Assembly (NCBI RefSeq): GCF_008369915.1
Contig: NZ_VSRN01000001.1
Span: forward strand, 1,612,001-1,676,000
Direction of reading: 5' to 3'
Origin: Dyadobacter sp. UC 10
Lineage (GTDB): Bacteria > Bacteroidota > Bacteroidia > Cytophagales > Spirosomataceae
Length of the DNA: 64,000 nt
Positions 1 through 64,000 of the stretch are shown here, in pieces. A program made the position numbers and the translations under genes. Numbering within the stretch: position 1 is the first letter of the stretch; the number at the start of each line of letters is the position of its first letter. A model generated the notes under the pieces. It worked only from the letters and a program-made list of their open reading frames with translations. It had not been told where the DNA came from and made no database searches.

Positions 1-732
1 TCTTTAAATCGAGTCGTTCAGACGCCGGAGTCTAATTATGACCAGCTCACCATTGCTGACGCTACCGCGATCCAGAAAGAACTGCGGGGGTTTCTGAATC
101 TCAACCCGATGGAAAAGCAGATCAGAACGATTGCGGGCGCGGATATTTCTTTATCGCTTTACAGTGAAACCGTCTACGCGGGAATGGTCGTACTGAGTTA
201 TCCCGATTTGCAGCCGATCGCATTTTCGCTCGTCAAAAGTGCTACAAGCTTTCCGTATGTGCCGGGTTACCTGGCGTTCCGTGAGATTCCGGCACTCTTG
301 CAGGCTTATGAACAAATCCCGCAAAAACCGGATGTGATTATGTTCGATGGGAACGGTATTCTGCACTCAAGAAAGATGGGCATCGCATCTCACTTTGGGG
401 TTTTGACCGGTAGCATTACGCTCGGCTGCGCCAAAAAGAAGCTGGCAGGCATGTACCAGGATCCGGATGAAAACCGGGGAGCTAATACGCCGGTAATATA
501 CAGGGGTGAGAAAATCGGCTTTGCCCTCAGGAGTAAAGATAAGGTGAAGCCGGTATTCATATCGCCGGGCCACAATATGAGCTTTGAGGATAGTATGAAT
601 ATCACCTTGAAGTGTCTGAGAAAGCACCGCCTGCCCGAACCAACCCGAAAGGCTCACGAATATGTGAACCTATTCAGGACTGGTGAATTAACCGGGGGGT
701 ACCACGAAATCAAAGAATTGCGGCTATTTTGA
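1..732 (+). CDS. nfi: Endonuclease V (5' end outside window)
   Basis: Repair nuclease that cuts the second phosphodiester bond 3' of deaminated bases such as hypoxanthine. The frame is open from base 1 and has no start codon upstream of the ATG at 109. The residues before that ATG (TIADATAIQKELRG) resemble the N-terminal helix of the family, so the true start lies upstream of the window. Visible family motifs, numbered from the ATG at 109, are the metal Asp in AGADIS (about 11), PYVPGYLAFRE (about 49-59), the DGNG loop (about 80) and RLPEPTRKAH near the end. A TGA ends the gene at 730-732. The family assignment is firm; only the start is missing. Confidence 0.93.
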   Translation, partial: SLNRVVQTPESNYDQLTIADATAIQKELRGFLNLNPMEKQIRTIAGADISLSLYSETVYAGMVVLSYPDLQPIAFSLVKSATSFPYVPGYLAFREIPALLQAYEQIPQKPDVIMFDGNGILHSRKMGIASHFGVLTGSITLGCAKKKLAGMYQDPDENRGANTPVIYRGEKIGFALRSKDKVKPVFISPGHNMSFEDSMNITLKCLRKHRLPEPTRKAHEYVNLFRTGELTGGYHEIKELRLF

Positions 733-757
733 TTGTCTTTCCAGCGAAGCCGAAGGG

Positions 758-1939
758 TTATTTCAACACTTTATCAATCTCATTCAGCAGATAGTTTTTC
801 GGATCGGAATCGTATTCCCAGAACATCACGCCGCCTAGCTTGTTGTCAAGCACATATTGACATTTGTCCCGGATCGATTGTTCATCTTCATAGCTCAGTA
901 TCTGGCCGGTCTTCTCATTGACGAGATAAGGTACCTTTGCCACATCGTCGCGCATTGCCTTGAATCCTTTCTGATTCACCAGACTATCTTTCAAATAGGT
1001 ATAACCCTTGTAATATTCCTGATTAGTCTGTTTTTGCCCAAAACCATTTTCCAGTTTCGCAACGGTGAACATCCGGCTGTAAAACGGTAACCCAACCACT
1101 AACTTATTCATCGGGACGCCGGCTGCATGAAAGGCTTTCACAGCTTTATCCACCGAGTGGGCCGCGTTATACTTGTCGCTCTGGTATAAGCTTGCATGGT
1201 GCACAACCGTGTCGCCCTGGAACAGGTCGTAGGTCATTAAATTTACAAAGTCCAGATATTCGGCTGCCTTGCCCATTTCGGTGGTGTTCAAAAATGAAAC
1301 AAAGCCTGCGGTCGCAGTGGTGAGCAATTTTTCTTCGCCGGATTCTTTTTCGAGAATGTCCAGTTCCTTGCGAATCGCTTCAAACATCAAAGTATAATTC
1401 TGCTTATCCTCCGGGCGGTAAACGTTGCCTTCTTCTCCCGGAATTGCAGGATATTCCCAGTCGATATCCACGCCGTCGAGCTTGTATTTGCGGATAATAT
1501 CCACCGAGCTTGCAGCGAATGTTTTGCGTGCGGCATCCGTCAGTACGGCATCTGAAAAGTTTTCACTCCACGCCCAGCCGCCGATCGAGATCAGGATTTT
1601 CAGGTCCGGATTTTTTTCTTTGAGCAGATTTAGTTTGCGGAAGTTGGTAGAATCCGTTTTTTCATTCGTCAGAAACGCTTTTCCTTTTTGAACATCGACG
1701 AACGCATAATTGATATGGGTCAGCTTATTGGCCTGGATATTTTCAGTGTCGAGCAAACCATGAAATCCGCCTACATACCCGATAACCACAGGACGGGTTT
1801 TGGATTCAGCCTGCGTTTCTTCTTTTTGTTCTGATTTGCAGGAAGTAAAAAACAGTGAACCGGATAATAGCAGGAGTGCGCCGGAAAACTGCCTGACAGA
1901 TTGGAGCGTGAGCATGGAATTGAGGTTAAGATGAAGCAT
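758..1939 (-). CDS. Lipoprotein GH18 glycoside hydrolase (chitinase-like)
   Basis: Predicted to hydrolyse beta-1,4-linked GlcNAc polymers on the cell surface or in the periplasm. The N terminus has a hydrophobic stretch ending in a lipobox (FFTSC, Cys34), so the mature protein should be lipid-anchored. The GH18 catalytic signature DGVDIDWEYP lies at about 155-164, with the acid Glu at 162. SIGGW near 118 is the other conserved GH18 strand. At 393 aa it is one catalytic domain without a visible carbohydrate-binding module. A second ATG at 1915 would give a shorter signal peptide and is equally plausible. It converges on nfi with a 25-bp gap. Exact substrate is not readable from the sequence. 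Confidence 0.9.
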   Translation of the reverse strand: MLHLNLNSMLTLQSVRQFSGALLLLSGSLFFTSCKSEQKEETQAESKTRPVVIGYVGGFHGLLDTENIQANKLTHINYAFVDVQKGKAFLTNEKTDSTNFRKLNLLKEKNPDLKILISIGGWAWSENFSDAVLTDAARKTFAASSVDIIRKYKLDGVDIDWEYPAIPGEEGNVYRPEDKQNYTLMFEAIRKELDILEKESGEEKLLTTATAGFVSFLNTTEMGKAAEYLDFVNLMTYDLFQGDTVVHHASLYQSDKYNAAHSVDKAVKAFHAAGVPMNKLVVGLPFYSRMFTVAKLENGFGQKQTNQEYYKGYTYLKDSLVNQKGFKAMRDDVAKVPYLVNEKTGQILSYEDEQSIRDKCQYVLDNKLGGVMFWEYDSDPKNYLLNEIDKVLK

Positions 1940-1995
1940 TAAAATAAATATTACTTCAACTCAACTCCTAATAAAACCTGGCATTGTGCAGGTGA

Positions 1996-2898
1996 TTAAT
2001 GCGTTTCGTGCATAGATTCCAGCTTTTGAAGGGCTTTACGGATATCAATGCCTTTGCCTAATACACCTTTGAACAAATCACCCTTCTCCTCGACCCGCTT
2101 CAAAATATTCCTGATTGTAAAATCTCCCGGGCGAAGTCCGCTCTTCACTTCCTTCCATTCCAGCGGCGTGGAAACCGTCGCGCCGGGTTTGGGCCTTACG
2201 CTGTATGCGCTGGCAAGCGTTTGTGCGATCCGGTTTTGCAGGTAATCGACGTAAATGTGGTTCTTCTTTCTTTTGGATAAGGACCTTTCCAGCGTAGTTA
2301 GGCCGGGCAGTATTTCGGTGACCATACTGGCCATAATCTCTGCAAAATCGCGGGCTTCGTCGTAATTGTATTTTTTGTTAAAGGGAATGTAAACATGTAA
2401 TCCCCGCGAGCCGCTGGTTTTGCAAAAGCCCTCACAGCCGATCTGATCCAGTATTTCCCTGATCGCCAGCGCTACTTCGATGACGTCCTCAAAAGTGTTT
2501 TTAGGAGAAGGGTCAATATCCATCACGATATAATCGGGATATTCCAGCTTATTGACTGTCGAATTCCAGGGGTTCATTTCGATGCAACCAAGGTTGGCTA
2601 CATACAACAGACTTTGGAGATCATTACACAACAGATAATTGACCATTTTGTCTGTGGATTCCGCATGTATCTCCACGGTTTTTACCCAGTCCGGAGCAGA
2701 ATCGCCTATGTCTTTCTGGAAAAATCCAGGCTCCTTGATCCCGTTTGGCTGTCGCCGCAGCGAGAGCGGGCGGTTTTTGAGATAGGGCAAAATATAAGGC
2801 GCGATATTGCTGTAATATTCCAGCAGGTCGCCCTTGGTGATCTGCTCGTCGGGCCAGTATATTTTATCGAGGTTGGTGAGTTCCGCTTTCTTCTTCAT
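1996..2898 (-). CDS. ligD: Stand-alone LigD-type NHEJ polymerase domain
   Basis: Primase-like polymerase that fills ends during bacterial non-homologous end joining, normally part of multidomain LigD. At 300 aa only the polymerase domain is present; there is no ATP ligase (KxDG) or phosphoesterase domain. The metal-binding pair is in VMDIDPS (D127, D129), the third Asp is in YVDYL (about 218), and SGSRGLHVYIP (about 162-172) is the conserved nucleotide-binding strand. It starts one base after the Ku stop codon, so the two are co-transcribed. A ligase must be encoded elsewhere for the pathway to finish. Confidence 0.9.
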   Translation of the reverse strand: MKKKAELTNLDKIYWPDEQITKGDLLEYYSNIAPYILPYLKNRPLSLRRQPNGIKEPGFFQKDIGDSAPDWVKTVEIHAESTDKMVNYLLCNDLQSLLYVANLGCIEMNPWNSTVNKLEYPDYIVMDIDPSPKNTFEDVIEVALAIREILDQIGCEGFCKTSGSRGLHVYIPFNKKYNYDEARDFAEIMASMVTEILPGLTTLERSLSKRKKNHIYVDYLQNRIAQTLASAYSVRPKPGATVSTPLEWKEVKSGLRPGDFTIRNILKRVEEKGDLFKGVLGKGIDIRKALQKLESMHETH

Positions 2899-2899
2899 A

Positions 2900-3673
2900 T
2901 CACGATGCTTTTCGTTTCGGCGCGCTCAGACTTTCTTTCAGCTGCGCCATCAAATCCTTGCTTTTCGAATGCACGATCTTCATTTTCGGCGAGGCTGGTT
3001 TTTTGCCTTTCGCCTTCGCCATGATCAGTTTCAGCAGATTTTCATTGTAAGTATCCTTATATCTCGAAATGTCAAAATCTGTGGTCAGCTGCTCGATGAG
3101 CTGCACCGCCATATTCATTTCCGCCGGCTTGACCTTGATGTCCGGAATGTTCAGGTCTTCGGCGTCGCGGATTTCCTCGGCAAACCGAATTTTGTTTAAA
3201 ATCAGCAGATCGCCGGCGGGTTTAATCAGCACCAGACTTTCCCGGTTGCGGAGCACATAAGTGCCCAGTCCGGCTTTTCCGGTTTTTTTCAATGCATCCC
3301 GAAGCAGGGCGTATGGTTTTGCACCGGATTTCTCTGGTTGCAGGTAGTAGGGGGTTTCATAGTAAATGCTGTCGATATCCTTTTCGTTGACAAACTCGGC
3401 AATCTCGATGATCTTGCTTTTCTCGGGGCTTGCCTTTTCAAAATCCTTCTCATCCAAAATCACATAATCGTCTTCTACTTTGTAACCTTTGACAATATTC
3501 TCCCACTGCACTTCCTTACCTGTATTGGCATTTACGCGGTGAAATTTGATATTGGCGTGGTCTTTTTTATCCAGCATGTCCAGGTCGAGCTCGCTGCCCT
3601 GTGTGGCGCTGAAAAGTTTGACGGGAATGTTAACAAGGCCAAATCCAATGGCTCCGGACCAAATAGCTCTCAT
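2900..3673 (-). CDS. ku: Ku DNA end-binding protein
   Basis: Homodimeric ring that holds DNA double-strand ends and recruits LigD. I place the start at the ATG at 3671-3673 (MRAIWSGAIGFGLVNIPVKL), the canonical Ku N terminus, giving 257 aa. The open frame continues upstream to 3880, but that stretch only translates the hairpin repeats (VGVVTNN units) and is not protein-like. The C terminus is Lys-rich (AKGKKPASPKMK and a KRKAS end), as in other bacterial Ku proteins. It is followed after 1 bp by the polymerase gene, which gives a minimal two-gene NHEJ operon. Confidence 0.95.
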   Translation of the reverse strand: MRAIWSGAIGFGLVNIPVKLFSATQGSELDLDMLDKKDHANIKFHRVNANTGKEVQWENIVKGYKVEDDYVILDEKDFEKASPEKSKIIEIAEFVNEKDIDSIYYETPYYLQPEKSGAKPYALLRDALKKTGKAGLGTYVLRNRESLVLIKPAGDLLILNKIRFAEEIRDAEDLNIPDIKVKPAEMNMAVQLIEQLTTDFDISRYKDTYNENLLKLIMAKAKGKKPASPKMKIVHSKSKDLMAQLKESLSAPKRKAS

Positions 3674-3749
3674 AATTATCGCTCGGCTGATTATAAGAGA
3701 CAACCCATTCAAAATCCGTGCCTTGGGGCGAAAGGGTATTGTTGCATGG

Positions 3750-3834
3750 TTGTTGGTGACAACACCAACAATGGGGGGAGGTGTTACCGCACGGTTGTTG
3801 GTGACAACACCAACAAAGGCGCCAACACCAACAA
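3750..3834. repeat. Hairpin repeat array A (two full copies, one half copy)
   Basis: Identical 22-bp units occupy 3750-3771 and 3795-3816. Each has a perfect 9-bp stem, TTGTTGGTG with CACCAACAA, around an ACAA loop. A half unit (AACACCAACAA) follows at 3824-3834. The same unit recurs about 10 kb away at 13616-13740. No coding function is likely. Confidence 0.9.
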
Positions 3835-3841
3835 AGGCGTC

Positions 3842-3871
3842 AAAATCAATTCCCCGGATTTCACTCCGGGG
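3842..3871. repeat. REP-like palindrome ending array A
   Basis: The tag AAAATCAATT is followed directly by CCCCGGA, loop TTTCAC, then TCCGGGG (3852-3871). The same tag plus a related palindrome ends the second array at 13772-13802, and close relatives form an inverted pair at 54552-54703. A short 5' tag joined to a GC-rich hairpin is the layout of REP elements mobilised by RAYT transposases; no RAYT gene is in the window. Confidence 0.7.
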
Positions 3872-4134
3872 ACGGAACAAACGCTTCTTCCGGCGACCAC
3901 ATTTTTACACAACAAGCCAGCATTATCTCACTTTTTCAGAGAAAAGTATAAAAAATATTTTCGTTTTGTAACCTTTTCAAATTCAATGTTTTACTAATAA
4001 AGTTTTGCTTGTCCCGAAGGAATCAGGCTTAACTCTCGAATTCTATACGTTTCAATGCCGGGGAATCTGGCACATCTTTTTAATAAACCGAATCAAAACA
4101 TTTCATCATTCAGATACTCCAATCTTAAATCAAT

Positions 4135-4347
4135 ATGGTAGCTACATTAGGTAACAACGCAATCAATACCCTAAAACCAGGCGCAGTGCTGACAGTTACA
4201 GGCGCCAGAACTGAAACGGACGCTCAAAAAGAGGTTGCAGATTTTCTGCAGTCAAGTAACAGGACAGATCTTGGATATTTCCTTATCTCGAAAGATTACT
4301 TTTTGCTGTATACGAAGTCCGGGGGTACTCTGAGTGGTATTGCGTAA
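4135..4347 (+). CDS. Small protein of unknown function (70 aa)
   Basis: I do not recognise a family. The predicted protein is soluble and mixed in composition, with no signal peptide or membrane helix. It has an N-terminal half rich in small residues (LKPGAVLTVTGAR) and an aromatic stretch near the end (YFLISKDYFLLY). It starts at the ATG at 4135 after a long AT-rich leader. A second small gene follows after 26 bp in the same direction, and a hairpin terminator closes the pair, which supports both being real. No evidence ties them to the repair or phosphonate genes on either side. Confidence 0.6.
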   Translation: MVATLGNNAINTLKPGAVLTVTGARTETDAQKEVADFLQSSNRTDLGYFLISKDYFLLYTKSGGTLSGIA

Positions 4348-4373
4348 GTTTTAATTTTTCGTTACAAAGAAAT

Positions 4374-4568
4374 ATGGTACAGTCAGGTACATTCCAATTG
4401 CTTGGGCAAAAGCTCATTAACATTATTATCCACAGAGACGACGTAGTTAAAATAGCTCCTATAAAAAAGGGACATGGATGCGTCATTTATTTGAAAAACA
4501 AGGTTCCGTACGCGGTAAGTGAAAGTGAGCGGGAAGTTTACAAAAAGTTAAACTGGGTTGCCGCATAA
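4374..4568 (+). CDS. Small protein of unknown function (64 aa)
   Basis: No recognised family. The protein is compact and basic (IIHRDDVVKIAPIKKGHG) with alternating hydrophobic residues that suggest a small beta-rich fold, and a short C-terminal helix (SESEREVYKKLNWV). No signal peptide. It lies 26 bp after the 70-aa gene and 30 bp before a strong terminator hairpin, so the two form a short transcription unit. Being clear of coding sequence on the other strand raises the chance that it is real. Confidence 0.55.
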   Translation: MVQSGTFQLLGQKLINIIIHRDDVVKIAPIKKGHGCVIYLKNKVPYAVSESEREVYKKLNWVAA

Positions 4569-4597
4569 CATTATCTGTGGTCATGGAAATAAGAGAA

Positions 4598-4630
4598 GAG
4601 GCGCCGATTTTTTTCGGTGCCTCATATTTT
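4598..4630 (+). terminator. Rho-independent terminator
   Basis: A 10-bp stem, GAGGCGCCGA with TCGGTGCCTC (one G-T wobble), encloses a run of T and is followed by ATATTTTTT. It ends the small-gene pair and lies just past the 3' end of the leftward transporter gene, so it may also stop transcripts from that side. Confidence 0.75.
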
Positions 4631-4640
4631 TTATGCACTT

Positions 4641-5936
4641 TTAAACCACTGCCAGCGGCGAACGGTTTTCAGGCGATTGGCTCCTTTGGCGGGAAAAATA
4701 TACATTACTAAGTATAAGCAAAAGCACACCAGCCCCGAATTGCAGGTACGAAAACTGGATCAGAACATTGGACCAGCTCAGGTCTTTCAGAAAAAACTCC
4801 TTATAAAGCAGCAGCACCACGCTGCCCAGATACCCGATACTTTCACAGATATATACGAAATATCCTGCATTGGCACGGATCCTGTAAAGTGCGATCATTC
4901 TGTCGAAAAGCACGGTTTGCAGCAAAGTGTAGTTTAACAACAAACCCATTCCTAAGAAAAGCATCCAGTAAAATCCGCTGATCAATTCCCGTGTGAAGAG
5001 AAGTGTAGTACCACCAATCAGTAATAGCCCCGACAGCAGGATCAGGTTAGTGATCCGAAAACCCAGCCTGTTATCTCTCACAAATGCAAGCGAAGCGATG
5101 ATTACCAGTACGATGAAACCGGTGATCATTTCGGTTTGTGTTAATACGCTGCTTACCCAGTTGGTGTCGATCTCATTCCAGATTTCGATCATAAAATTGT
5201 CGCGAAAATCGCGCATAACGACCGTAGAGCCGTAAAATATTACCAGACAAAACACAGGAAAACCGAATTGCTTCATTACCTCCCGCTTATCGTCCCGGGT
5301 CATCGGCGGGCGTTCCGCCCTTAACCGGATATCTTCGGCATTAGGGGCCGGGATAAAAGTCAGCATCCAGACAAACAGCAGGAACAATGGCAAAAACAGC
5401 GCACCCATCAATGCCGGCATCCAGAATTCCGAAACGCCGGAAAACGAAGTATGGATTTCAATATAAGTAGTTTTAAGAATGCCAGAGGCAACAATCACGC
5501 TGATGTTCAGACCGATTGAGAGCATCTCTGTAAACCTGCGCCCCTCCATAAAACTAAAAATCACTCCCCACACCATTCCGAGGGGCAAACCATTTAAAAA
5601 CAGGAAAATGAAATTGTAAGGATGTGGCACCAGTCCGAACCCAAGCAATGCAACTTCGGCCACTACTATCAGGCTGATCACAAAAGCGATCCGGGTGCCG
5701 GGTTTCAGTTCCGAAATGATCCTGATACCCATGAATTTGGAGAGTGTATAACCGGCAACCTGCGCGATAATCAGAACCGCCTTGTAGCTCACATCCCCCA
5801 TAGCCAGCCCCTCGTAGAGTCCGGCACTGAATGGCTTTCTGAATGCATACATGCAGAAATAAGCACCGAACGAAGCAATAATGGCCCACAAAATGAATAA
5901 GGCATTTGAGCGAGCAAGCGTCTCTTTCAGTCGCAT
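4641..5936 (-). CDS. DUF5690/MFS-like membrane carrier, last gene of phosphonate operon
   Basis: A 431-aa integral membrane protein with about 12 hydrophobic segments. The N-terminal stretch (FGAYFCMYAFRKPFSAGLYEG) recalls the organophosphate/sugar-phosphate antiporter branch of the major facilitator superfamily, and I place it in DUF5690. It starts 15 bp after the PLP-enzyme gene and is the last gene of a five-gene operon for C-P compound use. Because no PhnCDE-type ABC importer is present here, the simplest inference is that it moves a phosphonate or its breakdown product across the inner membrane. The substrate is not known from sequence. Confidence 0.8.
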   Translation of the reverse strand: MRLKETLARSNALFILWAIIASFGAYFCMYAFRKPFSAGLYEGLAMGDVSYKAVLIIAQVAGYTLSKFMGIRIISELKPGTRIAFVISLIVVAEVALLGFGLVPHPYNFIFLFLNGLPLGMVWGVIFSFMEGRRFTEMLSIGLNISVIVASGILKTTYIEIHTSFSGVSEFWMPALMGALFLPLFLLFVWMLTFIPAPNAEDIRLRAERPPMTRDDKREVMKQFGFPVFCLVIFYGSTVVMRDFRDNFMIEIWNEIDTNWVSSVLTQTEMITGFIVLVIIASLAFVRDNRLGFRITNLILLSGLLLIGGTTLLFTRELISGFYWMLFLGMGLLLNYTLLQTVLFDRMIALYRIRANAGYFVYICESIGYLGSVVLLLYKEFFLKDLSWSNVLIQFSYLQFGAGVLLLILSNVYFSRQRSQSPENRSPLAVV

Positions 5937-5951
5937 ATTCCGTAGTTTTTG

Positions 5952-7310
5952 TCAGACTGAGCCCGACGCGGTTTTCAATGCATTTCGGAGTATTTTCAGC
6001 GCTTCCGTCAATTGGGGGCGGGTGATAATAAGCGGGGGCGACAGCTGGATCACATTCCCTTGCGAAACTTTAAAACTCAGCCCGTTTTTCAGGCACTCGT
6101 ACATCACTGTCTCTGCCTGTTTCACTGCCTTCTCCCTGGTTTCCCGGCTCGTTACCAGTTCAATTCCCCATAACAAGCCGATCCCACGCACATCACCGAT
6201 AAGCGTGAATTCCCTTTGCAGCCTCGCCAGTTCTTCACGCATAAATTGCTCGTCCTCTCCTACCTTTTCGAGTATATTATTTTGCCCGATATATTCAAAC
6301 ATGGCAAGCGCCAACACGGAGCCGAGCGGGCTTTTCTCGTGGGTAAAATGACCTAGTGAGACATGTTGCGCCACATTATAGGAATCTCTCGCAACAATTG
6401 CAGCCATAGGCATTATCCCGCCTCCCAGCCCCTTTCCAAGGCAGATGATGTCCGGCTCGATACCGTAGTGCTCAAATGCGAACATTTTTCCGGTACGTCC
6501 GAATGCGATCGGGATTTCGTCGAGGATCAGTAAAACATTGTGTTTTGTACAAATTTCCCGCACTTTCTGCCAGTAGGCCTGAGACGGAATCTGCACATCG
6601 GTATTCCGTATTGTTTCGATCAGGAATGCGCCTATATCCCCTTCTTTTTCAATTACATATTCAAGATAGTCCGCATATGCCAAGTCGCCGGTGCCCGCTG
6701 CCGCAAAAGGCCCGCGGTAGGTCATCGGCGGCGGGATGCGTTCAACTCCCGGCATCATCGGCCCCATATCTTTCCTGAAATCGAGCTCACCTCCTGCCGA
6801 AATAGCATCCAGCGAAGCGCCGTGAAAAGAATCCCAGAGTGACACGACCTTGTGTTTTCCGGTTACAACCCGCGCCAGTTTCAGCGCCATACTGATCGCG
6901 GAAGTACCACCGGGAGCAAAAAGTACGCGGTTAAGGTCTGAGGGCATTAAATCACCTAACTTTTTAGCCAGCTCAATGGCGGGGATATTGGTATATCTTC
7001 TTGGAGAAAAAGGCAGAATATCCAGCTGCTCTTTGAGCTTCTCAACAATATATGGATTGCGGTAACCCAGCTGATGCACATTATTCCCATGGAAATCCAT
7101 GTAGGTTTTGCCCTGAATATCAGTCAGGTAAATACCCTCACAGGACGCAAGAACGTCCAAACAGGGAGTAGATAAGGATTGGTGCAGAAAGTGCGCCTCG
7201 TCCTCGCGGAGATAGGAGATCGTTTCCGGATCGCTGATCAAAGCATACCAATCTCGTCGCGCGGACGATAGGTTAATGTCTCCCTCTGTTCGGTTGTGCG
7301 CGTCTGCCAT
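5952..7310 (-). CDS. Class III PLP enzyme, probable hydroxy-aminoethylphosphonate ammonia-lyase (PbfA-like)
   Basis: Fold-type I PLP enzyme of the class III aminotransferase family, 452 aa. The internal aldimine Lys is in LGKGLGGG (K293), and the Asp that contacts the PLP nitrogen is in LILDEIP (D264). The segments HTEGDINLS-like N terminus, DFHGNNVHQLGY (72-83) and SPRRYTN (102-108) match what I recall of PbfA, which converts (R)-1-hydroxy-2-aminoethylphosphonate to phosphonoacetaldehyde plus ammonia. The neighbouring phosphonatase-like hydrolase fits this product. An ordinary omega-transaminase is the alternative. Gaps of 33 bp (upstream) and 15 bp (downstream) place it inside the operon. 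Confidence 0.75.
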   Translation of the reverse strand: MADAHNRTEGDINLSSARRDWYALISDPETISYLREDEAHFLHQSLSTPCLDVLASCEGIYLTDIQGKTYMDFHGNNVHQLGYRNPYIVEKLKEQLDILPFSPRRYTNIPAIELAKKLGDLMPSDLNRVLFAPGGTSAISMALKLARVVTGKHKVVSLWDSFHGASLDAISAGGELDFRKDMGPMMPGVERIPPPMTYRGPFAAAGTGDLAYADYLEYVIEKEGDIGAFLIETIRNTDVQIPSQAYWQKVREICTKHNVLLILDEIPIAFGRTGKMFAFEHYGIEPDIICLGKGLGGGIMPMAAIVARDSYNVAQHVSLGHFTHEKSPLGSVLALAMFEYIGQNNILEKVGEDEQFMREELARLQREFTLIGDVRGIGLLWGIELVTSRETREKAVKQAETVMYECLKNGLSFKVSQGNVIQLSPPLIITRPQLTEALKILRNALKTASGSV

Positions 7311-7343
7311 ATTGCTAGCTGTCCGGATGTAATTTTGATTCGC

Positions 7344-9011
7344 TTATTTAATAAAAAGCTTGTCAGCGGGTATCAGCTGCTTTGTCAGCCCGGGGCCTTT
7401 ATAAAACGCGTCCAGCCAGAAACCACCGCCATTATTATAGTAATCGATGCGAATAGGATGTTTGCCGGCTTTCAATTCCACAGAGCCAGACTTCTCCTGA
7501 ACGGCATGATTTCCGTCGTTGTCAACTACTTCTTTATTGTCGATAAAAAGCTTGCTGCCGTCGTCGGACTGTGTTGAGAAAGTGTATTTTCCTGGCTTAT
7601 CAATCTGGATAAAACCTTCAAACCGCATTGCAAAGCTTTCGTTACCTGCTGTAAACAGCTTACTTACCTGCCCTTTGTCCATATTGAATTCGACGGTAAC
7701 CCAGCTCCTGCCCTTTTGTAATTTGGTAAAATCGGGCAGCTTTTTCAAATCTTTTCCGGGATAAAAAGTAGCGGTCAATCCATTCCCGGTTTTTGAATCA
7801 ACAACCCTGAAATAAGCAGTTGTACGCTGACTGGGGTTACCTTTCTCATCAAAGCTCCTCGCCTTGACAACCGTGGTCCTGTCCAATACAAATTCTTTTT
7901 CGAAAACCGGCGAAGACTGGTTCGGCTCGCTGCCATCTGTGGTGTAGCGCGTCACACCATTTTTAGCCTTTGTCTCAATTTTTACCAAAGGTTTTTTGTC
8001 AATATAGAGCCCACCTGCCTGCGCGTACAGATTTCTGTCGGGATAAATAACCGGCATTTGAACCGCTTTTTCACCCAGCCACAGATTTTCTGGTTCTTTC
8101 AAACCTTCAAAAGCGGGTTTCACCGGCCTGCCGATCCAGGCATAAGGCTGCCCGACACCCAGGGCGAAAGCGATTGTAGAAGCCAGGTCATAAGTGTAGA
8201 CCTGCTGCGCAACCTCGTAACCCTTTTTTACACCTTTGCCATAAAAAACACCGGTTATCTCGGCTTCCTGTGGCGTAGCACCCCCATGCCCGTATCCCAT
8301 TCCGCCGTGATCGGCCCAGAGAATCACGAGCGTTTTGTCCATGATCCCAGCTTCTTCAATACTCGCAAGAATTTTCCCCACCAGCGAATCCGCTTTGACA
8401 ACGGACTGATAATATTCCGCTGAACCGTGCCCGCCGTGGTGGCCCGCATGGTCTACGTGGTCGAGGTGAACGAAACCCAGTGTTGGCTTTTTTGTTTTAA
8501 TATATTTGATAAAGTCCGCGGTGGTAGAATCTTCGGTAGAGAAATGTTTGTCGTAGCTGACCGCATTCTTTTGAAATAGTCTTCCAAATCCGCCCCAGTG
8601 ATAAACGGTACCAATTTCGGCTTCGGGGCGGGCTTTATGCAACACACTGAAAATCGTCGGAAAACGACCGTCGGCCTCATTGACGATCGGAGGCAGTGTG
8701 TGATCGTCCATTTCCCAATCATTATCGATAATTCCGTGCTGCTCGGGCCCGGCACCCATGATCATCGACGCCCAGTTCTGGCTGCTCGCGGTGGTCAGAA
8801 CAGTACGCACATTCCATTTCACACTTCCCCCGGCGATCATTTTATCGATGAAGGGCGTTTCCGCTTTTTTAATACCATCGGGACTTAACCCATCGACGCC
8901 GATCACAATTACGTGCTCGATGCCTGCTGGTAATTCGCTGGCACTTTCAAAAGAAACCAATGCGAGAGAACAGGCAAAAACAGGGAGCAAAACCCGGAAC
9001 GGATTTTTCAT
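7344..9011 (-). CDS. Secreted alkaline-phosphatase-superfamily phosphodiesterase with PA14 domain
   Basis: A 555-aa exported enzyme. After a signal peptide (about 1-25) comes a type I phosphodiesterase/nucleotide pyrophosphatase domain (about 30-290) with metal ligands in IGVDGLS, the HLDHVDHAGHHGGH cluster and WADHGGMGYGHGG. A chitobiase-like beta domain (about 325-405) and a C-terminal PA14 domain (about 412-555, with YTFSTQSDDGSKLFIDN) follow, suggesting glycan or surface binding. Its position inside the phosphonate operon suggests release of phosphonates or phosphate from extracellular esters. Phosphonoacetate hydrolase belongs to the same superfamily, but I cannot assign that reaction. 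Confidence 0.85.
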   Translation of the reverse strand: MKNPFRVLLPVFACSLALVSFESASELPAGIEHVIVIGVDGLSPDGIKKAETPFIDKMIAGGSVKWNVRTVLTTASSQNWASMIMGAGPEQHGIIDNDWEMDDHTLPPIVNEADGRFPTIFSVLHKARPEAEIGTVYHWGGFGRLFQKNAVSYDKHFSTEDSTTADFIKYIKTKKPTLGFVHLDHVDHAGHHGGHGSAEYYQSVVKADSLVGKILASIEEAGIMDKTLVILWADHGGMGYGHGGATPQEAEITGVFYGKGVKKGYEVAQQVYTYDLASTIAFALGVGQPYAWIGRPVKPAFEGLKEPENLWLGEKAVQMPVIYPDRNLYAQAGGLYIDKKPLVKIETKAKNGVTRYTTDGSEPNQSSPVFEKEFVLDRTTVVKARSFDEKGNPSQRTTAYFRVVDSKTGNGLTATFYPGKDLKKLPDFTKLQKGRSWVTVEFNMDKGQVSKLFTAGNESFAMRFEGFIQIDKPGKYTFSTQSDDGSKLFIDNKEVVDNDGNHAVQEKSGSVELKAGKHPIRIDYYNNGGGFWLDAFYKGPGLTKQLIPADKLFIK

Positions 9012-9047
9012 ATCAAAAGGGTTTAGGAATAGTAGTAAGCGGATATA

Positions 9048-10181
9048 TTAATCAAGAGGCGAATAAGTCCCTCCAATCACTTCGTCGCAAAGACCGAAAG
9101 AAAGTGTCATTCCGTTGCCGCCGAGGCCGTTGATGATAGTAACACCATTTTCAGGCTTGATCACGATTTCGGTTTTTCCGTTCGTCAGCTTGGGATATAT
9201 CCCGTGCCAGGTCTGAAAAATTTTCGGCGATTTGAACCTGGCAAAAGTAGCCAGGTAATCCAGGATCATGGTATTGATAAATTCCCGGTCAAAAGGATCA
9301 AAAGTAAGTGCGTACTCGTGGGAATCGCCAACCGTGATCTCCCCTAACCCATTTTGTGAGGCCATGACATGGATTCCCCATTTCAATTGCTCGGCATATT
9401 CGCTTTCGTACCGGGCTTTCAATCCCGGCAGCGACGCAGCTGCTTTGAAACCGTGGTAATGTATGAGCGACAAACCGCCGCACAATGCCGGCCCGATCCG
9501 CCAGTTCTCTGGCTGGGCTTCCAGTCGCAGCATTTGCAGCTTGCATTTGGTGAGCGGGGCAGCGCTGAAATGCTCGGGATAAAGCGTTTCAAAATCCTGT
9601 CCGCTGCAAACAAAAATCTCATCGGCCGACCAGCTTTTTGCTCCCGAGACAGCATTTGGAAAATTGATTTCCGAAATAGCCGTATTCCAGATAAAGGTAA
9701 CACCGAGCGTTTCTTCCAGATAACCAGGTATCGCTGCGATCGCTTCCCGTGGGTCGACGATCATTTCGTCTTCTGAATAAAGAGAACCCAGCAAGCCGGT
9801 CCCATTGACAGCAGGCGATTTTTCCAGCGTGTCCGCTGCGTTCAGAAAGCTTACCGGCCTGTACGAACTCACTTCAACAAATTGCTGAATCACTTCTTTT
9901 TCGTCGTTGGAATAAGCCATATGCAGGCTTCCCGCCTCCTGCGACCAGCATTTTGCGCCAGCAAGGACCTCTTTCCAAATGCTTTTGGCATGCAGCGCTC
10001 TTTCGTAAAGCTCTCCCTCGGGCTGACCTATCGGCCATACCATTCCAAAGTTTCGGATGGAAGCGCCGACAGCTTTCGAAGATCTCTCAATTATAGTTAC
10101 CCGATAACCTCTGACAGCCAGTGCACGCGCGGTAGCAAGCCCAACAATGCCAGCCCCGATTACAATTGCAGATTTGCTCAT
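9048..10181 (-). CDS. FAD-dependent oxidoreductase, TIGR03364-type (phosphonate-associated)
   Basis: DAO-family flavoenzyme of 377 aa. The dinucleotide-binding motif is at the N terminus (VIGAGIVGLATARAL, GxGxxG at about 9-14), and the C terminus carries the second FAD contact (NGLGGNGMTLSFGL). The family I assign, TIGR03364, is known for sitting next to phosphonatase-like hydrolases of TIGR03351, and here it directly follows one (28-bp gap). The expected chemistry is oxidative removal of the amino group from an aminophosphonate, possibly an N-alkylated or hydroxylated aminoethylphosphonate. The precise substrate is an inference from context. Confidence 0.85.
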   Translation of the reverse strand: MSKSAIVIGAGIVGLATARALAVRGYRVTIIERSSKAVGASIRNFGMVWPIGQPEGELYERALHAKSIWKEVLAGAKCWSQEAGSLHMAYSNDEKEVIQQFVEVSSYRPVSFLNAADTLEKSPAVNGTGLLGSLYSEDEMIVDPREAIAAIPGYLEETLGVTFIWNTAISEINFPNAVSGAKSWSADEIFVCSGQDFETLYPEHFSAAPLTKCKLQMLRLEAQPENWRIGPALCGGLSLIHYHGFKAAASLPGLKARYESEYAEQLKWGIHVMASQNGLGEITVGDSHEYALTFDPFDREFINTMILDYLATFARFKSPKIFQTWHGIYPKLTNGKTEIVIKPENGVTIINGLGGNGMTLSFGLCDEVIGGTYSPLD

Positions 10182-10209
10182 TTGAATAAACTAACTGATT
10201 TACAACTGG

Positions 10210-10902
10210 CTACACTAAACTGTGACTTGGAGAAACGATTTTGACAACATCGGCAATATCGTCGATAATATGGGTTGCCTTATAAGGAAGTAATGCTTCC
10301 CGCGTGAATGCACCGGTAGTGACGCCGATCACGTATTTACAACCGGCATTGATGCCTTCATTAATATCCACTTCTGTATCACCTACTTTTGCAACGCAAT
10401 CCGGCGAACTGATTTGCAATTCTGCGATTATTTTATTGATCATGTCCGGATAAGGCCGCCCGTGGGGTACTTCATCACTGGCTACCAGGGTATCGATCTT
10501 ATCTTCCCAGCCCAGTCTGCCGACGATCACATTGGCTATATCTCTTGAAAAACCGGTGTTTAATGCAATTTTTATCCCCGCTGCACGCAGCGCCGCAAAA
10601 GCATCTTCCACATTTGGAAGCGGAGCGATTTCACTGGTGGTACTGTAAAAACCGATCATTTCATCCACAAACCTTTTATGAATACCGCTTATCAGCTCAG
10701 GTGTGATCTTCGATTGAACCGGCTCATGCGCTTCCAGCATCATTTTGATTGCCAGCGGCTTTTCATAACCCATTAAAGGATTGATCTTTTCAATGGCCAC
10801 GTCGTAACCCCGCGATTGCATCGCAGTTTGAAAAGCAATACCGACATAATTTCTGTCCCTGACCGTCGTACCGGCCATATCGAAAACAACTAGCTCTATC
10901 AT
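10210..10902 (-). CDS. Phosphonatase-like HAD hydrolase (TIGR03351-type)
   Basis: HAD-superfamily enzyme that probably cleaves the C-P bond of a phosphonoacetaldehyde-type substrate. I start it at the ATG at 10900-10902 (MIELVVFDMAGTTV); the open frame runs 14 codons further up without similarity to the family. Motif I is FDMAGTTV (D8), motif II Thr is in LNTGFSRD, and the late acidic motif is KVGDTEVDINEG. Lys48 in MGYEK aligns by eye with the Schiff-base Lys of PhnX (MGLLK), supporting an aldehyde substrate. It is the first gene of the operon, about 180 bp after a candidate promoter. Confidence 0.88.
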   Translation of the reverse strand: MIELVVFDMAGTTVRDRNYVGIAFQTAMQSRGYDVAIEKINPLMGYEKPLAIKMMLEAHEPVQSKITPELISGIHKRFVDEMIGFYSTTSEIAPLPNVEDAFAALRAAGIKIALNTGFSRDIANVIVGRLGWEDKIDTLVASDEVPHGRPYPDMINKIIAELQISSPDCVAKVGDTEVDINEGINAGCKYVIGVTTGAFTREALLPYKATHIIDDIADVVKIVSPSHSLV

Positions 10903-11086
10903 CGTCACTTCTGGAATAATTGGTGAAAAAACTGATTCGAACAATCAAATAGTAAAGTATTACTTAACTATCCGGACAATCGGGAAGGTAAAATCCAATA
11001 CATAGATCCAAACTAGCCCACAGAGATTAGTCTGATCAATAATCGTTTATTCGTGAGCATTAAACATTTACAACTGACTGTCCTTA

Positions 11087-11116
11087 CAAAACTAAGAAAA
11101 TCCGTTTAAATACAAA
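11087..11116 (-). promoter_or_regulatory. Candidate promoter of the phosphonate operon
   Basis: On the minus strand TTTG (11116-11113) is followed after 18 bp by TAGTTTTG (11094-11087), a full match to the Bacteroidota -7 consensus TAnnTTTG. Transcription would start near 11080, leaving a leader of about 175 nt before the phosphonatase-like gene. The site lies in the AT-rich gap between the regulator gene and the operon. Confidence 0.45.
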
Positions 11117-11178
11117 TTAAGAAAATGTTAATTTATATTTAACTTTAAGGACTAAAATTTTGCTTGTGTCAAGTCTGG

Positions 11179-11757
11179 CTACACTGATTCGTGAAAGAAG
11201 TAGATAACCAGCAGCAGCACTTCGTCGCCATCGATGCATTTGGGGTTATGCAACTCGTTGGCATCGAAAAACATGGAATCGCCCTGTCGGAGTACATATT
11301 TGTTTTTCCCGACTGTATATTCCACTGAACCCTGCAGGACATATTTGAATTCGAATGCATTGGTCTTTACCATTGGCCTCTTCGCATCTTTTTCGAGCCT
11401 GAGGAGCACCACATCGATGTGATTATCTTTGAATTGCTTGCTGAAAATCCGGTGGTAGTAATATCCTTTTGCATTTTCCTTCGTGAAGGGCTGGTAATCT
11501 TCCTTCCTGCGTATCAGCACATTCTCGCCGGGTGTTTTTGAAATAATATCATTAAAAAAAACATTCAGATCGATGTCCAAAGCTTTGATCAGCCCAAGCA
11601 TTACTGGCAGCGAAGGAATGGTGCGGCTATTTTCGATTTGGGAAACCAGGCTTTTGGTAACGCCCGCCTCGTCGGCGATTTCCTGAAGGGTGACTCCTTT
11701 GTTCTTTCTTGCCTCCTTTAATTTGTTGCTGATCTGCAAAAGAATGTCTTCCTGCAT
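11179..11757 (-). CDS. XRE-family regulator with C-terminal cupin
   Basis: A 192-aa one-component regulator. An N-terminal Cro/C1-type helix-turn-helix (about 11-65; LQEIADEAGVTKSLVSQIENSRTIPSL) is joined to a small cupin domain (about 110-185; LRQGDSMFFDANELHNP). This architecture binds a small ligand in the cupin and controls adjacent catabolic genes. It lies directly upstream of the phosphonate operon in the same direction, separated by 276 bp that contain a candidate promoter, so it is the obvious regulator of that operon. Whether it represses or activates cannot be told. No clear inverted-repeat operator was found by eye. Confidence 0.88.
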   Translation of the reverse strand: MQEDILLQISNKLKEARKNKGVTLQEIADEAGVTKSLVSQIENSRTIPSLPVMLGLIKALDIDLNVFFNDIISKTPGENVLIRRKEDYQPFTKENAKGYYYHRIFSKQFKDNHIDVVLLRLEKDAKRPMVKTNAFEFKYVLQGSVEYTVGKNKYVLRQGDSMFFDANELHNPKCIDGDEVLLLVIYFFHESV

Positions 11758-11838
11758 GCGGCTTTATAGTGAAATGAAACTGACTTAATCTCCACATAAT
11801 GATACGACCTAAATTTTACTTACCATAAAAAAGATGTC

Positions 11839-11859
11839 TCCCGGCGCTTTGCCCCGGGA
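11839..11859 (-). terminator. Probable terminator of the AhpD-like gene
   Basis: A TCCCGG/CCGGGA stem lies 12 bp beyond the stop of the AhpD-like gene. On the minus strand it is followed by a T-rich run, as expected for an intrinsic terminator. Confidence 0.5.
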
Positions 11860-11870
11860 AATCATTGAGG

Positions 11871-12311
11871 CTATTCAGGCAGTAACCGGTCCGTGATCAC
11901 GATACGGTTCCAGGCGTTGATCGTCACAATGGCCAGTATCACCAAACGGGTATAAGGCTCACCGAGCAAACTCATTGCATGATCATAAACCCTGTCACTT
12001 ACGCCGTGCTCGGCTATTTGTGTTACTTCTTCGGTCAACTCGAGTATTGCCATTTCTTCTGCTGTGTAAAGCTGAGTTTCTCTCCACACACTCAAAAGAT
12101 ATATTTTCTCTTCACTCATCCCCATTTTTCGCGCTGCTTTGGCGTGCATATGAATACAATAAGCGCAGCCATTTATTTGCGACGCGCGTATTTTGATAAG
12201 CTTATAATGCATTTTGTCCAACATGCTTTCGGCCATAAAGTTTTCAAGATGGCGCACGGTGGCATGGGTGGCAGGATCGATTTTATTGGTTGGATTTCTG
12301 GTTTTCATCAC
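11871..12311 (-). CDS. Carboxymuconolactone decarboxylase family protein (AhpD-like)
   Basis: A 146-aa helical protein of the AhpD/CMD family. The redox signature is intact: GCAYCIHMH supplies Cys49, Cys52 and His56, the CxxCxxxH core used in alkylhydroperoxidase activity, and a Glu lies further on in the helix. Members act as peroxidase partners or thiol-redox enzymes in the cytoplasm. It is a single-gene unit followed by a hairpin terminator and preceded by a 277-bp gap before the divergent Panacea gene. The physiological partner is unknown. Confidence 0.88.
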   Translation of the reverse strand: MMKTRNPTNKIDPATHATVRHLENFMAESMLDKMHYKLIKIRASQINGCAYCIHMHAKAARKMGMSEEKIYLLSVWRETQLYTAEEMAILELTEEVTQIAEHGVSDRVYDHAMSLLGEPYTRLVILAIVTINAWNRIVITDRLLPE

Positions 12312-12588
12312 ACTTTCAGACTATTGAAACAAAATCAAAATTAATTTCAAACTCAATAGATAAAGCGATCCATTTCTCAATGTTTCAGGTAGTCCAGACC
12401 TTATTATTTAATCGCGCCATTTTTATTTTTTGAAACAAATTCCGGAAGCCTGGTATCCTGGTTTAAAATCAGGAGTCGACTAGCTATCAACCGATAACGA
12501 AACTATTTTTTGGGAATATTTCGTTATATTTAGGACATTTTGAAGCCTTTTATTTTCATTTCCTTCTCACAAACTAAGAATTCCGGAC

Positions 12589-13047
12589 ATGCACGACGCA
12601 ATTAAAGTAGCTTGTTATTTCGTGAATCTGGGCATTGTCGACGACGTGCCGCTTACCAATATGAAACTGCAAAAGGTGCTTTACCTCGCCAACGGAATGC
12701 ATCTGGCACTTACTGAAAAGCCATTGCTGTCTGACGACATTCAGGCGTGGCGATACGGACCTGTTATACCGTCTGTTTACAATACATTTAAAGGCTGGGC
12801 CGACAAGCCGATCACCGCCCCCCAACCGTCAGGCGACCTGAACCTGGACGCCAATACGCAATCAATCCTGCTCGACGTGTGGAACATCACGAAAAGTGTA
12901 GACGGCATTAAGCTCGCCAACTGGACACATTTGCCGGGTTCTCCATGGGACGAAGCGGTAAAACGTGCACTGAACACAACGATCAGCCCGGACCTGACAA
13001 AACAATATTTCAAAGAATCTTTTAATATCTCAACTCAGGAAGCTTAA
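12589..13047 (+). CDS. Panacea-domain (DUF4065) protein, candidate antitoxin
   Basis: A 152-aa protein of the SocA/DUF4065 (Panacea) family. The signature strand is clear: NMKLQKVLYLANGMHLALTEKPLLSDDIQAWRYGPVIPSVYNTFK, where LTNMKLQKLLY-type and WxYGPV-type motifs define the family. Panacea proteins are promiscuous antitoxins paired with unrelated toxins, or adaptors for proteolysis. The next gene in the same direction encodes a two-helix membrane protein after a gap of 21-51 bp depending on its start, which fits a toxin-antitoxin layout. A housekeeping role cannot be excluded. Confidence 0.82.
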   Translation: MHDAIKVACYFVNLGIVDDVPLTNMKLQKVLYLANGMHLALTEKPLLSDDIQAWRYGPVIPSVYNTFKGWADKPITAPQPSGDLNLDANTQSILLDVWNITKSVDGIKLANWTHLPGSPWDEAVKRALNTTISPDLTKQYFKESFNISTQEA

Positions 13048-13098
13048 TCCGGCGCCGGAAAATCAGAGTTGTCGCCAGTAAAGAAAGCCCGCACCACG

Positions 13099-13554
13099 AT
13101 GCCATCTACAAATATTGTCCAGCATGTAGCCGACGTCATTAACAGCCAGTCTGACATCCCGGACCAGATTACTGCTGACACGCAGGCTTTCGTATCCCGC
13201 GATCCAAAAAATACAGCGGGCTATGCGGAGGAAAAAAACCGGGCTGAGCTGGAAAGCTACCGGCAGGATACCAAGGAACGGAAAAAATATGCCGAACTAA
13301 TTTTCTGGATGGTCGCGCTGTGGCTGGGCGGAATATTCCTGATTATATTAATGGTAGGATTCAGGACGATCAATATTCACACCACTTCCCTGATGCCTCC
13401 TTTTCAGGTCACTCGATCTGAATTTAATCTGGAATTTACGCTTTCCAACGAGGTGACGATAGCCCTGATCACAACAACAACCATCAACGTGGCCGCTTTT
13501 TTTCTGGCAGTTACCAAATACCTGTTTCCCAATCGCGGAAGGGGAAATGACTGA
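13099..13554 (+). CDS. Two-helix membrane protein next to Panacea gene
   Basis: No recognised family. With the ATG at 13099 the protein has 151 aa: a charged, probably coiled N-terminal half (AEEKNRAELESYRQDTKERKKY), one membrane helix (about 72-92, FWMVALWLGGIFLIILMVGF), a polar segment and a second helix (about 120-142). A TTG at 13069 would add 10 residues. The C terminus is short and polar. It lies just after the Panacea-domain gene, and membrane-active proteins are among the known partners of Panacea antitoxins. A toxin role is inference only. Confidence 0.65.
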   Translation: MPSTNIVQHVADVINSQSDIPDQITADTQAFVSRDPKNTAGYAEEKNRAELESYRQDTKERKKYAELIFWMVALWLGGIFLIILMVGFRTINIHTTSLMPPFQVTRSEFNLEFTLSNEVTIALITTTTINVAAFFLAVTKYLFPNRGRGND

Positions 13555-13615
13555 TTTAGGGGGCACCGTCGGGATTCATAATAGAGAATACCCACGAAGA
13601 GCAGATACGCAAGCG

Positions 13616-13740
13616 TTGTTGGTGACAACACCAACTGCGGCTGGAAGGCAATGGCAATTGCGCAAATGTTGTTGGTGACAACACCAACAAGGGTGGAAAC
13701 ACTAACCGATGCTGGCCCTTGTTGGTGACAACACCAACAA
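13616..13740. repeat. Hairpin repeat array B (three copies)
   Basis: Copies at 13616-13635, 13669-13690 and 13719-13740 carry the same TTGTTGGTG / ACAA / CACCAACAA hairpin as array A; the first lacks the last two bases. Degenerate half units (ACACTAACC, ACACCAACAAGG) lie at about 13700 and 13749. Spacers are 33 and 28 bp and unrelated in sequence. Confidence 0.9.
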
Positions 13741-13771
13741 TGGCGGAAACACCAACAAGGGCCGGAAGGCC

Positions 13772-13802
13772 AAAATCAATTGCCCCGGACTTCAGTCCGG
13801 GG
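13772..13802. repeat. REP-like palindrome ending array B
   Basis: The tag AAAATCAATTG leads into a perfect 9-bp stem, CCCCGGACT, loop TC, AGTCCGGGG (13783-13802). It matches the element that closes array A in both tag and position, and shares the GACTTCAGTC core with the inverted pair near 54.6 kb. Confidence 0.75.
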
Positions 13803-13812
13803 AGAACAAAAA

Positions 13813-14184
13813 TCAATATCTTTTTAATCCGGGATCATAAAAGCTCTTCCAGGTTTCAATGGCTTCTTCCACTGTTTCCGGGGGTGATTGCAGATATGCT
13901 TTTACTTTCCCGAGGTTTTCGGAATTCGATTCCTTCACTGCGTATTTTACCAGATTAACCAGCAGGCCGTCGATTATACTGGTGCTAGCATGCGCATTTT
14001 TATCGTATTTCTTATACCATTCTTCATTCAGGAACACATATCCCGAATACCTGTACACGTCGGAAAAACCGAATGCATCGATCACGACCGGCTCGGTTGG
14101 TTGTTCCTTATCTAACTCTTTATCGCTGAAATTTTCTCGTCCGTCGCCCAGGAGGCCGATGAATCTGTAAGTTTTTACGGTCAT
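13813..14184 (-). CDS. Hypothetical protein (123 aa)
   Basis: No family recognised. The protein is acidic, soluble and lacks signal peptide or membrane segments. Tyr-rich patches (FGFSDVYRYSGYVFLNEEWYKKY) lie in the middle and a helical C-terminal half ends in ETWKSFYDPGLKRY. The stop lies 11 bp from the REP-like palindrome, so the repeat array forms the 3' flank of both this gene and the membrane-protein gene converging on it. The frame is clean over its full length with typical codon use. Confidence 0.7.
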   Translation of the reverse strand: MTVKTYRFIGLLGDGRENFSDKELDKEQPTEPVVIDAFGFSDVYRYSGYVFLNEEWYKKYDKNAHASTSIIDGLLVNLVKYAVKESNSENLGKVKAYLQSPPETVEEAIETWKSFYDPGLKRY

Positions 14185-14255
14185 TTATTTATAAAAAGAT
14201 TGATTTGACAGTGAGGAAAATTATCATGCCGCAAACCTGGCGCTTTTGTTTGGTT

Positions 14256-14263
14256 AACTTTGC
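14256..14263 (+). promoter_or_regulatory. Candidate -7 box for the 14284 gene
   Basis: TAACTTTG matches the Bacteroidota -7 consensus and lies 20 bp upstream of the ATG at 14284. It overlaps the alternative TTG start at 14260, which argues for the ATG. No clear -33 TTTG partner is visible. Confidence 0.35.
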
Positions 14264-14283
14264 GGTTTAGCAACTATTTCCCG

Positions 14284-14784
14284 ATGATACGCATTTCAAC
14301 GCTTCCTCTGATCGAAAACCTCGAACAATTTTATGCAGCGAAACTCATTTTGCTGGTCGACGCATTGCTGGTGGGCGACGCCCCCCGCAGCATGAGGGAA
14401 CATATCAAGAATCATTACGGCGGATTTATACACGACAAGAAAACTTACATCCCAATCACATTAACGGGTAACCCGGAAAGCCTGATCGCAAATGCCGGGA
14501 AGCCCATTCACTTCAAATTTGACCACGGCTTTGAGAATCATTATCAGTTCGACGGTAACATCGACGCGGCGATCTGGCATAAAAAGTTGTACGACATGTC
14601 TGCCTTTATCGGCGCCTCAGCTGTGAATTTCGAGCGGGAAGAAACATTCATTATAGAGCGATATATAACTGGGTTCCAACCATATATTGATCTCGACCCT
14701 GTTAAAAGCCTTTTAACACTTCCGAAATCAACCGCTTCCATAGGAACCCGGCCAATGCTTGGATTAAAGCCGGTTCGCAAATAG
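14284..14784 (+). CDS. Hypothetical protein (166 aa)
   Basis: No family recognised. The predicted protein is soluble and mixed alpha/beta without signal peptide. The N-terminal helix (ENLEQFYAAKLILLVDALLVGD) is followed by a stretch rich in beta-prone residues (YIPITLTGNPESLI, KPIHFKFDHGFENHYQF). The ATG at 14284 is chosen over a TTG at 14260 because the latter falls inside a likely promoter box. Its stop lies 7 bp from the stop of the converging SGNH-hydrolase gene. Function unknown. Confidence 0.65.
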   Translation: MIRISTLPLIENLEQFYAAKLILLVDALLVGDAPRSMREHIKNHYGGFIHDKKTYIPITLTGNPESLIANAGKPIHFKFDHGFENHYQFDGNIDAAIWHKKLYDMSAFIGASAVNFEREETFIIERYITGFQPYIDLDPVKSLLTLPKSTASIGTRPMLGLKPVRK

Positions 14785-14791
14785 CATCACG

Positions 14792-15541
14792 TTACAATAC
14801 GGCTTTCGCAATCGCCTTTCCCCAATATCGCCCTAAAACTGCGACTCCTTCCTCGTTGGGATGCAGATAGAAGACGCCTTGCTGTCCATTTTCCGGCTTA
14901 AATAGCTTTAAATGATTTTTTTTAAAGTATTTAAATGCTTTGGTATCACCTTTAAAGACAAGGCCCGGATTTGTATTGTCGTAATCTTTCACCATCGCAT
15001 CAAGCTCGGGGATGTAGGTTTTTAGTCTTTCCAGCCCCTCTTCGAGATATTTTGAACGGTTGTAGGTATTGGTACTGTACCAAATCGGATGCTGCACTAC
15101 TACTTTGCATCCGGGGTATTTCCCCAGCAATTCCGAGATGATAGTTTGCATATTTTTCCTGTAATCCTCCTTCGCAACGGGCGCGCCGTTTGGACCTTCG
15201 ATCGCACTATCATTCGTGCCGAGCTTCATTGAAAAGATAAGCTGATGGTCTTTTTTTGCAAACAGGCTGTCGGCAGCCTTTGTAGCAAGTATGAAGTATT
15301 TCCCGCTTCCTGGAAGCCAGTCCACCGTCGTAGAGCCGCTTTTTCCGACATTGACAAATGCTACATCATCAACTCCCTTTTGCTCTTTGAGATAATTAAC
15401 CGCGTGCGTTGGTGGCGGAAAACCGTTAGCGCCTCCTTTCCCCTGGGTAATACTGTTTCCAATAAATACGATGGAAAGCTTGTTTTGCCCGAAAGTCAGC
15501 TGGGCTAAAAGCAGGAATAGTATCAAAAACTTTGATCTCAT
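14792..15541 (-). CDS. Exported SGNH/GDSL hydrolase
   Basis: Serine esterase or lipase-type hydrolase with an SGNH fold. I use the ATG at 15539-15541, which gives a clean signal peptide (MRSKFLILFLLLAQLTFGQ); the longer frame adds 15 unconvincing residues. Block I is VFIGNSITQG (nucleophile Ser), the oxyanion Asn is in KLGTNDS, and the catalytic His is in the late YLHPNEEG segment. The substrate (carbohydrate ester, lipid or other) is not readable. It is a single-gene unit converging on the 14284 gene. Confidence 0.87.
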   Translation of the reverse strand: MRSKFLILFLLLAQLTFGQNKLSIVFIGNSITQGKGGANGFPPPTHAVNYLKEQKGVDDVAFVNVGKSGSTTVDWLPGSGKYFILATKAADSLFAKKDHQLIFSMKLGTNDSAIEGPNGAPVAKEDYRKNMQTIISELLGKYPGCKVVVQHPIWYSTNTYNRSKYLEEGLERLKTYIPELDAMVKDYDNTNPGLVFKGDTKAFKYFKKNHLKLFKPENGQQGVFYLHPNEEGVAVLGRYWGKAIAKAVL

Positions 15542-15592
15542 TGCATATTCTGAAAGGTAATGTGAAGCATACAAGAACTCAAACACGAATTT

Positions 15593-15820
15593 CTACCCCA
15601 GAAACCGCCTTACGATCCAGATAATCAGGTTCAGCAGGCCGCTCAGGAGCAGCATCGTAGTTATTGGAAAGTAAAACTTGAAGTTTTCTCTTTCCACCCG
15701 AATATCCCCCGGAAGCCGGCCCAGCCAATGCAGTTTGTCACTCAGAAAATAGACGATGATACCGACTGCCACCACTGCGATGCCGATTAATATGATGTAT
15801 TTGCCGGTAGCCTGTGACAC
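15593..15820 (-). CDS. DUF2905 family small membrane protein
   Basis: A 75-aa protein with two membrane helices (about 8-25 and 52-70) flanking the family signature WLGRLPGDIRVERENFKFYFP. DUF2905 proteins are widespread small inner-membrane proteins of unknown role. It starts 5 bp after the stop of the DinB-family gene, so the two are almost certainly co-transcribed. No functional link between them is known to me. Confidence 0.85.
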   Translation of the reverse strand: MSQATGKYIILIGIAVVAVGIIVYFLSDKLHWLGRLPGDIRVERENFKFYFPITTMLLLSGLLNLIIWIVRRFLG

Positions 15821-15825
15821 TCTGT

Positions 15826-16353
15826 CTATTCGATTTTACCAAGAGCCAGCTCAATATGTGCGAAATGGTGGGTTACATGCCAGGCCGACATAGCCAATGC
15901 ATGGCGCTGACTCAGCCAGATTTTTCTGAGGGGATGAAAATAAGCGATATCCAGCTGGTCGGCCGTAAGCGACTTTGCAAGATACAGGTACCTCTCGCCA
16001 ATCTTCTCGAAAATGGCCAGTGAAGTATCGATCGGCATGTCTTTGGCTTCCACCGTTTCTGCCCAACCGTCCATATTAATAAGTGTTACCTCTTTATAAT
16101 CGGGCTCGGTGAGTGCTTTTTTCATTCGAAAGAAGTGGAGCAAATGAATATCCGCCACGTGGTGGACCAGTTGCCGCACCGTCCAGCTTCCTTCCCGGTA
16201 TGTTTTGTCAAGGTCGCTTTCTGCAAGGTCTGCCACGAGCTCGCGGTAATCGGCAGGAGCGGATTCAATAACGCTGATCAAATTGGCCAGTTCTTCGTCT
16301 GTGTAACGCTCTTGCCAAGTAAACTGTCCTATCGGATATTTTCTATCGGTCAT
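15826..16353 (-). CDS. DinB-superfamily protein, YfiT-like putative metal-dependent hydrolase
   Basis: A 175-aa four-helix-bundle protein. The metal-binding His pattern of the YfiT branch is present: HHVADIHLLHFFRMKKAL in helix 2 and HALAMSAWHVTHHFAHI near the C terminus. The N-terminal segment (YPIGQFTWQERYTDEELANLI) and the length match YfiT-type proteins. Related enzymes transfer low-molecular-weight thiols such as bacillithiol onto electrophiles; the thiol used here is unknown. It is the first gene of a two-gene operon with the DUF2905 gene. Confidence 0.85.
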   Translation of the reverse strand: MTDRKYPIGQFTWQERYTDEELANLISVIESAPADYRELVADLAESDLDKTYREGSWTVRQLVHHVADIHLLHFFRMKKALTEPDYKEVTLINMDGWAETVEAKDMPIDTSLAIFEKIGERYLYLAKSLTADQLDIAYFHPLRKIWLSQRHALAMSAWHVTHHFAHIELALGKIE

Positions 16354-16378
16354 TGTTAGATGCTAGTTAAGGATAATG

Positions 16379-17062
16379 CTAGTGTATCTGAAATCCCAAT
16401 TCAAAAGTTAAAAGACTGAACTTATCTGACCTGAAATCAGCCAGGTCACCTTTGATACGGTTCATCAATGCGGCTTCGTACCGCACATTGAACAGCAACT
16501 TTTTAAGCTTATAAGAAAGTTCGACCGGAACCATAGGCAATACGGTTTTATAATAGCGATTGACTACAAAACCGGGATCAATTTCTGCGCCAATATACAT
16601 GCCGGGTGTTCTGGAAAACGAAATAACATTGATCTGCGCACTTATTCCAGCTCCTATCGAAAAGGCTTCCACCGGATAATAGTGGATCATTCCGGCAATT
16701 CCAAGCCCATAATCTGAAGAACCCGACTGGAATTGTCCGAGGGATGCGCCTACATAATCTTTCATCATGACCGGCTCGTCCCAATACGTATGTTTTGAAA
16801 AATTGGTTTGCCCCTTGAAGCTGAGATCGTTGCTCAATGGTTTCAACATAGCAGCACCAATTCCAATTCCTCCGAGCAGTATTTTGGGAGAAGTCGTTTT
16901 ATCGTAACCCAATATCGGATACACAGCTTTTGACCTGGTACCAACCGGCATGTAGAGATTACCATTTGCAGTCACATACCATTCCGCGGGCTTTTTCTGA
17001 GAGAAAGACGCACGGCTCATTAAAAGGAAAAGCACACAAAAAATTGCCGGGACCCGATTCAT
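16379..17062 (-). CDS. Predicted outer-membrane beta-barrel protein (unknown)
   Basis: A 227-aa exported protein: signal peptide (MNRVPAIFCVLFLLMSRASFSQ) then alternating hydrophobic/polar strands consistent with a small barrel, ending in FELGFQIH. No named family recognised. Its ATG overlaps the TGA of the upstream lipoprotein gene by 4 bases, and that gene overlaps the YfhO-like gene in the same way, so the three are translationally coupled. The context suggests an envelope assembly or export role, which is inference. Confidence 0.65.
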   Translation of the reverse strand: MNRVPAIFCVLFLLMSRASFSQKKPAEWYVTANGNLYMPVGTRSKAVYPILGYDKTTSPKILLGGIGIGAAMLKPLSNDLSFKGQTNFSKHTYWDEPVMMKDYVGASLGQFQSGSSDYGLGIAGMIHYYPVEAFSIGAGISAQINVISFSRTPGMYIGAEIDPGFVVNRYYKTVLPMVPVELSYKLKKLLFNVRYEAALMNRIKGDLADFRSDKFSLLTFELGFQIH

Positions 17063-17382
17063 ACCTTATAAAATTTTTCGACCAGCGTAGTACCTCCTAT
17101 TTCCACGACAACCTGATAAATACCTCTGTCCTGACCTTCCAGATCGAACCTAATGCCGTCGGTTGGAATACCAGCTTCTACTTTCAGCTCGCTGATCTGC
17201 TTTGCATTGGGGTCGAATATGCGGATCGTGCAAGCCTGGCGCTGATCGTTTTTTATATAAACAGCAATCTGACTGGTAGCCGGATTGGGGTAAGCGACCA
17301 GCAAAAGATCCGTTTCTACCTGCGGCTTGTCGCAGCCTGCCAATAAGATCAATAGAGAAAATAATACTAGTAGCTTTCTCAT
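17059..17382 (-). CDS. Small lipoprotein resembling a stand-alone type IX sorting domain
   Basis: A 107-aa lipoprotein: hydrophobic leader and lipobox LLAGC (Cys17). The mature part looks like the C-terminal sorting domain of type IX-secreted proteins, with AYPNPATSQIAVYI, an IFDPNAKQISEL strand and a final GIYQVVVEIGGTTLVEKFYKV strand. Such domains normally sit at the end of large secreted proteins; here it is the whole mature protein and lipid-anchored. It overlaps neighbours by 4 bases on both sides (ATGA junctions). A simple beta-sandwich lipoprotein is the alternative. Confidence 0.7.
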   Translation of the reverse strand: MRKLLVLFSLLILLAGCDKPQVETDLLLVAYPNPATSQIAVYIKNDQRQACTIRIFDPNAKQISELKVEAGIPTDGIRFDLEGQDRGIYQVVVEIGGTTLVEKFYKV

Positions 17383-19865
17383 GCTTTCCTGGCTTTTGCA
17401 GCCACAAACACGGCGCCGACAACCAGCCCAATCAGCAACAGAGAGCTCACAAGATCTATTTTGTGGCCGACATCTACCGAAACCGGCTCAAACCTGAATT
17501 TGATCGTATGCTTTCCGGCTGGTACCCTTACTGCTCGCAGCACATAATTGGCCCTGAGCAGATCAGCAGGTTTATCGTCAATCGTTACTTTCCATTCGTC
17601 CCGTACATTATAATATATTTCGGAAAAAACGGCCAGCCCTTCACCTTTTGAATTGCTTTCGTAAATCAGTTCATTGGGCTTGTAACTGATCAGAGTAATC
17701 TTCGCGGCTGAATCCGGCTGAATGCTCAGACCTTGCAGCTTTGCAGCAAATTTCTGATCAAGTACTGCCTCTGTACGCGGCTTCAGCGAGTCAAGCGCAG
17801 CCATTTCGGCATCCGCGTTGGGAACGATCTTGTAACTGTTCACAAACCAGGCATGCCCGAACGCTTCGGGATTGGTCTGCGCAACTTTGTTGCCTTGCTG
17901 GTCACCAGAGATAAAATACTTGGTATTCAGCATATTCAGTATATTAATATTCGGCCTTTCTGTAGCAATTTGCCGTTCGAAAAGTTCCTGGTACCGGCGC
18001 AGCTTGGCCCCGTGATAGCCGCCAAGTGATTTGTGAAAATTCGAAGCTTCCGCACTATTGAATGCACCCTGCCGGGCTGTAAGATCGTAAACTTTGTAGT
18101 TCGGATCGGGATCGCGCAATATCTGCTCATCAGCTGGTGAAGGTGCCGTATTACCCTGAGCCACGTAATTTGAAACAAAATCTTCACTATTGAGATACCT
18201 TTTATCGACACCAAAAAGGTCAAATATCAGCAATAAGAAAAGGACACTGTAAAGTATCACCGGTTTAACCTTTTCAATCATCCACAACCAGATCAGTCCG
18301 GCGGTGAGCAGCACAAATATCAAACTTCTGAATGCATCGCTCTTCATCAGGCCGATCCTGTCTTGCACGATTGAATTGACAATCTGCTGCGCAAATGCTT
18401 TATCCTGTGTGTTTTGCGCAAACTGTTCTACGGTCATCGCGTCGCCGGCTGCCTGAAAACTGAAAAATAATGTCGGCATCACGGCCATGATCAGCATCAG
18501 GCCGCCGGTGATTCCGAGAGAGATCAGGAATGGCTTTTGAAATTCCTTCCAGCTGATTTTTCTCTGAACGACAATGATCAGCGCGAGAATCCCCAGCATT
18601 ACCATTAGAAGCTGCGCAAGCGACACCGCCATCGTCATCGCCCGGAACTTGTTGAACATCGGAAAATAATCGAAAAACAGATAATTGACCGCTGCAAAGC
18701 TTTTCCCCAAAGCCCAGACAATGTAAAGCAGCACCACACCGACTACCCAGGATTTGAGGGGGCTTTTAACAATAAAAATACCGAGTACGAAAAGAAAGAA
18801 GACGATCGCTCCGACATAGTTCGGGCCGCCCATAATAGGCTGGTCTCCCCAATACAGCGGCATTTGCTGGATAATACTTTGGGCATTCGCCGCGTCAACC
18901 CCTCTCCCTGTGAGTGTTTTGTAAGTTTCAGAATTTGAGGAAAGCGGACCGTACCCTGCCCCGCCATAGGCATTCGGAATGATCAATGTAAGCAGCTCGC
19001 CGAAGCCGTAGCTGTACGCAAATGCGTAGGTTTTGTCAAGACCATTCCCTTTTTCAGCACCTTTTGCCGGATCCTTGCTGGTCAGTTCCGACTTCCCGCG
19101 GATGGTTTCTTTGGTATAATCATACGCATTCCAGAGTCTGGTAGTATGCGTCCCGACAGCCAGAACAGCCGCCAGACCAAGTCCGCCCAGAATAGGGACG
19201 AGCTGTTTAACCGCGCCCTGTTTAATCAAAGAAACACTCTCGATAATTACTAAAATGACAATCCCGATACCCAGATAATAGGTAATCTGCACGTGATTGG
19301 CATATAGTTCAAGCGAAAGGAACAGCGCCGTAAGCGCGGCGCCGGCCAGCCAGTGCTTTCTGAAAGCGACTATTACGCCTGCAATCACCCCCGGGGCATA
19401 CATGATGGCAATCACCTGCGAAATGTGCCCGGCTTCCAGGTTAATTACATTGAATGTTGAAAATGCGAACGCAACTCCCCCCAATGCTGCCAGCCAGCCG
19501 CCGGCCCCAAGCACCAGAAAGAGCACATATGCACTCACCATTCCGATCAGCAGATAATTGGCAGGAGCAGGTAAAATTTTATTAATCCCCTGGCCGATCT
19601 TCGTGGAAATGCTGGTAGGATAGTCGGTAGCGACCAGATAAGCGGGCATTCCTGCAAACATTCCGTTGGTCCAGGACGACCATTCCTTCGTTTGCTTGTG
19701 ATAATCGAGTACTTCTCTTGCAGCTGCCTTGGCCTGAATATCATCGCCGGCTACCATTTTCTTTCCCTGCAAAACCGGGGAAACGTACATGAGCGACAAA
19801 ATGATGAAGCCAATTACAGCTACCAGATGCGGCCAGCTATTTTGCCAGGAAATCAGATTTTTCAT
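17379..19865 (-). CDS. YfhO-like multi-span membrane protein
   Basis: An 828-aa inner-membrane protein of the YfhO type, related to GT-C glycosyltransferase folds. About 12-13 membrane helices fill the first 540 residues, with the acidic MVAGDDIQAKAAAREVL loop after helix 1 and a large periplasmic domain at the C terminus (about 570-800) before a final helix. These proteins are thought to move sugars from lipid carriers onto envelope polymers or lipoteichoic acids; the acceptor here is unknown. First gene of a three-gene overlapping operon, with a -7 box 140 bp upstream. Confidence 0.82.
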   Translation of the reverse strand: MKNLISWQNSWPHLVAVIGFIILSLMYVSPVLQGKKMVAGDDIQAKAAAREVLDYHKQTKEWSSWTNGMFAGMPAYLVATDYPTSISTKIGQGINKILPAPANYLLIGMVSAYVLFLVLGAGGWLAALGGVAFAFSTFNVINLEAGHISQVIAIMYAPGVIAGVIVAFRKHWLAGAALTALFLSLELYANHVQITYYLGIGIVILVIIESVSLIKQGAVKQLVPILGGLGLAAVLAVGTHTTRLWNAYDYTKETIRGKSELTSKDPAKGAEKGNGLDKTYAFAYSYGFGELLTLIIPNAYGGAGYGPLSSNSETYKTLTGRGVDAANAQSIIQQMPLYWGDQPIMGGPNYVGAIVFFLFVLGIFIVKSPLKSWVVGVVLLYIVWALGKSFAAVNYLFFDYFPMFNKFRAMTMAVSLAQLLMVMLGILALIIVVQRKISWKEFQKPFLISLGITGGLMLIMAVMPTLFFSFQAAGDAMTVEQFAQNTQDKAFAQQIVNSIVQDRIGLMKSDAFRSLIFVLLTAGLIWLWMIEKVKPVILYSVLFLLLIFDLFGVDKRYLNSEDFVSNYVAQGNTAPSPADEQILRDPDPNYKVYDLTARQGAFNSAEASNFHKSLGGYHGAKLRRYQELFERQIATERPNINILNMLNTKYFISGDQQGNKVAQTNPEAFGHAWFVNSYKIVPNADAEMAALDSLKPRTEAVLDQKFAAKLQGLSIQPDSAAKITLISYKPNELIYESNSKGEGLAVFSEIYYNVRDEWKVTIDDKPADLLRANYVLRAVRVPAGKHTIKFRFEPVSVDVGHKIDLVSSLLLIGLVVGAVFVAAKARKA

Positions 19866-20002
19866 TTCGATAGTAAGTAAGCCAGGGCTTGGTTTTGGAA
19901 TTGTGAAGCGCTTTTCACTGCGCCGTCAAAAATATCACTTTTCAAACAGTGACGTTTCAGATGACAACCTGAAAATGAATATTAAATTTTTATTAACCGG
20001 CG

Positions 20003-20010
20003 CAAATATA
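20003..20010 (-). promoter_or_regulatory. Candidate -7 box of the YfhO operon
   Basis: TATATTTG on the minus strand, 138 bp upstream of the YfhO-like start. A TTTTG lies 25 bp further upstream, a little far for a -33 element. Confidence 0.35.
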
Positions 20011-20110
20011 TAAGTATTGATATATGTTTAGGGTGCAAAATCAGATTCTTGTTCCAGCAAAATTTTGACAGAATTAAGAAATCAGATATATATTTTAAGG
20101 AAATACCGGA

Positions 20111-20118
20111 TAAATTTG
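20111..20118 (+). promoter_or_regulatory. Candidate -7 box of pfkA
   Basis: TAAATTTG matches the Bacteroidota -7 consensus and lies 68 bp before the pfkA ATG. No TTTG is seen at the expected -33 position. Confidence 0.4.
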
Positions 20119-20186
20119 CGGAAATTGTGCCTTTTATGGTCTAAAAGACGCGACACATTCAAAAGATAGAAGTAACCCGAAATTAA

Positions 20187-21161
20187 ATGAAAAGAATTGG
20201 AGTATTTACCTCAGGAGGAGATGCACCCGGTATGAACGCCTGTATCAGGGCAGTTGTCCGCGGCGCTGTCTACCATGGGATTGAAGTTTTTGGAATCAGA
20301 AAAGGATATAACGGAATGATTGCCGGTGATGTTTATAAAATGGACTCTCACTCGGTAAGCAATATAGTTCAGCGGGGAGGCACGATCCTCAAATCGGCAA
20401 GAAGCAAGGAATTTATGACCCCCGAAGGACGCAAGAAAGCGTACGAAAATTTACAGGCACATGGTATTGAAGGCCTGGTGGCAATTGGCGGGAACGGTAC
20501 CTTCACCGGTGCCATGATTTTTGGAAATGAATATGGTATCCCGACCGTAGGCGCACCGGGAACTATTGATAATGACCTCTACGGAACAGATTACACGATC
20601 GGATTTGACACTGCCGTAAATACAGCCCTCGACGCGATTGACCGTATCCGTGATACCGCAAGCTCGCACGACCGTATATTTTTCATCGAAGTAATGGGAC
20701 GCGACTCCGGCTATATCGCCGTACAGTCGGGCATTGCCGGAGGTGCTGAACTGGTGATGGTACCGGAAGTACTAACGCCCATTTCAGAAGTCGTTGAAAC
20801 ATTAAAACAAGGATGGAGCCGCTCCAAATCTTCTTCCATTATTGTAGTTGCCGAAGGTGACGAGGAAGGAAGTGCGCAGGAAGTGGCAGAAAAAATCAAA
20901 GCTCAGGTAGATGAAAATGCGGATATCCGAGTAACCACGCTGGGCCACACGCAACGGGGAGGGCAACCTTCTGCTTATGACCGTATCCTGGCCAGCCGTT
21001 TGGGCCTTGGCGCGGTGGAAGGGTTGATCGCGGGACAGAAAAATGTGATGGCGGGTATTGTTAACAATGACCTTGTTTATACGCCTTTTGAGGATACCAT
21101 CCGCCTTCCCAAGCCAATCAATGAGGATCTGCTCAGAATGGTGAAAATATTGAGCGTATAG
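20187..21161 (+). CDS. pfkA: 6-phosphofructokinase, ATP type
   Basis: Phosphorylates fructose 6-phosphate in glycolysis. At 324 aa it has the bacterial PfkA length. GVFTSGGDAPGMNACIR (5-21) is the ATP loop, PGTIDND (124-130) contains the catalytic Asp128, GRDSGYIA lies near 173, and GHTQRGGQPSAYDR (about 251) closes the substrate site. The Gly after Pro124 argues for ATP rather than pyrophosphate. Unusually the GGDGS loop reads GGNGT, with Asn103 in place of the Mg-binding Asp of E. coli. It is a single-gene unit converging on the YdcF-like gene. Confidence 0.95.
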   Translation: MKRIGVFTSGGDAPGMNACIRAVVRGAVYHGIEVFGIRKGYNGMIAGDVYKMDSHSVSNIVQRGGTILKSARSKEFMTPEGRKKAYENLQAHGIEGLVAIGGNGTFTGAMIFGNEYGIPTVGAPGTIDNDLYGTDYTIGFDTAVNTALDAIDRIRDTASSHDRIFFIEVMGRDSGYIAVQSGIAGGAELVMVPEVLTPISEVVETLKQGWSRSKSSSIIVVAEGDEEGSAQEVAEKIKAQVDENADIRVTTLGHTQRGGQPSAYDRILASRLGLGAVEGLIAGQKNVMAGIVNNDLVYTPFEDTIRLPKPINEDLLRMVKILSV

Positions 21162-21175
21162 TCCGCCCGGCTTTT

Positions 21176-21949
21176 TTAAATGTAACCGGCAAATTTATAG
21201 ACGACATACCCGATCAGTTCATGCCATAACACGCTGAAATCGGCAAAAGCATTCGCGTCGGGAATTACGAGGTTGTTGAAATTGATATTATTATAACCTC
21301 CGTGGTAATCGGCGGGGAAGATATCGGCTCTGATCCCTGCCTTTTGAAAACACCCCTTCGCCCTGCGCATGTGGAATGCTGAAGTAATAAGGATATACTT
21401 TCCGGATGGAAATTTTTGTTTGAGGATAGCAGCAGAATACTTCGCGTTTTCGCGTGTATTCCTTGCTTTCTCCTCAAACATAATATCCGACGCAGGTACT
21501 CCCCACTGCACCAACAGCCCCGCTGCCTCACGCGTCTCCCCTTTTCGCAGCCTCATCTGATAAGGCAGGCTCATGCCGGTAATTAATATCTTTTTGATTT
21601 TCCCGGCCTTGTAAAGTCTGAACGTTTGCAAAACCCGATCGCCGTTGTTCCCGAGAGAAACCAGATCAGAATAGGGCTTACTGCCGGCTATCAGCCCGCC
21701 TGAAAGTAGCACACCCACATCATAAGTGCCCGTCATTTGCTGCATAAGTGTAACTTTCGGCTCCCACCAGTTGAGTGCCTTGATGACGAGACAGGTATTG
21801 GACGAAAGGTAAAGTGCTACGAAAGCCAACCCGACCGCCAGCCTTTTTCTGCTGTTATTTTTGGTGAAAAACCCATAAGCCATGAGTACAAGTATGATAC
21901 TCAGAGGCATTGCCATGAAGTCTATTGCTTTTGACAGAAAAAAAAACAT
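21176..21949 (-). CDS. YdcF family (DUF218) membrane-anchored protein
   Basis: A 257-aa protein with two N-terminal membrane helices (about 8-27, 35-52) and a DUF218/ElyC-type domain. Family motifs are DVGVLLSGGLI, the RVLQTFRLYKAGKIKKILITG strand-helix-strand and SAFHMRRAKGCFQKAG (conserved TS-x-HMxRA core). YdcF/ElyC/SanA proteins act at the cytoplasmic membrane and are linked to envelope polysaccharide maintenance. Its stop lies 14 bp from the pfkA stop in convergent orientation. Confidence 0.88.
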   Translation of the reverse strand: MFFFLSKAIDFMAMPLSIILVLMAYGFFTKNNSRKRLAVGLAFVALYLSSNTCLVIKALNWWEPKVTLMQQMTGTYDVGVLLSGGLIAGSKPYSDLVSLGNNGDRVLQTFRLYKAGKIKKILITGMSLPYQMRLRKGETREAAGLLVQWGVPASDIMFEEKARNTRENAKYSAAILKQKFPSGKYILITSAFHMRRAKGCFQKAGIRADIFPADYHGGYNNINFNNLVIPDANAFADFSVLWHELIGYVVYKFAGYI

Positions 21950-22050
21950 TTGAATAAGAAGCTGGTAGATGTTATCGTTTTGAAACTAATTTTGCAGCAG
22001 CCGTGATTTGAAATAATTAAAATAAACCTTGATAAGCAAACTTCCATCCG

Positions 22051-23457
22051 ATGAGAGCGTCTTTCCGAACTTCCTTTCTGCTTCTGTTTTTGACTTCCAT
22101 GCTATCGCTGGAATTACTCGCCCAGGGTTACCGGCTTGAAGCGACGATACAAGGAGTAAGGGATTCATCATTTGTAATCGGGCACTATAACCGGACGCAC
22201 AACCAGTTTGTACCGAAAGACACCGCCAAAGCGGATGCCAATGGGAAAATCGTTTTTCAAGGTACTCAGAACCTGCCCGGCGGATTGTATGTGATCCTGT
22301 TTCCTGGCAACAAACGCCTGATAGAATTCATCTATTCGGGCAAGGAGACCAATTTTTCGATGGAAACGGATACGCTCGACATGATCGGCAATATGAAAAT
22401 AACCGGGTCGAAAGAGAATGAGCTTTTCTACAATTACCAGAAGGAACTGAAAAACAACGCCAGACAGATCGAACAGCTCGGCAAAACGGGAACGCCCGAA
22501 GCCAAGGCGAAAATCAGGGAAATACAGGAGAATTTTACTGCCTACCGCAAGCAAATGCTGGACGAAAATGCCGGGGCTTTTACGTCGCAACTGCTAAAAA
22601 TGTCAGTGGATCCCGATGTGCCAGCGGTACCAAAATTAGCGAACGGTAAGCCTGATTCGGTCTGGGTCTTCAATTATTACAAGGCGCACTATTGGGATGC
22701 ATTCGATTTTTCGGATCCCCGAATCATCAACACCCCGTTTTTGGAGCCAAGGCTTGACCGCTATTTCAAAAACCTGGTCGTACAAACGCCTGATTCGCTG
22801 ATCCGGGATTCGGACCGGATGATCAAAAAAGCCTCAGCTAATAAAGACGCAAAGTCATGGGTGGTCTTTTACATCGCCAACCAATATGAAAACCCGAAAA
22901 CAGTCGGAACGGAGGCAGTTTGGGTGCATATAGCCGAGAAATACTATTTGTCCGGCGACATGGGCGTTTCTGAGGATTCTAAAAAACGTATAGCCGAAAA
23001 GGTAAATACGCTGAAAACGCTGCTGGTCAATAAACCATTTCCCGCATTAAGCCTGACAGACCCAGCCGGTAAGAAGGTAAGCGTACAAGCAATCCAGGGA
23101 AATTATACTGTTCTGTTCTTTTATGCTCCTTCCTGTGGCCATTGCAAGGAAGCCTCACCGAAGCTGAGAGAGTTTTATGATAAGAATAAGGCAAACGGAA
23201 TCAAAGTCATGGCGATCTCTACCGAACATAATTTGGAGGAGTGGAAATCATTTATCAAGACCTATCACCTCGAAGAGCTGACCAATGGCATGGACCCATT
23301 GCAGCAGATCGATTTCAACCGTAAGTTCGATGTGGTGACTACGCCTATGATTTACATTCTGGACAAAAACAAAAAGATCATTGCCCGCAAAATGCCGGTT
23401 GAGCAGCTGGAAGACTTTTTAAATTACTACCAGAATAAAATGGCCAGGAAATTGTAG
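22051..23457 (+). CDS. TlpA-like periplasmic thioredoxin with DUF4369-type N-terminal domain
   Basis: A 468-aa exported thiol-disulfide protein. After a signal peptide (about 1-25) comes a beta-rich DUF4369-like domain (about 26-120), a helical DUF5106-like linker and a C-terminal thioredoxin/AhpC-TSA domain from about 335. The redox motif is SCGHC in FYAPSCGHCKEASPKL, and the cis-Pro is in VVTTPMIYILD. Such proteins are typical of Bacteroidota and reduce or shuffle cysteines in exported proteins, including those for cytochrome maturation. It is a single-gene unit converging within 4 bp on the lactonase gene. Confidence 0.9.
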   Translation: MRASFRTSFLLLFLTSMLSLELLAQGYRLEATIQGVRDSSFVIGHYNRTHNQFVPKDTAKADANGKIVFQGTQNLPGGLYVILFPGNKRLIEFIYSGKETNFSMETDTLDMIGNMKITGSKENELFYNYQKELKNNARQIEQLGKTGTPEAKAKIREIQENFTAYRKQMLDENAGAFTSQLLKMSVDPDVPAVPKLANGKPDSVWVFNYYKAHYWDAFDFSDPRIINTPFLEPRLDRYFKNLVVQTPDSLIRDSDRMIKKASANKDAKSWVVFYIANQYENPKTVGTEAVWVHIAEKYYLSGDMGVSEDSKKRIAEKVNTLKTLLVNKPFPALSLTDPAGKKVSVQAIQGNYTVLFFYAPSCGHCKEASPKLREFYDKNKANGIKVMAISTEHNLEEWKSFIKTYHLEELTNGMDPLQQIDFNRKFDVVTTPMIYILDKNKKIIARKMPVEQLEDFLNYYQNKMARKL

Positions 23458-23460
23458 GTA

Positions 23461-24561
23461 TTACAGAAAAGCCACACAGATCGGCAGCTTTACTGCGATG
23501 CTTTCATGTTTGAAAGTAAACTTACCGGTTGCCGGATCGACATGGTAAACGACCAGATTATCAGCCGATTGATTCGCGACAATCATTAGTTTACCCGAAG
23601 GATCAATATTAAAATCCCGTGGCGTAGCGATTGATTTCGTTTGCTGATCGACCATTTCCAACTCTCCGTTTGATTTGATTGCAAACGCACTGATGGAATT
23701 ATGTCCCCGGTTGGAAACGTATACGAATTTTCCGTTCGGATGCAGGTGAATGGCGGCGCTGGTGTTGGTCCCCGTGAATTCGGCAGGAACGGTCGGATAG
23801 GTTTTAATTTCCGTAATTATCCCCTTTTTATCAATTGAACAGGAAGTAACTGTGGCTTCCAGTTCATTCAGGAGGAAAAGGGATTTTCCCGACGAATGGA
23901 TAATCAAATGCCTCGGCCCTGCACCCGGCTTTCCTGTAAAAAACGGCTGCGCCGGATTAGGTACCAGCTTGCTGTTTTTCGCATCCACCACGTAGTTCAT
24001 CACTTTATCACTTCCCAGGTCGGTGACGTATACAAACTTTCCATCGGGACTTGCTGTGGCAAAATGGGCGTGCGCCTTCTCCTGCCGCTTTTCATTGGGC
24101 CCGGAACCTGAATATTGCTCTTTATAAATCGGCGCACCCAGCTTACCGTCGGCTGCTGCAGGATAAGCGGTGAAACTGCCGCCGGTATAATTCGCGGCCA
24201 AAACCATTTTGCCCGAAGGATGTACCGCCACGTGGCAGGGATTGGCTCCTTCCGAGGATTGACTGTTCAGATAAGTCAGTTTTTTATCCCGGCCAATCGT
24301 ATATGCATCGATCTTGTTATTCCCTCCCGCAGCGTAGAGGAATTTTTTATCGGGTGAAACGGCCACATAACCCGGCCCGACGGAATTATTGAAGGTATCG
24401 ACGACGGTAATCTGCCCGGTCGATAAATTGAGTTCACAAAGTGTGATTGACGAATTAGCGCCCTTATCCTGCGTGCCAATGTAAAATGGCACCGTTTTAT
24501 CCTGAAATGAAACCAGTAGCGCGGCCCCTGACAAAAGAAGAGGGAAAATCATTTTTTTCAT
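23461..24561 (-). CDS. Exported lactonase family beta-propeller (6-phosphogluconolactonase type)
   Basis: A 366-aa seven-bladed propeller of the YbhE/Pgl family. I start at the ATG at 24559-24561, which gives a signal peptide (MKKMIFPLLLSGAALLVSFQ); the open frame continues 32 codons upstream without meaning. Repeated blades show the pattern VAVSPDKKFLYAAGG, VAVHPSGKMVLAANY, ASPDGKFVYVTDLG, HPNGKFVYVSNRG and IDPSGKLMIVANQ. Family members hydrolyse sugar lactones; because this one is exported, a different lactone substrate is likely. Divergent from csaA. Confidence 0.88.
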   Translation of the reverse strand: MKKMIFPLLLSGAALLVSFQDKTVPFYIGTQDKGANSSITLCELNLSTGQITVVDTFNNSVGPGYVAVSPDKKFLYAAGGNNKIDAYTIGRDKKLTYLNSQSSEGANPCHVAVHPSGKMVLAANYTGGSFTAYPAAADGKLGAPIYKEQYSGSGPNEKRQEKAHAHFATASPDGKFVYVTDLGSDKVMNYVVDAKNSKLVPNPAQPFFTGKPGAGPRHLIIHSSGKSLFLLNELEATVTSCSIDKKGIITEIKTYPTVPAEFTGTNTSAAIHLHPNGKFVYVSNRGHNSISAFAIKSNGELEMVDQQTKSIATPRDFNIDPSGKLMIVANQSADNLVVYHVDPATGKFTFKHESIAVKLPICVAFL

Positions 24562-24670
24562 TGTGAATTGGTTTGAATGAATCGTCAACGCAGGCAAAAG
24601 CGAACCTAAATGCTTTTTTAATGCTTTTTTGAACAGATAATCATTGTACAACTGCACTTAACCCAGCAAA

Positions 24671-25009
24671 ATGGAAACTATCACCTGGCCGGATTTCGAG
24701 AAAGTAAACCTGGTTGCCGGAACGATCATCGAGGTCGCCGACTTCCCCAAAGCCAGAAAACCCGCATTTAAATTAAAAATTGACCTCGGTCCTGAAATTG
24801 GTATTAAAGCCAGCTCGGCACAGATCACCAAACTTTACTCACAGGAAGAACTGCTCGGCAAACAGGTTCTATGCGTCACCAATTTCCCGCCGAAACAAAT
24901 TGCTGATTTCAGATCAGAGGTACTTACAACCGGTTTCGTCCTGCCCGACGGAGAAGTAATACTTGCAAGTCCTGATTTCGAAGTGCCCAACGGAACACGG
25001 CTGGCCTGA
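24671..25009 (+). CDS. csaA: CsaA-like tRNA-binding OB-fold protein
   Basis: A 112-aa protein consisting of a single EMAP/Trbp111-type OB fold. The N-terminal [19 protein letters not shown], the [29 protein letters not shown] core and the [22 protein letters not shown] segment match CsaA, a secretion-linked chaperone in Bacillus that also binds tRNA. The conserved KxSSAQ is present. It is a single gene between the lactonase and the copper island, and ends 18 bp before the candidate copper operator. Confidence 0.88.
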
Positions 25010-25027
25010 TAATGATGCAATGTGCAG

Positions 25028-25071
25028 CCATAATTGTGTAATCCGCCCCGAACCGGCTGGGTTTATCTTTG
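25028..25071 (+). promoter_or_regulatory. copA promoter with candidate copper operator
   Basis: A 15-bp motif, CCATAATTGTGTAAT (25028-25042), lies 21 bp upstream of a perfect -7 box TATCTTTG (25064-25071). The same motif with one change (CCATAATTCTGTAAT) lies 20 bp upstream of the -7-like box of the downstream metallochaperone gene. The bases after both -7 boxes also agree (TTTGTAAAAG). This is likely the binding site of the regulator of this island. Confidence 0.45.
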
Positions 25072-25090
25072 TAAAAGCAAGAATAAGACT

Positions 25091-27319
25091 ATGGACACAG
25101 CAACAGAAATACATAAAATAACACTTCCAGTGACGGGCATGTCGTGCGCAGCTTGTGCCGTGAGCGTAGAAAGTATGCTTAAAAGCACAGCCGGAGTTGA
25201 AGACGCCGGGGTAAACTACGCCAACCAATCTGTCTCGATCGGCTTTGACCCCGGGACAGTCAGCCTGCAGCAGCTTGACGAGGTATTGCAAGGCATCGGC
25301 TACGGGCTGATTATTGAAAATGATGAAGATGACGCGCTTGCGGAGCAGGAGAAGCTTCAAAATGAGCATTACGCCGCATTGAAAAACAAAACCATTCGTG
25401 CAGGAGCCCTGACTATTCCGGTAGTCATACTGGGCATGTTTTTCATGGATATGGCTTATGCGAACTACATCATGCTCACGCTTACCATTCCCGTATTGTT
25501 CATTTTCGGCCGGGATTTTTATGTGAATGCCTGGAAACAGGCAAAGCACCGGAAAGCAAATATGGACACGCTGGTGGCACTTAGTACGGGTGTCGCATTC
25601 CTTTTCAGCACTTTCAATACATTTTATCCGCAATTCTGGCACGAAAGAGGGTTACATCCACACGTTTATTTTGAAGCTGCTGCGGTAATCGTCTTTTTTA
25701 TCCTTTTGGGCAAATTGCTGGAAGAACGCGCCAAGACGAAGACTTCCGGCGCATTGAAAAAATTGATCGGCCTGCAACCCAAAACCGTTCACGTTATCCG
25801 CAACGGCTCTGAGATAGAAACTAACGTAAGAGATGTGCTGGCCGGAGACGAAATCATTATTCGCGCCGGCGAAAAAATCCCGGTTGACGGAAAAGTACTG
25901 TCAGGCAATTCTTTCGTTGATGAAAGCCTGATGACGGGCGAGCCGATTCCGACGGAAAAAATAATGGGCAGCAACGTTTTTGCGGGTACCATCAATCAAA
26001 ATGGCAGCTTTACTTTTAAAGCAGAGAAAGTCGGCAAGCAAACTGTACTGGCTCAAATCATTAAAACCGTGCAGGAAGCGCAGGGAAGCAAGGCGCCTGT
26101 CCAAAGGCTGGTAGATAAAATCGCAGGTATTTTTGTGCCTGTGGTAATAGGGATAGCATTTCTGACATTGGTTGTCTGGATTTTTGCTGGCGGAGAAAAT
26201 GCATTGACGCACGGTTTGATGGCCGCCGTTTCGGTGCTTGTGATCGCCTGTCCCTGTGCGCTTGGCCTGGCAACGCCTACTGCGATGATGGTTGGAGTCG
26301 GGAAAGGTGCAGAAAATAACATTTTGATCCGCGATGCAGAAAGTCTCGAAAAAGCATACCGGGTAAATGCGGTTGTTCTGGACAAAACAGGTACCCTTAC
26401 CCTCGGCCAGCCGGCTGTGACAGAATGGATCTGGAAAACGCAGAGTATAGATCAGGAAAAGCACTTATCGGCTATAAAAGCATTGGAATCGCGTTCCGAA
26501 CATCCCCTGGCAAAGGCTATTGTAAATTTCATCAGTACTTCTCCAGAAGCATCTGTAACAAAATTCGCGTCAGTTACCGGCAGCGGGATACGCGGCGAGG
26601 TAAGCGAAATCGAGTACCTGATCGGCACGCTCACTTTTCTTAAAGCGGAAGAAGTGCAGATCAGTGACGAGCTGGCTCGGGAAGTAAGGATATTATCGGA
26701 GCAAGCGAAAACCGTAATCGCAGTCGCGGCTGATCGCCAGGTTATCGCGCTGGTTTCCATTGCGGACGCCCTCAAACCAACATCTTCGGAAGCAGTAGCG
26801 CAACTTAAAAGGCAGGGCATCGAGGTGTATATGCTCACCGGCGACAACCTGCAGACTGCTGCTGCGGTCGCGAAACAAACGGGCATTGATTCGTACCGGG
26901 CGGAAGTAAAACCGGGCGACAAGATGCAGTTTATCAGTGAATTACAATCAAAGGGAAAAGTTGTGGCGATGGTCGGCGACGGCATTAACGATTCGCAGGC
27001 ATTGGCCCAGGCCGACGTGAGCATTGCGATGGGAAAAGGATCGGACATAGCAATGGACGTGGCGAAAATGACGCTCATTACTTCCGATCTGCTTGTATTG
27101 CCGAAAGCTTTGAAATTATCCCGAAAAACAGTGGCTACAATCCGACAAAACCTGTTTTGGGCATTTATCTACAATATCATCGGCATTCCCGTCGCAGCAG
27201 GGGTTCTATATCCATTCAACGGTTTTCTGCTCGACCCAATGATCGCAGGTGGCGCAATGGCGCTGAGCTCGGTATCGGTGGTGATGAATAGCCTGCGGCT
27301 GAAAAGTGCCGGGTTGTAA
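25091..27319 (+). CDS. copA: Copper-exporting P1B-type ATPase
   Basis: Pumps Cu(I) out of the cytoplasm using ATP. I start at the ATG at 25091 (MDTATEIHKITLPVTGMSCAACAVSV); the open frame from 25034 begins with TTG and covers the promoter. One N-terminal HMA domain has Cys19 and Cys22. Membrane helices frame the TGE motif (MTGEPIP), the ion-binding CPC in VIACPCALGLATP (about 387), DKTGTLT (about 430, phosphorylated Asp), the HP motif in SEHPLAKA and GDGINDSQAL. At 742 aa it has normal length. It heads a cluster of copper-related genes. Confidence 0.95.
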   Translation: MDTATEIHKITLPVTGMSCAACAVSVESMLKSTAGVEDAGVNYANQSVSIGFDPGTVSLQQLDEVLQGIGYGLIIENDEDDALAEQEKLQNEHYAALKNKTIRAGALTIPVVILGMFFMDMAYANYIMLTLTIPVLFIFGRDFYVNAWKQAKHRKANMDTLVALSTGVAFLFSTFNTFYPQFWHERGLHPHVYFEAAAVIVFFILLGKLLEERAKTKTSGALKKLIGLQPKTVHVIRNGSEIETNVRDVLAGDEIIIRAGEKIPVDGKVLSGNSFVDESLMTGEPIPTEKIMGSNVFAGTINQNGSFTFKAEKVGKQTVLAQIIKTVQEAQGSKAPVQRLVDKIAGIFVPVVIGIAFLTLVVWIFAGGENALTHGLMAAVSVLVIACPCALGLATPTAMMVGVGKGAENNILIRDAESLEKAYRVNAVVLDKTGTLTLGQPAVTEWIWKTQSIDQEKHLSAIKALESRSEHPLAKAIVNFISTSPEASVTKFASVTGSGIRGEVSEIEYLIGTLTFLKAEEVQISDELAREVRILSEQAKTVIAVAADRQVIALVSIADALKPTSSEAVAQLKRQGIEVYMLTGDNLQTAAAVAKQTGIDSYRAEVKPGDKMQFISELQSKGKVVAMVGDGINDSQALAQADVSIAMGKGSDIAMDVAKMTLITSDLLVLPKALKLSRKTVATIRQNLFWAFIYNIIGIPVAAGVLYPFNGFLLDPMIAGGAMALSSVSVVMNSLRLKSAGL

Positions 27320-27349
27320 GCTTCGTTCCCAAAACTCTGTAACGCCCTC

Positions 27350-27392
27350 CCATAATTCTGTAATAACCGGAGAACTGTGTTGCCGATATTTG
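27350..27392 (+). promoter_or_regulatory. Promoter of the metallochaperone gene with the shared motif
   Basis: CCATAATTCTGTAAT (27350-27364) matches the copA motif at 14 of 15 bases and is 20 bp from a -7-like box GATATTTG (27385-27392, one mismatch). A partial direct repeat, CTCTGTAACG, lies just upstream at about 27336. Confidence 0.42.
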
Positions 27393-27438
27393 TAAAAGAA
27401 AATTAAAAAGTACACAGGCAAAAAGCCACTATCAAAAA

Positions 27439-27648
27439 ATGGAAACGCTCAAATTCAAAACAAATATTAAATGTGGGGGCTGCGTGGCAACCGTCACTCC
27501 TTTTCTCAATGGCGATGAAAATGTATCGGACTGGAAGGTAGACCTTGAAAGTGCCGACAGGATATTGAATGTAAAAACCACTCATTCAGCCAGCGAAATA
27601 GAACAACTCATCAAAAAGGCCGGGTACTCTGCCGAAGAACTAGCCTGA
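27439..27648 (+). CDS. HMA-domain metallochaperone (CopZ-like)
   Basis: A 69-aa soluble protein that is a single heavy-metal-associated domain. The metal site is NIKCGGCVATV (Cys12, Cys15), a CxxC with Gly-Gly between the cysteines, and the rest follows the beta-alpha-beta-beta-alpha-beta pattern (WKVDLESADRILNVKTT, IEQLIKKAGYSAEEL). It probably carries Cu(I) to the upstream CopA. It has its own promoter-like region containing the same motif found before copA. Confidence 0.9.
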   Translation: METLKFKTNIKCGGCVATVTPFLNGDENVSDWKVDLESADRILNVKTTHSASEIEQLIKKAGYSAEELA

Positions 27649-27654
27649 TTCTTA

Positions 27655-27662
27655 TATCTTTG
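27655..27662 (+). promoter_or_regulatory. Candidate -7 box for the HYC_CC_PP gene
   Basis: TATCTTTG matches the consensus and lies 60 bp upstream of the ATG at 27723, just after the metallochaperone stop. No -33 partner is evident. Confidence 0.35.
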
Positions 27663-27722
27663 AACATCCCTTTCTGAAAATTCAGAGCCAAAAAAATTCA
27701 GCGGACTCCGCTGAAAGCAAGC

Positions 27723-28178
27723 ATGAAAAACAAATTGCACCGATCGATCACCGCCTTAATGGCATTTCTGATACTGTTTAGCAGTACCGGATTTGCATTG
27801 GTGGAGCATCAATGTATGATGCGGGGGAAATCGGTGCAGTTACTGGCCGCCAAGAAAACTGATGCTGACAAGAACTCCGGTTCGTGCTGTTCGAAGAAAA
27901 AAGAGGTTAAGGAAAGCAAAGGCACTTATTTCAAAAAGACAGCCTGCTGCAAAGAGAACCATACTTTTGAAAAGCTAAATGTAGCAACTGGCAGTCCCCA
28001 GTCTTCGGGCAAGATCATCAAAGCGTGGCCGGCAGATATTGTTTGGTTTACTACTTCCTATTCATTTATCCGGGCAGAATGGACCCTTCCAGAGCTCCCC
28101 TATCTTACTGACATATCCTTTTCTTCCCGGTTGTACGGGACAGGTATGCGGTTATTTATTCAGTCATTTCTAATTTGA
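27723..28178 (+). CDS. HYC_CC_PP-type exported Cys-rich protein
   Basis: A 151-aa protein with a signal peptide or N-terminal anchor (about 1-27) and the pattern that names its Bacteroidota family: a His-x-Cys (EHQCMM), a CC pair (SCCSKKKE), a second CC (TACCKENHTF), and a Pro-containing hydrophobic C terminus (LPELPYLTD). The clustered Cys and His residues suggest metal binding in the periplasm. It lies between the metallochaperone and a TonB-dependent receptor, a common neighbourhood for this family. Function is not established. Confidence 0.78.
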   Translation: MKNKLHRSITALMAFLILFSSTGFALVEHQCMMRGKSVQLLAAKKTDADKNSGSCCSKKKEVKESKGTYFKKTACCKENHTFEKLNVATGSPQSSGKIIKAWPADIVWFTTSYSFIRAEWTLPELPYLTDISFSSRLYGTGMRLFIQSFLI

Positions 28179-28259
28179 TACCATTGATAGTGAATTAGTT
28201 AACGCAAATCCCTTTAATGATTTGCTGCTTAATTTATTTGTCAATTGAATCAATTTGAA

Positions 28260-30482
28260 ATGAAAACCTATTTGGCAGCATTACTCTGTCTGCTCACTAT
28301 TTCCGCCTCGGCCCAGCGTATTACCGGCTCCGTGAACGAGCAGGTACCCAATTCCACCCGGCTGAGCCCGATTTCCGGCGCAAACGTATATTGGGCCGGC
28401 ACTACTCAGGCCGCCTCAACGGACACATCGGGACGCTTCATTATTCCGAGATCCGCACAGTCCAATCTTTTAGTAGTCACTTTTGTGGGCTTCAAAAATG
28501 ATACGATTAAAGTAACCGGAGAAAGCGAATTGCAGGTTGTTTTACAAAATGACCAGACGCTAGACGAAGTTACAGTACGTAGCGGCGCGGGCAGCATCGA
28601 CAGACTTTCCCCGCATCAAACCGAAATCATTACTACCCGTGCACTTGCGAAAGCGGCGTGTTGTAACCTTTCCGAAAGTTTTGAAACCAATGCATCCATT
28701 TCCGTTTCTTACAGCGATGCAGTGACAGGCTCTAAGCAAATTCAAATGCTTGGATTGAGTGGTACCTATATTCAAACCAGTGTAGAAAACATTCCTTCGC
28801 TGCGGGGGCTCGCCTCTACTTTCGGGCTCAATTTCATTCCCGGAACGTGGGTTCAGTCCATTGATATCGGTAAAGGCGCAGGTTCTGTGGTAAACGGATA
28901 TGAGTCGATGACGGGGCAGATCAATGTGGAGCTGCAAAAACCCGATACCGAGGAAAAGCTCTACCTGAATACCTACGTCAATAATTTTGGCCGGGCAGAG
29001 CTAAACCTGAACCTCGCGCACCAGATCAACAAAAAATGGAGTACCAGCCTCCTGACCCATGGCAGTACGCTGAAAAACAGGATCGACAAGAACGGCGACA
29101 ATTTTCTGGACCTGCCGCTTTACAGCCAGATCAATGCGATCAACCGCTGGAAATATCAGGACGAAAAATGGATGGCGCAGTTTGGCGTGAAAGCGCTGGC
29201 AGAAGATAGAATGGGTGGCCAGCAGGATTTCAAACGCGAAATGCGGGGAAGTACAGATGTTTATGGTTTCGGTGCAAAAATCAACCGTTATGAGTTTTTC
29301 TCAAAGATTGCACGACTATTTCCCGAGCAGCCTTACAAAGGGCTGGGCCTGATCGTAAATGCTTCCGTTCACGATTCAAAGTCCTATTTTGGAGTAAATA
29401 ATTATGATGGAAAGCAAAAAACGATTTACGCAAACCTGATCTATCAATCCATTATCGGCAATACCAATCACGCTTACAAAACAGGATTGAGCTATTTGCT
29501 TGACAATTATGATGAACGTTATCGCAATCTTTCCCTGGTAAGGAACGAGTCGGTGCCGGGTGCGTTTTTCGAATACACTTACAATAATCTTGACAAGTTT
29601 GTGCTTGTCGCTGGCGGCCGGGTTGACTTCCATAATCTTTACGGAACGCAATGGACGCCGCGCCTGCATTTGAAATATAGTCTGACCGATCAGACTACCC
29701 TGCGCGCGTCGGTCGGCACAGGTTTCCGGGTTTCCAATCCGCTGGCTGAATATTACGGCAATCTGGTCAGCTCGCGGGAAGTGTTTTTCAGAGAACCAAT
29801 CAGGCCGGAAAAAAGCTGGAATTACGGTGCAAGTTTAACGCAGGATTTCACAATAGGCGATATGAAGGGAAATCTGATCGTGGATTACTATCGGACCAAT
29901 TTTGAAAATCAGCTGGTAGCCGACCTTGAAGACCCGCGATTCATTCGCTTCTACAACCTCGAAGGAAAAGCATTTGCCAATAGTTTTCAGTCGGAAGTGA
30001 ATCTGACGCCGATTAAGCGCTTCGAGCTGAAACTTGCGTATCGTTTGTTTGACGTGAAGCAATCGATCCGGAATCTGTACGACCAGAATGTGCTGCTTCC
30101 AAGGATGATGGTCAGCCGCGACCGGGTTTTGTTCAACGCCGGTTATGCATTGCCGTACGATAAATGGAAGTTTGATTTTACGGTTCAATGGAATGGTAAA
30201 AAGCGCATTCCTTACATGGGCAGCGTTCCCGACCATCATGTGCCAGATAACCTGAATTCGACTATTGCTCCTTCATTCTACAATCTGAATGCACAGATCA
30301 CCCGGACTTTTCCTAAATGGGATGTATACCTGGGCGGCGAAAATCTGGCGAATTTCCGTCAAAAAAACCCAATCATAGGCGCAGACCAACCCTTTGGCGA
30401 GCATTTTGACGCGGGAATGGCCTGGGGTCCGGTAGTAGGGCGAATGATTTACGCCGGGTTGCGTTATAAGATTATCCGGTAA
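28260..30482 (+). CDS. TonB-dependent receptor with carboxypeptidase-like plug extension
   Basis: Outer-membrane receptor of 740 aa. The ATG at 28260 gives a signal peptide (MKTYLAALLCLLTISASAQ); the frame from 28245 starts with TTG. A CarboxypepD_reg-like domain (about 22-105, GANVYWAGTTQAASTDTSGRFIIP) precedes the plug (LDEVTVRS, ACCNLSESFETNASISVSYSDAVTGSKQIQMLGLSG) and a 22-strand-type barrel ending in AGLRYKIIR. The CC within the plug is notable given the copper neighbours. It probably imports or senses a metal complex; the ligand is inferred from context only. Confidence 0.88.
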   Translation: MKTYLAALLCLLTISASAQRITGSVNEQVPNSTRLSPISGANVYWAGTTQAASTDTSGRFIIPRSAQSNLLVVTFVGFKNDTIKVTGESELQVVLQNDQTLDEVTVRSGAGSIDRLSPHQTEIITTRALAKAACCNLSESFETNASISVSYSDAVTGSKQIQMLGLSGTYIQTSVENIPSLRGLASTFGLNFIPGTWVQSIDIGKGAGSVVNGYESMTGQINVELQKPDTEEKLYLNTYVNNFGRAELNLNLAHQINKKWSTSLLTHGSTLKNRIDKNGDNFLDLPLYSQINAINRWKYQDEKWMAQFGVKALAEDRMGGQQDFKREMRGSTDVYGFGAKINRYEFFSKIARLFPEQPYKGLGLIVNASVHDSKSYFGVNNYDGKQKTIYANLIYQSIIGNTNHAYKTGLSYLLDNYDERYRNLSLVRNESVPGAFFEYTYNNLDKFVLVAGGRVDFHNLYGTQWTPRLHLKYSLTDQTTLRASVGTGFRVSNPLAEYYGNLVSSREVFFREPIRPEKSWNYGASLTQDFTIGDMKGNLIVDYYRTNFENQLVADLEDPRFIRFYNLEGKAFANSFQSEVNLTPIKRFELKLAYRLFDVKQSIRNLYDQNVLLPRMMVSRDRVLFNAGYALPYDKWKFDFTVQWNGKKRIPYMGSVPDHHVPDNLNSTIAPSFYNLNAQITRTFPKWDVYLGGENLANFRQKNPIIGADQPFGEHFDAGMAWGPVVGRMIYAGLRYKIIR

Positions 30483-30517
30483 CAGGGAGGGAAGGGAGAT
30501 TTTAAATACACTTTTTT

Positions 30518-31087
30518 ATGAAGTTATATATTAAAAATATGGTTTGCGACCGCTGTAAGCGGGTCGTTCGGGAAGAATTGACTGGGCTGGGGCTTGAACT
30601 TTTGTCAGTCGGACTGGGTGAGGTGGAGACCGTCGGGGAAATAGAGGCGCAAAAACTGACGGAAGTCAGGGCTGTGCTGGAAAGCAATGGTTTTGAACTG
30701 CTCGACGATCGCAGACTTGCACTGGTAGAGCATATGAAAACATTGATCATTGAGGAAATCCAAAACCTGAAAGGTCAGAAACCTTCACAAATGAATTTTT
30801 CAGATTTTTTATCCGAGAAAATGGGCTACGAATATTCCTACCTCAGCACCCTGTTCTCTTCCGAAACCGGGCAGACCATTGAGCAATACATTATCGCCCA
30901 AAAAGTGGAAAAGCTGAAAGAATGGCTTTCATATAATGAACTCACTTTGAGCGAAATGGCCTGGCGACTTTCTTATAGCAGCACCGCGCATTTAAGTAAT
31001 CAGTTTAAAAAAGTAACCGGCATGACGCCGGGGGAATTTAAGAAAAGTGCGATGACCAGAAAGACGCTAGACGCGATTGGAAACTGA
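30518..31087 (+). CDS. AraC-family regulator with N-terminal HMA-like metal domain
   Basis: A 189-aa fusion. The first 65 residues look like a heavy-metal-associated fold with Cys10 and Cys13 in NMVCDRCKRVV; the C-terminal half (about 85-180) is an AraC/XylS helix-turn-helix domain (LTLSEMAWRLSYSSTAHLSNQFKKVTGMTPGEFKK). This suggests a one-component copper sensor. It lies in the middle of the copper island, in the same direction as its neighbours. It is the best candidate for binding the 15-bp motif upstream of copA and the metallochaperone gene, though this is inference. Confidence 0.85.
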   Translation: MKLYIKNMVCDRCKRVVREELTGLGLELLSVGLGEVETVGEIEAQKLTEVRAVLESNGFELLDDRRLALVEHMKTLIIEEIQNLKGQKPSQMNFSDFLSEKMGYEYSYLSTLFSSETGQTIEQYIIAQKVEKLKEWLSYNELTLSEMAWRLSYSSTAHLSNQFKKVTGMTPGEFKKSAMTRKTLDAIGN

Positions 31088-31134
31088 TATTTACCTGAAT
31101 TATGGTGCAAGTATTAATAGATCAAACCTTCAAT

Positions 31135-31374
31135 ATGATAACAAAAGCACTTTTAGCCGTAACCCTTTTTCTGATATTCGGCTGCTCCGGAAATTCTGAA
31201 CAAACGAAGGAGCAAACGACGGAAGTTAAGTCAACCCAAGTTGCTGCATATAGCTGTCCAATGCAATGTGAAGGTGACAAAACCTATTCTGACAGCGGCA
31301 AATGTCCGGTTTGCAAAATGGAGTTACAGGAAGTGGCGTTCCAGGGCGCAGACTCCGTAAAACACCAGCATTAA
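31135..31374 (+). CDS. Small lipoprotein with heavy-metal-binding domain
   Basis: Using the ATG at 31135 the product has 79 aa. It opens with a lipoprotein signal (MITKALLAVTLFLIFGC, lipobox Cys17), followed by a Thr/Glu-rich linker and a metal-binding module with YSCPMQCEGDKTYSDSGKCPVC and a final HQH. The CPM...CPVCKM layout is that of the small heavy-metal-binding domain found in Cu/Ag efflux proteins. It likely binds copper on the periplasmic face of a membrane. The longer frame from 31102 would spoil the signal peptide. Confidence 0.82.
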   Translation: MITKALLAVTLFLIFGCSGNSEQTKEQTTEVKSTQVAAYSCPMQCEGDKTYSDSGKCPVCKMELQEVAFQGADSVKHQH

Positions 31375-31400
31375 TAATCAAAAATTAAACAACAGAAATT

Positions 31401-31745
31401 ATGAAAACAACCATTCTTTCACTGATTACGATCCTGTTCTTAGGGATCAATACAGTATTTGCCTCGGGGGAGGACAGGGAGGTAAAAATAAAGACTTCGG
31501 CTGTGTGCGAAATGTGCAAAGCGCGCATTGAGCGCAATCTCGGACTTTCAAAAGGCGTGAAAGGATCCAATTTAAACCTTGACGATAAGGTAATTACAGT
31601 TAAATACAACCCGAACAAAACCACGCCTGAGGCAATCAAAGCGACGATCATAAATACTGGTTACGACGCTGATAACCAGCTCGCAAACCAGAAAGCGCAC
31701 GATAAACTTCCAAGCTGCTGCCGCAAAACCGCCGCACCGCATTAA
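31401..31745 (+). CDS. Exported HMA-domain protein
   Basis: A 114-aa protein: signal peptide (about 1-22, ending VFAS) then an HMA fold with a CxxC in SAVCEMCKARIERNLG. The C-terminal tail adds a CC pair and a His (LPSCCRKTAAPH), giving further metal ligands. It is likely a periplasmic copper carrier, complementing the cytoplasmic carrier at 27439. It starts 26 bp after the small lipoprotein gene and 19 bp before the His/Met-rich barrel gene, so the three are probably one transcript. Confidence 0.87.
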   Translation: MKTTILSLITILFLGINTVFASGEDREVKIKTSAVCEMCKARIERNLGLSKGVKGSNLNLDDKVITVKYNPNKTTPEAIKATIINTGYDADNQLANQKAHDKLPSCCRKTAAPH

Positions 31746-31764
31746 TTACTACAATCACTTCGTC

Positions 31765-33171
31765 ATGGAATATAACAAACTAAGAAACCTGGCCATTCTC
31801 GGTCTGGGAATGGCCGCTTTTCCTGTACTAGGACAGCACGAGCACCATCAGCAGCCCGCAAAGGATACCACAAACCATGAAATGCACGAAAAAAAGGCAG
31901 ATCATGGCGGGATGGACCATAGCAAAATGCAGCACGGTGAAATGCAGCCCGCGCACCTAATGACGCATAGCTTTTCGCTCACTCTGCCGATGACGCGCAA
32001 CGGATCGGGTACCGGCTGGCAGCCCGACGCCACGCCGATGTACGCTTACATGAAGCATAGTGACAAATGGAACTACATGCTGCACGGGAGCATTTTCCTG
32101 CGCTATACTTCCCAAAATTTTAACAATAAAAATAAGAAAGGGGCCGACGCAAAATTCAGCGCGCCAAACTGGGTAATGGGTATGGCCCAGCGCCAGGTAG
32201 GTAAAAACGGGCTGCTGAACCTGCGGGCGATGGTTTCGGTAGACAAGCTTGTCGACGGAGGCGCAGGATACCCGCTGCTTTTTCAATCTGGCGAGAGCTG
32301 GAACAATGTCCCACTAGTCGATCGCCAGCATCCTCACGACCTCATTTCCGAACTTTCTGTGGCTTATACGCAGCGGATCAATGAAAAACTGGACCTGACA
32401 ATTTACGCGGGATACCCGGGCGAGCCCGCACTCGGCCCGACCGCATTTATGCACCGGATGTCTGCATTCAACAACCCTGACGCGGTTTTGGGCCACCATT
32501 GGCAAGATGCCACACACATTACATTTGGCGTGGTAACTGCGGGAGTGCGTTACGGGATGTTCAAGCTGGAAGGATCTTCCTTTACCGGGCGCGAGCCTGA
32601 TGAAAACCGGTTCGATTTCGACAAACCGCGTTTCGATTCTTACAGTTACCGCCTGCTGTTTAATCCTTCTGCAAACTTTGCTTTTCAGGCCAGCCGGGCA
32701 TTTATCAAAAGTCCCGAGCGGCTGCATGCACACGACGATGTGACCCGCACTACCGCCTCCGTGCAGCACAGCGCGCAGCTGGGTGGCGAGAACAAATGGA
32801 TTTCGTCGACGGTGCTTTGGGGCCAGAACTCCGGTAGCCACAAAGGGAATTCCTATCTCGCAGAGTCGAATCTGCAACTTAATAAATGGGCGGTTTATGG
32901 CCGGTTTGAAAACGTTCAGAAAAGTTTTAATGATTTATTAGAGGCAGGAAGTGATATTCCGGAGTATTCAACCAAAGAGTCGATCTCCGCATTTACCCTG
33001 GGCATTAACAGGCAGCTTTTCTCTTTTGCAAATACGCTGGTCCAGGCTGGCGGGCAGGTCAGCTATCACCATGTTAAAGAAAGCAATTCCTATTTCAGGA
33101 ATGCTTATGGCAAAAATCCGATGTCAGGCCAGGTATATCTGCGGCTTACTCCCGGTTTGATGAAAATGTAG
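31765..33171 (+). CDS. Predicted outer-membrane barrel with His/Met-rich N terminus
   Basis: A 468-aa exported protein. After a signal peptide (about 1-23) the mature N terminus is strikingly rich in His and Met (GQHEHHQQPAK, NHEMHEKKADHGGMDHSKMQ), a typical copper-binding composition. The remainder alternates in a beta-barrel fashion (LTIYAGYPGEP, ASVQHSAQLGGENKW) up to a terminal VYLRLTPGLMKM. Last gene of the copper island. It may bind or export copper at the outer membrane; no named family is certain. Confidence 0.75.
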   Translation: MEYNKLRNLAILGLGMAAFPVLGQHEHHQQPAKDTTNHEMHEKKADHGGMDHSKMQHGEMQPAHLMTHSFSLTLPMTRNGSGTGWQPDATPMYAYMKHSDKWNYMLHGSIFLRYTSQNFNNKNKKGADAKFSAPNWVMGMAQRQVGKNGLLNLRAMVSVDKLVDGGAGYPLLFQSGESWNNVPLVDRQHPHDLISELSVAYTQRINEKLDLTIYAGYPGEPALGPTAFMHRMSAFNNPDAVLGHHWQDATHITFGVVTAGVRYGMFKLEGSSFTGREPDENRFDFDKPRFDSYSYRLLFNPSANFAFQASRAFIKSPERLHAHDDVTRTTASVQHSAQLGGENKWISSTVLWGQNSGSHKGNSYLAESNLQLNKWAVYGRFENVQKSFNDLLEAGSDIPEYSTKESISAFTLGINRQLFSFANTLVQAGGQVSYHHVKESNSYFRNAYGKNPMSGQVYLRLTPGLMKM

Positions 33172-33209
33172 ATTATTGCGCTTCTCTGCATTTACGGGCT
33201 GCATTTTAT

Positions 33210-33217
33210 TAGTTTTG
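33210..33217 (+). promoter_or_regulatory. Candidate -7 box of the methyltransferase gene
   Basis: TAGTTTTG matches the -7 consensus and sits 21 bp before the GTG start at 33239. This supports the GTG rather than the TTG at 33176 as the start. Confidence 0.4.
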
Positions 33218-33238
33218 CCAAAATTCAAAAACATCACA

Positions 33239-33982
33239 GTGGCCTGGTATCACAGTTATTTTAAAGGTTTGCCCCAAGTTGCCTGGAAACTTCACCAGGA
33301 CGAAGAATATACCGATTTTGAAGTTGATTTCCTGCGGGATGTACTGGAACTGAAAGAAGGTAGCCAGGTGCTGGATATCCTGTCAGGCTACGGTCGCCAC
33401 GCGCTTCCGCTGGCGGAAGCGGGCTGTGAAATGACCTGCATTGATATTTCCGTGGAGTATTGCGATGAGCTTACGAAAGTAAAAACAAAGCGAAAGCTGC
33501 CGGTTCATGTAGTTTGCGGCGATGTCCTGGAAACTGATTTCGGCCAGGGGAAATTTGATACGGCTTATTGTCTGGGCAACAGCCTTAGCTTCTTCCCAAG
33601 GCAGGATATGCTCGGGTTTTTCGGCAAAATAGCTGCGGCTGTGAAACGAGGCGGTCACGTCGCATTGCATACCGAAAACCTGGCGGAAAGTATCCTGCCA
33701 AACTTTCAGGTCCGCAACTGGATGCCCGTCGGAGATGATATTTATTACCTAGCAGAAAATGAATATCGCCCAGAAGAAGGATGCATTGAGGCGCAGCAGA
33801 CATTTATTTCGGACTCCCAAAAAGTGACCCATACTGTGTACCAGTACATTTATACGCTGGCCGAAATCTCCGCAATGCTCGAATCGGTTGATTTAAAGGT
33901 AGTCGGTACTTTTGGAAATCTCGAAGCCGATCCGTTTGGATTGGGCGACGAGCAGCTCTATCTGATTGCAGTGAAAAAATAA
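33239..33982 (+). CDS. Class I SAM-dependent methyltransferase
   Basis: A 247-aa methyltransferase. The GTG at 33239 gives MAWYHSYFKGLPQVAWKLH, a typical start for this family; the open frame extends 21 codons upstream across a promoter box. The SAM-binding Rossmann motif I is VLDILSGYGRHALPLAEAG (GxGxH variant SGYGRH), motif II Asp is in CIDIS, and CGDVLETDF is the adenine contact. The substrate is unknown. It converges on the sulfur operon with a 1-bp gap between stops and is probably independent of the copper genes. Confidence 0.87.
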   Translation: MAWYHSYFKGLPQVAWKLHQDEEYTDFEVDFLRDVLELKEGSQVLDILSGYGRHALPLAEAGCEMTCIDISVEYCDELTKVKTKRKLPVHVVCGDVLETDFGQGKFDTAYCLGNSLSFFPRQDMLGFFGKIAAAVKRGGHVALHTENLAESILPNFQVRNWMPVGDDIYYLAENEYRPEEGCIEAQQTFISDSQKVTHTVYQYIYTLAEISAMLESVDLKVVGTFGNLEADPFGLGDEQLYLIAVKK

Positions 33983-33983
33983 T

Positions 33984-34499
33984 TTAATGTGGCAATTTAG
34001 GGCGTAGCAAACCGTAAGTCCACGTACCCGCGATCGCGCTGAGCAATGTGACGATCACAGCCAGGTATCCGCTGCCGATCTGCGCGAAGAGTGGCCCGGG
34101 GCAGGCGCCGGTAATCGCCCAGCCAATGCCGAACATCAGTCCACCATATATCTGCCCTTTTTGAAAAACCTTGTCCTGAATATGCACAATTTCCCCTGAC
34201 AAGGTTTTGATATTCAGTTTTTTAATTAAAAAAACAGACACCAACCCGACTATCACAGCAGAGCCGATCACGCCGTACATGTGGAACGAATCAAGGCGGA
34301 ACATTTCCTGAATGCGAAACCAGGAGATGATCTCAGCCTTTACAAATACGACCCCGAAGAGTAGCCCAACGACCAAATATTTGACCTTTCCGGTAAACGA
34401 TTCGTCAGCTCGCTGCATATTGGCGCCATCGCCGCCTTCTGCCAGCGAAATATCCGGCCCCGACTGGTCTGTTGCAAATGGGCTGTTCTGTTTGTCCAT
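33984..34499 (-). CDS. YeeE/YedE-type transporter half (DUF6691)
   Basis: A 171-aa membrane protein with four to five helices, homologous to the C-terminal half of YeeE/YedE (TsuA-like) thiosulfate transporters. The conserved Cys motif is in GWAITGACPGPLFAQIG. A soluble N-terminal 40 residues (DQSGPDISLAEGGDGANMQ) are predicted to be disordered. It follows the other half-transporter after 19 bp. Together the two should form the import pore for thiosulfate or another reduced sulfur compound. Confidence 0.88.
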   Translation of the reverse strand: MDKQNSPFATDQSGPDISLAEGGDGANMQRADESFTGKVKYLVVGLLFGVVFVKAEIISWFRIQEMFRLDSFHMYGVIGSAVIVGLVSVFLIKKLNIKTLSGEIVHIQDKVFQKGQIYGGLMFGIGWAITGACPGPLFAQIGSGYLAVIVTLLSAIAGTWTYGLLRPKLPH

Positions 34500-34518
34500 T
34501 GTTAAGCTCCGTTTAAGA

Positions 34519-35097
34519 TTACTTCACGATTTGCAGGAGTAAAGGCAATAGCAAATGTGTACATAAAAAGCCTCCTGCCATAAAACTGACCGTCGCTACG
34601 AGCGAAGGCCACTGCAAATTGGAAAGCCCCATAATGGCGTGGCCGGAAGTACAGCCGCCCGCATACCTTGTCCCAAAACCCACCAGAAATCCTCCCAGAA
34701 CGAGAAATATCAATCCTTTAAGCGACATCATATAGTCTGTCGAAAAAATTTCCGCAGGCATTAATCCTGAAAAATCCGAAATTCCGAGCGGGATTAACGC
34801 AGCCTGCGTTTGTTCTGAAACGATCACCCGATCAGGGTTTGCCAGCAGGAAGGTCGCCAGAAATCCGCCCAATGCGATTCCTGCCACGAAAAACAGGTTC
34901 CATGCTTCTTTGCGCCAATTGTATTTAAAAAAAGAAATATTGGCCGGGATAATAGCCGCACACATATGCCGGAGCGAGGAGGATATACCAAATGACTTGT
35001 TTCCCAAAAGCAATAAAACCGGCACAGTAAGGCCGATCAGCGGCCCTGCGACATACCACGGCCAGGGCTGTCGCAATGTATTAAGTAGCTCGTTCAT
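34519..35097 (-). CDS. YeeE/YedE-type transporter half
   Basis: A 192-aa membrane protein with about five helices. The conserved YeeE signature with its sulfur-relay Cys is [23 protein letters not shown]. It is the partner half of the downstream DUF6691 gene and starts 13 bp after the persulfide-processing enzyme gene. In many Bacteroidota this pair is joined to a rhodanese/beta-lactamase-fold protein exactly as here, making a sulfur import and oxidation unit. Confidence 0.9.
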
Positions 35098-35110
35098 AAC
35101 TTATGATTTT

Positions 35111-36502
35111 CTAAACCCCTTGCAGAACAGGCACTTCGGTTTTGGAAACTGCTCCAAAACCGCCTTCTATGTTGATAACCCCTTGTATTCCCCTTGATTT
35201 CAGGATCGAAGCGGCGACCATGGAACGGTAGCCGCCTGCACAGTGAATGTACAGGTTTTTGTCTTTTGGGAACTCTTCCATCAGGTCGTTGATATAATCA
35301 AGCGGCAGGTTTTTGGCGCCTTCAATATGTCCCGAAGCAAACTCGTCGGGTTTTCTTACGTCTATTACGTCGATTTCGCCTTTTTTGAAATCTTCTTCAA
35401 ATTCATCTGCCGAAATTGAAGCAACCGAATCAATTTCCTTCCCGGATTCTGCCCAGGTTTTGAAACCGCCGTTCAAATAGCCGATGGTATGGTCATAACC
35501 CACTCTCGCAAGTCTGGTAATCACTTCTTCCTCCCTGCCCGGCTCGGTGACTATCAAGAGGTTCTGTTTTAAATCGGGCACCAACGCTCCTACCCACGGT
35601 GCAAAGCTTCCATCGATCCCGATATTGATAGAATTCGGGATAAAACCTTTCGCAAAATCTGCCGCTTTTCTGGTATCCAGGATCAACGCTCCCGTATTGT
35701 TGGCTTTTGCTTCAAACGCTTCCGCAGACAAGGCCTGATCGCCACGTTCGAGCACATCGTCTATACTTTCGTAGCCATCGCGGTTCATTTTTACGTTTTT
35801 GGGGAAATACTGCGGCGGCTCGGCCAGGCCGGCAGTTACCTCCCTAACAAATTCCTCTTTGGTCATATCCGCACGCAAAGCGTAGTTAAAGCGCTTTTGA
35901 TTGCCCAGTGTATCGGAAGTTTCCTTACTCATATGCTTGCCGCAAGCCGATCCTGCACCATGTGCAGGGTATACAATCACATCATCCGGCAATGGCATCA
36001 CCTTATTCCGCAAACTATCGAAAAGCATTCCCGCCAGATCGTCCATGGTCAGATCGCCTTTTTGAGCCAAATCAGGCCGGCCTACGTCACCTATAAAAAG
36101 CGTATCCCCACTAAACAACGCAACCGGTTTACGGTCTTTATCCAGGAGCAGGTAGCAAGTGGATTCGAGTGTGTGCCCGGGGGTGTGCAGGACTTTCATA
36201 AATATTTCGCCTAACTGAAACTCCTCGCCGTCTTTGGCAATATGTGCTTTGAAACCTGTATTTGCGCCGGGCCCGTAAATAATGGGCGCGCCTGTTTTTT
36301 CTGACAAATCCAAATGGCCGGAGACAAAATCCGCATGAAAATGCGTCTCAAATACATATTTGATCGTAGCGCCGGTTTGCCCGGCTTTGCGGATGTAAGG
36401 TTCCACTTCGCGGAGCGGGTCGATGACCGCAGCCTCGCCATTGGAAACAATAAAATAAGCGCCCTGGGCAAGACATCCGGTATATATCTGTTCTATTTTC
36501 AT
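35111..36502 (-). CDS. Metallo-beta-lactamase/rhodanese fusion (persulfide dioxygenase-like)
   Basis: A 463-aa cytoplasmic enzyme. Residues 1 to about 250 form an ETHE1-type beta-lactamase fold with THFHADFVSGH as the metal site and HTPGHTLES further on. Two rhodanese domains follow. The first (about 255-350) lacks a catalytic Cys (LIVTEPGREEE), and the second (about 370-458) keeps it in YIHCAGGYRSMVA. Expected chemistry is oxidation of persulfides to sulfite with sulfur transfer to or from thiosulfate. It is the first gene of the sulfur operon ahead of both transporter halves. Confidence 0.9.
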   Translation of the reverse strand: MKIEQIYTGCLAQGAYFIVSNGEAAVIDPLREVEPYIRKAGQTGATIKYVFETHFHADFVSGHLDLSEKTGAPIIYGPGANTGFKAHIAKDGEEFQLGEIFMKVLHTPGHTLESTCYLLLDKDRKPVALFSGDTLFIGDVGRPDLAQKGDLTMDDLAGMLFDSLRNKVMPLPDDVIVYPAHGAGSACGKHMSKETSDTLGNQKRFNYALRADMTKEEFVREVTAGLAEPPQYFPKNVKMNRDGYESIDDVLERGDQALSAEAFEAKANNTGALILDTRKAADFAKGFIPNSINIGIDGSFAPWVGALVPDLKQNLLIVTEPGREEEVITRLARVGYDHTIGYLNGGFKTWAESGKEIDSVASISADEFEEDFKKGEIDVIDVRKPDEFASGHIEGAKNLPLDYINDLMEEFPKDKNLYIHCAGGYRSMVAASILKSRGIQGVINIEGGFGAVSKTEVPVLQGV

Positions 36503-36563
36503 GCGGAGATTGTCAATGTATCTAAAAGGTTAAACCAAGACCAGCCTCAATTTGTTTCTGCAA

Positions 36564-37949
36564 TCATACCTTCACCACCTTCCATCCGCCCAATCTGAAT
36601 CGCCAGATCCCAAGCAGCGCAAGAACGGACTCCGCAATAGGGACTGATGCAAAAACGCCAACTGGTCCTAAACCGAGGATAACGGCCAGCACATACGCGA
36701 CAGGAATTTCAATGGCCCAGAAACAGATCAGATTAAGCACGGTCGGAGTTTTAGTGTCCCCTGCCCCGTTCAGTGACTGGATCACTACCATTCCGTAGGC
36801 GTAAAATCCGTATCCCAGACAAAGCACGCGCAGCGCCATTTTTCCTGTTTCCACCACCTTTGCATTGGTACTGAATAAGCTGACGATCGTTTCCGCGCCT
36901 GCGAACATCAATACGGAAAGTCCGAGTAAGAAGATCAGGTTATAAGATGCACATTTCCAGACCGAAGTCTCCGCTCTTTCGGGCTTTCCTGCGCCCAGGT
37001 TTTGCCCTACCAATGTGGCAGCCGCATTCGCTAATCCCCACGCAGGCAGCAATGTAAACATGATCACGCGAATTGAAATGGTATATCCTGCCACCACGTC
37101 GCTTCCAAATTCGGACAAAATACGCGTCAGGAAAATCCAGCTGGCCGAGCCTATCAGAAACTGTACCGTGCCGCCGGTAGCCACTTTTACGATCGTCGCG
37201 ATCATTTCTTTGTTTGGACTTAGATCCGCCCACGTCAGTGAAAGCATTTTGTTCACTTTCGTTAAAGAAAAAAGCTGGTAAGCGACACCGATAGAGCGAC
37301 CTGTGGCGGTAGCAATTGCCGCGCCGGTCACGCCCAGTTCAGGAAACGGCCCGACTCCGAAGATCAATAGCGGCCCCAGGATCATATTAAAAACATTCGC
37401 CACGATCAGCGACCGCATGGCGGTTGCGGCAGAACCTGCGCCCCTCAATGCACCACTTAAAGAATAAAGCAATACCACCACAGGGCTGCTCAGAAACTGT
37501 ATCCTCGCGAAGTTGGTACCTGTTTCGATCACTTTTGCATCCGCTCCCATCGCGCGCAGAATATCGCCCGCGAACCATGTGCCTATCACTGCAATTACTA
37601 ATGAAATGGAAAGCGAAATAAGGATTACCTGGCCAATTGCATGCCTTGCCTGCGCATGGTTCCCTTCACCAATACGGCGGGCGATCGTGGCCGTAGCGGC
37701 AGTACTCAGACCAATTGCGACCGAATAAACCAGTGTGATCACTGATTCCGTGAGGCCGACAGTCGCTACGGCCTCGGTACTAACTTTTGAAACGAAAAAA
37801 ATATCAACGACGGCAAAAAGTGACTCCATGACCATTTCCAGGATCATAGGTACAGACAGTAGAAAAATTGCACGGTTAATGCTTCCTTCGGTAAAACTTT
37901 CTTCGGAGCCACGAATAGCCTGACGAAGTAGTTGAAACCACTTTTTCAT
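36564..37949 (-). CDS. MATE-family efflux transporter
   Basis: A 461-aa inner-membrane antiporter with 12 predicted helices. The two MATE halves are recognisable from the repeated pattern (INRAIFLLSVPMILEMVMESLFAVVDIFFVSK at the start; LPAWGLANAAATLVGQNLGAGKPERAE mid-protein). MATE proteins export cationic drugs or metabolites using Na+ or H+. It has a well-formed promoter 145 bp upstream and a leader that contains a short reading frame overlapping a hairpin, suggesting control by attenuation. Substrate unknown. Confidence 0.92.
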   Translation of the reverse strand: MKKWFQLLRQAIRGSEESFTEGSINRAIFLLSVPMILEMVMESLFAVVDIFFVSKVSTEAVATVGLTESVITLVYSVAIGLSTAATATIARRIGEGNHAQARHAIGQVILISLSISLVIAVIGTWFAGDILRAMGADAKVIETGTNFARIQFLSSPVVVLLYSLSGALRGAGSAATAMRSLIVANVFNMILGPLLIFGVGPFPELGVTGAAIATATGRSIGVAYQLFSLTKVNKMLSLTWADLSPNKEMIATIVKVATGGTVQFLIGSASWIFLTRILSEFGSDVVAGYTISIRVIMFTLLPAWGLANAAATLVGQNLGAGKPERAETSVWKCASYNLIFLLGLSVLMFAGAETIVSLFSTNAKVVETGKMALRVLCLGYGFYAYGMVVIQSLNGAGDTKTPTVLNLICFWAIEIPVAYVLAVILGLGPVGVFASVPIAESVLALLGIWRFRLGGWKVVKV

Positions 37950-38042
37950 GGATAAAGAGTTGAAATAAAAATAATAATGAAGAATTGCGACCCGTGTGGA
38001 TCACGAAAAAGAGACCATTAAAGAGACCGGAAGGTCGGCGGA

Positions 38043-38075
38043 CTAAGCTTGTAGTCCGAGGTGAAAGAGCAGCAT
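38043..38075 (-). promoter_or_regulatory. Possible leader peptide and hairpin upstream of MATE gene
   Basis: Within the likely MATE leader an ATG begins a 10-codon frame (MLLFHLGLQA) ending in TAG. The last codons form one arm of a perfect 7-bp hairpin, CGGACTA and TAGTCCG (38039-38058 on the plus strand), and a second small GACC/GGTC hairpin follows. The layout resembles translational attenuators of antibiotic-resistance genes. No ribosome-binding site is obvious, so this is tentative. Confidence 0.3.
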
Positions 38076-38093
38076 CGGCTTTGAAGATTTGCG

Positions 38094-38126
38094 CAAATAT
38101 ACAAAAGTGTTTTTCGTATAATCAAA
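38094..38126 (-). promoter_or_regulatory. Candidate promoter of the MATE gene
   Basis: On the minus strand TTTG (38126-38123) is followed after 21 bp by TATATTTG (38101-38094), a full match to the Bacteroidota consensus. Transcription would begin near 38087, giving a leader of about 135 nt. The remaining part of the 37950-38282 gap shows no gene besides the short leader frame. Confidence 0.5.
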
Positions 38127-38282
38127 CAAAATCGGGGCTTAAAGTTTAAAAATGTTATTAAGGCATAAAGTTTTATGAACTTTTGAAGCAGGGTTACCGT
38201 TCCAAATCTACCTTCTCCACAAATACCCCTTGCAAGTCGCTACATTGCGGGTAGAATTTATTAAGAATCAAAAAACCAATTC

Positions 38283-39518
38283 ATGATCGATAAGAAGAAA
38301 TTATATTCCACTGCTGTCCAGCCCGAAACTGCTGTGCTGGTGGCGGTTAGTACTCAAAAACAATCGGCAGATAAAACAAAGGAATACCTGGATGAACTCG
38401 CCTTCCTGGCTACCACGCTCGGCGTGGAAACGGTTGCAAAATTTACGCAGAACCTGGAACGCCCTGATATCCGGACTTATACGGGGAAAGGAAAACTGGA
38501 AGAGATACACACTTTCATCAAAGCCACCCCGGTGGATATGGTCATTTATGACGACGACCTTACCCCTTCCCAGGTACGAAATCTCGAAGCCGAATTTACT
38601 GACATCAAGGTAATTGACAGAAGTTTATTGATCCTGGCGATTTTTGCAATGCGCGCACAGACGGCACAGGCGAAATTGCAGGTCGAGCTGGCTCAGTACC
38701 AATACATGTATCCTCGTCTGACCCGGTTGTGGACACACTTAAGCCGCCAGTCGGGTGCTGGTGTAGGGATGCGCGGACCGGGTGAAACTGAACTGGAAAC
38801 GGATAGGAGGATCGTAAAGGACCGGATCGCATTTTTGAAGGAAAAACTGGAAAAAGTAGACCGGCAAAGCGTTACCCGCCGGAAAGAGCGCGACCGGCTG
38901 GTCCGTGTGGCGATCGTGGGTTATACCAACGTGGGCAAATCAACGCTCATGCGCGGCCTGTCGAAAGCAGATGTTTTTGCTGAAAACAAACTTTTTGCAA
39001 CCGTGGATTCCACCGTGCGGAAGGTAAATATGGAAAATATTCCCTTCCTGCTGACTGACACCGTCGGGTTTATCCGGAAACTTCCAACTACATTGATCGA
39101 ATCGTTTAAATCGACGCTCGATGAGGTTCGCGAGGCCGATATTCTAATGCACGTGGTTGATATTTCGCATCCGTCTTTTGAAGAACATCTCGATGTTGTT
39201 AACAAAACACTGGAAGAAATTGGCGCCGCAAACAAGCCTTCAATATTGGTATTCAACAAGATAGACCTCTACAACCCGGCTTTCAACGATGAGGAGGAAG
39301 AAGAGGAAGGCGTGATGCTGCAGGAAACTGTATTGGAACAACTTAGGAAAAGTTACATCGCCGACAAGGCCGAACATGTTGTATTTATTTCTGCCGAAAA
39401 GAAGGAGAATATTGATGAATTGAGAAATACATTATTTTCTCTGGTAAAGGAAAAGCACTTTTCTATTTATCCGAACTGGCTGGATCTGGGTTACACTGCA
39501 ATCCAAACGGAGGAATAA
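38283..39518 (+). CDS. hflX: Ribosome-associated GTPase HflX
   Basis: GTPase that splits stalled or hibernating 70S ribosomes under stress. The N-terminal HflX domain (about 20-190) includes the family signature GKGKLEEI and SGAGVGMRGPGETELE. The G domain starts at about 215 with VGYTNVGKSTL (P loop), followed by DTVGFI (G3) and VFNKIDL (G4). An acidic insertion (DEEEEEEGV) precedes the last helices. At 411 aa the length is usual. The gene ends 46 bp before the tRNA-Arg gene and reads in the same direction. Confidence 0.95.
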   Translation: MIDKKKLYSTAVQPETAVLVAVSTQKQSADKTKEYLDELAFLATTLGVETVAKFTQNLERPDIRTYTGKGKLEEIHTFIKATPVDMVIYDDDLTPSQVRNLEAEFTDIKVIDRSLLILAIFAMRAQTAQAKLQVELAQYQYMYPRLTRLWTHLSRQSGAGVGMRGPGETELETDRRIVKDRIAFLKEKLEKVDRQSVTRRKERDRLVRVAIVGYTNVGKSTLMRGLSKADVFAENKLFATVDSTVRKVNMENIPFLLTDTVGFIRKLPTTLIESFKSTLDEVREADILMHVVDISHPSFEEHLDVVNKTLEEIGAANKPSILVFNKIDLYNPAFNDEEEEEEGVMLQETVLEQLRKSYIADKAEHVVFISAEKKENIDELRNTLFSLVKEKHFSIYPNWLDLGYTAIQTEE

Positions 39519-39520
39519 TC

Positions 39521-39553
39521 TTTTGTAATTCAAACGATTTTTTCCGAGTTTTG
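39521..39553 (+). promoter_or_regulatory. Candidate promoter of tRNA-Arg
   Basis: TTTTG (39521-39525) and, 20 bp later, GAGTTTTG (39546-39553; one mismatch to TAnnTTTG) precede the tRNA start at 39565 by 11 bp. Copies 2-5 of the array have no such element in their 5' flank. Confidence 0.35.
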
Positions 39554-39564
39554 CAGCCCAAATT

Positions 39565-39636
39565 GACTGCGTAGTTCAACGGATAGAATAGGAGTTTCCT
39601 AAACTCTAGATATGGGTTCGATTCCCGTCGCGGTCA
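39565..39636 (+). tRNA. tRNA-Arg (anticodon CCU), intact copy 1
   Basis: A 72-nt cloverleaf closes completely. Acceptor GACTGCG pairs with CGCGGTC (one G-T), the D stem is GTTC/GAAT, the anticodon stem GGAGT/ACTCT holds loop TTCCTAA with anticodon CCT at 39598-39600, and the T arm is ATGGG-TTCGATT-CCCGT. The discriminator is A; CCA is not encoded. It decodes AGG. It is the only copy of five in which every stem forms, so it is probably the functional gene. Confidence 0.95.
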
Positions 39637-39638
39637 CG

Positions 39639-39668
39639 AAAGCCAGGTTTTAAGCCTGGCTTTTTTGT
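39639..39668 (+). terminator. Terminator of tRNA-Arg copy 1
   Basis: A 9-bp stem, AAAGCCAGG with CCTGGCTTT around TTTTAAG, runs into a T tract. The same hairpin follows each of the other tRNA-like copies, at about 41248, 41418, 41588 and (slightly altered) 41744, so each unit is closed off from the next. Confidence 0.85.
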
Positions 39669-39721
39669 TTTCACACATTCAAAGTTCATTTCCTAGATTC
39701 TTGACTGCGTAGTTCAACGGA

Positions 39722-39729
39722 TAGAATAC
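39722..39729 (+). repeat. Target-site duplication, left copy
   Basis: TAGAATAC directly precedes the left inverted repeat and is repeated at 41161-41168 directly after the right one. The sequence belongs to the D-arm/anticodon-arm junction of tRNA copy 2. Confidence 0.92.
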
Positions 39730-39754
39730 GGATCAAATCAAAAACTTGTGGAGC
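39730..39754 (+). repeat. Left terminal inverted repeat of the IS
   Basis: Begins GGATCAAATC and ends AAAACTTGTGGAGC; the 14-base inner part is identical to the right repeat. Confidence 0.9.
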
Positions 39755-39800
39755 GGATAGGATTTATCTAGGTTTGTGTTTTTAATCAAACCAGTTTGTT

Positions 39801-40160
39801 TTGGAGAGTTTCCTGCCGCTTATCGAGTTAATCTTACCGGATTTTATAATTGAGAATTACTTACTGACCCATGTAGAGAAGTCAGAGGAACGTTATCACG
39901 TCTATTTGGAAGAGAAAAATTATCCAGAAGCTGATCCAATAAAGGCAGACTTGCTCTCCAAAGGTTATTTCCCCACCATTACCCTGCAGGATTTCCCAAT
40001 TCGGGGCCACAAGGTATTCCTTCATATTAAACGTCGTAGGTGGCTCAATACCAAGACTGGCAAAGTTGTCCATAGAGACTGGACAGAAGTAGCAGAAGGC
40101 ACGCGAATGACTATTGAATTCGCGGATTTTTTAAAAGAAATTGGTGGATACGAGGGCTAA
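39801..40160 (+). CDS. ISAon1-type transposase N-terminal protein
   Basis: A 119-aa protein matching the short N-terminal product of ISAon1-like elements. It is basic in the middle (KVFLHIKRRRWLNTKTGKVVHRDW), consistent with DNA binding. A TTG at 39801 is the only start near the left end; no ATG is available before residue 100. It overlaps the transposase frame by 20 bp. The shift between the two frames is +1, so a standard -1 slip would not fuse them, and separate translation or coupling is more likely. Confidence 0.75.
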   Translation: MESFLPLIELILPDFIIENYLLTHVEKSEERYHVYLEEKNYPEADPIKADLLSKGYFPTITLQDFPIRGHKVFLHIKRRRWLNTKTGKVVHRDWTEVAEGTRMTIEFADFLKEIGGYEG

Positions 40161-41127
40161 TGATATTTGGAGCATTGGTCGTTTCTATGGCGTTGATGGT
40201 AGGGCTTTGCTACGGCAGTATCGTGATTTTCAGAGTGGATTTAAAGATTGGAAGCAAAGAGGTCATGCAAAAAAATGGCTCTTGTATCCCGAAAACCTAG
40301 GATCTCATCTATCGATCGACGAAACCAGTCTTTCGCACGGCGAATTGTATACAATCCTTACCAATAAATCTGCCAAAGGTGGCCGTGGCAGCATTGTAGC
40401 AATAGTGGCTGGAACTAAGGCAGAAGCAGTGATTGAAGTACTTCGCAAAATCCCGGAACCACTGCGGAAGAAAGTGTCAGAAATCACCCTGGACATGGCG
40501 GGCAGTATGTCCTTGATTGCCAAGCGATGCTTTCCACGGGCGGTGCGAGTGACTGACCGTTTCCATGTTCAAAGACTCGCAGTTGATGCCCTCCAAGATA
40601 TCCGGATCAAACATCGCTGGGAAGTCCTGGATCAGGAAAGCGATGCTATTGAGCAGGCTAAAATGTCTCAGAATGAATATCATCCAGAGATATTATCTAA
40701 TGGCGACACCATTAAACAGCTACTGGCTCGAAGCAGGTACGCGCTATACAAAAAGCCCAATACCTGGACAGACAGCCAAAAAGAACGCGCCCTGCTTCTT
40801 TTTGAACGCTTCCCCGATTTGAAAAAAGCGTACGAGCTAACGATAGGGCTCAGTAACATCTTCACGACTACAACGGAAAAAATATATGGGTTGACCAGAT
40901 TAGCCAAATGGCATGAAAAGGTCCGGCAATCTGGCTTCAAGTCATTCAATACCGTAGCCCGCTCGATTGAAAACCACTATAAGACAATCGTTAATTACTT
41001 TGATAACCGCAGCACTAACGCATCTGCCGAATCCTTCAACGCGAAAATCAAAGCGTTCAGAGCACAGTTCAGAGGGGTAAGAAACGTTGAGTTCTTCCTG
41101 TATCGCCTTACTCAATTATATGCTTAA
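40141..41127 (+). CDS. ISL3-family DDE transposase
   Basis: Catalytic part of the element. At up to 328 aa it carries the ISL3-type DDE triad: SIDETSLSHGE (first Asp), TLDMAGSMSLI with VTDRFHVQRLAVDAL (second Asp region) and the Glu in NASAESFNAKIKAFRAQFRG. Start is uncertain: TTG at 40141 or GTG at 40144, both just inside the end of the preceding frame, suggesting translational coupling. The frame is full length, with no internal stops. Confidence 0.88.
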   Translation: MVDTRANDIWSIGRFYGVDGRALLRQYRDFQSGFKDWKQRGHAKKWLLYPENLGSHLSIDETSLSHGELYTILTNKSAKGGRGSIVAIVAGTKAEAVIEVLRKIPEPLRKKVSEITLDMAGSMSLIAKRCFPRAVRVTDRFHVQRLAVDALQDIRIKHRWEVLDQESDAIEQAKMSQNEYHPEILSNGDTIKQLLARSRYALYKKPNTWTDSQKERALLLFERFPDLKKAYELTIGLSNIFTTTTEKIYGLTRLAKWHEKVRQSGFKSFNTVARSIENHYKTIVNYFDNRSTNASAESFNAKIKAFRAQFRGVRNVEFFLYRLTQLYA

Positions 41128-41135
41128 TCCAAGTT

Positions 41136-41160
41136 GCTCCACAAGTTTTGGTCTTGAGCC
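41136..41160 (+). repeat. Right terminal inverted repeat of the IS
   Basis: Begins GCTCCACAAGTTTT and ends CTTGAGCC; reverse-complement of the left repeat at 21 of 25 positions. Confidence 0.9.
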
Positions 41161-41168
41161 TAGAATAC
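41161..41168 (+). repeat. Target-site duplication, right copy
   Basis: TAGAATAC, identical to 39722-39729. Confidence 0.92.
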
Positions 41169-41311
41169 GAGTTTCCTAAACTCTAGATATGGCCGGGCGG
41201 CCGGTGCCGGCCGGGGTCGCGATCGACCGATTCCCGTCGCGGTCACGAAAGCCAGGTTTTAAGCCTGGCTTTTTTGTTTTCACACATTCCAAGTTCGTTT
41301 CCTAGATTCTT

Positions 41312-41415
41312 GACTGCGTAGTTCAACGGATAGAATAGGAGTTTCCTAAACTCTAGATATGGCCGGGCGGCCGGTGCCGGCCGGGGTCGCGATCGACCGA
41401 TTCCCGTCGCGGTCA
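41312..41415 (+). pseudogene. tRNA-Arg copy 3 with 32-bp net GC-rich insert in T arm
   Basis: Acceptor, D and anticodon arms match copy 1 exactly, including anticodon CCT. At 41363-41398 a 36-bp GC-rich stretch replaces GTTC of the T stem and loop. It contains two perfect dyads: GGCCGG-TG-CCGGCC and GGTCG-CGAT-CGACC. The T loop consensus TTCGATT is lost. A normal tRNA cannot form, and there is no obvious promoter of its own. Confidence 0.8.
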
Positions 41416-41481
41416 CGAAAGCCAGGTTTTAAGCCTGGCTTTTTTGTTTTCACACATTCCAAGTTCGTTTCCTAGATTCTT

Positions 41482-41585
41482 GACTGCGTAGTTCAACGGA
41501 TAGAATAGGAGTTTCCTAAACTCTAGATATGGCCGGGCGGCCGGTGCCGGCCGGGGTCGCGATCGACCGATTCCCGTCGCGGTCA
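41482..41585 (+). pseudogene. tRNA-Arg copy 4, identical to copy 3
   Basis: All 104 bases, including the 36-bp GC-rich segment at 41533-41568, appear identical to copy 3, and the flanking spacer and terminator match as well. This implies duplication after the insert was acquired. Confidence 0.8.
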
Positions 41586-41652
41586 CGAAAGCCAGGTTTT
41601 AAGCCTGGCTTTTTTGTTTTTCACACATTCCAAGTTCGTTTCCTAGATTCTT

Positions 41653-41740
41653 GACTGCGTAGTTCAACGGATAGAATACGAATTTCCTAAACTCTGGATA
41701 TGGCCGGGCGGCCGGTGCCGTTCGATTCCCGTCGCGGTCA
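41653..41740 (+). pseudogene. tRNA-Arg copy 5 with shorter (16-bp net) insert
   Basis: An 88-nt variant. At 41704-41720 the 17 bases CCGGGCGGCCGGTGCCG replace one G, just before an intact T loop TTCGATT. The insert can fold as CGGC-CGGT-GCCG nested on top of a CGGG/CCCG stem, so it looks like an intermediate between copy 1 and copies 2-4. The anticodon stem also has two mismatches (CGAAT/ACTCT). Its terminator overlaps the 3' end of the AraC-type gene. Confidence 0.75.
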
Positions 41741-41752
41741 CGAAAACCAGGT

Positions 41753-42889
41753 TTACGCCTGGCTTTTTTGTTTTTCCAACGCCTTCAAATATTCCGTAGG
41801 CGTCATTCCTTCTTTTTTCTTGAAGAACTGATTAAATGCTGCTTTGGAATTAAAGCCGCATTCGAAGGCGATTCCTAGTAGCGACAGGTGGCGGTTTTCC
41901 GGGTTGAGGACTACTTCCTTGAATCTTTCAAGCCGGTACCCGTTCACAAATTCGTAGAAATTCACCTGAAATTCAGAGTTGATCACCTGGGATAGCTGAT
42001 GTTTTGACAATGACAGCATTTCGCCTAAATCTGTCAGCGATAAATCGGAGTTTAGATAGGGCTTTTGAGACAGCATCAGATTTGTGACACTGGCGGCGAT
42101 GGTTTTGGATGTATCGGTATCAAGACCAGTCTTCGCATATTTATTCTGAATTTCTTTGACCGGCTCCGCAATTGTGGCAGGAACAGCAATATTGCTTTTA
42201 TGATTTTCCTGCAAAAGCTTATAGGCGAGCCAATAGATAAACAAAACAGCAAGAAGAAAGTGTTTCGGATAAATACCCGACAAATATTTCCAATCGTATT
42301 TTTTGGAGTAAAAAGTAACGAGGGCAAAAATCAGGATTAACATAAAAACCCACAAAAACTGCCCAAGCCATACTACCTGACGACTTTCATGAGTTTCACC
42401 AACCACCTTTTCCCGGTTGCGATAGCGTGATATCGCAGCTAATACAAAGCTGATATGCAGATAATTGGTAAGGTGGTTCATCCAGCCAAAGTCCGCCTCG
42501 TGCACAAGACTTTCATTGGTTAAATAGTCAGTTTTAAAGGCCGCATCACTGAAAAAATAGGGCCAAAGCAGGATCAGATAAATAATGAACGGAAGGAGCA
42601 GGAGTCCGAGGCAAGGACGAAACGAGAAGGATGGTGAAATAATACTTTCGGTCAGAATGAATATTAGCGGGCCATATAGCAGCGGCAAAAGCCATGACAG
42701 CCTGCTCAGATGCGGATAAACGGGAAAGAGTCCGTTCACATCCAGGGTAACCAGCCCAAGGTGCATGACCACAACGGAAATAAGACAAACCAGGATCCGG
42801 TTAGGAAACAGATTTTCTTTCTTTCGATAAAGTAGCAGCATCAGGAAAAGTCCCTGCAAAATGCCGGCGGTGAGTAAGGCGGAAATCAA
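41753..42889 (-). CDS. AraC-family regulator with N-terminal membrane domain
   Basis: A 378-aa regulator. Seven or eight membrane helices (about 1-235) are followed by a cytoplasmic linker and a C-terminal AraC-type DNA-binding domain (about 275-372; LSLTDLGEMLSLSKHQLSQVINSEF, LGIAFECGFNSKAAFNQFFKKKEGMTPTEYLK). This layout suggests sensing within the membrane and direct gene control. The last codons (EKQKSQA and stop) lie inside the terminator of tRNA copy 5, so the two units converge with overlap. Likely targets are unknown; the S41 protease gene is divergent from it, 103 bp away. Confidence 0.88.
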   Translation of the reverse strand: MISALLTAGILQGLFLMLLLYRKKENLFPNRILVCLISVVVMHLGLVTLDVNGLFPVYPHLSRLSWLLPLLYGPLIFILTESIISPSFSFRPCLGLLLLPFIIYLILLWPYFFSDAAFKTDYLTNESLVHEADFGWMNHLTNYLHISFVLAAISRYRNREKVVGETHESRQVVWLGQFLWVFMLILIFALVTFYSKKYDWKYLSGIYPKHFLLAVLFIYWLAYKLLQENHKSNIAVPATIAEPVKEIQNKYAKTGLDTDTSKTIAASVTNLMLSQKPYLNSDLSLTDLGEMLSLSKHQLSQVINSEFQVNFYEFVNGYRLERFKEVVLNPENRHLSLLGIAFECGFNSKAAFNQFFKKKEGMTPTEYLKALEKQKSQA

Positions 42890-42992
42890 TGTCGGTTGAG
42901 TCTTGGAGCGAAATAAATAGGTCTTTACTTATCGGGAAAGACGCCGTAATGCATTCCCGGCCACATTTTTGCAAAAACTTTAAAACATAGCC

Positions 42993-44444
42993 ATGTATTT
43001 CAAATTGATTATCTACTTCCTCTCCGCAATGCTTTTGTCAGAAGCGGTTGCACAAAAAAATTCGGCATATATCACCCGGGACGCTGCTCTTAAAGATTTG
43101 CATATCATCCGCAAATCGACCGAAGAAGTACACGCCGGCCTGAATCGTTTCAATCAGCAGAATACATTTACGGCCACTTATGATTCAGTCAAAAGCGTGA
43201 TAGAAACCTATGACTCACTTTCTCCCATTCAATTCTTCCGGGTTATCAATCCTCTTTTCACAAAAATAAAGTGCGGCCATGTAAAGTTTCTCCCGCCCAT
43301 GCAGGATTTTCCGTTTTATTATCATACGGAACAGGTACTTCCCATTGTCGTTCGCTTCGACGACAGTGACCGGTTACTGATCGTAGCTTCCGATCGCAGG
43401 GAGCTTACCGGCAAATTCATTACGCACATCAATGGCACCGGCATTCCTGAGATACTTCAGACTTTGCGACGTAACATGTTTGTCGACGGAGATATTACGG
43501 CTTCGGCCGACGCGCAGATCCAGCAATATTTCAGTGCCTGGTATGCTGACTTTATACAGGACAAATCTGATTTTCTGCTTACCCTTACCAACGCTTCCAA
43601 TCATAGCGAAGCAATCCGTGTGAATGGAATTTCTTCAAAAGAATGGATCGCGCTTGACAAAAGCTTTACGAAAACTGCCCCTCAAAACGAGCTGCGTTTT
43701 GAAAAGGATTCCATTGCAATCTTGCGCATTGCACACTTTTATGCCAGTTCCTCAAAAGCTTTCGATGCGTTTTTGAAAAAATCATTTTCAGAAATTAATC
43801 AACGAAAAACGAGCCGGCTGATCATCGATTTGCGTGGGAATGAAGGCGGTACCGACATGCTGGGTAAAGAATTGTACACTTACATTGCGAAAGGCGAATT
43901 CCAGTACTACGATCATATCGAGGTAAAAATCCGGAGCAAGAAGGACGTAACCTATCGCGATCTCGCCTATTTTCCGAAATTTTCAGGCTTAGCGGGACTA
44001 TTTATAAAAAAGAAAGACGGTAAACTAGTCTGGAATAAACATCAGAATCTGGGTACGCACCAGCCAGCGCGAAAGGCGTACCAGGGAGAAGTATATTTTC
44101 TTAGCGACGGCCTGAGTTATTCGGTTACCTCTGAATTTTTAGCTGTTGCAAAAAGCCAGTCAAGGGGTGTTTTTGTTGGCTCTGAAAGTGGCGGGGCTTA
44201 TTCGGGTAACAATAGTGGTGCCTTCCTAATCTTCAAACTGCCTGCATCCCGGTTTGATATAGGTCTTCCTGTTGCCACCTATTATTCCGCAGTTCAACCG
44301 CCGAAACAACCCGCGCGCGGCATCATTCCGGACTTTCCGGTCAAACCTTCGGCTGCCGATTTACTGGCCGGGCGGGATGCTGTCCTTGAATTTGCGTTCA
44401 GCCAACCCCGCCCGGTCAGCGTACCGGATAGTGCCCGTCGCTGA
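42993..44444 (+). CDS. Exported S41-family peptidase
   Basis: A 483-aa protein with a signal peptide (about 1-20, ending EAVAQ). It has a tail-specific/C-terminal-processing protease fold with the core strand LIIDLRGNEGGTDMLGKEL (about 272-290) and the nucleophile region VFVGSESGGAYSGNNSG (about 395). The N-terminal half resembles the helical/PDZ-like part of S41 proteins. The substrate is unknown. It is divergent from the membrane AraC regulator, which may control it, and is followed by an FtsX-like permease after 102 bp. Confidence 0.85.
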   Translation: MYFKLIIYFLSAMLLSEAVAQKNSAYITRDAALKDLHIIRKSTEEVHAGLNRFNQQNTFTATYDSVKSVIETYDSLSPIQFFRVINPLFTKIKCGHVKFLPPMQDFPFYYHTEQVLPIVVRFDDSDRLLIVASDRRELTGKFITHINGTGIPEILQTLRRNMFVDGDITASADAQIQQYFSAWYADFIQDKSDFLLTLTNASNHSEAIRVNGISSKEWIALDKSFTKTAPQNELRFEKDSIAILRIAHFYASSSKAFDAFLKKSFSEINQRKTSRLIIDLRGNEGGTDMLGKELYTYIAKGEFQYYDHIEVKIRSKKDVTYRDLAYFPKFSGLAGLFIKKKDGKLVWNKHQNLGTHQPARKAYQGEVYFLSDGLSYSVTSEFLAVAKSQSRGVFVGSESGGAYSGNNSGAFLIFKLPASRFDIGLPVATYYSAVQPPKQPARGIIPDFPVKPSAADLLAGRDAVLEFAFSQPRPVSVPDSARR

Positions 44445-44546
44445 ACATGAGCTGTCCGCTTTCGAACATTGCGACGGTAAAAACAGCGCATCTGAACGTT
44501 AATTGAGCTGTTTTCAAAATGGCAAAGTATTTGAGCTATTGTTTAT

Positions 44547-46973
44547 ATGCTGAAAAACTACTTCAAAATCGGTTTCAGGGTTCTTCATAAGAACAGGGGA
44601 TATTCTTTTATCCATTTGGCAGGTCTCAGTGTGGGGCTCTGGGCCTGCCTCGCTGTGGCAACAGTTGTCATCGACTCGTTTTCCTACGACAGGCAATGGA
44701 GCAAAGGAAATGATATTTACCGCATTATCTCGGTGGATCGGAAGGCCTCCGGCCTGAATGAACGCTCCGCTTCCTCTCACGAAGGACTGGCTGCTGAACT
44801 TCAGAAGCAGTTTCCCGAGGTAGAGACCTGGTCAGCATTCAGTACGGTCGAGCGTCACTTTAAAACTGCCAAGCATGCAGGGGAAGGCATGAAAACCCAG
44901 GTATTGCGCATGGATACGACTGGATGGGATATGCTTGATATTCGCATCATTTCCGGAAATCCGCGTCACTTTACTGCAGGTACCAATAATTTAATCGTTT
45001 CCAGAACTTTCGCCGAAAGCTTTTATCCCGGGCAGGACATTGTTGGAAAGATCATTTATGATATACCCAGCTTTCAGGCAGAAGCGTCGCCTTATCTGAT
45101 CACGGGTGTGATAGAGGATTTGCCTTACAACAGCCACCTGCGAGCCGATGCGATCTGGGTCCAGCAAAAGAAGGTACAGCCTTATGCAGCGAACGGATTT
45201 TTTTCATTTAACCAAAACTATATACGACTTAAGCCGAACGCGAACGTGCAGGCGTTTACCGCGAAAGCCAATAACTGGTATCAGGAGGTCAATAATGATA
45301 AAGGGGCCAAAAGAATCAATTTACAGCCGCTCAGGGATATTTATCTGCATTCCGATTTCTCAGATTGGCAAGCCGTTAAGGGCGATGCGCAGGCCATCTA
45401 TATTTTTTCAGGGATTGCGGCGCTGTTGCTTTTTATTGCATGTGTCAACTTCGTGAACCTGAGTACCGCCCGGGCGTTCGCAAGATTGAAGGAAGCCGGC
45501 GTGCGCAGGATACTAAGCGGGTCGCGCGTGCAGCTGATCTGGCAATTTCTGACTGAAACGATGATCCTGTTTGGTTTTTCAATGGGAATAGCTGCACTGC
45601 TCTACTATTATTCGCTGCCTTCTATCGAAAATTTTCTCGGCCACAAATTGATCGAGACTTTTACAACCAATATGCAAATGGCGGTCGCAGCCGGGCTGGC
45701 CATTTTTGCAACGGGCATGATCACCGGCTTTTATCCGGCCTGGCTGATTTCCGGGTTCAAGCCGGCAAACACGATCAGGGGAATGATCAGTAATTCTTTT
45801 GGACAAAATACCGTCAGAAAGGGTTTGGTCGTAGCTCAGTTCTCGATATCGGTTTTTGTACTGATCGCTACGATGGTCGTTTGGAAACAATTAAGTTTAA
45901 TGGAAAACAAAGACCTGGGCTATGATAAGAAAAACCTGCTCAGCATAGGAAGCGTTTCGTGGGACGGGAAGGCAGATGCTTTCAAAAATGAAGTCCTGCG
46001 TATTCCCGGTGTAACCAAAGCCAGCATTTCCCAATGGATGCCGACACAAGGCGGCGGCTACATGACCCGCGAAGTGCCCGACCCCTCAAATGCCGAAAAA
46101 CATCTGAAAGTCTGGTTCATAGCCGGCGATGTCGACCTTGCCGAAACAATCGGTTGGAAGCTTGTAAAAGGAAGGATGTTTCGTGGCCCCCACTCCGCCG
46201 ATGTGCTCAATGCAGATTCGCTGCAGAATGCCGATTTCAGGAAATATGAAGAGGCAATAACAACGCAAATCTCGTTAATAACTGAGTCGGCCGCTAAATT
46301 ACTTGGGGTGAGCCAGCTCGACAGGCAGATTGGAAGTACTAAAACAGTTCCGGTAGGCATTATCGGAGATTTCAACAACGAGTCACTTTACGAACCGATC
46401 AAGCCTACCCTGATCCTGGCCAACAGATCGCCTCAATATGGCGGGATGCTGATACGCGTGCAGCCGGGTACTGAAAAGCAGGTGTCCGCTTCCATTCACA
46501 AACTCTGGAAACAATTTTATCCTGCCAAGCTGCTGGCACTGGATAGCGTTGAGGATCAACTTTCAAAACAGTATGAATCGGAAATGCATTTGCAACAGCT
46601 CTTCATGTTTTTCAGTGGACTGAGCATGTTTCTGTCAGCCCTGGGAATTTTCGGTCTCGTAGTACAAGCAGCCGAGCACCGTTCTAAAGAAGTAGGTATC
46701 CGGAAGGTACTTGGTGCTTCGGTAACTGGAATAGTTGCTTTACTTTCGAAAGACTTTTTAAAGCTGGTAATGATCTCCGTTTTGCTGGCTTCGCCGGTTG
46801 GCTGGTTTGCATTAAATAAGTGGCTCGACAACTATCCGTACCGGACAGAAGTCAGCTGGTGGATATTTGCATTAACAGGCGCAGGGGCGATCATAATCAC
46901 GCTGGTAACAGTCAGCTTTCAGGCAGTGAAAGCCGCTCTGACCAATCCTGTCAAAAGCCTTCGCAATGAATAG
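44547..46973 (+). CDS. FtsX/MacB-type ABC permease
   Basis: An 808-aa membrane protein with the Bacteroidota FtsX-like layout. One N-terminal helix is followed by a large periplasmic MacB_PCD domain (about 45-285), a block of three helices (about 290-440), a second periplasmic domain, and a final three-helix FtsX block (LQQLFMFFSGLSMFLSALGIFGLVVQAAEHRSKEVGIRKVLGA). The conserved EVGIRKVLGAS coupling motif is intact. No ATPase gene is adjacent, so the partner must be elsewhere. Family members export lipoproteins, peptides or antibiotics by mechanotransmission. Confidence 0.9.
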   Translation: MLKNYFKIGFRVLHKNRGYSFIHLAGLSVGLWACLAVATVVIDSFSYDRQWSKGNDIYRIISVDRKASGLNERSASSHEGLAAELQKQFPEVETWSAFSTVERHFKTAKHAGEGMKTQVLRMDTTGWDMLDIRIISGNPRHFTAGTNNLIVSRTFAESFYPGQDIVGKIIYDIPSFQAEASPYLITGVIEDLPYNSHLRADAIWVQQKKVQPYAANGFFSFNQNYIRLKPNANVQAFTAKANNWYQEVNNDKGAKRINLQPLRDIYLHSDFSDWQAVKGDAQAIYIFSGIAALLLFIACVNFVNLSTARAFARLKEAGVRRILSGSRVQLIWQFLTETMILFGFSMGIAALLYYYSLPSIENFLGHKLIETFTTNMQMAVAAGLAIFATGMITGFYPAWLISGFKPANTIRGMISNSFGQNTVRKGLVVAQFSISVFVLIATMVVWKQLSLMENKDLGYDKKNLLSIGSVSWDGKADAFKNEVLRIPGVTKASISQWMPTQGGGYMTREVPDPSNAEKHLKVWFIAGDVDLAETIGWKLVKGRMFRGPHSADVLNADSLQNADFRKYEEAITTQISLITESAAKLLGVSQLDRQIGSTKTVPVGIIGDFNNESLYEPIKPTLILANRSPQYGGMLIRVQPGTEKQVSASIHKLWKQFYPAKLLALDSVEDQLSKQYESEMHLQQLFMFFSGLSMFLSALGIFGLVVQAAEHRSKEVGIRKVLGASVTGIVALLSKDFLKLVMISVLLASPVGWFALNKWLDNYPYRTEVSWWIFALTGAGAIIITLVTVSFQAVKAALTNPVKSLRNE

Positions 46974-47154
46974 GGATTAAAAAAGGGGAGTTTTGAAGCA
47001 TTTCACTGACTCTAAATTTCCCCATTTCCTTAGCTGATATCAAATTAAAAAAACTATACAGCATTGATAATAAAGAAATTACAATAATCCCCCTGCATCG
47101 GTTGGGTTAGCATAACAATTGTATTGTCCTTGTCAAATATCAAAACCCAAGACA

Positions 47155-48393
47155 ATGCAAATGTTTTCAGGCCTCGGCCGTTCCAGGTATATTCCGCTCC
47201 TCATTCTTTTCGCCCTCGCTATTCTCCAATCCTGCCGGAAAAACCCCAAGGAGATGACCAGCGCGGAACTGGCAGAAGAAATCACCAAAAAAAACTATGA
47301 TAAGCTGCTCGAATTCTCTAAAACCGTCGGAGTTGATCCTGAAAAGTTTTCGGCGAAAGGTGGAATAGCTCCGGTTTACGCCCTGCTCGAAGAAATAGGA
47401 TTCGGACATAAGCCTGCAATCCGGTTTACTCAGAAAAAAATAGAAGCTGATACAACTGTACTTCGCAAAGCAGCCGAGGAGCTGGTTGAAGGTAAGAACA
47501 TTGAAAAGGTAATGGAAAAGCTCGAACCCGTTTTTCCTGTATATAACAACCTGAAAGTCAATTACACCCGCTTACTCAAAGAGAATAAATACGATAGCGC
47601 GGCTTATGTGGCCGAAGCTATGAATGCATACCGGTGGATTCACCGTCAGACGAAAAACGCACCTCGTTTTGTCATGGTCAATATCCGGGGAGCTTACCTG
47701 ACCGCGATGGATTCGGCTGGCAAAAATGTTCTTACCATGCGCACAGTCGTTGGCAAAGCCGACACGCCTACTCCCACTATCGACACCTACGCTACCAGCA
47801 TTGTAACGCATCCCTACTGGAATGTGCCCAAAAGCATTGCGATGAACGAAATTCTTCCAAAAGCAATGAGCGATCCTGAGTATTTGTCAAGAAACCGGAT
47901 TCAGATTATTGATAAAAACGGCCAGGCAGTGAATCCGGAGGAAATTGATTGGGAAGAAATCAAAGAAAAGAAATTCCCTTACCGGTTCAGGCAGGAAACG
48001 GGTGAGGATAATTCACTCGGATTATTGAAAGTTGAAATCAAAAACCCGCTGGCTATTTACCTGCACGATACCAACGCGAGATATCTGTTCAAGAGCGAGC
48101 AGAGGTGGAGAAGTCACGGCTGTGTGCGGGTGCAACGGCCGACTGATCTGGCCAATTACATGGCAGGTACCGAACTATTATCTAGTGATTTCATGACCGA
48201 GCCGGATACTATTTCAACTCCTCCGAAATGGCATAAGCTGAAAGTCAGGATACCTGTATTCCTGCTTTACCTGGGTGCTGATTGTAATGAAAAAGGGGAT
48301 TTGCTTTACTTCCCCGATATATATAAAAGAGGATCTCCCAAGGCACGCCTGACGTTATCCAAAGACAAGCCCGCCAGCAAAGGGGATGCCTGA
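47155..48393 (+). CDS. Lipoprotein L,D-transpeptidase (YcbB/LdtD-like)
   Basis: Cell-wall enzyme that makes 3-3 crosslinks or attaches proteins to peptidoglycan. From the ATG at 47155 the product has 412 aa, with a lipobox in FALAILQSC. A helical N-terminal region (about 25-150) is followed by a YkuD domain with the catalytic HDTNARYLFKSEQRWRSHGCVRV segment (Cys about 323). RYDS-like substrate motifs (NYTRLLKENKYDSAAYVAEAMNAYRW) match the YcbB subfamily. The last 88 bp overlap the 3' end of another, oppositely oriented L,D-transpeptidase gene. Confidence 0.88.
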   Translation: MQMFSGLGRSRYIPLLILFALAILQSCRKNPKEMTSAELAEEITKKNYDKLLEFSKTVGVDPEKFSAKGGIAPVYALLEEIGFGHKPAIRFTQKKIEADTTVLRKAAEELVEGKNIEKVMEKLEPVFPVYNNLKVNYTRLLKENKYDSAAYVAEAMNAYRWIHRQTKNAPRFVMVNIRGAYLTAMDSAGKNVLTMRTVVGKADTPTPTIDTYATSIVTHPYWNVPKSIAMNEILPKAMSDPEYLSRNRIQIIDKNGQAVNPEEIDWEEIKEKKFPYRFRQETGEDNSLGLLKVEIKNPLAIYLHDTNARYLFKSEQRWRSHGCVRVQRPTDLANYMAGTELLSSDFMTEPDTISTPPKWHKLKVRIPVFLLYLGADCNEKGDLLYFPDIYKRGSPKARLTLSKDKPASKGDA

Positions 48394-49085
48394 AGGTATT
48401 TTTGATTAGCCGAATAGATAAATAACCCGGCGCCACCATACAGCAGGTTGATGATCTTTTTAGAATCTTCCACGGAAACAGCCGGGCAGCCCAGACTACG
48501 GCCCAGCCTGCCTGTATTTTTGATAAATGATTCGCTTACATAATCAGCGCCATGCATAACGATCGCCCTTTCCAATGCGCGGTCGTTAATCCCTTTTTCC
48601 ACTCCTTCCAGCTTTAAAGACAAGCCGTGCTTCCCCTGATAGGTACCTAGTGTTTTATAAAAACCGAGACTGGATTGGTAGGAAGAGTTATCATTTGAAA
48701 ATTTCTCAGCAAACTCCTCACCCGAATTACGGCCGTGCGCCACATATGTATTGTATAGCACCTTCTTTTTGAGAAGATCGATAATGTATAGCCTTTTGTT
48801 TCGGGAAGATTGGGTAAAGTCGGCAATCGCGAGCACCTGATTTTCCAGCTTCATTTTTTGAAAACCAAACCATGCGCAATAAAATGCTGCTTCTGATAAT
48901 CCCTGTTTTTTCAGATCCAGGGAGTCATATAAAGAAACCCACTCTGGCCGGGAAATTGAATCTGATTTAACTACACTAACTTTTCGGGTAGATGATACTT
49001 CTGTAAACGGATTGATTTGCTGAATACCTAAGGAAACACTAAGCGCAATAATCACCGCCACAAAAACCGCATGAGCCTTCGTCAT
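48306..49085 (-). CDS. Exported murein L,D-transpeptidase catalytic-domain protein (YkuD_2)
   Basis: A 259-aa protein with an N-terminal export signal (MTKAHAVFVAVIIALSVSLG). The catalytic region has MHGADYVSESFIKNTGRLGRSLGCPAVS, the HG...SxGCPA pattern of the YkuD_2 family. The preceding DFTQSSRNKRLYIIDLLKKKVLYNTYVAHGRNSGEEFAE segment is also typical. Its last codons run antisense to the end of the neighbouring L,D-transpeptidase gene (88-bp overlap). Both frames look coding, so two related cell-wall enzymes are arranged tail to tail. Confidence 0.87.
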   Translation of the reverse strand: MTKAHAVFVAVIIALSVSLGIQQINPFTEVSSTRKVSVVKSDSISRPEWVSLYDSLDLKKQGLSEAAFYCAWFGFQKMKLENQVLAIADFTQSSRNKRLYIIDLLKKKVLYNTYVAHGRNSGEEFAEKFSNDNSSYQSSLGFYKTLGTYQGKHGLSLKLEGVEKGINDRALERAIVMHGADYVSESFIKNTGRLGRSLGCPAVSVEDSKKIINLLYGGAGLFIYSANQKYLQASPLLAGLSLDNVRRALGDPLLYISGK

Positions 49086-49182
49086 TTCTTATTGTTTTGT
49101 TGAAAAATAGGATTGCAACTGATCAATAAATAGGTAAGAAGTTAACAGGCAGGCTTACCTTAATGGTTCCTAAAAATATAAA

Positions 49183-49215
49183 AAACGCCAGTAAATCATT
49201 GACTTACTGGCGTTT
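49183..49215 (-). terminator. Terminator of the tyrA operon
   Basis: A perfect 12-bp stem, AAACGCCAGTAA with TTACTGGCGTTT around a 9-base loop. On the minus strand a T-rich run follows. It lies 20 bp beyond the tyrA stop. Confidence 0.88.
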
Positions 49216-49234
49216 ACAAAATCACAAATAGCCA

Positions 49235-50092
49235 CTATTTCTTCTCAATACCTGCCAGTATCCTGCCAATGTCATTGGCGCGGCTCATGAAATTAAGACT
49301 GGTTGCCAGGTCCTCGCGATCGATCGCCTCCTTGAATTTTTTCAGCAGCTCAATATAGTCTCCCAGAGCTTTGGAGACATTCGTTTTGTTTTGATCGAAA
49401 ATCGGGGCCCACATTTGCGGCGAGCTTTTTGCCAGTCTGACCGTCGAAGAAAAACCGGTACTCGCCATATCGAAGATCGCTTTTTCATCCGCTTCCTTAT
49501 CCAAAACCGTTAATCCAAGTGCAAACGAACTAATGTGGCTCAAATGCGAAACATAAGCCAGGTGCAGATCATGCTCCACCGGCGTCATATAATGGATCTT
49601 CATGCCGGCATCACGTAAAAACGTTTCCACCAGTCCGAGCGATTCGGGATTACTTTTCTCTTTATCGCAGATGATCACATTTTTGTGCGGCAGCAGCTCC
49701 TTAAATGCAGCGCCGGGACCTGAATTTTCGGTTCCCGCCATCGGGTGCACGGCTACAAACTGGTTTCTCTTGGGATGCGTATCGGCCATTTGGCAAATCA
49801 ATTCTTTCGTTGACCCCAGATCCATGATCGTGCGGCCTTCCGGCAAAAGGTCAAGCATGTAGGGGAGCAGTTTCGAAATGGCATCTACGGGCGTAGCAAG
49901 CACATTCAGTTCCGCCATTTCCAATGCTTCTTCCAAACTGACAATTTCGTCGACAATACCTTTTGCCAATGCAATCTTCTGATTTACACCAGAATTATCA
50001 ACTCCCACAAACCTGACATTGGGATATTTTTCCCGCAATGCCAGTGCAAAAGATCCGCCTAAAAGGCCTATTCCTATAATACTAACTACCAT
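49235..50092 (-). CDS. tyrA: Prephenate dehydrogenase
   Basis: Converts prephenate to 4-hydroxyphenylpyruvate with NAD(P)+ in tyrosine synthesis. The 285-aa protein starts with the dinucleotide-binding VVSIIGIGLLGGSFALAL (GxGxxGG). The catalytic His region is VAVHPMAGTENSGPGAA, followed by the helical dimerisation half with HDLHLAYVSHLSHISSFAL. There is no ACT or chorismate-mutase domain, so feedback control must come from elsewhere. It follows the aminotransferase gene after 14 bp and ends at a strong terminator. Confidence 0.93.
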   Translation of the reverse strand: MVVSIIGIGLLGGSFALALREKYPNVRFVGVDNSGVNQKIALAKGIVDEIVSLEEALEMAELNVLATPVDAISKLLPYMLDLLPEGRTIMDLGSTKELICQMADTHPKRNQFVAVHPMAGTENSGPGAAFKELLPHKNVIICDKEKSNPESLGLVETFLRDAGMKIHYMTPVEHDLHLAYVSHLSHISSFALGLTVLDKEADEKAIFDMASTGFSSTVRLAKSSPQMWAPIFDQNKTNVSKALGDYIELLKKFKEAIDREDLATSLNFMSRANDIGRILAGIEKK

Positions 50093-50106
50093 ATTATTAT
50101 ATTGAC

Positions 50107-51264
50107 TTAGCCTTTAATTCTTTCAACTGCCTCCCAGATCCGCTCTTTCGGCAAACAAAGTGACAGCCTGATATAACGCTGGCCTTGGGGTCCGAATATG
50201 AAACCGGGAGCTATAAAAACGTGCTTCTCAACAAGCGTCTGATTCACCAGCTTTTCAGCAGATTCCACCGAATCCGGCAATTTGCCCCAGAGAAACATCC
50301 CTTCCTGTTTCGGGTCCCAGTTACATCCTAATGTACTTAAAAGTGCCTCGGCAGCTTCTAGTCGCCCTTGGTATACTGCATTTCTTTCTGCGTGCCATTC
50401 GTCGGAGTTATACAGAGCAGCCACTGCTGCTTCCTGCATCGCCCAGAACATACCCGAATCCACATTGCTCTTAATCGTCAGCACGGCATTAATATAAGGC
50501 TTCGCTGCCGCCAGCCAACCCATTCGCCAGCCCGCCATATTGTGCGATTTGCTCATGGAATTCAGCTCGATAGCCACTTCCTTCGCGCCTTCGACAGACA
50601 ACAGGCTGATCGGCTGTTTTTTGTTCAGGATCAAGCTGTAAGGATTGTCGTGGCAAAGCAATACCCGGTGTTTTTTGGCAAAAGCAACGGCATTCTCGAA
50701 AAGTTCCAGAGTCGCAGGTGCGCCGGTTGGCATGTGGGGATAATTAAGCCACATGATCTTCGTCTTGCCGGTCACCAGGCTCTCCAATGCATTCCAGTCG
50801 GGCTGCCAGCCATTTTCTTCCTGCAAGGGATATTCTTTCACCACTGCACCCACCATCTGACTTACTGCCCGATAGGCAGGATATCCAAGTTCGGGTACCA
50901 AAACTTCGTCGCCCGGATCGAGGAAAGTGAGGCTTACGTGTGTAATACCTTCTTTTGAGCCTATTAACGGCAGGATTTCTGAATTGGGGTCGAGTTTTAC
51001 ACGGTAATTATGATCATAAAAATCAGCAATCGCATTGCGAAAGGCGGGGGTACCTGTATAAGACTGATAACCATGCGCATTCGGTTTCAATATGGCTGAC
51101 GACAACGCTTCAAGCGTCGCTTCCGACGGCATCATGTCGGGGTTACCAATTCCCAGATTGATAACATCATGCCCTTCGGCAATGAGTTTACGCACTTCGG
51201 CAAGCTTTACTGAAAAGTAGTATTCAGAAGTCTGCTTTGTACGCCGGGCGGTTTCTATGATCAT
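50107..51264 (-). CDS. Class I/II PLP aminotransferase, probably aromatic
   Basis: A 385-aa fold-type I aminotransferase. The NLGIGNPDMMPSEATLEAL segment, the YPHMPTGAPA (NxPxNPTG-like) loop and the PLP Lys in SMSKSHNMAGWRMGW are all present, as is the C-terminal Arg in RYIRLSL. It is followed after 14 bp by tyrA, so it probably transfers an amino group to 4-hydroxyphenylpyruvate or phenylpyruvate, although LL-diaminopimelate or aspartate activity cannot be excluded. It is divergent from modA, with 148 bp between the start codons. Confidence 0.88.
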   Translation of the reverse strand: MIIETARRTKQTSEYYFSVKLAEVRKLIAEGHDVINLGIGNPDMMPSEATLEALSSAILKPNAHGYQSYTGTPAFRNAIADFYDHNYRVKLDPNSEILPLIGSKEGITHVSLTFLDPGDEVLVPELGYPAYRAVSQMVGAVVKEYPLQEENGWQPDWNALESLVTGKTKIMWLNYPHMPTGAPATLELFENAVAFAKKHRVLLCHDNPYSLILNKKQPISLLSVEGAKEVAIELNSMSKSHNMAGWRMGWLAAAKPYINAVLTIKSNVDSGMFWAMQEAAVAALYNSDEWHAERNAVYQGRLEAAEALLSTLGCNWDPKQEGMFLWGKLPDSVESAEKLVNQTLVEKHVFIAPGFIFGPQGQRYIRLSLCLPKERIWEAVERIKG

Positions 51265-51412
51265 TTTAATACTGAATTTCGCCTGGGCACCTGGCCGCCA
51301 GCGGTTAAGATCTCGTCCAGAATGGTCGAAATGGCGCGCAATTTACGATATTTTCCCGATCAGGCGGATTTTGAAGACATGTATGCCAAACAAAAATCCT
51401 TTAAATTGCAAG

Positions 51413-52165
51413 ATGAAGTTTCAGCATTTAATCCTTTTTATCGGACTGATTCTGGCTGGCTGCTCCAAGCCTTCGGAAAAAATAATCGTGGCTACCGCCG
51501 CCAACGTGCAGTATGTGATGAAGGAGTTGAAAATTGAATTCGAGAAAGAATCCGGAAAGCAGATTGAAATCGTCGTGGGCTCTTCCGGTAGTCTTACCAC
51601 CCAGATCCGGGAAGGAGCACCTTTCGACGTATTCGTTTCTGCGGACACCAAATATCCTGACGAGATCTTCAAAAATGGTGGTTCTGACGAAAAACCGAAA
51701 GTATATGCACTGGGATCGCTGGTGTTATGGTCAAAAAACACCCCGCAGGCAGAACTCAATACAGCTTTGCTGACAACAGAAAAAATCAGGAAAATCGCAA
51801 TTCCCAATCCGAAAACGGCACCTTACGGAGTTGCAGCAATTGAAGTAATGAAATCACAAAGGCTCTTTGATCAAATTGAGCCGAAACTCGTATTCGGCGA
51901 AAGCATTGCGCAAACCGCACAATATATCATGTCCGGGTCAGCAGAAATCGGTTTCAATGCCCTATCAATCGTATTATCACCGGAAATGAAAAATAAAGGA
52001 CACTATATATTGTTAGATTCAACATCATACCAACCAATACAACAAGCTGCAATCCTACTAAAACACAGCAACAATTCACCCAAAAAAGAGGCCAGCCAAA
52101 AATTCTACGATTTCCTGTTTTCCGAAAAGGGCAAAGCCATTTTAAAAAAATACGGCTACAAATAG
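51413..52165 (+). CDS. modA: Molybdate-binding lipoprotein ModA
   Basis: Substrate-binding protein of the molybdate ABC importer. The ATG at 51413 gives MKFQHLILFIGLILAGC with a lipobox Cys17; the open frame to 51257 is noise. Molybdate-site segments are visible: ATAANVQYVMKEL (AA-S/N loop), VVGSSGSLTTQIREGAPFDVFVSAD and PKTAPYGVAAIEVM, then GSAEIGFNALS. At 250 aa it has the usual size. modB follows after 75 bp and modC overlaps modB. Confidence 0.93.
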   Translation: MKFQHLILFIGLILAGCSKPSEKIIVATAANVQYVMKELKIEFEKESGKQIEIVVGSSGSLTTQIREGAPFDVFVSADTKYPDEIFKNGGSDEKPKVYALGSLVLWSKNTPQAELNTALLTTEKIRKIAIPNPKTAPYGVAAIEVMKSQRLFDQIEPKLVFGESIAQTAQYIMSGSAEIGFNALSIVLSPEMKNKGHYILLDSTSYQPIQQAAILLKHSNNSPKKEASQKFYDFLFSEKGKAILKKYGYK

Positions 52166-52180
52166 TGACACAAAGCAGCT

Positions 52181-52222
52181 CATTCTCATTCCGAGGCGGC
52201 TCATTCGGTCATTCAGTCATTC
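52181..52222 (+). repeat. CATTC micro-repeat between modA and modB
   Basis: CATTC occurs five times: at 52181, 52187, 52202, 52210 and 52218. The last three have an exact 8-bp period. It lies in the 75-bp modA-modB gap and probably has no coding role. Confidence 0.6.
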
Positions 52223-52240
52223 AAAATTCACTAATTAAAA

Positions 52241-52915
52241 ATGGACTACCAGCCCATCTGGCTTACTTTCCGGCTCGCGATCATTACATCGGCAATTTTG
52301 CTTGTGCTAGCATTGCCGGTGGCTTACTGGCTTGCATTCGGGAAGTTTAAAGGACGCGGCGTGGTGGAAGCTGTGATCGGTTTACCGCTGGTTTTACCTC
52401 CATCTGTGATCGGATTTTATCTTTTGCTCGCTTTCAGCCCCTCCTATTGGTTTGGCGCGTGGATCGAGAAAGTGCTGGGGCTTCGACTCGTTTTTTCGTT
52501 TCCGGGACTGGTGATCGCTTCCATTTTATATAGCCTGCCATTTATGGTTTACCCGATCCGCGCCGGACTGCAATCTCTGCCGCCTTCGTTGCGGGAAGCC
52601 TCCTATACTTTGGGTAAAACCGAAATGCAGACGTTTTTCAGGGTATTGCTACCCAATTGTAAGCCTGCTATTCTCACAGCTTTTGTACTCACATTCGCGC
52701 ATACCGTAGGCGAGTTTGGGGTGGTTTTAATGATCGGGGGAAATATTCCGGGTGTGACCAAAGTGGCGTCCGTCGCGATCTATAACGAAGTGGAGGCGCT
52801 GAATTATGGCGTGGCAAATCAATATGCGATGGTTTTGTTTGCGATCACTTTTGTGATTTTATTGCTGGTCTATTCAATCAACAACCGTCTGCTTCGTGTC
52901 CGACAGTCAGCTTAA
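52241..52915 (+). CDS. modB: Molybdate ABC transporter permease ModB
   Basis: A 224-aa inner-membrane permease with five to six helices. The EAA coupling loop (LREASYTLGKTEMQTFFRVLLPNCKPAILTAFVL) and the family segments GLPLVLPPSVIGFYLL and HTVGEFGVVLMIGGNIPG are clear. It forms the pore for molybdate delivered by ModA. Its last 20 bp overlap the modC start, indicating translational coupling. Confidence 0.94.
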   Translation: MDYQPIWLTFRLAIITSAILLVLALPVAYWLAFGKFKGRGVVEAVIGLPLVLPPSVIGFYLLLAFSPSYWFGAWIEKVLGLRLVFSFPGLVIASILYSLPFMVYPIRAGLQSLPPSLREASYTLGKTEMQTFFRVLLPNCKPAILTAFVLTFAHTVGEFGVVLMIGGNIPGVTKVASVAIYNEVEALNYGVANQYAMVLFAITFVILLLVYSINNRLLRVRQSA

Positions 52916-53786
52916 CATTGCGATCAGGCATACGCTCCACACCGCCCAGGGCACATTGCCCATGGAAGTATCAATTTCACTGGAAAAGGGCGCTATAATG
53001 GCTTTGACTGGGCCTTCGGGAGCGGGAAAAACGACGTTGTTAAAGCAAATTGCAGGATTACTCATACCAGAGGAAGGCGCAATCTCTATCAATAGTACTG
53101 TCTGGCTCGACACTCAAAATCAGATTAAACTGCCTCCGCAGCACCGGAACATCGGTTTTGTTTTTCAGGATTACGCTTTGTTCCCCAATATGACCGTAGC
53201 CGAAAACCTGACTTTCGCGCTATCCAAAAAAGGAGATAAGAAAATCGTGAATGAGTTACTGGAAGCCACCGGGCTGAACAATTTGACGCACAGAAAGCCC
53301 AATCAGCTTTCGGGCGGACAGCAGCAGCGCGTCGCACTGGCTCGGGCGCTGGTCAGGAAGCCTGATTTATTGCTGCTCGACGAGCCGTTCTCTGCCGTAG
53401 ATCCCGATATGCGTTCCCAGTTGCAGGAATTGATCCTGAAATTTCACAATCTATACCAATTTACCGCCATAATCGTCACGCACGAAACTGGCGAAATTTT
53501 CCGCCTCGCGGATCAGGTGTGTGTATTGGAAAATGGGAAAGTCACTAAGTTCGCCACGCCAGGCAGCATTTATCTGAATGCTGATCAACATGAAGACTCT
53601 TTTTTCATATATGGAGAAGTAATCAGCTGTGTGCGGGAAGCGGACTACTTACTGGTCAATTTATTGATTGACAACAGGATCCGACAGATTAAACTATCCG
53701 CGGAAATGGAGCAGCAAGTTATTCCTGGTAAAAAATTCGTACTAAGCTATCCGCTCCAATTCCCTGAGATTTTGTGGCTCGATTGA
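52896..53786 (+). CDS. modC: Molybdate ABC transporter ATPase ModC
   Basis: ATPase of the molybdate importer, 296 aa, starting with GTG at 52896. Walker A is GPSGAGKTTLL (about 38-48), the Q loop is in FVFQDYALFPNMTV, the ABC signature LSGGQQQRVALARAL is about 130, and Walker B is LLLLDEPFSAVD. The C-terminal 70 residues (FFIYGEVISCVREADYLLVNLLIDN) resemble a single TOBE/Mop-like fold. It overlaps modB by 20 bp and completes the modABC operon. Confidence 0.94.
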   Translation: MSDSQLNIAIRHTLHTAQGTLPMEVSISLEKGAIMALTGPSGAGKTTLLKQIAGLLIPEEGAISINSTVWLDTQNQIKLPPQHRNIGFVFQDYALFPNMTVAENLTFALSKKGDKKIVNELLEATGLNNLTHRKPNQLSGGQQQRVALARALVRKPDLLLLDEPFSAVDPDMRSQLQELILKFHNLYQFTAIIVTHETGEIFRLADQVCVLENGKVTKFATPGSIYLNADQHEDSFFIYGEVISCVREADYLLVNLLIDNRIRQIKLSAEMEQQVIPGKKFVLSYPLQFPEILWLD

Positions 53787-53863
53787 TCTCAGAACCAGAT
53801 ATTGATCGAAAGTAACTTTGCGTTTAAACCGTCTTTATCCCTAAAATCCTTTTTACAATTCCT

Positions 53864-54541
53864 ATGAAGCTACTTTTCAAATTATTACAAATTGCCATTT
53901 TCGTTTTGCCCATGATCGCGATGCGGCAGGACAAACCCCTGAAAGTCATTTTCTTCGGCGATTCGATTACGCAGGCTGGCGTAAGTCCCACGGGTTACAT
54001 TACGCAAATGGGCGAAATGCTGAAAGCCAAAAACCAAAACAACCAATATGAACTGATCGGAGCCGGAATCGGGGGAAACAAGGTATATGATCTTTACCTC
54101 CGGCTGGAAGATGATGTATTGTCAAAAAAACCTGATGTCGTTTTTATTTATGTGGGGATCAACGATGTGTGGCATAAAGCTTCTTCGGGAACTGGTACTG
54201 ATCCTGATAAATACGTGAAGTTCTATGAGGCCCTGATCAGGAAAATGAAGGCACAGAATATCCGTGTGATCGTCTGCACGCCGACGGTGATTGGCGAAAG
54301 AAACGACAATTCGAACCAGCAGGACGGAGATTTAAACCAATACTCCAAATTGATCCGCGAGATTGCTTCAAGAAACAGTTTGCAACTCTGCGACCTGCGT
54401 AAACATTTTGCGGATTACCTCACGCAAAACAATCCTGAAAACAAAGAAAAAGGAATCCTGACTTCCGACCGCGTGCATTTAACTGACGCCGGGAACAAAT
54501 TTCTGGCGGAGAAAATGCTGGAAGCGTTAGTGCAGAAATAA
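53864..54541 (+). CDS. Exported SGNH/GDSL hydrolase
   Basis: A 225-aa serine hydrolase with a short signal peptide (about 1-22). Block I is KVIFFGDSITQAG (nucleophile Ser), the oxyanion Gly/Asn are in IGAGIGG and YVGINDVWH, and the catalytic Asp-His pair is in SDRVHLTDAG. It is the second SGNH hydrolase of the window, but the two are not close copies. Lipase, acetylxylan esterase and sialate-O-acetylesterase are all possible activities. It is followed by an inverted pair of REP-like palindromes. Confidence 0.88.
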   Translation: MKLLFKLLQIAIFVLPMIAMRQDKPLKVIFFGDSITQAGVSPTGYITQMGEMLKAKNQNNQYELIGAGIGGNKVYDLYLRLEDDVLSKKPDVVFIYVGINDVWHKASSGTGTDPDKYVKFYEALIRKMKAQNIRVIVCTPTVIGERNDNSNQQDGDLNQYSKLIREIASRNSLQLCDLRKHFADYLTQNNPENKEKGILTSDRVHLTDAGNKFLAEKMLEALVQK

Positions 54542-54551
54542 TGAGCTTTTT

Positions 54552-54703
54552 CCGTTGACTGAAGTCAACGGAAATTGATTTCTTTTGTCAGGTGACAAAT
54601 TGTCTCTTGTACCAAGGTGAATGAACCCTCAGAAAATTTCCAGTGCAGACCCGCCAATCAATAGACCTAAAAAATATCAATTTCCGCCGACTTCAGTCGA
54701 CGG
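54552..54703. repeat. Inverted pair of REP-like palindromes (BIME-like)
   Basis: The left palindrome (54552-54571; CCGTTGACT-GA-AGTCAACGG) is followed by AAATTGAT; the right one (54684-54703; CCGCCGACT-TC-AGTCGACGG, one mismatch) is preceded by ATCAATTT. The tags are exact reverse complements, so the two elements point toward each other across about 110 bp. Core and tag match the elements at 3842 and 13772. A TTGTCA-GG-TGACAA dyad lies between them at about 54585. Confidence 0.75.
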
Positions 54704-54720
54704 AAATCGGTTTTTGGGGA

Positions 54721-55617
54721 CTACCACAATTTATCAGGATATTCTCCTGACTCGTGCAATGCTGCCAGAGAAGCCTGTACATTCGGTTTGTCATCCGGGT
54801 AAGTCACTCCAAACCAGTCGGATGAGCTGCGGAATACGCGACAGTTACCCAGACCTTTTTCAATAAGTCTGGTCATGACGGTAGGGATGTAGAATTCCGC
54901 TTTTGGAGTATTGATATTCTCTCTTGCGTAGGTTTCGAAAAATTCTTTTGTAAGCGGGAACATCGTCGGCTTGAAGCCCCAGAAATTCATAGAAACCGGA
55001 GTCTCTGGCTCCAACTCGGTTTTTACGCCGTCTTCTTCAAAATAGATCTTTCCATCTTCCTCGAAAATCTTGGTACGCTCCACTACCGATTCGAGGTTAT
55101 GGTCGGCCCTTTCAATGCAAATGCCGCGGGATACTGTTCCGTTTTCAGACAAAGTCCTTTTCAGCTCGTAACCGATCATCGCGTGCTGGCTGTCATCGGT
55201 GTCACTTTGCAGGAATTTTGCCATCGTTTCAAATGCGTCGCGACCATAAAAATCATCTGCATTGATCACTGCAAAAGGTGTATCCGTCTGCTCCCAGGCA
55301 CACAAGGTAGCGTGGCCGGTACCCCAGGGTTTTGTTCTTTCCACAGTTCCCAGGTCTTCCGGAACATAGGATTGTATCCCCTGGATTGCGAAGTCAAAAT
55401 CGATCTTACCTTTCAGTTTCGGGGCAAAAATGGCTTCTGCACTGTCTTTTATTTCCTGGCGGACGATAAAAACTACCTTTCCAAAGCCGCTTCTGATCGC
55501 ATCATACAATGAATAATCGATGATCGTTTCGCCATTAGGCCCAAACTGGTCCAGCTGCTTGATGCCTCCGTATCGGCTGCCTATTCCGGCTGCAAGAATT
55601 AAAAGAGTTGGTTTCAT
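54721..55617 (-). CDS. Sugar-phosphate nucleotidyltransferase (GalU/RfbA-like fold)
   Basis: A 298-aa GT-A-type nucleotidyltransferase. The N-terminal nucleotide-binding motif is LLILAAGIGSRYGGIKQLDQFGPNGETIIDY, the Asp pair for metal is in FAVINADDFYGRDAF, and SMNFWGFKPTMFPLTKEFF is the sugar-binding side. It should join a nucleoside triphosphate to a sugar 1-phosphate. The specific sugar cannot be told. It is a single-gene unit preceded by a terminator of the next operon. Confidence 0.85.
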   Translation of the reverse strand: MKPTLLILAAGIGSRYGGIKQLDQFGPNGETIIDYSLYDAIRSGFGKVVFIVRQEIKDSAEAIFAPKLKGKIDFDFAIQGIQSYVPEDLGTVERTKPWGTGHATLCAWEQTDTPFAVINADDFYGRDAFETMAKFLQSDTDDSQHAMIGYELKRTLSENGTVSRGICIERADHNLESVVERTKIFEEDGKIYFEEDGVKTELEPETPVSMNFWGFKPTMFPLTKEFFETYARENINTPKAEFYIPTVMTRLIEKGLGNCRVFRSSSDWFGVTYPDDKPNVQASLAALHESGEYPDKLW

Positions 55618-55689
55618 TAAAATTGGTTAAGACTATACTGTGGTGTATAAAAGTTGTCGGCAAAATAAGCCCATTCAACACGATAAAAA

Positions 55690-55718
55690 AAACGCGCTCC
55701 CGATTTGGGTGCGCGTTT
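55690..55718 (-). terminator. Terminator downstream of the Fe-S carrier gene
   Basis: Stem AAACGCGC plus CCC paired with GGG plus GCGCGTTT (one mismatch) around GATTT. On the minus strand it ends in a run of eight T. It lies 23 bp beyond the Fe-S carrier stop. Confidence 0.85.
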
Positions 55719-55740
55719 GAAGAATAAAATATTTTAAAAT

Positions 55741-56067
55741 TTATACCGCAAAGCTTTCTCCGCAGCCGCAGGTACGGGTTGCGTTGGGGTTTATAAACTG
55801 AAAACCTTTGCCATTCAGCCCGTCAGAAAAATCGAGCGTGGTACCTGCCAGGTAAAGAAGGCTTTTCTTATCGACGATGATTTTGACGCCTTTATCCTCA
55901 AAAACCATATCAGTCGGCTTGGAATCTGAATTGAATTCTAGATTATAAGTTAAACCGGAACAGCCACCTCCCAAAACGCCTACCCTGATCTGGTAATCAT
56001 CGGCAAATCCATCCGCTTTACGGAGTTCCACAATTTTGTTTTTGGCGGTATCGCTTACAGTAACCAT
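55741..56067 (-). CDS. erpA: A-type Fe-S cluster carrier (ErpA/IscA-like)
   Basis: A 108-aa HesB/IscA-family protein that passes assembled Fe-S clusters to apo-enzymes. The three conserved Cys are present: GGGCSGLTYNLEF (first) and TCGCGESFAV (CGC at the end). The N-terminal VTVSDTAKNKIVELRKADG is typical. IscA, SufA and ErpA cannot be separated with certainty from sequence alone, so the symbol is provisional. It lies 75 bp downstream of thrB in the same direction and may be the last gene of that transcript. Confidence 0.88.
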   Translation of the reverse strand: MVTVSDTAKNKIVELRKADGFADDYQIRVGVLGGGCSGLTYNLEFNSDSKPTDMVFEDKGVKIIVDKKSLLYLAGTTLDFSDGLNGKGFQFINPNATRTCGCGESFAV

Positions 56068-56142
56068 GATTTTTAAATTTTGTAACTACCCTGTTTAACA
56101 ATCCGCGACGCTCAGAAAGTTCACCTAAATCAAAAGAAACAG

Positions 56143-57078
56143 CTATTCTGTCACAATCATTGCGCCGCCCGTATTGATCTGCGAAACGTGCAGGGCAGCT
56201 GCTATTCCAGCTTCTGCAAACCTGTTTTTCATCGCTTCCCCGGCTTTCTGAGCATTCTCCACTCCTCTGCTCAACGCGAATATCGACGGGCCTGAGCCCG
56301 AAATACTGCAACCTAATGCGCCGTTGTCAATTGCAGCCTGCTTTACTTCCTTGAATTGCGGGATCAAAATCGAGCGCACCGGCTCAATGATCACATCCAC
56401 CATCGAGCGGCTGATCAGTCCATAATCGGCCTGCATTAATCCAGCCACCAGGCCAGCCACATTACCCATTTGGGAGATCGTATTTTTAAGGGAAACCTCG
56501 TTGCGCAATATAAAACGTGCATCTTTTGTATTGATTTCAATATCCGGATGAACGAGCGTACAGTACAAATCGTCGGGTACCGGGATGGTGAAAATATCCA
56601 GCGGGTTGTAGCTTCTTATCACCACAAAACCACCCAAAAGCGATGGTCCCACGTTGTCCGCATGCGCCGAGCCGGACGCAATTCTTTCGCCTTCCATGGC
56701 AAATGGAAGCAGTTCCTGTCTGCTCAGCGGCTTGCCCAGCATTTCGTTGATCGCCACCACGCCGGCAACCGCGCTCGCGGCGCTGGAACCCATTCCGCTG
56801 CCCAGGGGCATATTTTTGTGCAACACGACCTCGCAGCCAAAATCGGATATTCCTAAATGTTTGAGCAAATGCAGCATGACGCCGGTAACCGAATTTTTCT
56901 CTGCATTTCTTGGCAGCCTGCCTTCATCGCCGGTAATGTCGGTGATTACGATACCCGGCTCGTCACGGCGGCGCAGTTCTACGGTATCGCCCGGCTCTTT
57001 GATTGCAAACCCAAAAATATCAAACCCGCAAGCCACATTAGCAACCGTAGCCGGGGCAAAAGCTTTTACAAAATTCAC
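56143..57078 (-). CDS. thrB: Homoserine kinase
   Basis: GHMP-family kinase that phosphorylates homoserine in threonine synthesis. The 311-aa protein starts with GTG: NFVKAFAPATVANVACGFDIFGFA matches the ThrB N terminus. The ATP loop PLGSGMGSSAASAVAGV (about 91-107) and the late GCSISGSGPSIFAL motif are intact. The start codon overlaps the HEPN gene stop by one base (TAGTG on the minus strand), so its translation is coupled to that gene. thrA lies two genes upstream. Confidence 0.94.
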   Translation of the reverse strand: MNFVKAFAPATVANVACGFDIFGFAIKEPGDTVELRRRDEPGIVITDITGDEGRLPRNAEKNSVTGVMLHLLKHLGISDFGCEVVLHKNMPLGSGMGSSAASAVAGVVAINEMLGKPLSRQELLPFAMEGERIASGSAHADNVGPSLLGGFVVIRSYNPLDIFTIPVPDDLYCTLVHPDIEINTKDARFILRNEVSLKNTISQMGNVAGLVAGLMQADYGLISRSMVDVIIEPVRSILIPQFKEVKQAAIDNGALGCSISGSGPSIFALSRGVENAQKAGEAMKNRFAEAGIAAALHVSQINTGGAMIVTE

Positions 57079-57467
57079 TATAAATGATTGTTTTCTTTTA
57101 AAAATTGGAGAGTAGACTTCACAAATTGAGCAGCATCATCAAGAGATTCGAGTGCCTGCTCTTCTGTAACTTCTTCATAGTCATAATCACCAAACTGTCT
57201 TTTGACAAATGACCGCTGTAATCTGTCACTCAATAAACTGTCAAGCAGTCCCGACTTTATATATAACTCGCGAAACTTGTTGTGAGCGCCAACGTGTGTC
57301 TTTGCGTGAACATGTTGAATGAACAATAACATTTGCACCGAATGGAAAATCGCATAATAAGCTCGGTTAATACAAGCTTCAAAATGTCCTTCATCAAATG
57401 AATCCTTGCTGGATTTGACGCATTCTTGCACCTTTATCAGGATTTTGGGCAAGGTTGCGCCGGTCAT
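57078..57467 (-). CDS. HEPN-domain protein (candidate toxin of HEPN/MNT pair)
   Basis: A 129-aa helical protein of the HEPN superfamily. The conserved Arg and His of the RNase-type motif are R35 and H42 in NRAYYAIFHSVQM (R-x6-H). The Tyr two residues after the His, which is modified in type VII systems, is Val here. It overlaps the MNT gene upstream by 4 bases (ATGA) and thrB downstream by 1 base, so it sits inside the threonine operon. It may be an active RNase toxin or a degraded/domesticated member. Confidence 0.85.
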   Translation of the reverse strand: MTGATLPKILIKVQECVKSSKDSFDEGHFEACINRAYYAIFHSVQMLLFIQHVHAKTHVGAHNKFRELYIKSGLLDSLLSDRLQRSFVKRQFGDYDYEEVTEEQALESLDDAAQFVKSTLQFLKENNHL

Positions 57468-57802
57468 AACTCGATTCCTTCTTGAATGACATTGAAACCC
57501 AGAGGCGTATTCCCGGTATATAATTTTTTGTTCGTATAGGGGATTGCAGATACCCAGAAGCCATATTTCAAGCCCAGGTCGCTCATTAGAGGTGACAGAT
57601 TGCTAATCTCTGAATACGATTTGATCTCTTCATCGTTTAAAACAACCAGATAATCCACATCCGACTCTTCATGCTGTTCGCCACGGGCATATGAACCGAA
57701 CAATATCACTTTCTCAAGCCGGTTACCATATAGCTGGCTTACTCCATTAACAAATTCTTCTGTCAATGCTGATATCGCCTCCGGAACCTTTCTGTTGCTC
57801 AT
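57464..57802 (-). CDS. MNT-type minimal nucleotidyltransferase (candidate antitoxin)
   Basis: A 112-aa protein starting at the ATG at 57800-57802 (MSNRKVPEAI); a TTG nine codons upstream is less likely. The Pol-beta-like signature is complete: FGSYARGEQHEESDVDYLV gives GS, ten residues, then D48-V-D50. Such MNT proteins inactivate HEPN toxins by adding AMP. It starts 36 bp after the thrA stop and overlaps the HEPN gene by 4 bases. The pair is a HEPN/MNT module sitting between thrA and thrB. Confidence 0.87.
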   Translation of the reverse strand: MSNRKVPEAISALTEEFVNGVSQLYGNRLEKVILFGSYARGEQHEESDVDYLVVLNDEEIKSYSEISNLSPLMSDLGLKYGFWVSAIPYTNKKLYTGNTPLGFNVIQEGIEL

Positions 57803-57838
57803 AACCAAACCGTTTGAAATACAATGCAATTTAACACA

Positions 57839-60295
57839 TTACCCCAAATAGCTACTGATACTCATGATGTCGGCAAAAACGCCGGAAGCGGTTACTTCTG
57901 CGCCGGCGCCGGGACCTTTGATCACCAGCGGGCGGTCTTTGTAGCGTTCTGTGGTGAATGACACAATGTTGTCGCTGCCGGATAAGTTGTAAAATGGATG
58001 CGACGAATCGACCGTTTTCAGTTCGATGCTGGCTTTTCCGTTTTCAAGCGTTGCGATATAGCGCAGCTTTTCTCCATTTGCTTCCGCACTGGCCTGATTT
58101 TCAGCAAAGTAATTATTTGAAATTTCCAGCTCGCTGAAAAACGCATCCACAGTGGGCGCATTCAGGCAGTTTCCCGGTAATATCTGCGAGATCTTGATTT
58201 CTTCCGGTTCAAGCGGCACGCCTACTTCCCGTGCAAGTATCAGGATTTTCCTTCCGACGTCGGCCCCGCTCAGGTCATCGCGCGGGTCGGGTTCTGTGAA
58301 CCCTTTTGCTTTCGCCTCTTTCACCACGTCCACGAAGCGGTTTTCAGAATTAAAATTGTTGAATATATAGGATAATGTTCCAGAAAGGATCGCCTCGATT
58401 TTCAGGAACTTGTCACCACTGGCCATCAAGCCCTGAATGGTATTGATAATAGGCAAACCCGCGCCCACATTGGTCTCATACAAGAATTTCACGCCACGTT
58501 GCAGCGCAGTTCTCTGCAGGGAAACATACTCGGAATAAGAACCGGAATTCGCGACTTTATTGGGAGTAACTACCGAAATGCTGGCGTCCAGCAGGATCTG
58601 GTAATATTGGACAATATCTTTATCGGAGGTACAATCCACAAAAACGCTGTTCGGCAGGTTGAGCTCGATCATTCGCTGGACAAATGCAGGCAAGCTCGTT
58701 TTTACACCTTCATCCAGTACCCGGTCGCGCCAGTTTTCGGGCCCGATGCCCTCCGGATCAAGCAACATTTTTTTGGTATTGGATAAACCGGCTATATTCA
58801 GGTTCAGCAGTTTTTCTTCTCTTAAATATCCGGTCTGGTTCCGGATCTGTTCGATCAGCGTACTCCCGATCAACCCTACCCCCACTATGAACAGATTCAG
58901 CGAGCGCGTTTCCGACTGGAAGAATACGCCGTGGATCGCATTCAATGCTTTTGATAAATCACTTTTAGCAATAACCACTGAAATATTCAGCTCCGACGAA
59001 CCCTGGGCAGTAGCTACTACATTAATACCGTTTTTACCCAAAACAGAGAACAGCTTGCCCGAAACTCCGGTGCTCTTTTTCATCCCCTCGCCCACAATAG
59101 CGATAATTGACAGGTTTTTCTCAATGGAAATGCCGTCGATATGCCCCAGGCTGATTTCAATCGCAAACTCTTTTTCCAGCACCTCAGTGGCCTTCTGCGC
59201 ATTTTTTGGATCGATAGAAAAGCAGATAGAATGTTCCGAAGAAGCCTGTGAGATCAAAATCACACTGATCGCATTGTTGGAAAGCGCAGTAAATAAACGC
59301 CCCGAAATCCCCGCCACACCGATCATCCCGCTGCCCTGGATATTCACCAATGCAATTTCATCAATCGAAGAAATCCCGGTGATCGCATATTCTTTTCCAT
59401 TAGCCGCCTTCTGGACATAAGTACCTTCAAATGCGGTATTGAAGGTATTAAGCACTTTCAATGTGATATTTTTAGCGAATGCAGGCTGCAAACTCGGCGG
59501 ATAAATCACCTTCGCACCGAAATGGGAAAGCTCCATTGCTTCCGCGTAGGAAATGGAAGGTATCGTAAATGCATTGGTCACTTTTCGCGGATCGGCAGTC
59601 ATCATACCATCCACATCCGTCCAGATCTCAATCGATTCGGCATCGAGCGCCGCGCCCAGAATGGACGCTGTATAATCAGAGCCGCCGCGGCCCAGCGTGG
59701 TGGTAACCCCCTCTGCAGTAGATGCAATAAAGCCGGTAACACATTGTAGTGCAGCGGTTTTGGCAAAATATTCTAGGATCTGCTTATTGGTTATTTCGAA
59801 ATTCACATCACCCATTCCATAAGTCGCGTTGGTGTGGATGATCTGGCGGGCGTCGCAGAATTCGGCTGCTATTCCTTTACTTTTAAGGATTTCGGTGATC
59901 ACCATGGTAGACAACCTCTCCCCGAAACTCATAATAAGGTCCAAAGTCCTTTCCGACAGCTCTTTAATCCAGGAAACGCCCCTTAATATATCTTCCAGTT
60001 CATTAAAAAGTCCCCTTACCGCAGCAAAAGTACTGCTCTGACTCTTGACCGGGATCAGGCCTCTAACCACAGCAAAGTGCCTTTCCTCCACACCTTTCAG
60101 AAATTCGACATAATCCGGATTGCCGGAAGAGGCCATTTTACCGATTTCGATTAAACGATTGGTTACCCCGCCCATCGCAGAAAACACGACGGCAAACCGC
60201 TCGCCTTTTGCAAGGTTTTCTTCCAGGATATTGATTACTGTCTTGATGCTGTCAACCGAACCGACAGAGGTACCGCCAAATTTAAGAACCTTCAT
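57839..60295 (-). CDS. thrA: Bifunctional aspartokinase I / homoserine dehydrogenase I
   Basis: Catalyses the first and third steps from aspartate to threonine and methionine. From the ATG at 60293-60295 it has 818 aa. The kinase domain (about 1-300) starts MKVLKFGGTSVGS and has GRGGSDYTASILGAAL; two ACT repeats (about 310-455) provide allosteric sites; homoserine dehydrogenase (about 460-818) has the NAD fold VGLIGSTLIEQI, TNVGAGLPIINTIQ and DDLSGADVGRKILILARE. It heads the operon thrA-MNT-HEPN-thrB and has a well-formed promoter about 60 bp upstream. Confidence 0.95.
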   Translation of the reverse strand: MKVLKFGGTSVGSVDSIKTVINILEENLAKGERFAVVFSAMGGVTNRLIEIGKMASSGNPDYVEFLKGVEERHFAVVRGLIPVKSQSSTFAAVRGLFNELEDILRGVSWIKELSERTLDLIMSFGERLSTMVITEILKSKGIAAEFCDARQIIHTNATYGMGDVNFEITNKQILEYFAKTAALQCVTGFIASTAEGVTTTLGRGGSDYTASILGAALDAESIEIWTDVDGMMTADPRKVTNAFTIPSISYAEAMELSHFGAKVIYPPSLQPAFAKNITLKVLNTFNTAFEGTYVQKAANGKEYAITGISSIDEIALVNIQGSGMIGVAGISGRLFTALSNNAISVILISQASSEHSICFSIDPKNAQKATEVLEKEFAIEISLGHIDGISIEKNLSIIAIVGEGMKKSTGVSGKLFSVLGKNGINVVATAQGSSELNISVVIAKSDLSKALNAIHGVFFQSETRSLNLFIVGVGLIGSTLIEQIRNQTGYLREEKLLNLNIAGLSNTKKMLLDPEGIGPENWRDRVLDEGVKTSLPAFVQRMIELNLPNSVFVDCTSDKDIVQYYQILLDASISVVTPNKVANSGSYSEYVSLQRTALQRGVKFLYETNVGAGLPIINTIQGLMASGDKFLKIEAILSGTLSYIFNNFNSENRFVDVVKEAKAKGFTEPDPRDDLSGADVGRKILILAREVGVPLEPEEIKISQILPGNCLNAPTVDAFFSELEISNNYFAENQASAEANGEKLRYIATLENGKASIELKTVDSSHPFYNLSGSDNIVSFTTERYKDRPLVIKGPGAGAEVTASGVFADIMSISSYLG

Positions 60296-60357
60296 TGAAT
60301 GCAATATTCGAATACACTTTGATTTACAGCCTGAAATGGCCTTTTTAGAACAGGACG

Positions 60358-60391
60358 CAAATATAACAATTCAAACGCCGCTTACTTCAAA
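60358..60391 (-). promoter_or_regulatory. Candidate promoter of the threonine operon
   Basis: On the minus strand TTTG (60391-60388) precedes TATATTTG (60365-60358) with a 22-bp gap. Transcription would start near 60350, leaving a leader of about 55 nt. The leader is too short for a classical Thr/Ile attenuator and none was seen. Confidence 0.48.
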
Positions 60392-60456
60392 CATCGCACG
60401 AAATGACGGTGGTCAGACCCTGCGAGCTGTATTTGCAGATTTAATAGTTCTAAAAA

Positions 60457-60498
60457 ACAAAGACCGGCAAGGCGCTAAAATGCCTTGCCGGTCTTTGT
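60457..60498 (-). terminator. Strong terminator between barrel gene and thrA
   Basis: A perfect 17-bp stem, ACAAAGACCGGCAAGGC with GCCTTGCCGGTCTTTGT, around an 8-base loop. It lies 18 bp beyond the stop of the upstream minus-strand gene and is followed by a T run on that strand. Confidence 0.88.
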
Positions 60499-60516
60499 CT
60501 TCTTTATATTCAGAAC

Positions 60517-61257
60517 TTAAAATGCGATTCCCAGTCCCACTCCTACATTCACAACGCCTATAAAACGCTTTTCACTTACAGATTCAGAAAAGTCGAAATT
60601 ACCTCTTACGGCCCTGATTGTTACATCTTTAATCTCAGCTTCGGCCCCGATCACATCGCCGCTAAGCTGGAAAAACAGGTTTCCGACTATTGGTAACCGC
60701 AAACTGGCGCCGCCAGCCAGCCCGAATGCTGACGTGGAGGCTGGTTTGAGGTCCACCGTGATCGGCTCTCCGCCGGCTTCCGATAATCCGATAAGATTGA
60801 CCGAAGGAGAATCGGCCCAGACTTTCCCAACCTGTCCGTGCACCTCAATCTGCGCGCGACCCATATTAATATAGAACGCCGGTCCGATCATCAATGCATT
60901 GAGCTTCCATTTTGAAACTTTCGTGTCCCACAGAAAAGTTTCGCCCAAAACCTGTGCATAAGAATTCGCTTTGTCGACAATCGGCTCCGACATCGTGGTA
61001 TTCAGGTTCATACTTCCCGAGGCCCGTAAACCGAAACCGCGGGACAATCGGAAATCGAAATTAGCCTGCCCGAAGTAACCCGAGCCAGTCAGACCGGCAA
61101 AAGGGTCATCGAGCTTTTCCCTCGCAAGCTCGCCTACCGGCAAACTGTAACCGGCTGTGACAGAAAGAAAACTTCTTGTATTTTGTGCGTAACCCTGACT
61201 GTAAATCAACGCAAAACAGCAAATCAGGAGCGCGCGGAAGTTGATGAAAATCTTCAT
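60517..61257 (-). CDS. Predicted outer-membrane beta-barrel protein (unknown)
   Basis: A 246-aa exported protein. The signal peptide (about 1-24, ending GYAQ) is followed by strands with aromatic/hydrophobic alternation (FLSVTAGYSLPVGELA, FGLRASGSMNLNTTM, ALMIGPAFYINMG) and a C terminus (GVVNVGVGLGIAF) typical of small barrels that end in Phe. The composition resembles OmpW or OmpA-type outer-membrane proteins, but I recognise no specific family. It is a single-gene unit with a strong terminator. Confidence 0.7.
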   Translation of the reverse strand: MKIFINFRALLICCFALIYSQGYAQNTRSFLSVTAGYSLPVGELAREKLDDPFAGLTGSGYFGQANFDFRLSRGFGLRASGSMNLNTTMSEPIVDKANSYAQVLGETFLWDTKVSKWKLNALMIGPAFYINMGRAQIEVHGQVGKVWADSPSVNLIGLSEAGGEPITVDLKPASTSAFGLAGGASLRLPIVGNLFFQLSGDVIGAEAEIKDVTIRAVRGNFDFSESVSEKRFIGVVNVGVGLGIAF

Positions 61258-61317
61258 GAAAATATGGCTGGATGTAATAGAAAACGCCTTTGAAACTAAA
61301 ATTCATTATGCTAACAC

Positions 61318-61325
61318 CAAACATA
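61318..61325 (-). promoter_or_regulatory. Candidate -7 box of the barrel gene
   Basis: TATGTTTG on the minus strand, 60 bp upstream of the ATG at 61257. No TTTG is seen at -33. Confidence 0.35.
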
Positions 61326-61465
61326 GCGGTTTTATTACATTTTTATTTCAGCTACTTGGTTTGGGGAAATTTTATCAACACAATGTTATATAAACGACGG
61401 CTCAGCCCTGTTTTTGCGGTTGGTACAAAAATGGTAGGTACTTCATCAAACTAAATCATTGAACC

Positions 61466-61717
61466 ATGGATAATAAGGAAACAGATAAAGAAGCAAGGGC
61501 TACCAAAAACACCAAGAACGTCTGGAAATGGATTCTTGGGGTCGGCGTAGTTTTAATGATTATCGCGTTCTGGGGAGGATTTTTTAATCATGATGAAAAC
61601 TTTCAGGAATCAGATACCCCCTCGGAAAGCGTCCCTGTTGCAGATTCCGTAGCTTCGGATACAATGGCAAGGATGCGTTCAGATACGATGATGGAAAATG
61701 TGAGAGGCACGAAATAA
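61466..61717 (+). CDS. Small single-span membrane protein (83 aa)
   Basis: No family recognised. A charged N terminus (MDNKETDKEARATKNTKN) precedes one membrane helix (about 21-43, WKWILGVGVVLMIIAFWGGFF), then an acidic, Ser/Asp/Met-rich tail (SESVPVADSVASDTMARMRSDTM) that should be outside the cytoplasm. The start ATG is well placed after an AT-rich gap. It converges on the dehydrogenase gene with one base between stops. Function unknown. Confidence 0.65.
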   Translation: MDNKETDKEARATKNTKNVWKWILGVGVVLMIIAFWGGFFNHDENFQESDTPSESVPVADSVASDTMARMRSDTMMENVRGTK

Positions 61718-61718
61718 G

Positions 61719-64000
61719 TTACCTGATCAACGCTTCCCACAAGATTTCTACGGGATGTTTTGCTTTACGTCCCGTACCATCTTTGATCTGATGCCGGCAG
61801 CTGGTCCCGGATGCAGCAATGATTACATCCTCCGGCTGCTGGCGGACAGTCGGGAATAGTACCAGCTCTCCGATTTGCATTGACACATCGTAATGTTCCT
61901 CTTCATAACCAAACGAACCAGCCATTCCGCAGCAACCTGAAGGGATCAGCTGGGTCTGGTAATTTTCAGGCAGGGAAAGCATTTTTTTTGAAGCAGATAA
62001 AGTAGACAAAGCCTTCTGGTGACAATGTCCGTGCAGTTTGATCAGCTGCTTTTTTTGTGTAAAAACGGCTTTATTAATACGTTTGGCGTCGATTTCCCTC
62101 GCTATGAATTCTTCAAAAAGCAATGCATTTTCGGAAATCTTTTCCGCGTCGCTACGGTGGTTCTCCGGTACCAGATCAATGTATTCGTCCCGGAACGAAA
62201 GGATAGCAGACGGTTCAATGCCGATCAGCGGCGTTTCATGGGTGATCTTATCTTTTAACAGACCAACGTTTTCAATAGCAAGCTGCTGCGCTTCTTTGAC
62301 AAAACCTTTGGAAAGATACGATCGCCCCGATTCTGTGTGTTTTGGAAAGACCACTTCATACCCCAGCGCTTCCAGCAATTCCACAGCCTTTTGACCAATT
62401 TCGACATCATTATAGTTCGTAAACTCGTCACAGAACAAATATACCTTCCCAGTTTTCGGGTCCGCAGCATTCATTTTTTTTCGCTTCTGCCACCATTGAG
62501 ATAAAGTCTGCGAAGCAAGAACAGGCATAGAACGTTCCGGGTGAAAACCTACCATTTTGTTGGCAACTTTACGCAACGCCGGCTGCCCGAAAACCGCATT
62601 AAATGCCCAGGGCGCAATAGAAGCCAGTTTCATTTGTTTCGAGAAATTCGCGATCAGCCTGCTGCGCATCGGAACACCATGCGACTCGTAATACTGCTGC
62701 GTAAATTCTGCCTTCATCTTCCCGATATCCACACTCGATGGGCATTCGGACTTGCAGCCCTTGCAAGACAGGCAAAGGTCCAGCACTTCCTTCACCATTT
62801 CCTGATTGGCCCCGATCTGCTCCTTTTTATTGGAAGGCGTAAAATATTGCCGGAGAATATTAGCCCTTGCGCGGGTAGTATCGCGCTCGCGGCGGGTGGC
62901 CATATAGCTGGGGCACATGGTACCGCCGGTCAATTCGGTTTTCCTGCAATCGCCTGACCCACTGCACTTTTCAGCGAGTCGCAGTATGCCCTCCTGTTTG
63001 CTGAAATCGAAAATCGTTTTGATCTCCGGCTGCGGCTTATCCTGCTCGTAGCGCAGGAATTCGTTCATTGGCGGGGTATCGACGATTTTATTGGCATTAA
63101 AAATCCCGTCTGGGTCCCAGATCCGCTTTACCTGCCGGAACATTTCATACACTTCATCCCCCATCATAAACGGAATGAACTCGCCCCGCAGCCGCCCGTC
63201 GCCGTGCTCACCAGACAATGCGCCATTGTATTTTTTGACCAAAACGGCAGTATCTGCGAGTACCTGCCTGAAAAGTGCCTTTCCCTCAGAAGTTTTGAGA
63301 TTGATCATCGGCTCGACGTGCAGTTCACCGGCGCCAGCGTGGGCATAATAGGAAGCGTGCAGGTTGTGCGACCGCAAAAGCGATTCCACTTCTTCAATGT
63401 AAGCAGGCAGGTCCTCTACCGCCACCGCACAGTCTTCGATCAGGTTGACCGGCTGCGTATCTCCGGGCAGGTTTCTGATTAACCCCAGACCTGCTTTCCG
63501 GATATCCCAGGCAGCCGTCGCTTCATTTCCAAAAAGCAGCGGATAAGCATAGCCCAGGCCATTTGCGGTTAAGCCGTTGATCAGGTTGCTGGCTTGCGCT
63601 TCCACTTCCTCGTTTGTATTTCCCCAAAACTCCACCAATAATAAAGCAGCCGGATCGCCCTGCATGAAAAACCGGTTTTGTGAGTACACGGTGTGGTCTT
63701 TGGTAAAATCCATAATGTACTTATCCACCAGCTCGGAAGCCTTCGGATTCAGCTGCATGGCGACGTGGTTGGCATGCAATGCCTCTGCAACCGAGTTGGT
63801 ATGTACGCAAACTACGCCCACCGAGGCCGGCGGCAAGTCGACCAGTGCCAGTTTTGCCTCGGTTACAAAGCACAATGTACCCTCCGAGCCTGCGATCAGG
63901 TTGCAGAGATTAATATGGCCGGTCTCAAAATTGCGGACAAGCGCATCGAGCGCGTAGCCTGAGTTGCGGCGCGTTACAGTCGCTTTCGGAAATTGCTTTT
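61719..64000 (-). CDS. FAD/Fe-S D-lactate dehydrogenase-type oxidoreductase (5' end outside window)
   Basis: The frame is open to the window edge; the first residues visible (FPKATVTRRNSGYALDALV, then NLIAGSEGTL) belong to the FAD-binding domain, so the gene continues beyond 64000 and the N terminus is missing. The FAD-oxidase C domain is followed by two 4Fe-4S ligand sets (CSGSGDCRKTELTGGTMCP and CLSCKGCKSECP) and CCG domains (HGHCHQKAL, SGCCGMAGSFGYEEEHY). This is the layout of membrane-linked D-lactate/2-hydroxyacid dehydrogenases that feed electrons to quinone. The substrate is not certain. Confidence 0.9.
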   Translation of the reverse strand, partial: KQFPKATVTRRNSGYALDALVRNFETGHINLCNLIAGSEGTLCFVTEAKLALVDLPPASVGVVCVHTNSVAEALHANHVAMQLNPKASELVDKYIMDFTKDHTVYSQNRFFMQGDPAALLLVEFWGNTNEEVEAQASNLINGLTANGLGYAYPLLFGNEATAAWDIRKAGLGLIRNLPGDTQPVNLIEDCAVAVEDLPAYIEEVESLLRSHNLHASYYAHAGAGELHVEPMINLKTSEGKALFRQVLADTAVLVKKYNGALSGEHGDGRLRGEFIPFMMGDEVYEMFRQVKRIWDPDGIFNANKIVDTPPMNEFLRYEQDKPQPEIKTIFDFSKQEGILRLAEKCSGSGDCRKTELTGGTMCPSYMATRRERDTTRARANILRQYFTPSNKKEQIGANQEMVKEVLDLCLSCKGCKSECPSSVDIGKMKAEFTQQYYESHGVPMRSRLIANFSKQMKLASIAPWAFNAVFGQPALRKVANKMVGFHPERSMPVLASQTLSQWWQKRKKMNAADPKTGKVYLFCDEFTNYNDVEIGQKAVELLEALGYEVVFPKHTESGRSYLSKGFVKEAQQLAIENVGLLKDKITHETPLIGIEPSAILSFRDEYIDLVPENHRSDAEKISENALLFEEFIAREIDAKRINKAVFTQKKQLIKLHGHCHQKALSTLSASKKMLSLPENYQTQLIPSGCCGMAGSFGYEEEHYDVSMQIGELVLFPTVRQQPEDVIIAASGTSCRHQIKDGTGRKAKHPVEILWEALIR

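Follow-up and report, generated by a model that had tools for sequence, protein, structure and literature searches.

A conserved tandem repeat before copper genes of Dyadobacter and a predicted Cu(I)-sensing regulator with HMA-like and AraC-type domains

The copper locus of Dyadobacter sp. UC 10 carries a direct repeat, with 21 bp between the starts of its two halves, before copA and again before the gene of a small CopZ-like chaperone. This operator is very probably read by HMA-AraC, a protein encoded in the same locus that would act as a Cu(I)-sensing and self-amplifying activator from a class II position. The repeat, its spacing, its conservation, the copper genes behind it and its linkage to the HMA-AraC gene can be read from sequence comparison. 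We infer binding by HMA-AraC, its dimerisation, Cu(I) as the metal, activation rather than repression, and co-transcription of the genes in its row. The window, i.e. the whole stretch of DNA that was analysed, comprises 64,000 nucleotides and is numbered from its first letter.

Structure of the operator

An earlier note on this DNA had pointed out a 15-bp motif shared by the regions upstream of copA and the metallochaperone gene. The motif is present as CCATAATTGTGTAAT at 25028-25042 before copA and as CCATAATTCTGTAAT at 27350-27364 before the gene of a 69-aa HMA protein (HMA69). The exact pattern CCATAATTSTGTAAT, with G or C allowed as the ninth base, has these two copies as its only matches in the 6.9 Mb genome, where the N version of the pattern read backwards has none. 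The gaps of 21 and 20 bp to the -7 boxes agree with the coordinates, and the bases after both boxes in the window read TTTGTAAAAG, as had been claimed. Both copies of the 15-mer are thus real, but they constitute only the promoter-proximal half of an operator whose distal copies had been missed. A second copy in the same direction is found 21 bp upstream of each motif, and the unit is therefore a tandem direct repeat. The elements of the two promoters are as follows.

25007-25020, forward strand: copA operator, distal half-site TGATAATGATGCAA, degenerate; aligned with relatives, 21 bp upstream of the proximal half
25028-25041, forward strand: copA operator, proximal half-site CCATAATTGTGTAA; motif search and alignment with relatives
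25064-25071, forward strand: copA promoter, -7 box TATCTTTG; fits TANNTTTG, 22 bp past the proximal half-site, as in relatives
27329-27342, forward strand: second operator, distal half-site CCAAAACTCTGTAA; motif search and alignment with relatives
27350-27363, forward strand: second operator, proximal half-site CCATAATTCTGTAA; motif search and alignment with relatives
27385-27392, forward strand: second promoter, -7 box GATATTTG; read in the sequence

Before copA, the distal half-site and the stop codon of the preceding gene overlap; that gene encodes a protein with a tRNA-binding domain. In general form the operator approximates CMAAAATNNTGTAA-N7-CMWAATTSTGTAA. Its halves start 21 bp apart, and a -7 box of the form TANNTTTG or GANNTTTG comes 21-22 bp after the proximal one. 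A scan of 41 sequences (the window and 40 loci), using a half-site consensus picked by eye from the upstream regions of relatives, gave 27 same-direction pairs at 21 bp compared with 0, 1, 2 and 0 pairs at 19, 20, 22 and 23 bp. When 19 promoters were aligned (alignment A1), both halves and the TTTG of the box were found to hold invariant bases, and the spacers had diverged. A wider consensus TTTGTAAAAG after the box was rejected because TTTG alone is invariant among the aligned relatives.

Loose matching of the 15-mer was dropped as uninformative. With up to 3 mismatches it gave 4 matches in the window against 3.6 expected, which is no better than chance, and with up to 2 mismatches it gave 23 matches in the genome against 25 for the backward control.

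Conservation of the tandem site

Searches were made with a sequence-only profile of alignment A1 (R1) and with a control built from the same promoters written backwards (R2). In the window's genome R1 finds the two sites at E 1.3e-13 and 2.8e-12, and the next match is at 0.22. Among 101 genomes of the family R1 gives 91 matches at E < 0.001, that is, the 19 training sites and 72 new ones, compared with no match below 0.001 for R2 in the same genomes (best 0.0027). A spacing of 21 bp is seen in 67 of the 72 new sites, which is not independent evidence because the profile itself was built from 21-bp sites. For the box GATATTTG it can be added that 20 of 67 -7 boxes at new sites start with GA. 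A sample of 296 genomes of the phylum has R1 matches at E <= 0.01 in 67, including three from the family of the window.

Conservation upstream of copA orthologues, which the earlier note had proposed as a check, exists at the level of the tandem profile only; the exact 15-mer is absent from the six genomes of the same genus. The tandem site precedes copA in all 14 close genomes (the window's and L054-L066, seven from the genus and seven from outside it), and nine of these are training sites. For 40 more distant genomes, the search covered 600 bp of DNA before the best copA match of each. A tandem site was found in 27 of them, in every case on the copA strand and in one (L216) about 440 bp upstream; 13 copA genes had no detectable site, and R2 found none before copA in any of the 40. 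A further 11 genomes have a new match before copA that was already known from the scan, and these are not counted as a rate because they were selected. The copA count covers 65 of the 67 genomes with a copA match at E <= 1e-240, G066 and G019 being left out.

Of 13 relatives, 11 have a site before the HMA69 gene, and nine of these 11 sites belong to the training set. No such site was found in L059 and L061, which belong to one genus, though their copA keeps a strong one.

Genes behind the sites

The two operators of the window are followed by these genes.

25091-27319, forward strand: copA, copper-translocating P-type ATPase with one HMA domain; Pfam E1-E2_ATPase and HMA, TIGR01511 609.8 bits (cut-off 397)
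27439-27648, forward strand: 69-aa HMA protein (HMA69), CopZ-like chaperone; Pfam HMA 25.2 bits, barely above the cut-off of 24.8
27723-28178, forward strand: secreted protein of the HYC_CC_PP family; NCBIfam NF047658, score equal to the cut-off
28260-30482, forward strand: TonB-dependent receptor, probably of the same operon; Pfam
30518-31087, forward strand: HMA-AraC regulator with an MVCxRC HMA-like N-terminus and an AraC helix-turn-helix (HTH) C-terminus, proposed activator; profile and model
31102-31374, forward strand: HMBD protein, probably of the same operon
31401-31745, forward strand: HMA protein, probably of the same operon
31765-33171, forward strand: 468-aa His/Met-rich protein, probably of the same operon; no Pfam or NCBIfam family match

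Four HMA matches are found in the whole genome (G000). Three belong to this locus, and one of the three scores below the cut-off. The HYC_CC_PP protein accompanies copper sites across the family, and the His/Met-rich protein recurs in the HMA-AraC loci of many relatives.

Copper genes are also frequent behind the new sites. The first open reading frame encodes an HMA protein in 25 and a P-type ATPase in 14 of 70 loci, a tally in which two of the 72 loci had no frame picked and the frame picked is not always the true first gene (e.g. L125, L163, L185). First frames also encode MauE (10), DUF3347 (3), DUF326 (2), TonB receptors (2) and a multicopper oxidase (1). Cupins, YtxH, a response regulator and others are on the list as well, and part of the new matches precedes non-copper genes. 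In G051, G087 and G003 new matches precede a copA that lies outside the HMA-AraC locus. In L116 the site precedes the gene of a cysteine-rich protein, after which comes a gene that resembles one for a multicopper oxidase, and in L120 the site precedes another protein of that kind.

The HMA-AraC regulator and its linkage to the sites

HMA-AraC is a protein of 189 amino acids. Its C-terminal part is an AraC-type HTH (Pfam HTH_18, 63.4 bits), as in regulators of the AraC/XylS family. Pfam HMA is not reported for it at E 0.001. The motif MVCxRC is nevertheless invariant in all 36 orthologues, and a profile built from these matches CopZ chains at E about 3e-4 as well as AraC-type domains. The copper chaperones of the CopZ/Atx1 kind that are matched are PDB entries 2qif, 1k0v and 6ff2. 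ATP7B is matched at E 3e-7 for the whole chain with no single stretch passing, and none of the chains listed in this search is matched in both parts. An AlphaFold model (pLDDT 86) predicts a beta-alpha-beta-beta-alpha-beta domain followed by the HTH. With its predicted ferredoxin-like fold and the conserved CxxC, the N-terminal domain would be of the HMA type. Foldseek ranks AraC-type domains first (the DNA-binding domains of AdpA, MarA and AraC), and copper chaperones appear weakly at E 0.15 and above.

The nearest named relatives of the protein are from Dyadobacter, with 90% identity. Its genome holds no second full-length HMA-AraC; the 25 other AraC-type HTH matches there start at position 60 or later.

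A full-length HMA-AraC gene is found within 4 kb of 24 of the 72 new sites. In a search that started from the regulator, 80 named HMA-AraC loci (1.0 Mb) hold 63 R1 matches at E <= 0.1 compared with none for R2. This set is not independent, because at least five of its Dyadobacter loci are from training genomes (L265, L275, L279, L280, L284) and because L291, L300 and L313 repeat, by sequence, genomes of the phylum sample. All but one (L288) of the 24 named Dyadobacter loci have a match, as do 30 of the 56 named loci from elsewhere, the other 26 having none. Those with a site include Mucilaginibacter, Flavihumibacter, Sinomicrobium, Cyclobacteriaceae, Ignavibacteriae and a Chlorobi bin. The site starts at most 250 bp past the regulator gene in 19 of the 30, the end of the gene being taken as about 7060 in most named loci, and the next open reading frame encodes an HMA protein in 24 of the 30 and a P-type ATPase in 11. 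Twelve of the 29 loci kept from the phylum sample hold a full-length HMA-AraC.

Regulators without the CxxC motif

Some relatives of HMA-AraC lack the CxxC. Nine of them in the tree, seven with MVSxRC and two without a recognisable motif, form one branch (support 97/86) inside that of the CxxC proteins; the very long branch of row L183 stands out from the same tree as an outlier. Six new sites of the family adjoin MVSxRC regulators (L148-L151, L155, L161), and their first open reading frames are not recognisable copper genes. Similar sites without linkage precede a YtxH protein and, judged by sequence, cupin-like proteins. In the MVSxRC locus L344 the next frame is cupin-like, in a tally that does not name the members.

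Where the linked regulator is Cys-less, 4 of 6 sites have a distal half-site of the TGTG type, compared with 0 of 18 where it has the CxxC (Fisher p 0.0014, the rows being related to each other; L149 and L161 share one regulator). A paired change of regulator and site is what would be expected if the HMA-AraC proteins read these sites. MVSxRC paralogues with similar tandem sites and genes that do not resemble copper genes were seen in L148, L149, L150, L151, L155, L161, L238 and L344. They possibly represent a change of signal within a family of metal sensors.

Mode of action

In the proposed mechanism HMA-AraC (30518-31087) would bind the operator with one subunit per half-site, on the same face of the DNA and two helical turns apart. 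The CxxC of the HMA domain would take up Cu(I), either directly or from the CopZ-like chaperone, and the loaded protein would then bind both halves through its AraC domain or make contact with RNA polymerase. Activation would proceed from the class II position, with the proximal half ending beside the -33 region. The targets in this genome would be copA, for export, and the row of HMA69, HYC_CC_PP protein, TonB receptor, HMA-AraC, HMBD protein, HMA protein and 468-aa protein. Because the HMA-AraC gene lies inside its own target row, the regulator would amplify its own synthesis.

The position of the operator is consistent with activation. When the -7 element is taken as -12 to -5 (PMC6847099), the distal half spans by arithmetic about -69 to -56 and the proximal half about -48 to -35, the predicted class II position, and the proximal half adjoins the -35/-33 region. 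That proximity might also suit a repressor, and computation does not give the sign of the effect. HMA-AraC might in that case block the promoter as apo-protein and be released by Cu(I). We regard such repression as unlikely, since both halves are upstream of the -7 box and keep a single phase relative to it: the TTTG box follows the proximal half after 21 or 22 bp in 19 of 19 aligned training sites and in 65 of the 72 new sites, where the profile favours such a distance. The same upstream layout is described for the activating arrangement of AraC at araI1-araI2 (PMC4760080).

A TTG at -33 is found at 0 of 67 sites compared with 47 of 234 other TANNTTTG boxes. This was at first sight an argument for dependence on an activator and is now taken as weak support, because the fixed half-site fills part of the space, the boxes used for comparison are not established promoters, and the -33 motif is described as barely evident in F. 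johnsoniae (PMC6847099).

The sites might instead be read by another regulator, e.g. a response regulator or a second AraC protein, with HMA-AraC as a mere neighbour. In favour of this, 48 of the 72 new sites have no HMA-AraC within 4 kb, some of these loci ending at contig ends, and the genome has the 25 other AraC-type HTH matches. Other families of the phylum show the linkage too, however, both in the phylum loci and in the named loci outside Dyadobacter, and the site and HMA-AraC change together. CsoR (PF02583) has no match in the window's genome (6 of 14 control genomes were positive), and the three MerR_1 matches of the genome are far from the locus, none of them in the window. A copper activator of the CueR/MerR kind, which would be encoded near its targets and use a dyad operator within the promoter spacer, was rejected because of the position of the MerR_1 matches and because the tandem repeat here runs in one direction and lies before the spacer. 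A response-regulator site of the OmpR type was rejected as well; such sites are direct repeats about 10-11 bp apart, and the conserved spacing here is 21 bp. Another reader is slightly less probable than repression, and improbable in itself.

It is very improbable that an alternative sigma factor uses the motif as a variant -33 element. The fixed distance to the -7 box would agree with such an element, but the box belongs to the usual sigma-A type (PMC6847099, PMC9723704), the motif is present twice, 21 bp apart, and many of the targets are copper genes. An accidental likeness or the recent duplication of a single promoter, which the chance frequency of loose matches in window and genome might suggest, can be dismissed as hardly credible on the control searches, since the tandem site is kept in dozens of genomes with diverged spacers and the backward control is empty at the same thresholds.

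Activation by HMA-AraC is thus the reading best in line with these data. The earlier note had seen in the motif the position of an activator site and a fit to the HMA-AraC gene downstream, and both suggestions are supported; the link to HMA-AraC is drawn from the gene linkage, from the presence of a single full-length HMA-AraC and from the parallel change of regulator and site.

Comparison with known regulators

CueR, CsoR and CopY control copA-type exporters and CopZ-type chaperones, the same kind of targets as those predicted for HMA-AraC. They have other DNA-binding folds than HMA-AraC, and their operators are dyad-symmetric. The CopZ/Atx1 chaperones have an HMA-type CxxC domain in common with HMA-AraC, in which it is fused to a DNA-binding domain.

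The AraC-type hybrid two-component systems (HTCS) of B. thetaiotaomicron, in the same phylum, are described with predicted tandem direct repeats and an average of 21 bp between sites (PMC3878776). The likeness to HMA-AraC lies in the AraC-type DNA-binding domain and the spacing of about 21 bp. HTCS proteins are sensor kinases for glycans, whereas HMA-AraC, a one-component protein, has a CopZ-like domain and copper genes as its predicted targets. Two neighbouring half-sites are also described for AraC at araI1-araI2 of E. coli araBAD, where the proximal half-site recruits RNA polymerase and activation depends on the ligand (PMC4760080), as it would for HMA-AraC. AraC differs in its sugar-binding domain, its other type of promoter and an extra looping site (PMC4760080); the comparison covers the promoter half-sites.

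Neither a regulator or motif of this description nor a one-component copper sensor for Bacteroidota was found in open-licence PubMed Central papers. On balance we favour the view that HMA-AraC and its 21-bp tandem operator form an undescribed class of one-component copper sensors, which might have the role of CsoR or CueR in Bacteroidota, Ignavibacteria and Chlorobi. As part of this view, one clade would have lost the first metal cysteine (MVCxRC to MVSxRC), shifted its distal half-site towards TGTGAAT and been rewired to other, partly stress-type genes, a label that is our own reading of such families. The analysis yields a named regulator candidate, an exact operator and a predicted regulon for copper sensing in Bacteroidota. 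A clade that keeps the DNA-reading part and loses a metal ligand would amount to a natural experiment in the repurposing of a sensor.

Observations in other genera

Fusions of HMA and MauE, recognised by sequence, are often first after the site in other genera (L124, L126, L131, L133, L134), and further cases are L136, L138, L152, L170 and L178. In L163 and L185, from two genera (G013 and G024), the sites and the 95-codon frame that follows are nearly identical, which suggests transfer of a copper island.
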